Origin: Paracoccaceae bacterium
Lineage (GTDB): Bacteria > Pseudomonadota > Alphaproteobacteria > Rhodobacterales > Rhodobacteraceae
Length of the DNA stretch: 40,931 bases
Assembly: GCA_003512825.1 (NCBI GenBank)
Contig: DOOI01000165.1
Coordinates: 1-40,931 of the forward strand
Reading direction: 5' to 3'
Part shown: in pieces, positions 1 to 40,931 of the stretch
Position numbering within the stretch: the first letter of the stretch is position 1
Layout: every line of letters begins with the position of its first letter
Made by a program: the position numbers and the translations under genes
The notes under the pieces: model-generated
The model's database searches: none
The model's input: the letters and a program-made list of their open reading frames with translations, nothing else
Told to the model about the DNA's origin: nothing

Positions 1-51
1 CAATTCAGTGGGGGCACTCCAGCTTGAGCGAAGTTTGATTTATTAAGGAGG

Positions 52-71
52 CGCGCCCTGTTTGGGGCGCG
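52..71 (-). terminator. Hairpin after dctM, putative operon terminator
   Basis: On the minus strand a CGCGCCC / GGGCGCG stem with a six-base loop directly abuts the dctM stop codon. A T-poor run (CCTCCTTAATAAA) follows, so intrinsic termination would be weak. It is the only candidate end signal for the five-gene operon inside the window. Confidence 0.45.
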
Positions 72-1376
72 TTACCTGATCATTGTGTTGGGCAACATCA
101 GCGAGATCTGTGGGAAAGCGACCAGCAATATCAGCGTGGCAAGCATGGCGAGCCAGAAAGGCAGAACGCCGACGAAAATGCGGCCCAATGGCACCGCTGG
201 TGCCACGGATTTGACGATAAAGACGTTGAGGCCGACGGGAGGCGAAATGAGCCCCATCTCCAAGGTGAGGACAACAAGGACGCCGAACCAGATCGGATCG
301 ATACCAAGCGCCAGCACGACCGGGAAGAAGATCGGCAAGGTGAGCACCAGCATGGCAAAGCCTTCGAGAAAGCAGCCAAGGACCATATAGATCAGAAGGA
401 TGACCGCGAGCGTGCCGTAGACGCCAAGATGGAGGGCGGCAAGCGCCTCGCCCACCACGGTTGGAATGTGGCTCAGCGCGAGAAATGGGTTGATCAAGTG
501 GGCCGAGATCAGAATGAGCATCACTGTGGCTGTGGTCACGACACTGTCGCGGCCTGCTTCGCGGATGGCGGCGAGGGTGAGTTGGCGGGTGATCATGCCA
601 TAAAGAATGACAAGCCCTGCGCCGACACCTGCCGCCTCTACCGGGCTGAAGAAGCCGCCATAAATGCCACCGATTGTGACCAGCACAACGGAGATGATGG
701 GGATGGCGCCCAGCATGGCATGCGCTTTTTCTGACCAACTGGTGATCGGGCCGCGCGGGCCAAGTTCGGGTTTGATCCAGCACAGGATTGCGATCACGAG
801 AAGAAAGGCCATCAAGAGCAGAATGCCGGGAAGCACCCCCGCAAGGAAAAGACGACCGATGCTTTGCTCGGTCAAAATGGCGTAGATCACGAAGCCCGTA
901 GAGGGCGGAATGAGGATACCCAGAGTGCCGCCCGCGGCGACAACGCCTGTGGAAAGGCGGGTGTCATAGTTGAAGCGGTCCATTTGGGCGAGGCTGACTT
1001 TGCCCATGGTGAGGGCAGAAGCCACCGACGAGCCGGAGAGCGCAGCAAAGCCGCCGCACCCGATGACCGTCGCCGAGGCCAACCCGCCACGAATGCGGCC
1101 GACAACGGCATAGGCGGCATCGTAGAGTTTACTGCTCATGCCCGTCGCAGAAGCAACATTGCCCATCAAGATGAAGAGCGGCACGACGATCAGTTCCGGG
1201 TTGGAAGCAAGGGTAAAGGTTTCGGACGCGAGCAGGCCCATCGCGGCATTCCAGCCATTGAGCACCCAGATGCCAATAAAGCCGACAAGGAACATGGCGA
1301 AGGCGACGGGAATACGAACAATGAGAAGCACAAGCAGCACTGCGATGCCGATCAGGCCAATTGTGCCTTCAGTCAT
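72..1376 (-). CDS. dctM: TRAP transporter large permease, DctM/SiaM type
   Basis: This is the large membrane subunit of a tripartite ATP-independent periplasmic transporter. It carries out ion-coupled uptake of an organic acid delivered by the periplasmic DctP protein. The 434-residue product has the usual length and about a dozen hydrophobic segments. Family-typical patches include the SGSSVASALTMG region near residue 115 and the GILIPPST motif near residue 155. The ATG at 1376 lies two bases after the dctQ stop, so the genes are co-translated. It is the last gene of the gntR-ligM-dctPQM operon. The neighbouring demethylase suggests a methoxylated carboxylate as substrate. TRAP family membership is sure; the substrate is inferred. 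Confidence 0.95.
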   Translation of the reverse strand: MTEGTIGLIGIAVLLVLLIVRIPVAFAMFLVGFIGIWVLNGWNAAMGLLASETFTLASNPELIVVPLFILMGNVASATGMSSKLYDAAYAVVGRIRGGLASATVIGCGGFAALSGSSVASALTMGKVSLAQMDRFNYDTRLSTGVVAAGGTLGILIPPSTGFVIYAILTEQSIGRLFLAGVLPGILLLMAFLLVIAILCWIKPELGPRGPITSWSEKAHAMLGAIPIISVVLVTIGGIYGGFFSPVEAAGVGAGLVILYGMITRQLTLAAIREAGRDSVVTTATVMLILISAHLINPFLALSHIPTVVGEALAALHLGVYGTLAVILLIYMVLGCFLEGFAMLVLTLPIFFPVVLALGIDPIWFGVLVVLTLEMGLISPPVGLNVFIVKSVAPAVPLGRIFVGVLPFWLAMLATLILLVAFPQISLMLPNTMIR

Positions 1377-1378
1377 GG

Positions 1379-1882
1379 TTATCTCCGCAGGTCGCGGCGC
1401 ACATCGTGCCGCGCAAAGGTCATTTCAATGGCGCGCAACAGCATGCCAAAGGCGGTGAGCAGGGAAAAGCCGCATAGCCCCCATTGGAACCACGCTTTGG
1501 GCCACCGCAAGAGGTTGGTGGAGAGGTTGAGCATGAGGCTCAGTTTGGCGCTCTCCCAGACAGCATAGGCGATCATGACAAAGATCAACGCACCGAGCAG
1601 TGCAGAAAAGATATCGATCGCGCGATTAAGCCAATCAGGGAAGCGGTGCTCCAGCAAGTCGACACCAATATGCCCGCCATTGCGATCGCAAAGAGCCATG
1701 CCGCCAAAGACGACGATGACCAGAACCATGGTTTCGATATCTTGGGATCCGTAAAGCGGCGATCCAAAGCCGCGGCCGATGACATCGGCGAGGATCACAG
1801 CCACCTCGATGAAAAGGCCCACAATCCCAATAGTTGCGGACAGGCCGATCAGCCTGTCCGCCAAGTTTCGGATGAAACCCAC
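1379..1882 (-). CDS. dctQ: TRAP transporter small permease, DctQ type
   Basis: This is the small four-helix membrane subunit that pairs with DctM to form the TRAP transport core. The product is 167 residues, with hydrophobic helices near residues 15-35, 50-68, 90-110 and 130-150, as expected for DctQ. The start is a GTG whose first base directly follows the dctP stop codon (TGA-GTG), which indicates translational coupling. The DctM start follows two bases after its own stop. No unusual residues were noticed. DctQ sequences diverge strongly, so the call rests on length, topology and position between dctP and dctM. Confidence 0.9.
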   Translation of the reverse strand: MGFIRNLADRLIGLSATIGIVGLFIEVAVILADVIGRGFGSPLYGSQDIETMVLVIVVFGGMALCDRNGGHIGVDLLEHRFPDWLNRAIDIFSALLGALIFVMIAYAVWESAKLSLMLNLSTNLLRWPKAWFQWGLCGFSLLTAFGMLLRAIEMTFARHDVRRDLRR

Positions 1883-2860
1883 TCAGTTGCCCTGCATTTT
1901 GGCCAGCGTCGCTTCGCCACCAACAGAGGCCACGTATTTGTTCACCACATCTGCCACGGCGGCAGAGAAGGCCGCGGCCTCGTCTGCGGTCAAGTCCACA
2001 ATGGTGTTGTCGGCACTTGCGCGCGCGGTTTCGAGCGCTGCGTTTGCGGTGACGTTCCAAGCGTCTTCTGCAGACTTGGACAGCGCCGCGCCTGCGATGG
2101 CGTCAATCGCCGCCTTTTGCTCGGCAGGCAGGCCATCGTATTTGGCGGCGGTCATTACAGCGTAGAACGAGCCGCGACCAATATTGGCGCCCAGAGTGAA
2201 ACTGCTGGCCACTTCGTCGAGTTTGAAGTCAGAGAGCGTTGAGGCGCCTGTGATCACGCCATCGATCAGGCCTGTTTGCAGGGCGTTGTAGACTTGGTTG
2301 ATCGGCATCTGCACGGGGGTTGCCCCCAAGGCGGTGGCGACTTCGGCCATGGTGGCACCTGCGACGCGCATCTTCAGGCCTGCGAGATCGGCAGGTGCTT
2401 TGATCACTTTGTCTTTCATGATGAAGATATTGGGTTCCGACGTCCAAAGAGCGAGGGGCTTTGTGGCGGGGAACTCGGCTGCGATATCGTCATAAGCGCG
2501 CCAGATGGCCTCATAGCCGGGCATATCGAGCGGAATGGCGTTTGGCAGTTCGACGACCATCGTCTTGCCAAATTGCGACGAGGTATAGCCGGGCAGACCC
2601 CAAGCAATGTCAGCCACACCTTGCACGGCGCGGACATATTGCTCGGCGGGACCAGCGCCCAGCTCGCCACCGTGATAGCCACGCACCGTGAGCGCACCGC
2701 CTGTGGCGTCGGAGAGGGACTTGTTGAGCACCTCGATCACCGAGGCATTGATGGTGTGGAACGGAGGCGTGAAATTGGCGAATTTCAGCTCCTCGGCTTG
2801 GGCGGCAATAGCTGAGGTAACAGCCAGAACAGCGCCAGCAAAAACATGTTTCAGGTTCAT
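1883..2860 (-). CDS. dctP: TRAP transporter substrate-binding protein, DctP type
   Basis: This periplasmic solute receptor captures the substrate and docks on DctQM. The product is 325 residues. It begins with a signal peptide (MNLKHVF, hydrophobic core, AQA cleavage site near residue 22). Typical DctP segments follow, including GVADIAWGLPGY and the conserved arginine region LKMRVAGATM that normally salt-bridges a substrate carboxylate. I chose the ATG at 2860 over a start 17 codons upstream. It gives a proper signal peptide and has GGGAGGATC just before it. A gap of about 120 bases separates it from the upstream demethylase gene. Substrate identity is not readable from sequence. Confidence 0.93.
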   Translation of the reverse strand: MNLKHVFAGAVLAVTSAIAAQAEELKFANFTPPFHTINASVIEVLNKSLSDATGGALTVRGYHGGELGAGPAEQYVRAVQGVADIAWGLPGYTSSQFGKTMVVELPNAIPLDMPGYEAIWRAYDDIAAEFPATKPLALWTSEPNIFIMKDKVIKAPADLAGLKMRVAGATMAEVATALGATPVQMPINQVYNALQTGLIDGVITGASTLSDFKLDEVASSFTLGANIGRGSFYAVMTAAKYDGLPAEQKAAIDAIAGAALSKSAEDAWNVTANAALETARASADNTIVDLTADEAAAFSAAVADVVNKYVASVGGEATLAKMQGN

Positions 2861-2982
2861 GTGATCCTCCCAGGTCACGGCGCCCGATAGATGCGGGGCC
2901 TCGTTGAACATGCGGGGCAGAGTATTGCACCCCTGCCCCGCACCCTATTCTATTCTTAAGTTCGCACTATAAGCGCAGGCTA

Positions 2983-4386
2983 TTAGCCCTGCTTTGTACG
3001 CCAGCTGTCCGCATAGCTTTCACGGGCTTGGGCCGCGTAAGGCGTCGGCGATACCCGAACGCGGATTTCGGTCTGTTGGTGGGGTTCGGTGGAGGTTTTG
3101 CCGGACGTTTCTGGCTCGCCCCACTTCATGGTGAGCACTTCGCCCACTTCCACGTCTTGCGACACGACGCCCAGCGACAAGAGCGAACGCTCGTTCCAGG
3201 AATAGCCGTTGAACATCGACATCCCGACCATCTTGCCATCGCGCATCACCATATCGGCGGAGGAAGAGGCGTAGTTTGGTTGTGGGAAGTCGATCCACTT
3301 GTAGGGCGTGCCCTGCTCAAAGGCAGAGGCGATGACCTTGAGCACATCGTCACGGTTCCACTCGAACGTGACCTTCTTGCGGTTCTTCGGGCTGCCTTTC
3401 ATTGCGGTCAGTGCCGCTTTTCCGATAAAGTCGTCTTTCTTCCAGCCGATGTAGAAGCCGTAGCCCAGTTCGAAGGGGTTAACGTAATAGTCTTCGATGT
3501 TTTTCGACACGAAGCTGCCACCAATCGCGCCTGCGGCTTCGTACATGTCGGCACCGAGCCAATCGCGGTAGTCCTTGAGCATGCCATCGCCCGTGTAGAT
3601 GCCGGGCAGCGGCGAGGGAATCCAACCCGATTCCAGCGTGTTGGTAGAATAGGCGCGGCTGCCGCATTGGACGAGGTTGACGCCTGCGTCGCGGGCGGCT
3701 TGGAGAATGGTGGAGAGGATATAGTCTTTATCTTTATAAGGGCCCCAGACTTCGAGACCGGGTGCGCCCGACATACCATGACGCAGCGCTTGGACTTTTT
3801 TCGAGCCGATGTTGATCCAATCGACGCAGAAGAAGGGGATTTCCGGGATCGGACCGCCGTTCATCTTTTCAAACACCTTGGGCGCGTCTGGGCCTTGGAT
3901 CTGGAAGCGGTAGTGCTCGCGCAGCACGCGCTCACCCTCGGGGCGCGAAGGAGAGCGGGGATCGTAGCGCAGGCGGACGTTCCATTTGCCATAAGCCGCG
4001 CAGAACATCAGCCAGTTTGACGTGGGCGCGCGACCAACGAGGACATATTTATCCTCCCGCTCGCGGAAGATGATGTGGTCGCCGATGACATGGCCATTCG
4101 GCGTAACAGGCACAAAGTGCTTGGCACGGTTCAGGTCGAAATTGGCAAAGCTGTTAATGCCATGATGCGATAGAAATTCTGTCGCTTGCGGACCTTCGAT
4201 GATGATTTCATCCATATGGTGCGACTGATCGAACAGCACGGCAGAGTCGCGCCATGCGGCTTGCTCGTTACGCCAGTTTTGAAACTCAGGTGCAACGACG
4301 GGATAGACATACATTCCCGCCTTAGAGGCGCGCAGCATATCCACGGGGTTGCCGTGTTGGGTCATCAGATCTGAAAGGCTCGGCAT
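2983..4386 (-). CDS. LigM-like tetrahydrofolate-dependent O-demethylase (GcvT/aminomethyltransferase fold)
   Basis: Predicted to move a methyl group from a substrate methyl ether to tetrahydrofolate in the cytoplasm. The 467 residues match vanillate/3-O-methylgallate O-demethylase LigM of Sphingobium in length and, from memory, in many blocks: YVYPVVAPEF near 26-35, LFDQSHHM near 51-58, VGRAPTSNWLM near 117-127, RAYSTNTLESGWIPSPL near 244-260 and GGSFVSKNIEDYYVNP. Tyr246 and Trp255 sit at the positions of the catalytic LigM tyrosine and its neighbouring tryptophan. Tyr26, Tyr28 and Arg119 are also kept. The ATG at 4386 has AGGAGGAG upstream, so I reject a start eight codons earlier. DmdA (DMSP demethylase) is a shorter relative of the same fold and a less likely identity. 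The exact substrate is unknown. Confidence 0.8.
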   Translation of the reverse strand: MPSLSDLMTQHGNPVDMLRASKAGMYVYPVVAPEFQNWRNEQAAWRDSAVLFDQSHHMDEIIIEGPQATEFLSHHGINSFANFDLNRAKHFVPVTPNGHVIGDHIIFREREDKYVLVGRAPTSNWLMFCAAYGKWNVRLRYDPRSPSRPEGERVLREHYRFQIQGPDAPKVFEKMNGGPIPEIPFFCVDWINIGSKKVQALRHGMSGAPGLEVWGPYKDKDYILSTILQAARDAGVNLVQCGSRAYSTNTLESGWIPSPLPGIYTGDGMLKDYRDWLGADMYEAAGAIGGSFVSKNIEDYYVNPFELGYGFYIGWKKDDFIGKAALTAMKGSPKNRKKVTFEWNRDDVLKVIASAFEQGTPYKWIDFPQPNYASSSADMVMRDGKMVGMSMFNGYSWNERSLLSLGVVSQDVEVGEVLTMKWGEPETSGKTSTEPHQQTEIRVRVSPTPYAAQARESYADSWRTKQG

Positions 4387-4406
4387 TTTTACTCCTCCTG
4401 GGTCAA

Positions 4407-5141
4407 TCAAGCAGCGGTGACGAGGGACAGCCCCGGCACCCGTTCGGCCAATGCGGGATCGCCCCGCATGACAAATTCCAAATTCTCCCGCGCAAGGCGG
4501 GCGTGCTCACGCGCGAGCGCTTCGGCTCGCGCTCCTTCCCGATGCGTAATCGCATCAAGGATTTGACGATGCTGACGCTGGGCGCGGCGCAATGACGCCT
4601 GAAAGTCAGCCAAAAATTCTTGGCCCTGCAAAAAGGCGCTGGGCGAGGCAAGGGGCAAGCGAACCATGCGTTCTGTTTCACGCTCAATGACTGGCGAGCC
4701 AGACGCCCGGGCCAGCAGGCTATGAAAGCGGGCATTCTCCCGCACATACGTGTCGAAATCCACGTCCGTGGTCTCGCCGGCAGCAATGTCGAGACGCGCG
4801 AGCACAGCGTTCATCTCGACGAGGATGTCCGGCGCAGCGCCGCGCTCTGCCGCAAGGCGCGCGGCTGTCCCCTCCAGAACGCCGCGCAATTCGATCGAAT
4901 CGATCACATCATTGACGGTAAACCGAACCACCCGACAACCACCCGCCTCGAGGCGCTCCAAGAGACCTTCTGCAATCAGTTTGTCCATGGCCTGACGCAG
5001 CGGGGTGCGAGAAATGCCTAAGCGATCTGCAAGTGCTGTTTCGGGAAGGCGGCTATTGGCTTCGAACTCGCCACTCAAGACAAGTGAACGCAGGCCCTGC
5101 AACGCCTTCTCGAACTGGCTTGGACGATCAACTTCTGGCAC
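4407..5141 (-). CDS. GntR-family regulator, FadR/FCD subfamily
   Basis: Transcriptional repressor or activator, probably of the operon it heads. The 244-residue product has an N-terminal winged helix (LADRLGISRTPLRQAMDKL, about residues 37-55) and a C-terminal FCD helical ligand domain. The likely metal-binding histidines are His140, His191 and His213. A longer reading frame starting at 5219 would put the promoter and operator inside the coding region. The GTG at 5141 is preceded by GGGGAGGAAG at good spacing and is preferred. The demethylase starts 20 bases after its stop. The ligand is probably the transported acid or its demethylated product, by analogy with other FCD regulators of TRAP operons. 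Confidence 0.88.
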   Translation of the reverse strand: MPEVDRPSQFEKALQGLRSLVLSGEFEANSRLPETALADRLGISRTPLRQAMDKLIAEGLLERLEAGGCRVVRFTVNDVIDSIELRGVLEGTAARLAAERGAAPDILVEMNAVLARLDIAAGETTDVDFDTYVRENARFHSLLARASGSPVIERETERMVRLPLASPSAFLQGQEFLADFQASLRRAQRQHRQILDAITHREGARAEALAREHARLARENLEFVMRGDPALAERVPGLSLVTAA

Positions 5142-5189
5142 AGACTTCCTCCCCAGGGTCTTGCCCGCCCCAAGAGGCGTGGTGGGCAG

Positions 5190-5270
5190 ACCATATTCTG
5201 TATACAATAAGGCTGTCAATTGCGGATTTTATGCGCGCTACGGGGAGTATTACCCTATTTCTGTATACAA
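5190..5270 (-). promoter_or_regulatory. Promoter of the gntR-ligM-dctPQM operon with two GntR operators
   Basis: On the minus strand, TTGACA (5214-5219) is followed after 18 bases by TATGGT (5190-5195), a plausible sigma-70 promoter. The ten-base string ctgtatacaa occurs exactly twice, at 5199-5208 and 5261-5270, 62 bases apart. Its core TGTATACA is palindromic and fits the TNGTNNNACNA consensus of FadR-type GntR proteins. The proximal copy lies between the -35 and -10 boxes, where binding would block polymerase. The distal copy could allow looping or cooperative binding. Motif recognition is by eye. Confidence 0.7.
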
Positions 5271-5289
5271 CTACGCGACAGTCCGAATA

Positions 5290-5321
5290 AAGAAAAACGG
5301 CGCCCCATCTCTGGCGCGCCG
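5290..5321 (-). terminator. Rho-independent terminator of gyrB
   Basis: Reading the minus strand 38 bases past the gyrB stop, CGGCGC pairs with GCGCCG around a loop of about a dozen bases, followed by TTTTTCTTTATT. Good stem and good T-tract. Confidence 0.8.
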
Positions 5322-5358
5322 CTCATCTGGTCATCCACAACTGGCTGTGGTGTGTTTA

Positions 5359-7839
<2,481 letters not shown>

Positions 7840-7848
7840 TTATAACGG

Positions 7849-7873
7849 TCAGGGGGGTCATTGTCACCCCTGA
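7849..7873. terminator. Hairpin between lysE-like gene and gyrB
   Basis: A seven-base perfect stem TCAGGGG / CCCCTGA with an 11-base loop lies 17 bases past the LysE-type stop. No real T-tract follows on either strand. It may attenuate read-through into gyrB or may be neutral. Confidence 0.3.
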
Positions 7874-7889
7874 GACACAATATTTAGCG

Positions 7890-8510
7890 TCAGAGAAAGG
7901 GGATCATAAAGGCCACCACAATCAACATTCCACCCGAGATCTTATTGAGCCGACCAATTGCTGCCGGGCTCTGCAAAAGTCGCCGCGCGCGGTCAAGAAA
8001 CAGCGCCAAACCGAGGTTTCCCAACATTGGCACAAAGGCTGAAATCGTGATGATCGCGCCCACATCTACCCATGTCAGATGCGCCAAATCAAAAAAGCCG
8101 GGCAAGGCCCCCATATAGAACAAAATCGCCTTTGGATTGCCAATCACCGCCGCCAACCCAACAGTAAACCCTGCCACTAGGCCGGGGCGCGTCAAACGGC
8201 TTACCTTTCCGGGCGTTTCGGCGGCTTTACGGATCAAGCCGATCCCCATGACAAGGAAAATTCCCGACGCAACCCAGCGCAGCATGCTTAGAAAGTCCCC
8301 ATAAATACTCTCGATCCAGGTCAGCCCCAAGATCGCCGCCAAGGGCCAGATCATATCCCCCAAAGCCACGCCAATTGCCAAAGGCCAGGCTGCCGAAAAC
8401 CCACCGGAAATGGCCCGAGCAGTCAGCGCGACCCATACTGGACCGGGCACCACCCAAAGCGCCGCCATGCCGCCCGCATAAACCAGCAATTGCCAAAACG
8501 TGACGGACAT
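7890..8510 (-). CDS. LysE-family translocator (RhtB-like amino acid exporter)
   Basis: Inner-membrane exporter of the LysE/RhtB superfamily, which extrudes amino acids or related small metabolites. The 206 residues form about six hydrophobic segments. The family's N-terminal VVPGPVWVALTARAISGG block sits near residues 20-37, and the GNPKAILFYMGALPGFF block near 122-138. Length is typical. The gene sits between recF and gyrB in the same direction, about 110 bases after recF, an unusual place for a transporter. There is no functional link to replication. The specific substrate cannot be told from sequence. Confidence 0.88.
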   Translation of the reverse strand: MSVTFWQLLVYAGGMAALWVVPGPVWVALTARAISGGFSAAWPLAIGVALGDMIWPLAAILGLTWIESIYGDFLSMLRWVASGIFLVMGIGLIRKAAETPGKVSRLTRPGLVAGFTVGLAAVIGNPKAILFYMGALPGFFDLAHLTWVDVGAIITISAFVPMLGNLGLALFLDRARRLLQSPAAIGRLNKISGGMLIVVAFMIPFL

Positions 8511-8621
8511 AATCTCTCTCCCACCGATGCCGCCTCATACGCCCGCATCGGCTTGGGCGCCACTGAACTTTCTCGTTGCAAAAATATCCCGGGTGAGCCC
8601 GAAGGGCGGGGGCAGAGCCCC

Positions 8622-9752
8622 CTACACGGGTTTTAAAGGGCCTTGCGTCGCCTGCGACAGACCCGCGTTTTCCGTCACCTCACAGCCTTGAGCACGGGCC
8701 CCGAGTTCTGAAAATAATTCTGGCCCTGTCCCGGTCATAAACGCTTGTGCGCCAAGCGCGCAGATCTCGTCGTAAAGCGCGGCTCGGCGTGTGGCGTCCA
8801 GATGGGCGGCCACCTCATCAAGCAGCAAGATCGGAGGAGTTCCTGTGTCGGCTTGCAGGGCGCGCGCATTGGCGAGCAACAGCGAGAGGAGGAGTGCCTT
8901 TTGCTCGCCAGTAGAACAATCGGACGCGGGCAGGCCCTTGGCCGCATATCGGCCCAGCATGTCGCTGCGGTGCGGGCCAATCAGGGTACGCCCGGCCGCA
9001 AGATCCCGTTGGCGACCCTCATTGAGAGCGGTGCGAAATTCTTCGGTCGTTGCCGGCATCTCCCCTTCCGACTGCACCAGCGCTAGGTCTGCTACGGGGA
9101 ATGCTGTTTCAGCCCCGTCTTGTGCCGCGAGGATACGCTCAAGAGCCCGGAGACGGTTGTTGTGTAGCAGCGCGCCCGCATCAGCCAATTGCATCTCGAG
9201 CGCTGTGTACCAAAACCCGTCTCGGACTTGATCCTTGAGAAGGCGATTGCGCTCGCGCATGGCTTTTTCATAAGTCAGTGCGGCTTCGGCATGAGACGGG
9301 GTGAAAGATAGCGTGATGCGATCGAGAAAACGCCGACGTCCGTCTGCCCCTTCGATCCACAAGCGATCCATTGCCGGAATAAGCCAAAGCACTCGTAAAA
9401 GTTCGCCCAATGCGGTTTGAGGCGTAGATTTTCCGTCGATCCGCACCGTGCGGGCGGCACCGTTTTCGCTTGAGGTTTCGACTTCGCGCGGCGCTTGCGG
9501 TGTGGCCAAGGTGGCATGCACCTTCCATGACGTCTCGGAGGGCCGCCGCGCCATATCTTCCGCCGCCGCGCGACGCAGACCGCGACCGGGAGAAAGGAGC
9601 GAGATGGCTTCCAATATCGAGGTTTTGCCCGCGCCATTTGGCCCCCAGATAGCAAGGGGGCGACCATCGAGCGTCAATCGCGCAGTCGGATGGCTGCGAA
9701 ATTGCGAAAGTGTTAGTGAAGAGAGGTGAACTGCCGTCACGGCTCCCGTCAT
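8622..9752 (-). CDS. recF: DNA replication and repair protein RecF
   Basis: SMC-like ATPase that binds gapped DNA and helps RecO/RecR load RecA. The 376 residues show Walker A GPNGAGKTS (37-45), the ABC-type signature region CSTGEQKALLLSLLLA and Walker B ILLLDEVAAHLD followed by a C-terminal lobe. Its ATG overlaps the dnaN stop by four bases (ATGA), so the two are translationally coupled. This completes the conserved dnaA-dnaN-recF order. No defect was seen. Confidence 0.97.
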   Translation of the reverse strand: MTGAVTAVHLSSLTLSQFRSHPTARLTLDGRPLAIWGPNGAGKTSILEAISLLSPGRGLRRAAAEDMARRPSETSWKVHATLATPQAPREVETSSENGAARTVRIDGKSTPQTALGELLRVLWLIPAMDRLWIEGADGRRRFLDRITLSFTPSHAEAALTYEKAMRERNRLLKDQVRDGFWYTALEMQLADAGALLHNNRLRALERILAAQDGAETAFPVADLALVQSEGEMPATTEEFRTALNEGRQRDLAAGRTLIGPHRSDMLGRYAAKGLPASDCSTGEQKALLLSLLLANARALQADTGTPPILLLDEVAAHLDATRRAALYDEICALGAQAFMTGTGPELFSELGARAQGCEVTENAGLSQATQGPLKPV

Positions 9753-10867
9753 ACCCGCATGGGCATGACGACGTAGACAGCGCTTGTATCGTTACCTTCG
9801 CGCATCAGGGTCGGGTCGCCGGCCGAGTTGAAGAGGAACACGGCATTTTCGCGGTCCACTTGGCTGGCGATTTCGAGGAGGTATTTGGCGTTGAAGCCAA
9901 TCTCCAGACGCTCGTCGGCATAGGCCACGGCCAGCTCTTCCTCGGCGGCACCGCTGTCAGGTGCGTTGACGGAGAGGATCAGACGATCTTCGTCGAGTGA
10001 GAGTTTCACGGCGCGCGAGCGCTCGGAGGAAACCGTGGCCACACGGTCAACGGCGGCGGCGAAATCCTTGGCGTCGACTTCTAGGCGGCGGGTGTTCCCT
10101 TGGGGGATCACTCGCGAATAATCCGGGAAGGTTCCATCGATGACTTTTGAGGTCAGGGTGACGCCGGGTGTCGCAAAGCGGATTTTCGTCTCGGAGACGG
10201 ATACTGCGATCGTGGCCTCATCATCATCAAGTAGTTTCCGCAATTCGCCCACGGTTTTACGCGGCACGATCACGCCGGGCATGCCTGCGGCGCCCTCTGG
10301 CAAGTCGGCGTCGATCCGCGCCAAACGGTGGCCATCGGTGGCGACGGCCCGCAGCACGCGTGCGCCATCAGAGTCTGAGACGTGAAAGTAAACGCCATTC
10401 AGATAATAGCGGGTTTCTTCGGTAGAAATGGCGAATTTCGATTTATCGAAAAGGCGGCGCAGCACTGGTGCGGGAGCCGAGAAGTTCGCCGCATATTCGG
10501 AATTCGCCATCACCGGAAAATCTTCTTTTGGCAGGGTGGCGAGATTGAAATTCGAGCGGCCCGCCGAGACTGCAAGACGGCCTGCGGTGCCATCGTCAGC
10601 CAACGTGACCAGCGCCCCATCGGGAAGTTTGCGGACAATTTCATGCAGCGTTACGGCGGAAACCGTCGTGGACCCTGCCCGCTCGACCATGGCAGGCGCA
10701 CGATCGACGACTTCGATATCGAGGTCTGTGGCGCGGAATTGCACCGAATTTCCGTCGGCCTCGATCAGCACATTGGCGAGGATCGGGATCGTGTTACGAC
10801 GTTCCACAACCGATTGTGCCTGTGCTACTGCTTTGAGCAGCGCGCCGCGTTCGATGCTGAGTCTCAT
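9749..10867 (-). CDS. dnaN: DNA polymerase III beta subunit (sliding clamp)
   Basis: Ring-shaped processivity clamp of the replicative polymerase. The 372 residues begin MRLSIERGALLKAVAQAQSV and end with YVVMPMRV, both typical of DnaN, and the three-domain clamp length is normal. It lies 167 bases downstream of dnaA and overlaps recF by four bases at its 3' end. The intergenic gap to dnaA may hold a separate promoter, but I could not identify one with confidence. Confidence 0.98.
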   Translation of the reverse strand: MRLSIERGALLKAVAQAQSVVERRNTIPILANVLIEADGNSVQFRATDLDIEVVDRAPAMVERAGSTTVSAVTLHEIVRKLPDGALVTLADDGTAGRLAVSAGRSNFNLATLPKEDFPVMANSEYAANFSAPAPVLRRLFDKSKFAISTEETRYYLNGVYFHVSDSDGARVLRAVATDGHRLARIDADLPEGAAGMPGVIVPRKTVGELRKLLDDDEATIAVSVSETKIRFATPGVTLTSKVIDGTFPDYSRVIPQGNTRRLEVDAKDFAAAVDRVATVSSERSRAVKLSLDEDRLILSVNAPDSGAAEEELAVAYADERLEIGFNAKYLLEIASQVDRENAVFLFNSAGDPTLMREGNDTSAVYVVMPMRV

Positions 10868-11034
10868 GCCACTGGCTCCTGTCCCTGCTCCGTGTCGTCC
10901 CGAAGCAATTCAACGATGCGCCGGGATCGGCAAGGTATCCAATCCAGGCGCGCAGACAAGGGTTATCTGGCGATTAATGCTGGATTTAAAGCGAAATGCT
11001 GCATCTTGGGTCTGGAAGCAGGCCCAATCCTGAT

Positions 11035-12450
11035 TTAGTCTTCCAGTGCGCGGCGCAGGAGTTCGAGATCCTCGGCGATTTGGCCGTCTGTGACCTTCAG
11101 CTCTTCAATGCGGCGCACTCCATGCATCACGGTGGTGTGATCACGGCCACCAAAGCGACGGCCGATTTCCGGCAGGCTGCGGGAGGTGAGTTGCTTGCAC
11201 AAATACATCGCCATCTGCCGCGGCCGCGCATAGGTGCGAAGACGCTTCGGACCAATCATGTCGGAGAGACGGATATTGTAGTGATCCGCCACGCGACGCT
11301 GAATTTCTTCAACTGTCAGCTTGCGCTCGGAGGCGCGCAGGATATCGGCCAAGCAATCTTGGGTCAGCTCCATCGTGATTTCGCGCCCGACCAGCGAGGC
11401 AAAGGCAAAAAGACGCGTTAGGGCGCCTTCGAGCACGCGCACGTTGGTGGAGATGCGATGTGCGAGAAACTCCAAGATGCCGTCGGTGATCACGAGCCCG
11501 GGATATTGCGCGCGATACATCTCAACCTTGTTTTGCAAGATGCCCAAGCGCAATTCGTAGTCAGTGGGATGAAGGTCGACCACCAAGCCACATTGCAGGC
11601 GCGACTTGATTCGCTCTTCGAGGTCCTTGATTTCACCGGGTGCGCGGTCAGCAGAGATGATGATCTGTTTGTTCTGATCAACCAGCGCATTGAAGGTGTG
11701 AAAAAACTCTTCCTGCGTTGAATCCTTGCCGGCGATAAACTGCACGTCATCGACCATGAGCACATCTACCGAGCGGAAGATCTGCTTGAAGTCAATCATC
11801 CGGCGCTCACGCAGGGCTTGAACGAAGCGATACATGAATTGTTCTGCCGAAAGGTAGACGACATTCAAATCAGGCCGACGCGCGCGCAGCTCATGGGCAA
11901 TCGCGTGCATCAAGTGGGTTTTACCCAATCCGACGCCCCCATAGAGAAACAGCGGATTGAAGGTAACCGGACCACCTTCAGCGACACGACGGGCCGCCGC
12001 ATGCGCCAACTCGTTTGGCTTGCCAACGACAAAAGTGTCAAACGTGAAGCGCGTATCAAGCGGCGCACCGGGCAGTTGCTCGTCGACAGGGCGGGCTTTG
12101 GCGCCCTCGGCGGTGCGTTCCGTGTTGCGCGGCGCAGCTCGTGTCGAGGTCGAGAAGGCGTCATCCGAGGAACGCGCATTGACGGGCACGTTGACTGGCG
12201 CATTGGCAGACGCGCCCACATGAAACTGCACCCGACGCACAACAGCGCCCGCACGGCTAAGTTCATGGAGAATCAGATCACCGAAATTCTGCGAAACGTA
12301 ATTGCCAATGAAGACTGTAGGGACATGAAAAGTAGCAACACCTTCAGCGATGTTTGCGAAACGCAGGGGCTCGATCCAGCTTTGAAAATTATGCTTACCG
12401 ACAGTCTTGAGCAGAGTGTCGCGCAGCGCGCCCCATTGTTCTTGAGTCAT
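11035..12450 (-). CDS. dnaA: Chromosomal replication initiator protein DnaA
   Basis: AAA+ protein that binds DnaA boxes and opens the replication origin. The 471 residues comprise N-terminal domain I (MTQEQWGALRD onward) and a linker rich in Ala, Asn and Arg (about 80-130). The AAA+ core has Walker A GGVGLGKTH (171-179) and Walker B VLMVDDVQF, and domain IV carries the signature GRDHTTVMHGVRRI. I chose the ATG at 12450, which matches usual rhodobacterial starts and has ACGGGGACT before it. An ATG five codons upstream, preceded by AAAGAAGAAAA, is possible. The upstream gap runs to rpsT. Confidence 0.97.
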   Translation of the reverse strand: MTQEQWGALRDTLLKTVGKHNFQSWIEPLRFANIAEGVATFHVPTVFIGNYVSQNFGDLILHELSRAGAVVRRVQFHVGASANAPVNVPVNARSSDDAFSTSTRAAPRNTERTAEGAKARPVDEQLPGAPLDTRFTFDTFVVGKPNELAHAAARRVAEGGPVTFNPLFLYGGVGLGKTHLMHAIAHELRARRPDLNVVYLSAEQFMYRFVQALRERRMIDFKQIFRSVDVLMVDDVQFIAGKDSTQEEFFHTFNALVDQNKQIIISADRAPGEIKDLEERIKSRLQCGLVVDLHPTDYELRLGILQNKVEMYRAQYPGLVITDGILEFLAHRISTNVRVLEGALTRLFAFASLVGREITMELTQDCLADILRASERKLTVEEIQRRVADHYNIRLSDMIGPKRLRTYARPRQMAMYLCKQLTSRSLPEIGRRFGGRDHTTVMHGVRRIEELKVTDGQIAEDLELLRRALED

Positions 12451-12918
12451 AGTCCCCGTTTCCATTTTTTTCTTCTTTAGGCAAAATAGCCGAGCCCGCA
12501 CCAATACAAACACAACCTCCTGCGCCGCAGCTCCCTGATGCGGCAGTGGAAGGCAAACTTCCGAACCTTAGCGCGCCCTCCGCAACCCCAACCGACGCCC
12601 AGCTTGCGGGCCGCCCATCATAATCAGGTTACGCTGACATCGCGCAAAACATGGGGTCACAAACACCACTTAACACGGCTTAACGGCCTCCATTGCGAGC
12701 CTTCACAAAAGGCTGCAGGAAGACTGAACTGCATGTTTTCCCCCAAGGCGAGGCGACTCGCAGGGAGAAATTAGCAAGGCGCAGAGGGCAGTCGCAACTG
12801 AACTATGCGCTTGACTCGGGTGCGGGTGAAAAAGAATCTCTGGGCCCTCAGCAAGCCCTTGGAAAACAAGAAAAGCGCCGCGAGCGAACGCGACGCCTTG
12901 CATGCAATGTGAGGGAGA
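12451..12918. other. dnaA-rpsT intergenic region, no gene seen
   Basis: The 468 bases hold the dnaA leader, which includes an A-rich stretch on the minus strand, and the rpsT terminator at 12862-12896. I looked for clusters of TTATCCACA-like DnaA boxes and saw none that fit. The pair TTAA-N6-TTAA at 12670-12683 is one base short of CtrA spacing. The dnaA promoter must lie here but was not pinned down. Confidence 0.5.
12862..12896 (-). terminator. Rho-independent terminator of rpsT
   Basis: On the minus strand GCGTCGCG pairs with CGCGGCGC (one T-G wobble) around loop TTCGCT, followed by TTTTCTTGTTTT. It lies 22 bases past the rpsT stop. Confidence 0.85.
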
Positions 12919-13188
12919 TCAGGCCTGACCGAGCGTCTTTACGCGGTGGGACAGGCGCGACATCTTGCGCGATGCGGTGTTTTTATGCAGCACACCTTTG
13001 GTGACGCCGCGCATCAATTCAGGCTGGGCTGCCTGCAGAGCGGCGGCAGCAGCAACTTGATCGCCCGACGCGATTGCCTCTTCGACTTTCCGCAGGAAGG
13101 TGCGGATACGCGAGCGGCGCGCCTTGTTTACGGCGAAGCGCTTTTCGGACTGGCGGGCGCGTTTTGCGGATTGGGTGGTGTTTGCCAT
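12919..13188 (-). CDS. rpsT: 30S ribosomal protein S20
   Basis: Small-subunit ribosomal protein that binds 16S rRNA. The 89 residues start [17 protein letters not shown], rich in Lys, Arg and Ala, and contain the conserved [17 protein letters not shown] block near the C-terminus. AAAGGATCACC lies before the ATG. It is a single gene with its own terminator, placed upstream of dnaA in the same direction. The rpsT-dnaA adjacency is common in alphaproteobacteria. Confidence 0.97.
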
Positions 13189-13329
13189 GGTGGTGATCCT
13201 TTAGTCAGGTCTTGAGCGTTACAATATCTATAGCGCGGGAAGTCCCGACTCCGGGTTCATTACCGGACGAATCTGGCCAAAGCGGGCCTCACACGCATGT
13301 CTGGCGGTGCTCTTACGGGAAGAAACGCC

Positions 13330-13358
13330 AAAAGGGAAGCGGGAATCGCACCCGCTTC
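13330..13358 (-). terminator. Terminator after the enoyl-CoA hydratase gene
   Basis: A perfect eight-base stem GAAGCGGG / CCCGCTTC with a seven-base loop starts about 11 bases past the stop, followed by CCTTTTGG. Strong stem, short T-run. Confidence 0.65.
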
Positions 13359-13368
13359 GCCTGTGTTT

Positions 13369-14145
13369 TCAGCGGTCGCGGAATTGCGGGCTGCGTTTTT
13401 CGGTGAAGGCAGACATGCCTTCCTTCTGATCTTCGGTGGCAAAGAGCGAATGGAACACGCGGCGCTCGAAAAGCAGACCTTCGCGCAGAGTGGTCTCATA
13501 AGCGCGATTGACCGATTCCTTGATCGCCATCGTGGTGATCATGGATTTTTCAGAAATCTTCTTGGCCGCAGCCATGGCTTCTTTCATCAAATCCTTAGCC
13601 GGCACGATGCGCGACACGAGGCCAGACCGCTCGGCCTCTTCGGCATCCATGAAACGGCCCGTGAGGTTCATGTCCATGGCTTTGGATTTGCCAATAAACC
13701 GGGTCAGGCGCTGAGTGCCACCAAGACCAGCCATGACGCCGATATTGATCTCCGGCTGGCCAAACTTTGCGGTGTCAGACGCAATGATGAAATCGCACAG
13801 CATCGCCAACTCGCAGCCGCCGCCCAGTGCATAGCCTGAAACCGCTGCAATCACGGGTTTGCGAACCCGCGACATGGCTTCTGTTTGCGGGGTGAAGAGG
13901 TCTTCGAAGAAGACGTCGGTATAGGATTTGTCTGTCATCATCTTGATATCGGCCCCGGCCGCAAAGGCCTTTTCATTGCCGGTCAAAATGATGCAACGCA
14001 CCTTTTCGTTTTGTTGGGCCGCCGTGAAGGCATCCGCAAGTTCAGTCAAAACCTGATCGTTCAACGCATTGAGCGCCTCGGGGCGGTTCAAGCGGATCAG
14101 GGCGACGTAATCTTCCACTTCGACGATGATCGTCTCGTAGGCCAT
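13369..14145 (-). CDS. Enoyl-CoA hydratase (crotonase family)
   Basis: Hydrates trans-2-enoyl-CoA to 3-hydroxyacyl-CoA in fatty-acid beta-oxidation. The 258-residue product has the usual crotonase length. The oxyanion-hole segments are [11 protein letters not shown] (about 59-69) and [17 protein letters not shown] (about 104-120). The two glutamates expected of a true hydratase appear at CEL and in the [19 protein letters not shown] block. The C-terminal [25 protein letters not shown] block is typical of short-chain enoyl-CoA hydratases. It is monocistronic, with a hairpin after its stop. Confidence 0.93.
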
Positions 14146-14219
14146 ATCGGTTGCCTTTTCTTGGTTGGTCGTGGTTGCCTGATTACCCGATTGTCACAGG
14201 CGATCAAGTCTTGACTCGT

Positions 14220-15071
14220 TCAGGCTTGGCAGGAAGGGCAATAGAAGGTGGAGCGGCCCGACTGAACAATGCGCGCGATTGTGCCGATACAGTTGGGGGC
14301 CCGGCACGGCGCATCCTCGCGGCCATAGACATCGAAGGAATGCTGGAAATATCCAAGCTCGCCATCGGCTTGGCGGTAGTCCTTGAGCGAAGAGCCACCA
14401 GCGTCTATCGCCTCTGAAAGCACCGCGCGAATGATCGGCACCAGCGCGCGCGCCTTTGCCATAGAGACATCTTGTGCGAGACACATGGGCGAAAGACGCG
14501 CGCGAAAAAGTGTCTCACAGACGTAAATATTTCCCAAGCCCGACACGAGATGCTGATCAAGAAGCACTGTCTTGATCGGGGACTTGCGGCCTTTTAGCCC
14601 TGCTTGCAGATAGGCTTCGTCAAAAGCATTGCCCAAGGGCTCGGGCCCCAAGACAGCCAAAAGTGGATGAGCCTCGGCGGTGCGCGTTGGCAAAAGGTCC
14701 ATAGCGCCAAAACGACGAGGGTCGTTGAACGTAATCCGCGCGCCATGATCCATATGAAGCACCACATGGTCATGCTTTTGCGGCGCTTGGTGATCTTGGA
14801 TGTAGCTGCCGATCTGAACGCCAGAGACCAACATTCGCCCTGACATGCCCAAATGGATCAAGAGCGTCTCGCCCCGGTCGAGATCGACAAGGATATATTT
14901 CGAGCGTCGCCGCAAGCCCAACACGCGCGCACCTGTCAGACGCTCGGCCATGCCAGCCGGGAAGGGCCAGCGTAGGCCTTCGCGATTCACTTCGGCCTTT
15001 GCGATGATCTGACCGGTCATCGCAGGCTCCAGCCCGCGGCGGACAGTCTCAACCTCGGGTAATTCAGGCAT
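14220..15071 (-). CDS. mutM: Formamidopyrimidine-DNA glycosylase (Fpg)
   Basis: Bifunctional base-excision enzyme that removes 8-oxoguanine and nicks the abasic site. The 283 residues begin [16 protein letters not shown], with catalytic Pro and Glu exposed at the N-terminus after Met removal. The helix-two-turn-helix block [12 protein letters not shown] is present, and the four-cysteine zinc finger CRAPNC...YCPSC is at the end. I chose the ATG at 15071, preceded by AAAGGA. The longer frame would bury the catalytic proline. It is divergent from ubiE, with 87 bases between the starts. Confidence 0.97.
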
Positions 15072-15158
15072 TTGGCATATCCTTTTGACAGAAGGGCGCA
15101 TTGCGGCGCCGGGCTGGCGCCCTATAAGAAGAGCGGAGTGCAAAGGACAGCAAGACTT

Positions 15159-15911
15159 ATGCAGGACAATTCCGAGAAAACCACGCATTTCGGCTTTAAA
15201 GATATCCCCGAGGCCGAAAAGGCCAGTCGGGTGCAAGGGGTCTTTGGCTCAGTTGCGTCGAAATATGACATCATGAACGACGTGATGAGCATGGGCATCC
15301 ACCGTATCTGGAAAGATGCGATGATGGATTGGCTGGCCCCGCGCCCTGACACCCGGCTATTGGATGTGGCGGGCGGCACAGGCGATGTTTCGTTCCGCTA
15401 TCTGGCCCGAGCCGGCCGCGCTCATGCCACAGTGCTTGATCTGACCGAGCCAATGCTGGTGGAGGGCCGCAAACGCGCTGAGGCCGACCAGATGGCAAGC
15501 AGCCTTGATTGGGTGGTTGGCGACGCGATGGCGCTGCCTTTTGCTGCCAACACCTTTGACGTCTATACGATTTCTTTCGGCATTCGAAACGTGACCCGCC
15601 CCCAAGACGCATTGAACGAAGCCTACCGCGTGCTCAAGCCCGGTGGTCGGCTGATGGTGCTCGAATTCAGCCAAATCCCGAATGAGATGATGCAAAAGGC
15701 GTATGACCTGTATTCCTTCAACGTGATTCCGCGCATGGGCCAAGCCATTGCCGGAGATCGCGACAGCTATCAGTATCTGGTGGAATCGATCCGCAAATTT
15801 CCCAATCAGGAAACGTTTCTTGGAATGGTAAAGGCGGCGGGATTCTCTCAGGCTAGCTATCGCAATCTGTCGATGGGCATTGCTTGCCTTCACTCTGGCT
15901 GGAAGATCTGA
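15159..15911 (+). CDS. ubiE: Ubiquinone/menaquinone C-methyltransferase
   Basis: SAM-dependent methyltransferase that methylates the benzoquinol ring in ubiquinone synthesis. The 250-residue product has the SAM motif [10 protein letters not shown] (about 66-75) and the family blocks SFGIRNVT and LEFSQIPNE. The C-terminal [17 protein letters not shown] is also typical. The ATG at 15159 follows AAAGGACAG. A longer frame has no family support. ubiB follows one base after the stop, so the pair is an operon. Confidence 0.97.
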
Positions 15912-15912
15912 G

Positions 15913-17442
15913 ATGCGCGGACCGCATAACCTTTGGCGGTTGATCCGCACAGGCGCCACATTGGAACGCACCGGCGCGATGGGGGTGGTGCTTGATGCTT
16001 TTGGTGCGCCACGGATCACACGCGTGGTGCTGCGCGCTATGGTTTGGCCGTTTCGTTGGCTTGGTATCAAGGGCGACATTACAATGCCGCCCGCCACACG
16101 TGCGCTTACGGCGCTTGGTCCTGCTTATATCAAATTTGGACAAGTCCTCTCGACACGCCCGGATGTGGTGGGCGATGAGCTGGCAAATCAGCTGCGCGTT
16201 TTACAAGATAAACTGCCGCCATTCTCCCTTGATAAGGCGAAGGCCACGATCCAAGCCGAACTGGACCAGCCATGGGACGCGATTTTCTCTGAGATCAGCG
16301 AACCCGTCGCCGCCGCATCAATCGCTCAGGTGCATAAGGCACGGTTGTTGGACAGTGGCGAATGGGTGGCTGTCAAAGTGCTGCGTCCCGGAATCGAGCG
16401 GGCCTTTCGCAAAGACATTGACGCTTTCTATCTCGCCGCGTGGCTCATAGAGCATCTGCCCGGCGGCAAGCGCCTGCGCCCCCAAGACGTGATCACGCAT
16501 TTTGAAGGCGTTGTTTTGGGAGAGTTGGACTTGCGGCTTGAAAGCGCGTCTGCCTCCGAGTTTGCCGCAAACACGGCCAAGGACGAAGGATTCACCCTGC
16601 CGCAAATCAAGTGGCGTCATTCCGGTCGGCGGGTGATGACGCTAGGCTGGGCTGACGGCGCACCTATGGGCGACAATGCGGCGATTGATGCCGCAGGCCA
16701 TGACCGCGCCAAACTGGGTGAACGGGTGCTGCAACTTTTCTTGATGCATGCGCTGCGCGACGGATATTTCCACGCCGATATGCACCAAGGCAATCTTAAG
16801 GTGGCCGAGAATGGCGATATCATCGCCTATGACTTTGGGATCATGGGTTATATCGACGAATATACCCGACGGGTTTATGCCGAGATCCTCTATGGCTTCA
16901 TTCGGCGCGACTACAAACGCGTCGCAGAAGTGCATTTTGAGGCAGGCTATGTGCCAGCCAATCGCGACGTTGATGAGTTTGCGCGTGCCCTGCGAGCCGT
17001 GGGGGAGCCGATTTTCGGGATGGATGCTTCCCACATTTCGATGGGCCGATTGCTGAGTTATCTCTTTGAAGTGACGGAACGTTTTGGCATGGAAACGCGA
17101 ACCGAGCTGATTTTGCTGCAACGCACCATGGTGGTAGTGGAAGGGGTTGCCCGATCGCTTAACCCGCAGATCAATATCTGGGAGGTTGCCCGGCCCGTGG
17201 TGGAAGATTACATCACCCGCTCAATTGGGCCGCGCGCGATCCTCACAGACCTCGGTCGCACGTTGCGCGTTTTGGGTCGGTTCGGGCCGCGACTTCCCGG
17301 GCTGGTCGAGGCCGCTTTGGTGCGCCAATCAACACCCGAGACGCCCGAACAGCCTCATAATGGGCGCAAAATATTAGGCGCTGGATTGATTGGTGTGGTC
17401 TTGGGAGCTGGGCTGGCGCTGAGCGCCTTGCTGCTTAGCTAA
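15913..17442 (+). CDS. ubiB: UbiB, ABC1/ADCK atypical kinase-like protein of ubiquinone biosynthesis
   Basis: Membrane-associated kinase-like ATPase needed for ubiquinone production. The 509 residues contain the signature KFGQVLSTRPD (about 78-88), VAVKVLRPGIE (ATP-lysine region), FHADMHQGNL and AYDFGIMG (kinase-like catalytic and metal loops). Two hydrophobic C-terminal stretches serve as a membrane anchor. It follows ubiE after a single base. Its 3' end overlaps the convergent phosphotransferase gene by eight bases, so the stop regions interlock. Confidence 0.96.
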   Translation: MRGPHNLWRLIRTGATLERTGAMGVVLDAFGAPRITRVVLRAMVWPFRWLGIKGDITMPPATRALTALGPAYIKFGQVLSTRPDVVGDELANQLRVLQDKLPPFSLDKAKATIQAELDQPWDAIFSEISEPVAAASIAQVHKARLLDSGEWVAVKVLRPGIERAFRKDIDAFYLAAWLIEHLPGGKRLRPQDVITHFEGVVLGELDLRLESASASEFAANTAKDEGFTLPQIKWRHSGRRVMTLGWADGAPMGDNAAIDAAGHDRAKLGERVLQLFLMHALRDGYFHADMHQGNLKVAENGDIIAYDFGIMGYIDEYTRRVYAEILYGFIRRDYKRVAEVHFEAGYVPANRDVDEFARALRAVGEPIFGMDASHISMGRLLSYLFEVTERFGMETRTELILLQRTMVVVEGVARSLNPQINIWEVARPVVEDYITRSIGPRAILTDLGRTLRVLGRFGPRLPGLVEAALVRQSTPETPEQPHNGRKILGAGLIGVVLGAGLALSALLLS

Positions 17443-18307
17443 GACGCGCGCATTCGAGGGCTGCGGCTTGCATATAGGCCTTGGCGCTCTCCGCAGATGC
17501 ATGAGCGGCTTTCCACGTGCAATAGGCCGCCATGAGCCAGTGATAGTGCGGGCGAAGCAATGCAAGCCTATAGGCCGTTTCAGGGCAATCATACGCCGCG
17601 ATCGTAATGGCCTCTTCCGCTTCGCTGAGCGGCGCGCCGCGATAAACCTGCTGCATCCCGGGTGACATAAACAGCGCAAGATCATGAACGGGATCGCCCA
17701 CAGCAGGACATTGCCAATCAATCAACGTGGCCTTCTGGCCCGAAACGATGAGATTACCGGGCACAGGGTCGCCATGCAAAAACGCCTGCCGGCCCATTGG
17801 CAACGCGACCGAGGGCGGTGCCAAGGCGTGCAAATCTCTCGCGTGATTTGAAGCGACTTTGGCAAGAATAGACTCGGTTATTTCCCGTAAAGCGACGTTT
17901 GCGGGTGCTTTTGGCAGCGCTTCTGGCACGGGGAGCGCATGCAAGCCGCGTAACAGACGCCCAACCATTGCCGGGTCTTTGCGCCACGGATGGCCCGGCA
18001 CATGGTCATAAGCGATCCACGCGCCTTCCGGCAGGTGTCCCTGCGCGCGCAATCTCGGCGCGAGGGCAGCCGGGGCCAATACTTGCAGACATGCGGCTTC
18101 GGCAGCGGCATCGTTTGCGAAGAGCGGATTTGGCGGATCGGTGATGTATAGCTTGACGACGAGGTTTGACGGCGTGCGCCAAAGCCGATTGGTTTGGCCG
18201 CCCTCCTGCGCGCACCACAGCTCGCCGGGCGCACTCAGACAGCCCAGTGCGGCGCGTAAGCTTGGAGGCGGGAGAAGACGCAACATTTGATCCGTCGCAG
18301 TTGGCAT
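17435..18307 (-). CDS. Phosphotransferase of the APH / choline-kinase family
   Basis: Predicted small-molecule kinase with the aminoglycoside-phosphotransferase fold. The 290 residues have a VVKLY lysine region (about 50-54), the catalytic loop FLHGDPVPGNLIV (HGD 178-180, Asn185) and the metal-binding IDW (Asp197). These features resemble choline/ethanolamine kinases and thiamine kinases more than resistance enzymes. Its ATG at 18307 lies 41 bases from the end of a flgD remnant. It is convergent and overlapping with ubiB. The substrate is unknown. Confidence 0.8.
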   Translation of the reverse strand: MPTATDQMLRLLPPPSLRAALGCLSAPGELWCAQEGGQTNRLWRTPSNLVVKLYITDPPNPLFANDAAAEAACLQVLAPAALAPRLRAQGHLPEGAWIAYDHVPGHPWRKDPAMVGRLLRGLHALPVPEALPKAPANVALREITESILAKVASNHARDLHALAPPSVALPMGRQAFLHGDPVPGNLIVSGQKATLIDWQCPAVGDPVHDLALFMSPGMQQVYRGAPLSEAEEAITIAAYDCPETAYRLALLRPHYHWLMAAYCTWKAAHASAESAKAYMQAAALECARLS

Positions 18308-18348
18308 GCGCGGCGGACGCTAGGCGAGGCGGCTGCAAGACGCAACTC

Positions 18349-18816
18349 TCAGAGCGCAGGCTTACGGATGCCGGAAATCAAGTCTGCCGAGATCTCTGCG
18401 CCCTCTTCGGTCACAAGAACTGTGGCGCCATTCTCCAAACGCGCTTCGACAAGCCGAGAATAGGATTGCACTGGGGTTTCCGCGAGGCTCGTCTCGCCCA
18501 GAAAGCTTTCGACGCTGAAAGTATAAAGCCCCGGCATCGCTGAAAGGCCAAAGTCATCCCGCCCCGTCCATTGCACATCGCTGGCGCTTGGATCCAGTGC
18601 GTGCCGTTGCACCTCGCGCCCGGATGAATCGCGCACAATCAAATCGGCGCGGTTGGCCGTGCGTTCGGGGGTTACCGAAAGAGGTATTGGCGTGTTCCCA
18701 TCGAACGCGCGGGCGGCAGGGCTGAGCCCTTCCATTCCCACCCAACTCGACATCTGCGCTGGACTGCCCTTCTCTCGCCGCTTCGCCCCAAGCCTGCGCC
18801 ACCCTGCCCATCGCAA
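18349..18816 (-). pseudogene. flgD remnant (flagellar hook-capping protein, C-terminal part)
   Basis: From AQMSSWVGMEGLSP onward the frame reads like the C-terminal half of FlgD. It includes DGNTPIPLSV, VRDSSGREVQRHAL and MPGLYTFSVESF of the tudor/FnIII-like domain. FlgD is normally about 220 residues, with an N-terminal TQMQNQDP-type region that is absent here. The residues before AQM do not look like FlgD. Other minus-strand frames near 18820-18870 give scattered FlgD-like bits (TFVKQHSRVVQLCDLV), suggesting frameshift decay. No other flagellar gene is nearby. I therefore call it a non-functional fragment. Confidence 0.65.
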
Positions 18817-18973
18817 CGACGGACCAGATCACACAGCTGCACGACTCGGGAGTGCTGTTTAACAAACGTATCCGGCGCACATGCTGACACAGACCACCTC
18901 ACGACCAGCATTAACGCCCTAACATCCCCACGCTGCATCGCTTAACGTTCTCCCAAACCAAACGGAGTTCCCC

Positions 18974-20584
18974 ATGCGCCCAGCCGGACGAGCCGAAACA
19001 GAGTCGCTCTATTTCTCCTATCCGCATTTCGACGCGCCCCAAGATCGCGCCTCACTCCCAGTGTCGGCGCCTGTGGCCATTGTGGGCGCAGGCCCAATTG
19101 GCATGACAGCCGCGCTCGGCTTGGCCCGCGAAGGTATCCGCTCTGTCGTCTTTGATACCAAAGCCACCTTCAACGACGGCAGCCGCGCCATCTGCATTGC
19201 CCGCCAAAGCTTCCACATTCTCAACCAAATCGGGGCCATCGCGCCCTTTATGGAAAAGGCGCTTGGTTGGACAACCGGGCGCAGCTTTTATCGCGGGCGC
19301 CAAATTCTGGAATTTCATATGCCAGACAGCCCGGCGGAAAAATTCCGTCCGATGTATAATCTCCAGCAGCAGTATATTGAACAGTTTCTCTGGCAAGCCG
19401 TTCAAAACGAGCCATTGATTGATCTGCGTTGGCAAAGCACCATCACCGATGTGGCGGATGTCGGGAATGGCGTCACCCTGACCGTAACAGACCCGTCAGG
19501 CAGCTATCCTTTCACGGCCGATTGGGTGCTTGCCGCTGACGGGGCACGCAGCCCGCTGCGAAAAATTCGTGGCTTGCGCCTTAAGGGCGAGAATTACGAA
19601 GGCCGCTATGTCATCGCCGATGTGCAAATGCCACATGACTACCCCACGATCCGCCGCGCGCTGTTCGACCCAGATTGCCGCCGGGGCGGAACGATCCTCA
19701 TTCACAAGCAGCCCGAAAATATCTGGCGCATCGACTACCAGCTTCGCGATGACGAAGATGAGACAGAGGCCTTAAGAGAAGAAACTGTGCGGGCCTCTGT
19801 CGCCGCTGTTTTGGCCGAGATCGGCTACGATGGACCATGGGATTTAGAGTGGTGGAGTGTCTACTCCGCCAATACGCTCGCCCTTGATGATTACCGCGAT
19901 GGTCGCATCTTCTTCATCGGTGACAGCGCCCATATCGTACCGATTTTCGGCGTGCGCGGGCTCAATAATGGCCTCGCAGACGCGCATAACATCGCTTGGA
20001 AACTTGGCTGGGTCTTGCGCGGTGACGCGCCCGTCACTCTCCTTGATAGCTACAGCCCTGAACGGCGCGGTGCCACGCTCGATGTTTTTGCCAATGCGTC
20101 AAAATCTGCCCGCTTCATGACTCCGCCCACCGCGGGCTGGCAGCTCATGCGCGATGCCGCTCTTAACTTGGCGCTTGATCACCCTTTCGCGGGCCAGCTC
20201 GCCAATCCTCGCCAAATGACGCCCTACACCTATGCCGACAGTCCCCTCGTGACGAACGACGAGGGCTCGTGGTCGAAAACAGCACCATTGCCCGGTGCCG
20301 CTCTGCCCGATGCTATACTCGAAACCGGCCACCTTTCTGATCACTTGGGACAAGGCTTCACACTCCTCACTTTTGACCCTGAATTGGCCAAAAGCGTCGG
20401 GCATTTGCCAATCGGCACACTTACCCTCCCGGCCGACTCGCCAGCCGCACAAGTGCTCGGCGCCACAGCGCGCAGTGCGTTCCTCATCCGCCCCGACAGC
20501 CACATAGCCGCGCGCTGGTCACAGGCCACACCGTCCCAAATCGAAGCCGCTTTCACCAAATCCATCGGAGGGCCCCGCCCATGA
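18974..20584 (+). CDS. FAD-dependent aromatic hydroxylase-like oxidoreductase (PHBH/MhpA family)
   Basis: Flavoprotein monooxygenase of the p-hydroxybenzoate hydroxylase fold, resembling 3-(3-hydroxyphenyl)propionate hydroxylases. The 536 residues have the dinucleotide motif GAGPIGM (38-44), a DG motif (LAADGARSPLRK) and the second FAD motif FFIGDSAHIVPIFGVRGLNNGLADAHN. A thioredoxin-like C-terminal domain probably follows from about residue 430. GGAG sits five bases before the ATG. Its stop overlaps the next gene by four bases (ATGA). The substrate is probably an aromatic hydroxy-acid, but nothing nearby proves it. Confidence 0.88.
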   Translation: MRPAGRAETESLYFSYPHFDAPQDRASLPVSAPVAIVGAGPIGMTAALGLAREGIRSVVFDTKATFNDGSRAICIARQSFHILNQIGAIAPFMEKALGWTTGRSFYRGRQILEFHMPDSPAEKFRPMYNLQQQYIEQFLWQAVQNEPLIDLRWQSTITDVADVGNGVTLTVTDPSGSYPFTADWVLAADGARSPLRKIRGLRLKGENYEGRYVIADVQMPHDYPTIRRALFDPDCRRGGTILIHKQPENIWRIDYQLRDDEDETEALREETVRASVAAVLAEIGYDGPWDLEWWSVYSANTLALDDYRDGRIFFIGDSAHIVPIFGVRGLNNGLADAHNIAWKLGWVLRGDAPVTLLDSYSPERRGATLDVFANASKSARFMTPPTAGWQLMRDAALNLALDHPFAGQLANPRQMTPYTYADSPLVTNDEGSWSKTAPLPGAALPDAILETGHLSDHLGQGFTLLTFDPELAKSVGHLPIGTLTLPADSPAAQVLGATARSAFLIRPDSHIAARWSQATPSQIEAAFTKSIGGPRP

Positions 20585-20760
20585 GCGCTGCAAATATTGA
20601 AACGGTCTACGAGGCCCTTGCCCTCAAGCTTGATACGATCCCAACCAAGCAGCACCCGCTCTACCTCGCCAAACTGGCGCTCTTGTTGGCGCACGAGATC
20701 GACGACGCCCCAAAGGTGATCACGCAGCTCAACGCCGCCGCCCAAAACCTCTCCACCTGA
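20581..20760 (+). CDS. DUF2783 family small protein
   Basis: A 59-residue protein that I recognise as DUF2783, often found directly after this type of FAD oxidoreductase in Rhodobacteraceae. It is helical and contains the central string KLALLLAHEID. The ATG overlaps the stop of the hydroxylase (ATGA), so translation is coupled and stoichiometric partnership is likely. No catalytic motif or membrane segment is visible. It may be an accessory or stabilising subunit; that is inference. Confidence 0.8.
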   Translation: MSAANIETVYEALALKLDTIPTKQHPLYLAKLALLLAHEIDDAPKVITQLNAAAQNLST

Positions 20761-20853
20761 ACCGCGGCTTTCGCGCTGCCGCCAGAACCGGGACGTTCCT
20801 TAGTCGGCCTCCCTCTTGGCCCGAATACTCCGCCAAGACAGGCCAAGAACCCG

Positions 20854-21420
20854 TTACCGGCTATTCCCGATCTTGTCGGCAGCCTTAAAGATAAAGATCA
20901 AAATGATCATCAAAACGGCTTGCCCCATCACGTCGCCAAAGACATAGCCCAGCAAGATGACCAAGGGCGGTGTGTCGAAGTGCAACAGCGACAATCCCGC
21001 CGAATTTAGCAGCGAGGCACAAAAGCCAGCCGCCAGCATATTGCGCCACGAAAACCCTGTGAAGGACGCTTCGCGCTCACCCAAAATCGCCCGCACGAGC
21101 GATACCCCCAAGTAGCAGGCCAGTAGCGACACAAAACTACTGGCAAGGTGCAGCGGTTGATTTTGGCCATAAACCATCAAGAACCAACTAATGAGAGATC
21201 CCGGCACCAAATAAAAAAACCCTCTCCAACCAAAATAATAGAGGGTCAGGACTCTTGTGCCGTGAGGCAGAAAAAGCAGGCTGACGACCTAAGAAAGCTC
21301 AGGGGCCACCATCTTTTGAAGGGGTGTCACAAACCCTTCCATCAACGAATAGACAGCTACATAAGCAATTGTAATAACAACGAAACTCTCAAAAGACCAA
21401 GTCTGTCGATCTTGTTCCAT
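20854..21420 (-). pseudogene. Small polytopic membrane protein gene interrupted by an in-frame TAG
   Basis: From an ATG at 21420 (AAGGA upstream), one continuous frame encodes 188 positions with a single stop, TAG at 21289-21291 (codon 44). The first part (MEQDRQTWSFESFVVITIAY) and the part after the TAG (VVSLLFLPHGTRVLTLYYFG) read as one protein with about five membrane helices. The LPHG..VL...GWR pattern is reminiscent of MASE1-type sensor membrane domains, but I do not recognise the family with certainty. A reinitiated product from the GTG at 21210 would be 118 residues. Either a nonsense pseudogene, a sequencing error or stop read-through. It is convergent with DUF2783. Confidence 0.7.
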
Positions 21421-21499
21421 TGGTATTATGTCCTTGTTTTTCGGGCTTTTTTAGTGGCCTTGCGCGGTCCAGATCGACGCGCTTGACACAAAATAGAAT

Positions 21500-21531
21500 A
21501 AGCCGCCCTGAACGATTGCTCAAGGCGGCTT
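21500..21531 (-). terminator. Strong intrinsic terminator not linked to a known gene
   Basis: A 14-base-pair stem (AAGCCGCC...GGCGGCTT, with two T-G wobbles further in) and a four-base loop is followed on the minus strand by TTATTCTATTTT. No minus-strand coding sequence ends here. It lies 80 bases upstream of the broken membrane gene and may end a short RNA starting near 21570. Confidence 0.6.
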
Positions 21532-21690
21532 GGGAAAGCTGAAAAGTCTTAGTTCAATCACTCACACCCCTTAAGTATCACAATGATCCTTGATATCAAT
21601 AATATTTTTCCATAATCATGAAGTTGATAGAGGGGTTCGTGCCTGTTATTGCTAGACCCTCGGCAAAACATCCAATCTTCAAGGGAAAAA

Positions 21691-21990
21691 ATGCTTTCCA
21701 GGCTCGCGTCACTTCGATCGTTGCTTCATGAAATGGAGCAGGAAACCGGTTTGTCCGCCCTATCGCCGAGCCAGCGCGATTTAATCTATGCCGCGGAAAG
21801 TGTTGCAAGTGCGGACGGGGTCGCAGCCTTAAGCGATCTGCAATGCCACCCGCTCCTTAAAAATATGACCCGCCCAACCTTTTTCCGACATCTCTCTACG
21901 TTGGTCGACCAACAACTCTTGGTTCACATCGGGTCCGAGCGTTCTGGTCTCTACGAACTTGCCGTGCCACAAGACCCGCATCGCAAATAG
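21691..21990 (+). CDS. Small winged-helix DNA-binding protein (MarR-like)
   Basis: A 99-residue protein with a short N-terminal helix (LASLRSLLHEMEQE) and a winged helix-turn-helix (about 28-90). In the latter, MTRPTFFRHLSTLVDQQLLVHIGSERSGLYEL gives a recognition helix and a beta-wing. The fold resembles MarR or replication-initiator-like wHTH proteins, but I recognise no named family. I chose the ATG at 21691 because AAGGGA lies just before it; a TTG 14 codons upstream is less likely. It is in an AT-richer zone next to the integrative element. Targets are unknown. Confidence 0.7.
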   Translation: MLSRLASLRSLLHEMEQETGLSALSPSQRDLIYAAESVASADGVAALSDLQCHPLLKNMTRPTFFRHLSTLVDQQLLVHIGSERSGLYELAVPQDPHRK

Positions 21991-22093
21991 CCCCTCACCC
22001 GCATCAACACATATAGGTATCGATTTTAATACTTGTGTTGCCTTGTTCTCGGGCGCATGGCTTCGAGACAATTCCCTTTCAAGGATAAGAAAA

Positions 22094-22264
22094 TTGCGGG
22101 TCTTCGAATGTGCCGCATGTGGCCACAAACTTCGCTTCGGGGCCGCAAATTGTGGTAAATGCGATACGCCGACGCCGTTAAGAAACCGTATATGGACCTA
22201 TGCCATAGCGGCACTTATTGCGCTCTTTCTCATTCTCCAGATCTTGGTGTTGCTCGACGGTTAA
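22094..22264 (+). CDS. Small zinc-ribbon membrane protein
   Basis: A 56-residue product starting at a TTG (AAGGATAAGAAAA directly upstream). The N-terminal RVFECAACGHKLRFGAANCGKC has two CxxC pairs, a zinc ribbon. A basic stretch and one membrane helix (IWTYAIAALIALFLILQILVLL) follow. It therefore looks like a single-span protein with a cytoplasmic zinc ribbon. It is 103 bases after the winged-helix gene in the same direction, perhaps co-transcribed. No known family was recognised. It is too short for most gene finders, and the TTG start would be missed. Confidence 0.6.
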   Translation: MRVFECAACGHKLRFGAANCGKCDTPTPLRNRIWTYAIAALIALFLILQILVLLDG

Positions 22265-22372
22265 GACAGCGCGGCGCACCCCACATCCGCACAATCAAAC
22301 CTGACAGAACAGCCCAGCAGAACAGCACTTCCGCTGCCTTGCAGGCATTTTTCCAACCGTCCTAGGGAAAAG

Positions 22373-22388
22373 TGGTGCCGCCGAAGGG
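22373..22388 (+). repeat. Left att-like direct repeat (copy of tRNA-Thr 3' end)
   Basis: tggtgccgccgaaggg matches the tRNA-Thr 3' end at 23941-23956 (tggtgccgctgaaggg) in 15 of 16 bases and in the same orientation. It includes the encoded CCA end. This is the duplication expected from tyrosine-integrase insertion into a tRNA gene. Confidence 0.65.
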
Positions 22389-22450
22389 TGTTTGGTTCCC
22401 CTTAAGGGCATCACATTTAGGCTAACACACTGTTTTTACTACATACACCG

Positions 22451-22501
22451 CACTGTTTTATCGTAATTGCCCAGACTTGGGTACGACCAGAGTGTTGACC
22501 A
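22451..22501 (+). repeat. 51-bp inverted repeat, left arm
   Basis: Base-for-base reverse complement of 23841-23891. It begins CACTGTTTTATCGTAATTGC and ends AGTGTTGACCA. The base just outside differs between arms (G here, A opposite), so the identity ends abruptly at this edge. It contains a small internal dyad CCCA-GACT-TGGG at 22470-22481. Confidence 0.95.
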
Positions 22502-22665
22502 CGCCTGTTACCACGCTTCCTGTTCCCGGGCATCGGGTTAATTTACACACAGGGCGGTTCTGCGTTTCAACTGCCTATAATTATCAATACGGAGAAATAA
22601 AAACTATACGATAACGTATGTTTATGAAAACTTAAGTTTCTGCTCTCTGGATGTATGGAGTTTCA

Positions 22666-23838
22666 TCACAGCTCTATAGCCTTCATAGACTGGTACATTT
22701 GGTCCAGTGAGTACCCACTGCCATAGTTCTGGCCAACACTATCAGGTGCCCACCCACCGATTTGATCCACCATCTCTGTCGGACACCCACAAGCCCTCAG
22801 TCGGTCACGAATTGAATGCCTAAAGCTATGCATTGTGCAGCCTGCTGGCACGTATGGCTTAATCCATTTATTCAACGCTGCACTTGCCGAGTTTGCGTTA
22901 GCCTTCCCACCCTTGTTGTATCTAGGGAAGATGGGCTTATCAGGGAGGCACCCGTTGGCTATGGCACGCTGTGTTGCCCACAAAGATGCTCCCAGCAAAG
23001 GAACACGTCGCTCACTGCCATTAGTCTTTAATCGACGTAAGCTATTCGGCTTTACAACGATATGAGGAACATCGGTCTCAAGCTTTATGTCAGCAGCAAG
23101 TAGGCCAACAGCCTCTGCAAGCCGCAAACCCGTATCGCTTACCAGTGCGATCAACCAACGTGCTTCATCATCCTTTTCCATACAAAGTTGCTGCATCTTA
23201 TGTATCGCAGAAACAGGAATGGGTTCACGCTTTGAAACGCCTGCGGTGCGATCATGATAAACCCTGGTGAACGGGTTCTTAATTTCCAATGCATGCTCAG
23301 AGATCACAAAGTTGAACACAGCCAGAACTGTGTTGAAGATACGGGTTATGCTGGAGCCTGCTAGACCCTTAGCAATCAAGTTGTCACGAAATGCCAGTGC
23401 ATCTTTGCGGGTGTACTCGTGAAGTTGCTTCAAGCCACAAGCATCTATTAGGTAACCACAGCTTCTATGCACTGCTGAATGGAACGTCTTTGAACGCCCT
23501 GCCCCTCTTAGATGCAGATACGTGTCGACAGCTTCCTTCAGGCCAATACTTGATTGAGCCACCGCCGATGCTGTGACAGGAAGCAGTGCGTCAGAACCAG
23601 ACCGGAGAAGACGCCTCCCAGGCAACTCAGCATGGGCAAGCCTCATGTGTGACCAATGTGCATCGAGTTTAGCTGAGAGCATTTGCGCTCGTGTCTTAGC
23701 GACAGAGGGCATCTTCGTGTTCAGCGCCTGTACGACCCTTTGGTAGCGATAATGATTCACTAGGTCAGTCGGAACCCGGCGTGAGAAATAGAAGTAGCCA
23801 CTTCTGGTAAACGTATATGGGACTCTTTTGGTCTGCAT
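22666..23838 (-). CDS. Tyrosine-type site-specific integrase with DUF6538 N-terminus
   Basis: Catalyses strand exchange between att sites. The 390 residues have an N-terminal DUF6538-like segment (YTFTRSGYFYFSRRVP, 8-23), a SAM-like core-binding domain (about 100-190) and a C-terminal catalytic domain. Its active-site set is Arg239 (TGLRLAE), Lys271, His337 and Arg340 (HSFR), Trp363 in the His/Trp position and nucleophile Tyr372 (QNYG). All residues are present, so it should be active. I chose the ATG at 23838; a TTG at 23865 lies inside the inverted repeat. It sits about 100 bases from tRNA-Thr and points away from it. Codon and base use are more AT-rich than flanking genes. Confidence 0.93.
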   Translation of the reverse strand: MQTKRVPYTFTRSGYFYFSRRVPTDLVNHYRYQRVVQALNTKMPSVAKTRAQMLSAKLDAHWSHMRLAHAELPGRRLLRSGSDALLPVTASAVAQSSIGLKEAVDTYLHLRGAGRSKTFHSAVHRSCGYLIDACGLKQLHEYTRKDALAFRDNLIAKGLAGSSITRIFNTVLAVFNFVISEHALEIKNPFTRVYHDRTAGVSKREPIPVSAIHKMQQLCMEKDDEARWLIALVSDTGLRLAEAVGLLAADIKLETDVPHIVVKPNSLRRLKTNGSERRVPLLGASLWATQRAIANGCLPDKPIFPRYNKGGKANANSASAALNKWIKPYVPAGCTMHSFRHSIRDRLRACGCPTEMVDQIGGWAPDSVGQNYGSGYSLDQMYQSMKAIEL

Positions 23839-23840
23839 TC

Positions 23841-23891
23841 TGGTCAACACTCTGGTCGTACCCAAGTCTGGGCAATTACGATAAAACAGTG
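23841..23891 (-). repeat. 51-bp inverted repeat, right arm
   Basis: Exact reverse complement of 22451-22501. It ends two bases before the integrase ATG, so it forms the integrase 5' leader and probably part of its promoter or an arm-type binding site for the integrase. Confidence 0.95.
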
Positions 23892-23940
23892 TGTTGTCAG
23901 ATAGTTACCACTATAAAGCAGGTGCTTTTAAGTGTGGCTC

Positions 23941-24016
23941 TGGTGCCGCTGAAGGGACTCGAACCCCCGACCCCATCATTACGAATGACGTGCTCTACCA
24001 GCTGAGCTACAGCGGC
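23941..24016 (-). tRNA. tRNA-Thr (anticodon CGT)
   Basis: A 76-base cloverleaf. The acceptor stem is GCCGCTG / CAGCGGC and the D-stem GCTC / GAGC with GG in the loop. The anticodon stem CGTCA / TGATG encloses loop TTCGTAA, and the T-loop is TTCGAGT. The 3' ACCA is encoded. Anticodon CGT reads ACG, threonine. The T-stem relies on two G-U pairs. Its 3' 16 bases serve as the attachment site of the adjacent integrase element, and insertion has preserved the complete gene. Confidence 0.95.
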
Positions 24017-24059
24017 CTGGTGGAGGGGCTATAACATCGCCCCCCCGGCGGGAAAAGAC

Positions 24060-25493
24060 CTATTTTTCACGCGCTTCGGCATCCAAAACTTCGGCGTCAT
24101 CCACCACGTCATCAGCAACATCGCCTACGATCAAAGGCAAGACTTCCACCCCCGTTGGCGCACTCACCTTCGGCGCAGGCGGCGATTTCCACGACAGCGT
24201 ATCGAAACCTTCGCAGGTCTCGCAAACAGGCACCCATTCCGTATGCACGGTCCCGCATACATCACAGACCCATTGCGGCCCTCTTGGTGCATTCAATGCC
24301 CGTGCCAGCCAGCCCTTGACCACCGCGTCACTGGCCCCGGTGCCGCGCTCTGCTGCCGCCATAATGGTCAATGCGCGGGCATCCGCATCTTTCTCCACCA
24401 GATCAACAACTTCTTTCCGCGCCGCGGCAAAATCCTGCGCCGCCAGATGCAGCTCTGCCATCACCATCCGGCTCTCCCGATGGCTGATATTCGCCTTGAT
24501 CAATGTCTGAAACCGCTTCAACCGAGCGGCTGGCGTCTCGCTTGGCTCAATGGCGGCAAAAGCTGCTGCCAAATCCGGGTGCGGCTGGCTTTCCCATGCT
24601 TTCTTGATCACGCGCGCTGCGTTCTTGCCCTCGCCCTTGGCGATATAACCCCGCGCCGCAAAGGCTGCGGCGGGGATCAGGTCGGGCGACGCCTTATTCG
24701 CTCCGATCGCCGCTTCTCGCGCTTCAATATCCTTGCCCTCGTCCAGCACATCCTTGGCCTCCACCAAGGCCAAAACAGCATCGCGCCGCTTGGCAACGTC
24801 CTTGGGCAACAGGCCATGCTTGCGCTTGGCATCCAGTGTCTTGCGCGCACCGGCCCAATCTTGGGCCTTGGCCTGCAACTTCAACAGCACGTCTTGCGTC
24901 TCTGCATGAGCAGGCTTCATTTCGAACGCTTTTTCAGCGAGCTTGCGCGCCGTATCGGTATCTCCATCCGCCAACTTTTGCTTCATAATCCCGCGCACCC
25001 CGACAAATCGCGTGCGCTCATCGCCCAAAAGCTGCTTGTAAACCGCCTCGGCCTTCTTCCTGTCGCCCGACGCCTCCGCTGCTTGGGCCGTCAGCAAGCT
25101 CGTCAATTCCGGCTTGTCGAGGTATTTCTCGGCCCGTGCCGCCTTGGCCAAGGCCACACGCGGCTCACCGCTCGCCAGCGCCATCATGCCTTCGGCGAGC
25201 GCTTGATAACCCTTCTTTTCGCGGTTGCGATCAAAGTAGCGCGTGATCGCAGTATCATCCCCGTTGATGAATTTCAGCACCGCCACCAAAAGCGACACCA
25301 ACTTCAGCACAACCCACAAACCAAGCAACAGCGCCAGCAGCCCCATCGCTGCCATCAGCGGTGTCAGATTATATTCCATTCCAGCAAAGGCGATCCGCAC
25401 CCCGCCTTCCATCTCCAAGAGATGGTTCGCACCCAGCGCCGCAGCCGCGACAATGACAACGAAAAGCGCAATCTTGATAAGCGACCAAAGCAT
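24060..25493 (-). CDS. hemY: HemY-type heme-biosynthesis-associated TPR membrane protein
   Basis: The 477 residues start with two membrane helices (about 1-20 and 43-63) of the HemY N-terminal domain, followed by a long tetratricopeptide-like helical region. A zinc-ribbon-like motif with Cys410, Cys413, Cys424 and Cys427 lies near the C-terminus, then an acidic tail. This is the proteobacterial HemY (a TPR protein whose exact job in heme formation is unsettled), not the protoporphyrinogen oxidase of the same name. It lies 12 bases after the COG4223 gene, in a cluster with hemD. The rubredoxin-like tail is like that of LapB. Confidence 0.85.
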   Translation of the reverse strand: MLWSLIKIALFVVIVAAAALGANHLLEMEGGVRIAFAGMEYNLTPLMAAMGLLALLLGLWVVLKLVSLLVAVLKFINGDDTAITRYFDRNREKKGYQALAEGMMALASGEPRVALAKAARAEKYLDKPELTSLLTAQAAEASGDRKKAEAVYKQLLGDERTRFVGVRGIMKQKLADGDTDTARKLAEKAFEMKPAHAETQDVLLKLQAKAQDWAGARKTLDAKRKHGLLPKDVAKRRDAVLALVEAKDVLDEGKDIEAREAAIGANKASPDLIPAAAFAARGYIAKGEGKNAARVIKKAWESQPHPDLAAAFAAIEPSETPAARLKRFQTLIKANISHRESRMVMAELHLAAQDFAAARKEVVDLVEKDADARALTIMAAAERGTGASDAVVKGWLARALNAPRGPQWVCDVCGTVHTEWVPVCETCEGFDTLSWKSPPAPKVSAPTGVEVLPLIVGDVADDVVDDAEVLDAEAREK

Positions 25494-25505
25494 CCGTCGT
25501 CCCCC

Positions 25506-26699
25506 TTATTTCTGCGTCAGGCCAGCGGCCAATTCATCCAAAGCCGCCAGCGTCGCTGCGCGCTCCGTCGCCATGGCCAACCAGCTTGCCATCTCTACGC
25601 GCGCGCCCTCGGGCAGGGCCTCGACCTCGGCCACCGCATCGGTCATCCGTCCCTCACGAAGCGCGGCTTCGGCCCGGCTCAACACGGCATCGGCATCACC
25701 GCCATCCCTCGGCTCAAGCGACCGCGCCCCCAAAAGCGACGTCAAAACAGAGCCAACACCACCTCCGGTTTCCGCAGCACGCGCCGCCGCCAAGGCCGCC
25801 CGTGCGGCTTGCGGGAAGGTATCGCGCAAAGCGGCAAGGGTCGGCACACCACCCTCGGCGCGCTCCACCAAAAGCGCAGGCAGGCTCACACCCACCCCGG
25901 CAAGATTGTCTAGCTCCACCTGATACGAGCCGCCATTTTCCACCGCGATCCGAATTCCCGTAAGCGAATTTCGGATCATCGCTTCCTGTTCGGTCATCTG
26001 CGCCGCCGCGCGATTGGCCTCTGCCTCACCCGCCAGCGCTTCCAATTCCTGACGCTGATCTGCCATCGCGGCCTGCAACTTGGCCAATTCCGCCTCATAG
26101 GCCGCCACCGCGGCCGGGTTGGCACCTTCGGTCACGGGCCGCGTCATCAGTTCCGCCACCTGTGCCTCAAGGGCGCCCATCCGCCCATTCAATACCTCGA
26201 CCTGACTGGCCACCGCATCAGCAGCCACACGGATCGCCTCAACAGCGCCCGTAACGCCCGACAAATCCGGCCCAGCTTCCAGCGCCTCGATCCGGCCCGC
26301 CAAAATCAAATCCGCACTCTTGGCTTCATCGGCGGCCTTTTGTACCGCCGCTGCCAAATCTCCGCTCCCCGCTTTCGGGAAAGGAAAGTCATCGGGCAGC
26401 ACATAACGCGCCATCCCAAAACCAATCGCCGCGGCGGCAACGCCTCCCAAAAGCATGGAGAAAAACCCACCCCGACGCACCGGCGCGGGAGCCTGCTCCG
26501 GACGCGACACAGACGGTGTCGCCTCAACCACTTCCTCTTTGGGGGTATCGGCCTCGGGTGTGGCGTCAATCGTATCCGCAACAGCCTCCTCGACCACCAC
26601 AGCTTCCACCACCTCATCACGCACGACAGCAATCTCTGCTTCAGGAGCCTCCACCGCATCCGCGCTGGCTTGCGGTGTCTTTGCTTTGCGTCCAGCCAT
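25506..26699 (-). CDS. COG4223 / mitofilin-like membrane protein
   Basis: A 397-residue protein with an acidic, Ala/Val/Glu-rich cytoplasmic N-terminus (about 1-85) and one membrane helix (FFSMLLGGVAAAAIGFGMARY). A long predicted periplasmic coiled coil (about 120-260) and a helical C-terminal domain follow. This is the layout of alphaproteobacterial mitofilin/Mic60 relatives, typically encoded between hemD and hemY. I chose the ATG at 26699 with GAGGGGG upstream. Known work on the family points to membrane shaping or envelope roles; the present copy shows no defect. Confidence 0.82.
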   Translation of the reverse strand: MAGRKAKTPQASADAVEAPEAEIAVVRDEVVEAVVVEEAVADTIDATPEADTPKEEVVEATPSVSRPEQAPAPVRRGGFFSMLLGGVAAAAIGFGMARYVLPDDFPFPKAGSGDLAAAVQKAADEAKSADLILAGRIEALEAGPDLSGVTGAVEAIRVAADAVASQVEVLNGRMGALEAQVAELMTRPVTEGANPAAVAAYEAELAKLQAAMADQRQELEALAGEAEANRAAAQMTEQEAMIRNSLTGIRIAVENGGSYQVELDNLAGVGVSLPALLVERAEGGVPTLAALRDTFPQAARAALAAARAAETGGGVGSVLTSLLGARSLEPRDGGDADAVLSRAEAALREGRMTDAVAEVEALPEGARVEMASWLAMATERAATLAALDELAAGLTQK

Positions 26700-26759
26700 A
26701 CTAGCCCCCTCGAATCCCTTAATCAAAAGCCTTGCGGCCCAGTCTAACGCCCTGCCGCC

Positions 26760-27458
26760 TCAGGCCTCAAGGCGCAAGGCCGCTTTCCACAGGCCAAGAA
26801 CCGCCTGCGCCATTGCCTCCGCCTCTGGCCGATCCGCCACAATCATCAGTCGCGGCGACAAAGGCTTCATCGCTTCGGCCACCGCATCCGACATCGCCGC
26901 CACAAACAATGGCGCCGCACCGGTCCAGTCTTTCGCAAAAATAGACCCCGTGCGCGGCGAAAACACCGGCGCCACAATCGCTCCAACGATCTCTTTGATC
27001 TCCGGGGCAAATTTCTGCTCTGGTTGAGTGTAAGCAACCACGTCTCGCGCGAAAAGCCCCGCTGCCCGCAATCGCGCTGCGACGTCTCCGCGCGCATGCG
27101 CGCCCCGCAAATGCACAAGCGGCGCAGCTTCACCCGAAGCCGCAATCTCTGCGATCAAAGCTTCCGCATCCCCTCCGGCCTCTCGCGCCACAAGACCCGC
27201 CGCACGCGCGGCCTCCGCAGTTGCCCTACCCACAGCCCAAACCGGGCGTTTGGGCAGATCGAAATGCACAATCGCCCCCACCCCCTGCGCCGAGGTGCAG
27301 ATATAGTGCTCCCCGGTCCCCACTTCAGGCCGTTCCTCAGACATCTCAATCCCGATCAACGGCGCATAGCGCACATTCAGCGCTGCTATGTCCGCCTGCA
27401 AAAGGCCGACAAATCGCTCCGATGCTTCCCGGGGCCGCGTCATCAGAAGCGTAGGCAT
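26760..27458 (-). CDS. hemD: Uroporphyrinogen-III synthase
   Basis: Closes and inverts ring D of hydroxymethylbilane to give uroporphyrinogen III in tetrapyrrole synthesis. The 232 residues begin [16 protein letters not shown], typical of HemD, and show the two-lobed pattern with TSAQGVGAI and the [12 protein letters not shown] linker. HemD sequences diverge widely, so context (hemY and COG4223 downstream, tsaD divergent) supports the call. I chose the ATG at 27458 over a TTG two codons earlier. The divergent tsaD start is about 75 bases away. Confidence 0.88.
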
Positions 27459-27533
27459 ATGCAAACCGCCATTGTGATCAGTTACCCTCCGGTGTTACCT
27501 GCCCCCATGATCCCTCGCAACCGGAACGACAGG

Positions 27534-28619
27534 ATGCTTACACTTCTCGGCATCGAATCGAGCTGCGACGATACCGCCGCAGCAGTTGTGCGCGTCGCCG
27601 AAAGCGGCGCGTCGGTTCTCGCCAGCGTGGTGCATGGCCAAACTGACCTGCACGCCCCCTTTGGCGGTGTCGTCCCGGAAATCGCCGCGCGCGCCCATGC
27701 CGAGAAAATCGACACATGTGTAATTCAAGCACTTGCCGACGCAGGTCTCACCCTCTCAGACATCGACGCAATTGCCGTCACCGCTGGCCCCGGCCTCATT
27801 GGTGGCGTGCTCTCTGGCGTCATGTGCGCCAAGGGCCTCTCGGTGGCCACAGGGCTACCCTTGATTGGCGTCAACCATCTTGCGGGCCACGCACTCACAC
27901 CGCGCCTCACCGACAGCCTCGCCTTCCCTTACCTCATGCTTCTCGTATCGGGCGGCCATTGCCAATTCCTCATGGTGCATGGGCCACAATCCTTCACCCG
28001 CCTTGGCGGAACCATCGATGATGCACCGGGCGAAGCCTTCGACAAAGCCGCCCGCCTTCTGGGCCTGCCACAGCCGGGCGGCCCCGCCATCGAAGCCGCC
28101 GCCAAATCGGGCGACGCCAAACGGTTCCGCTTGCCCCGCCCCATGCTGGATCGTCCGGATTGTGACTTCTCCTTCTCTGGCCTGAAAACTGCGATTTTGC
28201 GCGCCCGCGACACGCTGGTGACCTCCCAAGGTGGCCTCTACCGCCAAGACGTGGCCGACCTCGCGGCAGGGTTTCAAGCCGCCATCGCCGACGTTCTCGC
28301 CGAAAAGACCCGCCGCGCCCTAACCCGCTATCTTCAAGAGGCCCCGCCAGAGCCAGCCCTTGCCGTCGCAGGTGGTGTCGCCGCAAACCAAACCATTCGC
28401 GCAGCATTAGAGTCTGTTTCAGCAGAAAAGGGCGTGCGCTTCACCGCTCCGCCACTCCGCCTATGCACCGATAATGCGGCAATGATTGCCTATGCGGGGG
28501 CCGAGCTTTTCGCCCTTGGTCAAACCGATGACCTTACCCTCTCAGCTCGCCCCCGGTGGCCCCTCGATACCGCCGCCTCCCCAATGCTTGGCTCTGGCAA
28601 GAAAGGCGCAAAAGCATGA
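27534..28619 (+). CDS. tsaD: tRNA N6-adenosine threonylcarbamoyltransferase TsaD
   Basis: Transfers threonylcarbamoyl to A37 of ANN-decoding tRNAs, working with TsaB and TsaE. The 361 residues begin [19 protein letters not shown] and carry the metal-binding HLAGH motif (His115, His119) and the [11 protein letters not shown] block. An ATG nine codons upstream (27507) cannot be excluded. The stop overlaps the gpsA start (ATGA). It is divergent from hemD. Confidence 0.97.
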
Positions 28620-29572
28620 TCACCATCGCAGGCTCCGGCGCATTCGGCACCGCGCTCGCCATCACCCTTGCTCAAAACGCCCCCGTCCTCTTGTGGGCGC
28701 GCGACCCCAGCGAAGCAGCGCATTTGCAAGCCAGCCGAGAAAACCTACGCCGCCTTCCCGGCGCGGCTTTCCCAGCAGGGCTCAGCGTCACTGCCAACCG
28801 TCACGACATCCCACCCGAGGTGCCCGTCCTCATCGCCGTGCCGATGCAGAAATTGCGCGCCAGCCTCGTTACGCTCGGTCCCACCCTCAATAACCGTCCC
28901 CTCGTAGCCTGCTGCAAAGGTATTGAACTGTCCTCGGGCCTTGGCCCAACCGCACTCCTCGCAGAGATCCCCGGCGCCACACCTGCCCTGCTCACTGGCC
29001 CCTCTTTCGCCGCAGACATAGCGCTCGGCTTGCCCACGGCGCTCACCCTCGCCTGCGCCGACGATGCCATGGGCCGCCGCCTGCAAACCGCGCTCACCAC
29101 CCGCACCCTTCGCCTCTACCGCACAACAGATATCATCGGCGCCGAACTGGGCGGAGCGCTCAAAAACGTCATCGCCATCGCTGCCGGTGTTGTCATGGGA
29201 GCAGGCCTCGGCGACAGCGCCCGCGCCGCCCTCATGACCCGTGGCTTTGCTGAAATGACTCGCATGGCCCATGCGTTGGGCGCCCGCCCCGAGACGCTTA
29301 CCGGGCTTTCCGGCTTTGGCGACCTTGTCCTGACTTGCACCTCCGAGCAGTCGCGCAACTACCGTTTTGGGCAGAGTTTGGGTCGAAATGATCCCTTCGA
29401 TCCGACGATCACCGTGGAAGGGGCCGCCACCGCCCGCGCGGTGCTCAGCCGCGCCACGGCTCTACACCTCGAAATGCCCGTCACCGCCGCAGTGGTTGCC
29501 CTCCTTGACGGGCGTGCCAGTGTGGGCGATGCCATGACCATGCTGCTCTCGCGTCCCCTAAAGGAGGAATAA
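28616..29572 (+). CDS. gpsA: Glycerol-3-phosphate dehydrogenase [NAD(P)+]
   Basis: Reduces dihydroxyacetone phosphate to sn-glycerol-3-phosphate for phospholipid synthesis. The 318 residues have the N-terminal Rossmann motif [10 protein letters not shown] (6-15). The family blocks [23 protein letters not shown] (catalytic lysine), [14 protein letters not shown] and SRNYRFG are present. The first glycine motif reads GSGAFG rather than the common GAGAWG. It overlaps tsaD by four bases, and the YciI gene starts directly at its stop. Confidence 0.96.
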
Positions 29573-29845
29573 ATGCTCGTCGCCTTGATCGCCCATGACA
29601 AACCCGGTGCCCTCGACATCCGCAAAGCCAACCGTGAGGCGCATCTTGCCTATATCAAGGCCACGGGTGTCGTCGCCCAAGCCGGCCCCATGCTCGACGA
29701 TGCTGGCGAAATGTGCGGCTCCGTCGTCATCCTCGACGTGGCGGACATGGCCAGTGCCCACGATTGGGTCAACGGCGACCCCTATGGCAAAGCGGGTCTT
29801 TTCTCGGAAATCACCCTGCGCGAGTGGAAACGGGTTATCGGATGA
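29573..29845 (+). CDS. YciI-like protein
   Basis: A 90-residue ferredoxin-like dimeric fold. It has the characteristic N-terminal MLVALIAHDKPGALDIR, the HLAYI block with a conserved histidine, and the Asp-rich middle. Members of the family are small putative enzymes of mostly unknown function. AAAGGAGGAATAA precedes the ATG, which immediately follows the gpsA stop. It overlaps the EVE-domain gene by four bases. It is part of the tsaD-gpsA-yciI-EVE operon, a common alphaproteobacterial grouping. Confidence 0.9.
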   Translation: MLVALIAHDKPGALDIRKANREAHLAYIKATGVVAQAGPMLDDAGEMCGSVVILDVADMASAHDWVNGDPYGKAGLFSEITLREWKRVIG

Positions 29846-30261
29846 GCTTCTGGCTCTTCAAGTCCGAACCAGACGGCTGGTCATGGGATCAGCAAGTTGC
29901 CAAAGGGGCCCTTGGCGAAGAATGGACCGGCGTCCGCAACTATCAGGCGCGCAATAACATGCGGGCCATGATCCCCGGCGATCTTGGCTTCTTCTATCAT
30001 TCCAATATCGGCAAACAGATCGTCGGCATCGTCGAGGTTATCCGCGCCAGCGCTCCTGATAGCACCACAGACGACCCGCGCTGGGATTGCGTGACAATCA
30101 AAGCGGTCAAGCCAATGACCCGCCCCCTCACGCTTGACGCCGTCAAATCAGACCCGATGCTGTCGGAAATGGCCCTCGTCAAATCCATGCGCCTTTCCGT
30201 TCAGCCCGTTACCGAGGCCGAATGGGCGCATATCCTGACCATCACAGGCACGACCTTATAA
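29842..30261 (+). CDS. EVE-domain protein (PUA-like fold)
   Basis: A 139-residue EVE-domain protein. The diagnostic blocks are MSFWLFKSEPDGWSWDQQ at the start, WTGVRNYQARNNMR (about 30-43) and GDLGFFYHSNIGKQIVGIVEV. EVE domains bind modified bases in DNA or RNA, and the aromatic residues of the pocket are retained. The start overlaps the YciI stop by four bases. Physiological ligand unknown. Confidence 0.92.
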   Translation: MSFWLFKSEPDGWSWDQQVAKGALGEEWTGVRNYQARNNMRAMIPGDLGFFYHSNIGKQIVGIVEVIRASAPDSTTDDPRWDCVTIKAVKPMTRPLTLDAVKSDPMLSEMALVKSMRLSVQPVTEAEWAHILTITGTTL

Positions 30262-30293
30262 AAACGGGAGATCCGACCATGACCGGATCCCCC
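30260..30293 (-). terminator. Intrinsic terminator, minus strand
   Basis: On the minus strand, GATCCG and CGGATC with flanking GGG / CCC (one bulged base) enclose an eight-base loop, followed by GTTTTTAT. It lies about 155 bases past the DUF2853 stop and abuts the EVE gene end, so it probably serves the DUF2853 transcript and shields the convergent pair. Confidence 0.6.
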
Positions 30294-30449
30294 GTCCACC
30301 CCGCGTGCTCCCTACACACCACACGCGAAACGAAACTGGATACCGGCCATACTGGCCTATACCTTTTCATAGCGGAAACGGGGCGGCCCGTCATCTGAGA
30401 ACTGCCCCGCAATTAGCTCAAATGCCCCGCATCAGCGGCGGCCAAAAGC

Positions 30450-30791
30450 TTATTTGTAAACGGCTTCTTTGCCGAAATGCTTCACCAACATGTAATAGAC
30501 AACTGCCCGATACTTATTGCGCTCAGACTTGCCATAGGTCTCAAGCACCGACTGGATCGCAGCCATCAGGCTCGGCCCATCTGCCAGCCCCAGCTTCTTG
30601 ATGAGGAAGTTGGTCCGCACCGTCTCCAGCTCGCTCGCCTGCGACCCCGCCACCGTCTGTGCATCCGCGTTATAAATCGAGGGGCCACAGCCAATCGTCA
30701 CCTTGGTCAACAGCGCAATATCCGGCACCATCCCACATTTATTCTTCAGATCGTCCGCATATTTCGCGATCAACTCGTCACGCTTTCCCAT
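30450..30791 (-). CDS. DUF2853 family protein
   Basis: A 113-residue, Lys-rich, all-helical protein. It begins MGKRDELIAKYADDLKNKCG and ends YMLVKHFGKEAVYK, which I recognise as DUF2853, a family with known structure but no assigned role. I chose the ATG at 30791; GGGAGATTTCC lies upstream. It is monocistronic and convergent with the EVE operon. Confidence 0.85.
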   Translation of the reverse strand: MGKRDELIAKYADDLKNKCGMVPDIALLTKVTIGCGPSIYNADAQTVAGSQASELETVRTNFLIKKLGLADGPSLMAAIQSVLETYGKSERNKYRAVVYYMLVKHFGKEAVYK

Positions 30792-31123
30792 GGAAATCTC
30801 CCGTTTGTTTAATGCCTGTGTCCGCCCATTTCCGGGCAATGGCGAAAGGTTAACCCGTAATTCATCCTATACAAAGGATAAATTCCCTATCCCATTTAGC
30901 CGGGTTGGCAGCCCCCCCACAGACACCCTTTGTTCAGGTTTTGGTGTTTACCGGGAACGGAGGCTAACTGCGGCCAAAGCCCAAAGCCCAAAGCTCAGGC
31001 TCTGTCGCGCTTGTAGAAGCCCCGCCTCAAGGCAATATCAGCGCCTAAACAGGGCAAAAATTGATTTTGCCAATACCATCTTGACCCAATGACACAGCCC
31101 TCGCGACACGCGTTTGACCCAAC
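30792..31123. other. Intergenic region upstream of DUF2853, no gene seen
   Basis: The 332 bases contain an imperfect dyad AATTCATCC / GGATAAATT around an AT core (30859-30884) that may overlap the DUF2853 promoter. There is also a short tandem run of three aaagccc-like units at 30976-30996. The end of the permease-hydrolase gene lies at its right edge. Confidence 0.4.
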
Positions 31124-32965
31124 CTATTGCTGTTGAATGAAACGCCGAAATACCGCGTTAAACCCCTCCGGCCCCTCAAGAAAGGTTGCGTGACCCACAC
31201 CGTCGAGTGTGATCGGCTTACCTGAAGCAGCCGTGTTGAACTCTGGGCTGGCACAATATGTATGATTGATGAACGGGTCTTTTGATCCGTTGATCATCGT
31301 AAATGGCACGCTGCCTTCTCGAATAACCCGCATTTGGCGTTGCCAGTTTGTGGTTTTCAGTTTTGCAAAAGCTTGTTCGCGCGCCTGCCCGTCGGTGCGC
31401 CAGACGGCCTGCCACAAGATAGGTTCTGACTGTTTTGGCAAACCAATCGTATGCTTGGCATATTGGCCCTTCTCGAAGGGCGAGTGAAAGCGTTTGCCTG
31501 CGAGCTCCATATGAGGCGAGGCAATATAGCCCTTTGGTATATCGTCAGGATATGTCCGAACTGGCGATGTCCCGCAGATGGCCAAAGCTGAAATCGGGTT
31601 ACCAGCCGCAGCATATTCTAGAGCGACATATCCACCCAGCGACCAACCAAAAACAACCGGAGTGCCAAGCTTGAGGCGGTCCACAAGGTCGCGCACGATT
31701 TGGGCATATGCCGCCAGATTGTAATCCTTTTCAGGATCCGCATTTGGCGAAACACCATGTCCGGGAAGGTCAAATGCAACCAACCGATATTGATCCCGCA
31801 GGGCATGAAACTGATGCCGAAAGGCCTCCTTGCACGACGAATTTCCATGAATGAAAATGATCGTCTGCTCCCCGCTTCTCGTATCGCAGACCGAGACCTT
31901 GCCATGGCTTGTCTCAATCAATTGATCACGGATACCCATCGCGCGGGCCCGGTCTGCTGCACCCGCCTTACGGCGAAATGCGGCAATCAGATTGGTCTTG
32001 GCGCGGTCAAATCCGCTCCATATTTCCTGCAAGGCCGCATAAAGCCCCCCGGGATAGACCACCACGACACCAATGATCACAAGCGCAATCGAAATATTGC
32101 GCCATGCCCCATAATCCGCGAGCAATTGCGACAGGCCGACCACAACAAAGGCAGCAATGAGCGAGCCCCAAATGGTGGCCACCCCGCCCAACAAGAGAAC
32201 CGAAAGCGCGGTGGTCAAAAAGCCAAGCCCAAAGACATCAGGTGACGCGACACGCAGATAAGACCCATAAAATCCACCCGCAAGAGCTGGGAAAATGGCC
32301 GACAAGCTGAGGGTCAAAAGCCGGGTGCGCGCTTCGGAAACGCCGCGCGATATGGCATAGTATTTGTTGTCTCGCAGCGCCTTGATTGCACGACCCACAG
32401 CAGAGCGCTCCAGTTTGTACAGAAAAAACGTAGACGCCGCCATCAACCCAAGTGCGACGTAATAATACCCAATCCGGTTATCCGACGAGAGGTTATAATC
32501 CCCAATGGTCAACCGTGGCAGCAACACCATACCGCTGGTGCCACCGGTATACGTGGATTGGCTGACGACGATTTGTTGCAAAAGCTGTGTCGCCGCAATC
32601 GTCACAAGGATCACATAAATCCCCTCCAAGCGCAAAATGGGGATTGCCAGAAGTATGGCAAAGCCGACCGCGAATAAGGGTGTCAGCAACAGCGCCAACC
32701 AAGGATCGATACCGATCACCTTGGCAAATATTGCATAGGTGTAGAGCCCAATCGCAAAGAAGCCCAAATGAGCGAAATTCACGATACCGCCATACCCGAG
32801 CGAAAGGTCCCAATTTGAGGCCAGCACAGCATAGATAAACACAATGATGAGCGTATGGCGGCTATAGGTCTCGGTGACCACGAAAGGGGCAAGCAGCAAG
32901 ATCACAAAAACAATAAGCACTGGCAAAAAGCCATTGGTGCGCTGAAACGGAGGGGCATATTTCAT
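31124..32965 (-). CDS. LivM-type ABC permease fused to an AidH-like alpha/beta hydrolase
   Basis: One uninterrupted 613-residue frame. Residues 1 to about 320 are a branched-chain amino-acid type permease (LivM): SLGYGGIVNFAHLGFF, RAIKALRDNKYYAISRGVS, LLLGGVATIWGSLIAAF. After a charged linker (320-342), residues 343-613 are a complete alpha/beta hydrolase. It has oxyanion HGNSS (373-377), LPGHG, nucleophile elbow GWSLGG (Ser442), acid region NGSKDPF (Asp563) and His592 in GVGHATF. From memory the hydrolase resembles the AHL lactonase AidH throughout (ETSHG, HGNSS, VFGWSLGG, RTDGxAR). No Shine-Dalgarno precedes Met343, so the fusion looks real. The cytoplasmic C-terminus would place the hydrolase at the channel exit. 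An ATG at 32995 is an alternative start. Confidence 0.88.
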   Translation of the reverse strand: MKYAPPFQRTNGFLPVLIVFVILLLAPFVVTETYSRHTLIIVFIYAVLASNWDLSLGYGGIVNFAHLGFFAIGLYTYAIFAKVIGIDPWLALLLTPLFAVGFAILLAIPILRLEGIYVILVTIAATQLLQQIVVSQSTYTGGTSGMVLLPRLTIGDYNLSSDNRIGYYYVALGLMAASTFFLYKLERSAVGRAIKALRDNKYYAISRGVSEARTRLLTLSLSAIFPALAGGFYGSYLRVASPDVFGLGFLTTALSVLLLGGVATIWGSLIAAFVVVGLSQLLADYGAWRNISIALVIIGVVVVYPGGLYAALQEIWSGFDRAKTNLIAAFRRKAGAADRARAMGIRDQLIETSHGKVSVCDTRSGEQTIIFIHGNSSCKEAFRHQFHALRDQYRLVAFDLPGHGVSPNADPEKDYNLAAYAQIVRDLVDRLKLGTPVVFGWSLGGYVALEYAAAGNPISALAICGTSPVRTYPDDIPKGYIASPHMELAGKRFHSPFEKGQYAKHTIGLPKQSEPILWQAVWRTDGQAREQAFAKLKTTNWQRQMRVIREGSVPFTMINGSKDPFINHTYCASPEFNTAASGKPITLDGVGHATFLEGPEGFNAVFRRFIQQQ

Positions 32966-32969
32966 GAGT

Positions 32970-33857
32970 TCACAATGTCTTTGATCTATGGCCAAACAGG
33001 CCTTCGGGCTTGATCAGCAGCACAGCAATCATCATGGCAAACAGCAAAGCCGGGCTCCAATAAAGGCCAAGGAAATAAGCAGAAAAGCTCTCGACAATGC
33101 CAACGACGAAAGCGGCGTAAATCGGGCTGGTAAATCGGGCGACACCGCCGAGGATCACAACGATCAGCGATTTCATCAACGGGTCAGCGCCAAAGGTGGG
33201 GTTGATAAACCGCAACGACCCCACAAAAACACCCGCCAGCGCCGCCGTCGCAGCAGAAAGCCCCAGCGTGATGGCAAAAAGCTTGGGCACGTTCAGTCCC
33301 ATCAGTTCCGCGGCTTCGCGATTTTGTGCCGCCGCACGCAGGGTCCGCCCAACCGTGGTCCTTCGCAAAAACAGCGCGAGGCCAAACAGGGCAAAAAGTG
33401 CAATTCCAAGGATTACAAAATCAAAAGTGTTGATACTGGCCCCAAAGAAATCGATCTTTGACGTTATCGGCGGTGCAATCTGTTTGTCGCGCGGCCCCCA
33501 GTTCAGCAACACGGCGTTTTCAATAATCGACGCAGCCGCAAGCGTCGAAACCACAGCCAACAGAACGACATTCTGATTGCGCTCAAACGGTTTGATCAGC
33601 GCGAAATGCAAGACAAAGCCAAGGCAGAACATCACAGTGACCGACGTCGCAACGGCGATCAAAAAGCCAAAGCCACCCGCAACCGATTGCGAGACTTGCC
33701 ACGCCATATAGGCCCCAAGCGTCACAAAAGCCCCATGGGCAAAATTGAAAACACCCAATGTGGTCCAGACCACCGCAAGCCCGGTCGCCATCAGCGCATA
33801 AAGTCCGCCCAGCAGGATCCCGGACATCAGAATGAATGTGAATGCCTCAAACCCCAT
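32970..33857 (-). CDS. Branched-chain amino acid type ABC permease, LivH
   Basis: Membrane subunit that pairs with the LivM-hydrolase fusion. The 295 residues give about eight hydrophobic helices and the family signatures LMATGLAVVWTTLGVFNFAHGAF near the N-terminus and GRTLRAAAQNREAAELMGLN in the cytoplasmic coupling loop. The ATG shares one base with the livF stop (TGATG). The fusion gene starts four bases past its own stop. LivH-type transporters import amino acids but also ureas, aromatics and other small amphiphiles, so substrate must come from context. Confidence 0.93.
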   Translation of the reverse strand: MGFEAFTFILMSGILLGGLYALMATGLAVVWTTLGVFNFAHGAFVTLGAYMAWQVSQSVAGGFGFLIAVATSVTVMFCLGFVLHFALIKPFERNQNVVLLAVVSTLAAASIIENAVLLNWGPRDKQIAPPITSKIDFFGASINTFDFVILGIALFALFGLALFLRRTTVGRTLRAAAQNREAAELMGLNVPKLFAITLGLSAATAALAGVFVGSLRFINPTFGADPLMKSLIVVILGGVARFTSPIYAAFVVGIVESFSAYFLGLYWSPALLFAMMIAVLLIKPEGLFGHRSKTL

Positions 33858-34642
33858 CAATGCGCGCCCCCAAACATCATATCCATCAACTCGGCGTGCT
33901 TCGGCATGTTTTCAGCCGGAATTTCTCGGGTGATTGTGCCATGATCAAACAGGATCAGGCGGTCCACGAGGCTGGTCAGAAACTCTACGTTTTGATCAAC
34001 GATAATCAGCGGAACCCCAGTTTCACGGATATTTCGGACCGCCTCTGACAACTCGATCCGCAGCTTGGGCGACAGGCCAAGCGTCGGCTCGTCCAGCATC
34101 AATAACCGTGGCATCGCCAAAAGGCCCACAGCGATGCTGACCATTTGCCGCTCGCCTCCAGAAAGATACCTGATCTTGGACGTCCAGCGCTCGCGAAGTC
34201 GGGGGAACAGATCGTGGATCTGCCTTCGCATCTGGGCAACGCCGGGTCGGTTTCTGGCAGCACGAGGTGCAATATCCAGCACCTCCTCCACGGTCATTTC
34301 AGGGAACAGCAGGTTGCCTTGCATGACGTAAATCAGCCCGGCATCCACAACATCAAGCGCGTTGATACGACGCTTGCGAAACAGGTCGTAATTCAGGTTA
34401 TGCGAGACACGGGCCTGCATCTTTCCGACTGCATTCAGCCGCTTGCCTTCAAAATAAATGCCGCCATCCCATGGGTCGAGCACGCCTGCGATGGTTTTCA
34501 GCAAAGTGGTCTTTCCGTGGCCGTTAGGGCCGAAAAGGCCAACGTGCTCCCCTTGCTTCACCGACAGGCTGACATCGCGAAAGACCGATACAGGCGGATA
34601 CCCTCCACTCAGGCCGCGCAATTCCAACAGTGGCTTTGTCAT
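33857..34642 (-). CDS. ABC transporter ATPase, LivF type
   Basis: Cytoplasmic ATPase of the importer. The 261 residues contain Walker A GPNGHGKTT (38-46; His where Ala is usual), signature LSGGERQ (160-166) and Walker B LLMLDEP (180-186). The protein is about 25 residues longer than standard LivF because of an insertion around residues 71-97 (region with NAVGKMQARVSHNLNYD), just before the Q-loop (MQGNLLFPEMT). Its ATG overlaps the livG stop by four bases. Confidence 0.93.
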   Translation of the reverse strand: MTKPLLELRGLSGGYPPVSVFRDVSLSVKQGEHVGLFGPNGHGKTTLLKTIAGVLDPWDGGIYFEGKRLNAVGKMQARVSHNLNYDLFRKRRINALDVVDAGLIYVMQGNLLFPEMTVEEVLDIAPRAARNRPGVAQMRRQIHDLFPRLRERWTSKIRYLSGGERQMVSIAVGLLAMPRLLMLDEPTLGLSPKLRIELSEAVRNIRETGVPLIIVDQNVEFLTSLVDRLILFDHGTITREIPAENMPKHAELMDMMFGGAH

Positions 34643-35367
34643 GCTGCGCTCCCCAGATAGGCCTCAATCACCCGTGGATCACGGGTCACGTCCAATGGGT
34701 CGCCCTGCGCGATAATCTCGCCTTGCTCCATCACCAGCATGCGAGTTGACACACTCATCAACAAAGGCAGGACATGTTCGATCAAGAGTATCGTTATCCC
34801 ACCCTCATTCAGCGCGGTTATGGTGTCACGCACCCAGTCAATTTCATGTTCCACCAGCGAAGAAGCCGGCTCGTCGAGCATCAAAAGCTTGGGGCGCTGT
34901 GCCACTGCCGTCGCCATCATCAATTGCTTTTGATAAAATACGGGCATGGCGGCGGCGGGCATGTTGTGAAAGTTCCGCGGGAACCCAACCCTTTCCGAGG
35001 CTTCATCAGCCAGTCTTTCAGCTTCGCGCCCGCGGACACCCAGGGTTTGCTCCAGAGCAACCAAAATATTGTCAACGCAGGACATCGACCCAAAAACCGC
35101 CTCGCGCTGAAAGGTGCGAATAAGTCCTCTACGGGCGATTGACGTGTCAGACAGTGTCTGAATGGGCTTGCCTTCAAACAGAACCGTTCCGCTGGTGGCC
35201 CCAAAAGGAATACGACTAATCAGGTTAAAGAGCGTTGATTTGCCGGACCCATTGGGCCCGGCAATCCCAAGGATCTCACCTTGGTTTACGTCAAAAGACA
35301 TGTTGTTGACAGCCTTCAAGGCACCAAACGCTTTGGTCAAGCCGTCAACTTGCAACAGTGCCGTCAT
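34639..35367 (-). CDS. ABC transporter ATPase, LivG type, with degenerate signature motif
   Basis: Second ATPase of the importer. The 242 residues have a normal Walker A GPNGSGKST (38-46), Q-loop (RTFQREAVF), Walker B LLMLDEP (161-167) and H-loop His198. The place of the LSGGQ signature reads MPVFYQKQ (141-148), and the D-loop is SSLVEHE instead of AGLNPxE. One of the two composite ATP sites may therefore be non-hydrolytic, as in asymmetric ABC ATPases. It follows the binding-protein gene by six bases. Confidence 0.92.
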   Translation of the reverse strand: MTALLQVDGLTKAFGALKAVNNMSFDVNQGEILGIAGPNGSGKSTLFNLISRIPFGATSGTVLFEGKPIQTLSDTSIARRGLIRTFQREAVFGSMSCVDNILVALEQTLGVRGREAERLADEASERVGFPRNFHNMPAAAMPVFYQKQLMMATAVAQRPKLLMLDEPASSLVEHEIDWVRDTITALNEGGITILLIEHVLPLLMSVSTRMLVMEQGEIIAQGDPLDVTRDPRVIEAYLGSAA

Positions 35368-35373
35368 GCGATA

Positions 35374-36606
35374 CTACTTTGTCATCCAAGACGGGGTGAC
35401 AAATGCGCCGGATTTGAACTTGTCCGGGCTGATCATTACGCCTTTCCCATCCTGAATCTGAAAGAATGTCACAGGCACAAAGTCATCGCCGTAGCGTGCC
35501 ACATGGGTTGCCTGATCGAATTCCAGATTGCCCGCGACGATAGGCCGTTTCGTGGCTCCCATAGCCTTGCCAATGGCATCATGATCTGTCGGGTCGCCAA
35601 CGGCTTCGAGTGCATCAAAATAGATCGAGGCTTGCTCATATAGCGCTGTGCCATAGGCACCAGAGGGCACCCCATATTCGGCAAGGTACTTCGCTGACAC
35701 GTCTTTACCACGCGGGTGTGCATCTACATTAAGGGTCGCACCAATCGCGTTGAAAAGCACACCGTTGGCGTTCTTGCCTGTCAGCTCTGAAAACTCGGGA
35801 ACCAATGGCGCATATTGCAAGAACAACACCGAGTTTGTCGGGTTCTCTTGAAACTGGTTGGTAAACAGCGCCGCATTAGACGGAATGTAGTCTGTATTGA
35901 TGATGACATCCGGTGCATTTTCACGCACCTTGGCAAGGATCGGCCGCCAGTCGGACACAGGGCCAAACGGCACCAGCTCATCCAGAGTGATCGTCCAGCC
36001 AGCTTCGGCAAAAGCAACCTTCATGCCCTCCGAGATGGTCTTGGAATAGGGGTTGTCGGACGAAATGATTGCGACCGTCTTGTTCTCGAGAGGGAAATGC
36101 CCTGCCGCTGACAACGCCTCAATGGTCGGTGTCACGTCCGTCTCATACCCTTTGAAATCGGCCGTAAGCGACCAGCAGCAATTATAGCCATCCGGGTTAT
36201 TCGCAACGATCGCCGCAAATTGTGGCGAGGGACCAGCGGACAGATAGGGCATGTTTGCTTCGCCCATCAACTCCACTTCAAACATCGACAAGCTCGCGTA
36301 TCCGGTCAGGATGACATGCAATCCATCGGTGCCAATCAAACGCTCTGCCGCTGCCGATACGTTGGCAGCAGAGTGATCAACCACGTCAGCCACGACAACT
36401 TCAAACGTGTGCCCCGCAACGCCACCCTTGGCATTGGCCTCTTTCACAGCCAATTCAACGCCACGCACAAACTCTTCGCCATCAGAGGCCGTTGGCCCTG
36501 TCAGCGGCGCAAGAACGCCAATTTTGACCAGATCGGCATAGGCCGTAGTGGCGCTGAGCAACACGGCCGTTGAGAGAACTGCCGACGTTTTTAATAACTT
36601 TTTCAT
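35374..36606 (-). CDS. ABC transporter substrate-binding protein, LivK / type I periplasmic fold
   Basis: Periplasmic receptor that delivers the ligand to the LivHM-type permease. The 410 residues have a signal peptide (MKKLLKTSAVL, cleavage near TAYA-DL, residue 24), then IGVLAPLTGPTASDGEEFVRG typical of type I binding proteins. An unusual adjacent cysteine pair (NCCW, about 150 residues into the mature protein) is present. GGGAGGG precedes the ATG at 36606, so I reject a start 13 codons upstream. First gene of the five-gene operon, divergent from luxR. Confidence 0.93.
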   Translation of the reverse strand: MKKLLKTSAVLSTAVLLSATTAYADLVKIGVLAPLTGPTASDGEEFVRGVELAVKEANAKGGVAGHTFEVVVADVVDHSAANVSAAAERLIGTDGLHVILTGYASLSMFEVELMGEANMPYLSAGPSPQFAAIVANNPDGYNCCWSLTADFKGYETDVTPTIEALSAAGHFPLENKTVAIISSDNPYSKTISEGMKVAFAEAGWTITLDELVPFGPVSDWRPILAKVRENAPDVIINTDYIPSNAALFTNQFQENPTNSVLFLQYAPLVPEFSELTGKNANGVLFNAIGATLNVDAHPRGKDVSAKYLAEYGVPSGAYGTALYEQASIYFDALEAVGDPTDHDAIGKAMGATKRPIVAGNLEFDQATHVARYGDDFVPVTFFQIQDGKGVMISPDKFKSGAFVTPSWMTK

Positions 36607-36766
36607 GTGACCCTCCCAGGAAAATTCTCTTGACTCTGGGGTCAAAGGTTAGTGGGCTGGGATCAGGCCCAACAATAGTAAAGGTTTGCTAGTTTCTCGC
36701 TATTGTTCCCGCTCTTTGGAATGAACCTGCCGAAAATCGGACCCTTAGCGTAAAAGCAGTCTTGAT
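36607..36766. promoter_or_regulatory. Divergent luxR / transporter promoter region with dyads
   Basis: The 160 bases hold three dyads: TTGAC-N6-GTCAA (36630-36645), AACAATAG-N21-CTATTGTT (36671-36707, perfect eight-base arms) and CCGA-AAA-TCGG (36730-36740). None is a canonical lux box, but the first and third are placed to serve the transporter and luxR respectively. Sigma-70 boxes are not clear. Confidence 0.5.
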
Positions 36767-37492
36767 ATGAATTTGTGGAGCATGCCGTCCGAGTACCAAA
36801 GTCATGACAGCACAAGCTCGATTGTGCCGCGCATGAACGCCATGGTCAGCGACTTGGGTCTCGAACATTTTTCATTTTTGTTCCTCAATCCCGGCGCGCA
36901 TCAGCATCAGCCACTCGAAACAACCCTGCACACCAGCTATCCCAATGAATGGGTAGAGCGATATACCCGGCACAAATATTGGGATGTCGATCCAGTTGCC
37001 GATCTCGGGAGGCGCTCGATACGGCCTTTTCTCTGGGGTCAAGGCCCCTTCCTGCGCCATTTTGCAAAGCCGCAAAAGCTGGTCTTTGAGGAGGCCGGCG
37101 TGTTCAACATCAAATTCGGCCTGACAATCCCAATCCGTGGAACCCACGGCGAGCTCTCCATTTTCAACGTGGTTTCGTCAAACAAAACCCTCCTCGGAGA
37201 CGTTGTCCGCGAAGCGGAAGGGCGGCTTTATACCGCTGCCGTCGATACACATGAACTCGCGTTACGAAGCGTGAGCGCCGGCGATCTCGGGGCTCGGATC
37301 GTGCTGTCACGGCGCGAAAAAGAGTGCCTCTCCTGGACACTCGAAGGCAAAACAGCAGGCGAGATCGCAGCCATCCTGGGAATCTCGGTTTCCACCGTAA
37401 ACCAACACGCGTCCAGCGCATCAAACAAGCTCGGCAGCCTCAACAAACACCATGCCGCCGTCCAAGCTCTGCGCCTCAACCTGATCCATTAG
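36767..37492 (+). CDS. LuxR-family AHL-responsive transcription factor (solo)
   Basis: The 241 residues comprise an N-terminal autoinducer-binding domain and a C-terminal GerE helix-turn-helix (about 176-237: SRREKECLSWTLEGKTAGEIA...VNQHASSASNKLG). The six conserved pocket residues are all present: Trp62, Tyr66, Asp75, Pro76, Trp90 and Gly118. Each lies exactly five residues after its TraR counterpart (57, 61, 70, 71, 85, 113). Glu184 and Gly194 of the DNA-binding domain are kept. There is no luxI in the window. It is divergent from the transporter and likely regulates it. The start at 36767 has a poor Shine-Dalgarno; the ATG at 36782 is possible. Confidence 0.92.
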   Translation: MNLWSMPSEYQSHDSTSSIVPRMNAMVSDLGLEHFSFLFLNPGAHQHQPLETTLHTSYPNEWVERYTRHKYWDVDPVADLGRRSIRPFLWGQGPFLRHFAKPQKLVFEEAGVFNIKFGLTIPIRGTHGELSIFNVVSSNKTLLGDVVREAEGRLYTAAVDTHELALRSVSAGDLGARIVLSRREKECLSWTLEGKTAGEIAAILGISVSTVNQHASSASNKLGSLNKHHAAVQALRLNLIH

Positions 37493-38017
37493 TGGATCTA
37501 GGCGCTAAACTTGGTTGACCAAATTTTCCCACATATCCTGACAGCCAGGCCAAATCGGAGGAGAACCGCTTCCTCAAAAGGCCTCAGCCTCCAAACCCAC
37601 CAACATTCTTGAGGCCGTTCTGCCTGTCTGGTTCAACCCCCCGAACTTTGGGACACGAGCAGCAATCCTTTCCAGTGATGCGTAGATCAAGGAGCACTGG
37701 CTCATCTGCTTCAAAAGCCCTCCACCGAGGGTGCATCCACCGTCTAATCTTTTTGCGAAACCCTGCCCCGCGTCTTTGCGTCTGCCCGCCCCAAACCACC
37801 CTAGCCGCGCCGAAAACCTTGGCGCTTGCTAATGAGCCGCCAACCCAGCCAAAGGGCCTTGTTATGCCGACGTGAAACGCAAGGCGGTGTCGCAAGGGTG
37901 AAAAGCCACATCAGCCCTTTTGAAACGACATCGCACAACTGGCATCGTTTCCCTCAAACAAAAACGCGCCGCGGGTTTCCCGGCGGCGCGTTTGGTCAAA
38001 GCCTGTAGCTCCGAACC
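37493..38017. other. luxR-ahcY convergent intergenic region, no gene seen
   Basis: The 525 bases contain a minus-strand open frame of 103 codons (37584-37895) with no Shine-Dalgarno and no recognisable product, which I do not believe. The ahcY terminator is at 37955-37991. No repeat, tRNA or operator-like structure stands out. Confidence 0.5.
37955..37991 (-). terminator. Rho-independent terminator of ahcY
   Basis: On the minus strand ACGCGCCG pairs with CGGCGCGT, then after a bulged C, CGGG with CCCG around loop AAA, followed by TTTTTGTTTG. It lies 26 bases past the ahcY stop. Confidence 0.9.
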
Positions 38018-39406
38018 TTAGTAGCGGTAATGCTCTGGCTTGAACGGGCCTTCCGGCTTCACGCCGATGTAGTCCGCCTGATCCACCCGCAGCTGCGTCA
38101 GTTTCACGCCGATCCGGTCAAGATGCAGGCGCGCCACTTTCTCGTCGAGGTGCTTGGGCAGAATGTAAACGCCGGGCTTATACTCATCGCCCTTGGTCCA
38201 AAGCTCGATCTGCGCCAGCACCTGATTGGTGAAAGACGCCGACATCACGAAGGACGGGTGCCCGGTCGCATTGCCAAGGTTCAGCAAGCGCCCTTCCGAC
38301 AACAGGATGATCCGGCTGCCCGAAGGCATCTCGATCATGTCCACCTGTTCCTTGATGTTGGTCCACTTGTGGTTCCGCAACGCGGCCACCTGAATTTCAT
38401 TGTCGAAATGGCCAATGTTGCCGACAATCGCCATGTCCTTCATCTCGCGCATATGCTCGATACGGATCACGTCCTTATTGCCTGTCGTGGTGATGAAGAT
38501 ATCGGCGCTATCGATCACATCTTCCAGCACAACCACTTCAAAACCGTCCATCGCAGCCTGCAGCGCACAGATCGGGTCCACTTCCGTGACCTTCACCCGC
38601 GCACCCGCCCCACGCAACGAAGCGGCCGAGCCTTTGCCCACATCGCCATAGCCGCACACCACAGCCACCTTGCCGGCCATCATCGTATCCGTGGCGCGGC
38701 GGATACCGTCCACCAGCGATTCCTTACAGCCATATTTGTTGTCGAATTTCGACTTGGTGACTGAATCGTTCACATTGATCGCCGGGAAGGGCAGGTGGCC
38801 CTTCTTGTGCAGATCATACAGGCGATGCACGCCCGTCGTGGTCTCTTCCGAAACGCCCTTGATCGCGTCGCGCGTCTTGGTGAACCAACCGGGGCTTGCC
38901 GCCATCCGCTTTTTGATCTGCGCCTTGATCACCACTTCCTCATCCGACTGCGGCACAGGAATGATCTCTTCGCCCGCTTCCGCACGCGCTCCCAAAAGCA
39001 CATAAAGCGTCGCATCTCCCCCATCATCGAGGATCATATTCGCGCCCTCTGGGAACATGAACGAGCGATCCAGATAATCCCAATGCTCTTCCAGCGTCTG
39101 ACCCTTCACCGCGAAAACAGGCGTGCCGCCCGCCGCGATTGCTGCGGCCGCATGGTCTTGTGTCGAGAAAATATTGCACGACGCCCAGCGCACATCCGCA
39201 CCCAACGCCGTCAGCGTTTCAATCAGCACAGCCGTCTGGATCGTCATATGCAACGATCCCACAATCCGCGCACCCTTGAGCGGCTTGCTCTCTCCGAACT
39301 CCGCCCGGCAGGCCATCAGCCCCGGCATTTCGGTTTCGGCAATTGTCAGCTCTTTACGGCCAAAATCAGCTAGCTTGATATCTTTGACGATGTAATCATT
39401 CGGCAT
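38018..39406 (-). CDS. ahcY: S-adenosyl-L-homocysteine hydrolase
   Basis: Splits S-adenosylhomocysteine into adenosine and homocysteine using bound NAD, relieving inhibition of methyltransferases. The 462 residues show the NAD motif [16 protein letters not shown], substrate block [13 protein letters not shown] and the family C-terminus KPEHYRY. I chose the ATG at 39406 preceded by AAGGAG. A longer frame starting at 39454 has no support. The leader on the minus strand has a seven-base hairpin (39485-39504), but no known SAH or SAM riboswitch consensus was recognised. Confidence 0.97.
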
Positions 39407-39484
39407 ATGCCGCACTCCTTCAATCTCGTGTTGAGGCGGCACATAGCACTTCACCCCCTTCTCGACAATGCGCGCCCCACGCGG

Positions 39485-39504
39485 TTAGGGTCGCACCACC
39501 CTAA
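39485..39504. promoter_or_regulatory. Seven-base hairpin between ahcY and HD gene
   Basis: TTAGGGT and ACCCTAA form a perfect stem around CGCACC. It lies in the divergent leader, 79 bases before the ahcY start and 18 before the HD-gene start. It could be an operator or RNA hairpin; no T-tract follows on either strand. Confidence 0.35.
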
Positions 39505-39521
39505 ATGTGCCCGAGGCCCCG

Positions 39522-40112
39522 ATGAAACACCCCCGCGCGTGGCAGCGCATGCTCTCCGGACGCCGCCTTGACCTGCTCGATCCCACCCCGATGGACATCG
39601 AAATCGAAGACATCGCCCATGGCCTTGCCTTCGTTGCTCGCTGGAACGGGCAGACCCATGGCGATTTCGCCTATTCGGTGGCCGAACATTCGCTGTTGGT
39701 CGAAGCCCTCTTCCTGCGCCTCATTCCAGAAAGCCCTGCCAAATGGCGCCTTGCAGCGCTTTTGCACGACGCGCCCGAATATGTGATCGGCGACATGATC
39801 TCACCCGTCAAATCCGCTATCGGTCCCGGCTACGGTGCGCTGGACGAACGGCTCACCGCAGCAATTCACATCCGTTTTGGCCTCCCCGCCCGTTTGCCCG
39901 CTTCCATCAAGAAAAAGATCAAAGAAGCCGACACGCTTTCGGCATGGATGGAAGCCACCCGCATCGCAGGCTTCTCACCGCAAGAGGCTGACAAACTCTT
40001 CGGCAAACCCAACCCCGCCCTCATCGAAGGTCTCGAAATCGTCCTGCGCCCTCCACGTGAGGTCCGCGCCGATTATTGTGCCCGCCATGCCAGCCTGATG
40101 AGCGCCCTATGA
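39522..40112 (+). CDS. HD-domain phosphohydrolase (YfbR-like)
   Basis: Metal-dependent phosphohydrolase, 196 residues. His in FAYSVAEHS and the HD pair in LAALLHDAPEYVIGDMISPVK form the metal site. The conserved Asp in KEADTL completes the HD set. The arrangement is that of YfbR/YedJ-type 5'-nucleotidases that act on deoxynucleoside monophosphates. I chose the ATG at 39522 over a GTG at 39507. It overlaps the GNAT gene by four bases. Divergent from ahcY. Confidence 0.85.
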   Translation: MKHPRAWQRMLSGRRLDLLDPTPMDIEIEDIAHGLAFVARWNGQTHGDFAYSVAEHSLLVEALFLRLIPESPAKWRLAALLHDAPEYVIGDMISPVKSAIGPGYGALDERLTAAIHIRFGLPARLPASIKKKIKEADTLSAWMEATRIAGFSPQEADKLFGKPNPALIEGLEIVLRPPREVRADYCARHASLMSAL

Positions 40113-40591
40113 CACTCCACATCCGCCCCGCAAAACCTTTCGATGCCGCCGTAATGGCCGCTCTGCTCAACGAGATCATCGCGATTGGCGGCTCTACCGC
40201 CATGACCCGCCCCGTCACCGCCGAAGACTTGCGTCAATGGATGGCCGAGCCGGGGTCGATCTGGCATCTGGCCGAAAACGACAAAGGTGCCGTGCAGGGA
40301 TTCCAATGGGTGCACCGCCGCGCAGACTTGCCACCCGACATGCTGGACATCGCAACATTCGTTGATATCCGCGCGCATGGGCATGGCGTTGGCACGAAAC
40401 TCTTTGACGCGACAAAAACCGCCGCCCGCAATGCAGGATTCACCGCGATCAACGCTACAATCCGCGCCGACAATGACAGCGGCCTGACCTACTACCGCTC
40501 CAAAGGTTTCGAGACCTATGGCCACGAGCACGGCGTCACTCTGGAAAACGGTCTGGTGGTAAACAGGGTCCACACGCGCTACGCGTTATAG
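40109..40591 (+). CDS. GNAT-family N-acetyltransferase
   Basis: Acyl-CoA-dependent acetyltransferase of 160 residues. Motif A is in VDIRAHGHGVGTKLFDATKTAARNAG (about 90-115; acetyl-CoA loop R-x-x-G-x-G/V-type), followed by the NATIRADNDSGLTYYRSKGF motif B typical of antibiotic- and protein-N-acetylating GNATs. The ATG overlaps the HD stop (ATGA), so the two genes are coupled. A possible terminator hairpin overlaps its stop codon. The substrate is unknown. Confidence 0.88.
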   Translation: MTLHIRPAKPFDAAVMAALLNEIIAIGGSTAMTRPVTAEDLRQWMAEPGSIWHLAENDKGAVQGFQWVHRRADLPPDMLDIATFVDIRAHGHGVGTKLFDATKTAARNAGFTAINATIRADNDSGLTYYRSKGFETYGHEHGVTLENGLVVNRVHTRYAL

Positions 40592-40599
40592 ACCCTGTT
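40562..40599. terminator. Hairpin between the GNAT and SulP genes
   Basis: AACAGGGTC pairs with GACCCTGTT and an inner ACGCG with CGCGT. The stem straddles the GNAT stop codon and ends five bases before the convergent SulP stop. No good T-tract; likely a shared end structure. Confidence 0.4.
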
Positions 40600-40604
40600 A
40601 TGCC

Positions 40605-40931
40605 TTAATGTGCGCTTCCGATCAGCGGGCGCAACTTCGTAAACAGCCCCTCGGATTCCGCATTCATGCCGATCACCTCAACGGGCGTGCCCGCGCGCAG
40701 GAACTTCGCCACCACGCCCTCAAGCGCTTCGATCGAGCTAATGTCCCAAACATGTGCGGCACTCACGTCGATGATTACCCGCTCCACTGCTTCCCGCGGA
40801 TCAAAAGCACGCCGAAACGCTTCGACCGAGCCAAAGAACATCTGCCCCGAAACGTGATAGGTCCGCACCGCACCATCGGCGCTCAGCACACTTGTCACGC
40901 CAAATAGCCGCGCGATCTTGGCGGCAAAGAA
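40605..40931 (-). CDS. SulP-family anion transporter, C-terminal STAS domain (partial)
   Basis: The window edge cuts the gene. The visible 108 residues read FFAAKIARLFGV, then a beta-hairpin and FFGSVEAFRRAFDPREAVERVIIDVSAAHVWDISSIEALEGVVAKF, the STAS-domain pattern of SulP/SLC26 transporters. The transmembrane part lies beyond the edge. Sulfate, bicarbonate or other anion specificity cannot be judged from the STAS domain alone. It is convergent with the GNAT gene. Confidence 0.8.
   Translation of the reverse strand, partial: FFAAKIARLFGVTSVLSADGAVRTYHVSGQMFFGSVEAFRRAFDPREAVERVIIDVSAAHVWDISSIEALEGVVAKFLRAGTPVEVIGMNAESEGLFTKLRPLIGSAH

What the first reader, a model, noticed from the sequence alone, without database searches (positions are those of the whole stretch)
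31124..37492. Candidate AHL import-and-hydrolysis system: LivM permease fused to an AidH-like hydrolase, beside a LuxR solo
One frame joins a complete LivM permease (about 1-320) to a complete alpha/beta hydrolase (343-613) with Ser442, Asp563 and His592 in their motifs. From memory, the hydrolase matches the AHL lactonase AidH over its whole length (ETSHG, HGNSS, LPGHG, VFGWSLGG, RTDGxAR, GHAxF). The rest of a five-gene ABC importer is present, and a LuxR protein with an intact AHL pocket is divergent. I know of no described ABC permease carrying its own lactonase. I infer capture, import and hydrolysis of AHL or a related lactone at the channel mouth, for quorum quenching or use as carbon.
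Basis: partly seen in the sequence, partly recalled or inferred. Interest (0 to 1): 0.95.

Follow-up and report, generated by a model that had tools for sequence, protein, structure and literature searches.

The report
Signal-eating importer with built-in lactonase
A bacterial importer of the family that normally takes up amino acids is joined in one protein to an enzyme whose closest solved relative destroys the bacterial communication signals called AHLs, and it sits beside a regulator that keeps the AHL-binding residues; the set recurs in dozens of other genomes and likely takes such signals up and breaks them down, probably as food.

Summary
ORF 31124-32965(-), 613 aa, joins a LivM permease to an alpha/beta hydrolase whose closest solved relative, by sequence and by predicted fold, is the AHL lactonase AidH. 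The other four LIV-importer genes and a divergent LuxR gene are present.

The arrangement is conserved: 41 of 80 fetched loci carry the fusion, 32 of the 35 with a visible binding-protein gene have the divergent LuxR, and the fused hydrolases form one clade. Searching from the LuxR side returned the whole module in 4 of 4 hits. All 33 module LuxR proteins examined keep seven AHL-pocket residues, and the shared promoter region holds a palindrome.

New evidence points to homoserine chemistry. In 7 of 41 fusion loci a divergent threonine synthase gene follows the fusion; one operon continues with kbl and tdh. Deacylase-family M20 genes lie near a few related loci. None of these is in the window.

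Best reading: a LuxR-controlled system that imports AHLs (or close homoserine lactones) and opens the ring on the cytoplasmic side, more likely as food than for quenching. Substrate, transport and induction are inferred; nothing was assayed. QsdH, PipR and Lsr are precedents that differ. No paper seen describes this fusion.

The parts
36767..37492 (+). LuxR-type regulator gene, 241 aa, divergent from the operon
   Evidence: Autoind_bind 2e-24 and GerE 9e-14; closest solved RhlR and QscR; seven AHL-pocket positions the same in 33 of 33 module LuxR proteins
36674..36693 (.). lux-box-like palindrome between luxR and the SBP gene (minus strand ACTAGCAAACCTTTACTATT); a wider inverted repeat AACAATAG/CTATTGTT at 36671-36678 and 36700-36707 overlaps it
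   Evidence: motif fit over 33 intergenic regions: total 367 against 183-208 in 15 shuffles; sequence read
35374..36606 (-). substrate-binding protein, about 410 aa
34639..35367 (-). ATP-binding subunit, LivG type
33857..34642 (-). ATP-binding subunit, LivF/UrtE type
32970..33860 (-). permease, LivH type
   Evidence: BPD_transp_2 1.5e-37
31124..32965 (-). LivM permease fused to AidH-like hydrolase, 613 aa
31940..32005 (-). linker, about residues 321-342, rich in Lys/Arg
   Evidence: 7 K/R against 3 D/E in the 35 residues after the last hydropathy peak
31127..31939 (-). AidH-like hydrolase domain, residues 343-613; Ser442 (31640-31642), Asp563 (31277-31279), His592 (31190-31192)

Best explanation
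A divergent LuxR-type gene and a five-gene LIV-family ABC importer, whose LivM permease is fused in frame to an AidH-like hydrolase, form a conserved module that likely imports N-acyl-homoserine lactones (AHLs), and the fused domain is predicted to open their lactone ring on the cytoplasmic side. Shown by sequence: the fusion, the full importer, the conserved LuxR neighbour with its AHL pocket, the palindrome in the shared promoter region, and in some relatives an added threonine synthase gene, kbl and tdh. Inferred: the binding protein captures AHL, the ABC pump brings it in, the tethered lactonase turns it into N-acyl-homoserine, and the LuxR protein, once bound by AHL, switches the operon on. 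A deacylase (M20 genes lie near a few related loci) and a homoserine kinase from elsewhere would then feed threonine synthase, and Tdh-Kbl would give glycine and acetyl-CoA. Use as carbon or nitrogen source is more likely than quenching for its own sake.
Against: No assay and no ligand. AHLs are said to diffuse into cells without transporters (PMC4981722, passage read). The acid of the triad is Asp, not Glu as in AidH, in 41 of 41 fused loci; Tyr160 is Phe in 7 of 41 and Met144 is kept in only 19 of 41. thrC follows the fusion in only 7 of 41 loci and is not in the window; the module copies keep only 90 of the 157 columns invariant among the 16 housekeeping copies, so their activity is not assured. 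No deacylase or homoserine kinase was noticed in the window's stretch around the module (not searched with models). Binding proteins of this fold also bind amino acids and aromatic acids. The fused clade is separate from AidH, so AHL activity is not inherited by simple orthology. The AF2 domain arrangement is uncertain (pTM 0.55).
Confidence: 0.6

Rival explanations
1. The substrate is homoserine-derived but not an AHL signal: free homoserine lactone, N-acyl-homoserine or another acylated homoserine. The fused hydrolase opens the lactone or ester and the product feeds threonine metabolism.
For: thrC, kbl and tdh next to the fusion fit any homoserine source.
Against: The LuxR neighbour keeps the AHL-pocket positions in 33 of 33, and the enzyme resembles a lactonase that binds the N-acylated ring. 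The binding protein has Asn where the LIV-protein residue recalled as the ammonium ligand (Glu226 of LivJ) aligns, which speaks against a free amino group (the role of Glu226 is recalled).
Confidence: 0.15
2. A general scavenging system for some other ester or lactone, for example a plant or algal compound; LuxR senses that compound, as in the PipR/OryR family.
For: Binding proteins of this fold are solved with hydroxybenzoates and vanillate, and CouP binds ferulate (PMC3610893, passages read; its LIV-type membership is recalled). LuxR solo plus ABC importer plus peptidase is a known plant-signal layout (PMC4981722, passages read). Alpha/beta hydrolases are often promiscuous (general knowledge).
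Against: Module LuxR proteins keep Tyr at both pocket Tyr positions examined, whereas OryR-type proteins have Trp for a conserved Tyr; the hydrolase is far nearer AidH than any esterase; this reading does not predict an extra thrC with tdh-kbl.
Confidence: 0.17
3. Same chemistry as the best explanation but another purpose (so its odds overlap with it): AHL is imported and destroyed mainly to end or block quorum sensing, the cell's own or a competitor's, not for food.
For: 25 of 40 fusion genomes searched, and the window's genome, carry luxI elsewhere; QsdH is a lactonase on a pump proposed to act in quenching (PMC3466314, abstract read).
Against: 15 of 40 fusion genomes show no luxI match (many are MAGs, so absence is not proven); thrC-kbl-tdh and deacylases are catabolic. 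An ATP-driven importer seems costly for quenching alone (inference).
Confidence: 0.2
4. The fusion is incidental: the importer takes up branched-chain amino acids and the hydrolase has an unrelated housekeeping role.
For: Automatic annotation, where given, names the parts branched-subunit amino acid permease and alpha/beta hydrolase.
Against: One fused clade with conserved LuxR and operon order across several orders, and LuxR-first recovery of the module. NCBIfam LivM/LivH/LivK-type scores lie far below the curated cut-offs.
Confidence: 0.05

Closest known systems
AidH AHL lactonase (Ochrobactrum sp. T63; 4g5x, 4g9e)
   Same: closest solved sequence and fold; Ser/His/acid triad, Tyr160, Asn33 and Met144 equivalents kept in the window; no HxHxDH metal motif
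   Different: AidH was studied as a lone enzyme; here it is tethered to LivM, the acid is Asp, 36% identity, and it belongs to a separate clade
QsdH (Pseudoalteromonas byunsanensis)
   Same: AHL lactonase fused to a membrane transporter
   Different: GDSL hydrolase at the N-terminus of an RND efflux pump, predicted periplasmic; here an alpha/beta hydrolase at the C-terminus of an ABC importer permease, predicted cytoplasmic
PipR/OryR systems (Pseudomonas sp. GM79)
   Same: unpaired LuxR protein, ABC importer for the signal, hydrolases proposed to degrade it
   Different: separate peptidases, peptide-type importer, plant signal not AHL, and an altered LuxR pocket
Lsr system for AI-2 (recalled)
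   Same: ABC importer of a quorum signal followed by intracellular processing, induced by the signal; the LsrC permease model gives a weak match
   Different: other signal, LsrR/LsrK logic, no fused hydrolase
LIV/HAAT importers
   Same: SBP, two permeases and two ATPases
   Different: fused hydrolase, LuxR neighbour, binding protein without the recalled ammonium-binding Glu

Membership tests
AidH-type AHL lactonase | closest homology to AidH over the whole length | tested here: met
   1.1e-47, residues 10-273; Foldseek and VIA rank 1
AidH-type AHL lactonase | Ser/His/acid triad and Tyr160 | tested here: met
   window S, H, D (for Glu219), Y; Tyr160 kept in 34 of 41 fused loci, Phe in 7
AidH-type AHL lactonase | hydrolysis of AHL lactone rings | not testable with these tools
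   needs an enzyme assay
LIV/HAAT ABC importer | SBP, two permeases, two ATPases in one operon | tested here: met
LIV/HAAT ABC importer | binding pocket for free alpha-amino acids | tested here: inconclusive
   Asn245 aligns with the recalled ammonium-binding Glu226 position; no ligand data
AHL-responsive LuxR receptor | autoinducer-binding plus HTH domain and conserved pocket residues | tested here: met
   seven positions invariant in 33 of 33 (LasR/TraR numbering recalled)
AHL-responsive LuxR receptor | binding of, and response to, AHL | not testable with these tools
   needs a reporter assay
LuxR solo | no luxI next to luxR | tested here: met
   the only luxI match in the genome, 82% complete, is on another contig
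PipR/OryR plant-responsive system | a conserved pocket Tyr replaced by Trp; pip peptidase genes | tested here: not met
   Tyr58 and Tyr66 kept; hydrolase is AidH-like, importer is LIV type
QsdH-type transporter-lactonase | GDSL domain on an RND pump | tested here: not met
   alpha/beta hydrolase on an ABC permease
Lsr AI-2 system | LsrR, LsrK, LsrF, LsrG with LsrACDB | not tested
   no search was made for LsrR/K/F/G; the six module genes match other families best

The most novel reading that the evidence does not exclude
This is a dedicated AHL-eating system: bacteria sense AHLs with a LuxR receptor in order to import them through an ABC transporter whose permease carries its own lactonase, and in some lineages channel the homoserine through a private threonine synthase and the Tdh-Kbl route to glycine and acetyl-CoA. 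It would be the AHL counterpart of Lsr and the first ABC importer for AHLs.
Probability: 0.5. Interest if true: 0.93.

Novelty: new variant of a known kind. Interest (0 to 1): 0.8.

Why it matters
How AHLs are consumed in nature, and why AidH-like lactonases exist, is poorly known. If right, this gives AidH-type enzymes a physiological partner, shows that AHLs are worth active transport, and turns a LuxR receptor from a density sensor into a nutrient sensor. The predictions are sharp (SBP ligand, lactonase assay, growth on AHL), and named strains carry the module, such as Ruegeria haliotis B1Z28 and Hoeflea poritis E7-10.

Tried and rejected
Frameshift or assembly artefact: rejected, the fusion recurs. 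LivM-ATPase fusion in the window's own genome as a topology proof: the 518-aa and 565-aa frames gave no such fusion (only the second was scanned with Pfam); a Rhodovulum plasmid fusion served instead. Long frames of 774 and 1070 aa around AidH-like genes in two genomes: no Pfam domain in the extra part of the one scanned, possibly an over-extended frame; not pursued. AidH-like genes on plasmids: of 34 records hit four contexts were looked at and none shows the module. The Sinorhizobium RAC02 operon has SBP-LivGFHM with M20, FGase and RpiR but no AidH-like gene detected. AF2 model for domain placement: inter-domain confidence too low to use. Structural neighbours of the SBP do not fix a ligand: after 3h5l (no ligand named in its title) the next, SAR11_0655 with L-pyroglutamate, is tied with others. 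Motif caveat: the seed was chosen by eye, relatedness is not controlled, and 5 of 33 regions score under 6; four of those five hold a different palindrome of the type ACTAnCAGAnnTGCTAGT. The 80 loci were chosen by two peptide patterns of the hydrolase (best 80 of 290 confirmed), so 41 of 80 is not a census; in an even draw of 385 class genomes 14 have an AidH relative at E <= 1e-30, three of them fused, the window's included. Six fused loci show no SBP gene: five contigs start inside the operon, and L032 is a 4-kb contig with a broken LivM frame and no LivH hit. The thrC tree carries a long-branch warning. Downstream genes of ten loci were scanned with Pfam; besides the M20 of L018, the kbl of L028 and an S58 peptidase after L032 they show no common theme. 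The scan of genes around the other fused loci was by homology to found genes only, so further catabolic neighbours may be missed.
Full report
WHAT IS THERE. On the minus strand the window carries SBP (35374-36606), LivG (34639-35367), LivF (33857-34642), LivH (32970-33860) and a 613-aa LivM-hydrolase fusion (31124-32965); a LuxR gene (36767-37492) is divergent. The operon genes overlap or nearly touch.

THE FUSION IS A LINEAGE. Searching with the hydrolase part, 116 of 120 listed proteins also carry the permease domain (138 matched). In genome contigs, 41 of the 80 loci kept are fused. The fused hydrolases, with the window 42 rows, form one side of a branch with 100/100 support; AidH lies on the other side, in a group of 8 rows (97/92) that holds the four hydrolases found next to an unfused LivM gene (L044, L057, L063, L073) and three others. 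Three of those operons (L044, L063, L073) show the whole importer, no LuxR hit, and an RpiR regulator, an M20 deacylase and an N-formylglutamate-amidohydrolase homologue; at L057 only a LivM gene was detected. So lone enzyme, operon partner and fused domain all exist in this family.

THE MODULE. Of 41 fused loci, 35 show the SBP gene and 32 of these have the divergent LuxR; L016, L018 and L031 lack it. Of the six without an SBP gene, five start inside the operon and L032 is a short contig with a broken LivM frame. Searching the other way, the window's LuxR found 4 of 390 genomes of the order at E <= 1e-28, and all four carry the whole module; one is the window's genome and two repeat loci already seen. 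Seven pocket positions known from LasR and TraR (numbering recalled) are invariant in 33 of 33, the 32 loci and the window. A palindrome lies in the shared promoter region, window 36674-36693; the fit over 33 regions totals 367 against 183-208 in 15 shuffles (relatedness not controlled, seed chosen by eye).

THE CHEMICAL CLUE. In 7 of 41 fused loci a threonine synthase gene follows the fusion directly (L022, L026, L027, L028, L029, L030, L033). Six of these seven genomes have exactly two thrC genes over the cut-off, the seventh only the module copy, while 10 of 10 other fusion genomes checked have one (17 of the 41 fusion loci were given). The module copies are split from 16 housekeeping copies with 99/98 support, though they keep only 90 of the 157 columns invariant in those copies; on the hydrolase tree their hosts fall into three places. 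In L028 the operon runs on with kbl and tdh, the latter cut by the contig end; L022 has a kbl cut by the contig end; L030 has a tdh homologue near by. L018 has an M20 amidohydrolase directly downstream, and L027 and L033 have one near by on the other strand. Lactonase, deacylase, threonine synthase, threonine dehydrogenase and Kbl together make a route from an acylated homoserine lactone to glycine and acetyl-CoA, with homoserine kinase supplied from elsewhere. No single locus shows every step. This is inference from gene neighbours, and none of these extra genes was found next to the module in the window.

SIDEDNESS. The stretch after the last membrane segment has 7 Lys/Arg and 3 Asp/Glu in 35 residues. 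In Rhodovulum sp. MB263 a natural LivM fusion carries the ATPase at its C-terminus (permease 23-325, ATPase 368-603), so that end of LivM is cytoplasmic. The lactonase is therefore predicted to act on the ligand as it enters.

WHAT IS KNOWN. QsdH is a GDSL lactonase on an RND pump (PMC3466314, abstract). PipR pairs a LuxR solo with an ABC importer and peptidases proposed to degrade the signal (PMC4981722, passages). Variovorax VAI-C and Arthrobacter strains use AHLs or their products as nutrients (PMC5474475, passages). The large LuxR-solo survey (PMC10134790, section 10 and passages; supplements not seen) names no subgroup with LIV importers in what I read. The titles and abstract openings listed by searches (13, 84 and 89 showed only part of their hits) include none on this fusion; papers outside that library were not seen.

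AGAINST. AHLs can diffuse into cells (PMC4981722, passage). Binding proteins of this fold take many ligands, amino acids and aromatic acids among them. Catabolic neighbours occur in a minority of loci. luxI is present in 25 of 40 fusion genomes searched and in the window's own genome, so signal turnover cannot be excluded. Substrate, transport and regulation remain untested.

VERDICT. AHL import with lactone opening at the inner face is the best reading (0.6), more likely as food than for quenching. All parts belong to known families and the combination is a new variant.

Noticed in passing
L110 5989-6816 (CP063167.1 451688-452515): Variovorax paradoxus VAI-C, the strain reported to assimilate AHLs with deacylation (PMC5474475, passage), carries an AidH-like gene (35.5% to the window's hydrolase) on its 2.48-Mb replicon, with no importer annotated within 6 kb.
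   Followed up: partly
L053: A record labelled Bacillus subtilis SK6B4 holds an AidH-like gene that groups tightly with Pseudochrobactrum genes; the record is probably mislabelled or contaminated.
   Followed up: no
L109 4007-4828; hits H21, H25, H26: AidH-like hydrolase gene directly beside repABC on plasmid pAtS4b of Allorhizobium ampelinum; on three Agrobacterium plasmids a relative also lies about 3.7 kb from the record start (contexts of those three not opened).
   Followed up: partly
L098 3378-6578, L099 1-2325: AidH-like domain at the end of very long open frames (1066 and at least 774 aa) in two genomes of one genus; the N-terminal part of L098 has no Pfam match. Over-extended frame or another fusion.
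   Followed up: partly
L108 734-9921: Sinorhizobium sp. RAC02 (algal phycosphere) has the unfused-type operon, RpiR, M20, FGase and SBP-LivGFHM, without an AidH-like gene detected.
   Followed up: partly
L041-L043, L045, L050, L054, L055, L058, L060-L062, L065, L068, L072, L075, L079: Xenorhabdus and Photorhabdus carry AidH-like hydrolases (43-47% to AidH) with no importer hit near by; some are annotated as epoxide hydrolases.
   Followed up: no
L082 3169-4650 (own genome contig C200): The window's genome has a luxI beside its own luxR on another contig.
   Followed up: yes
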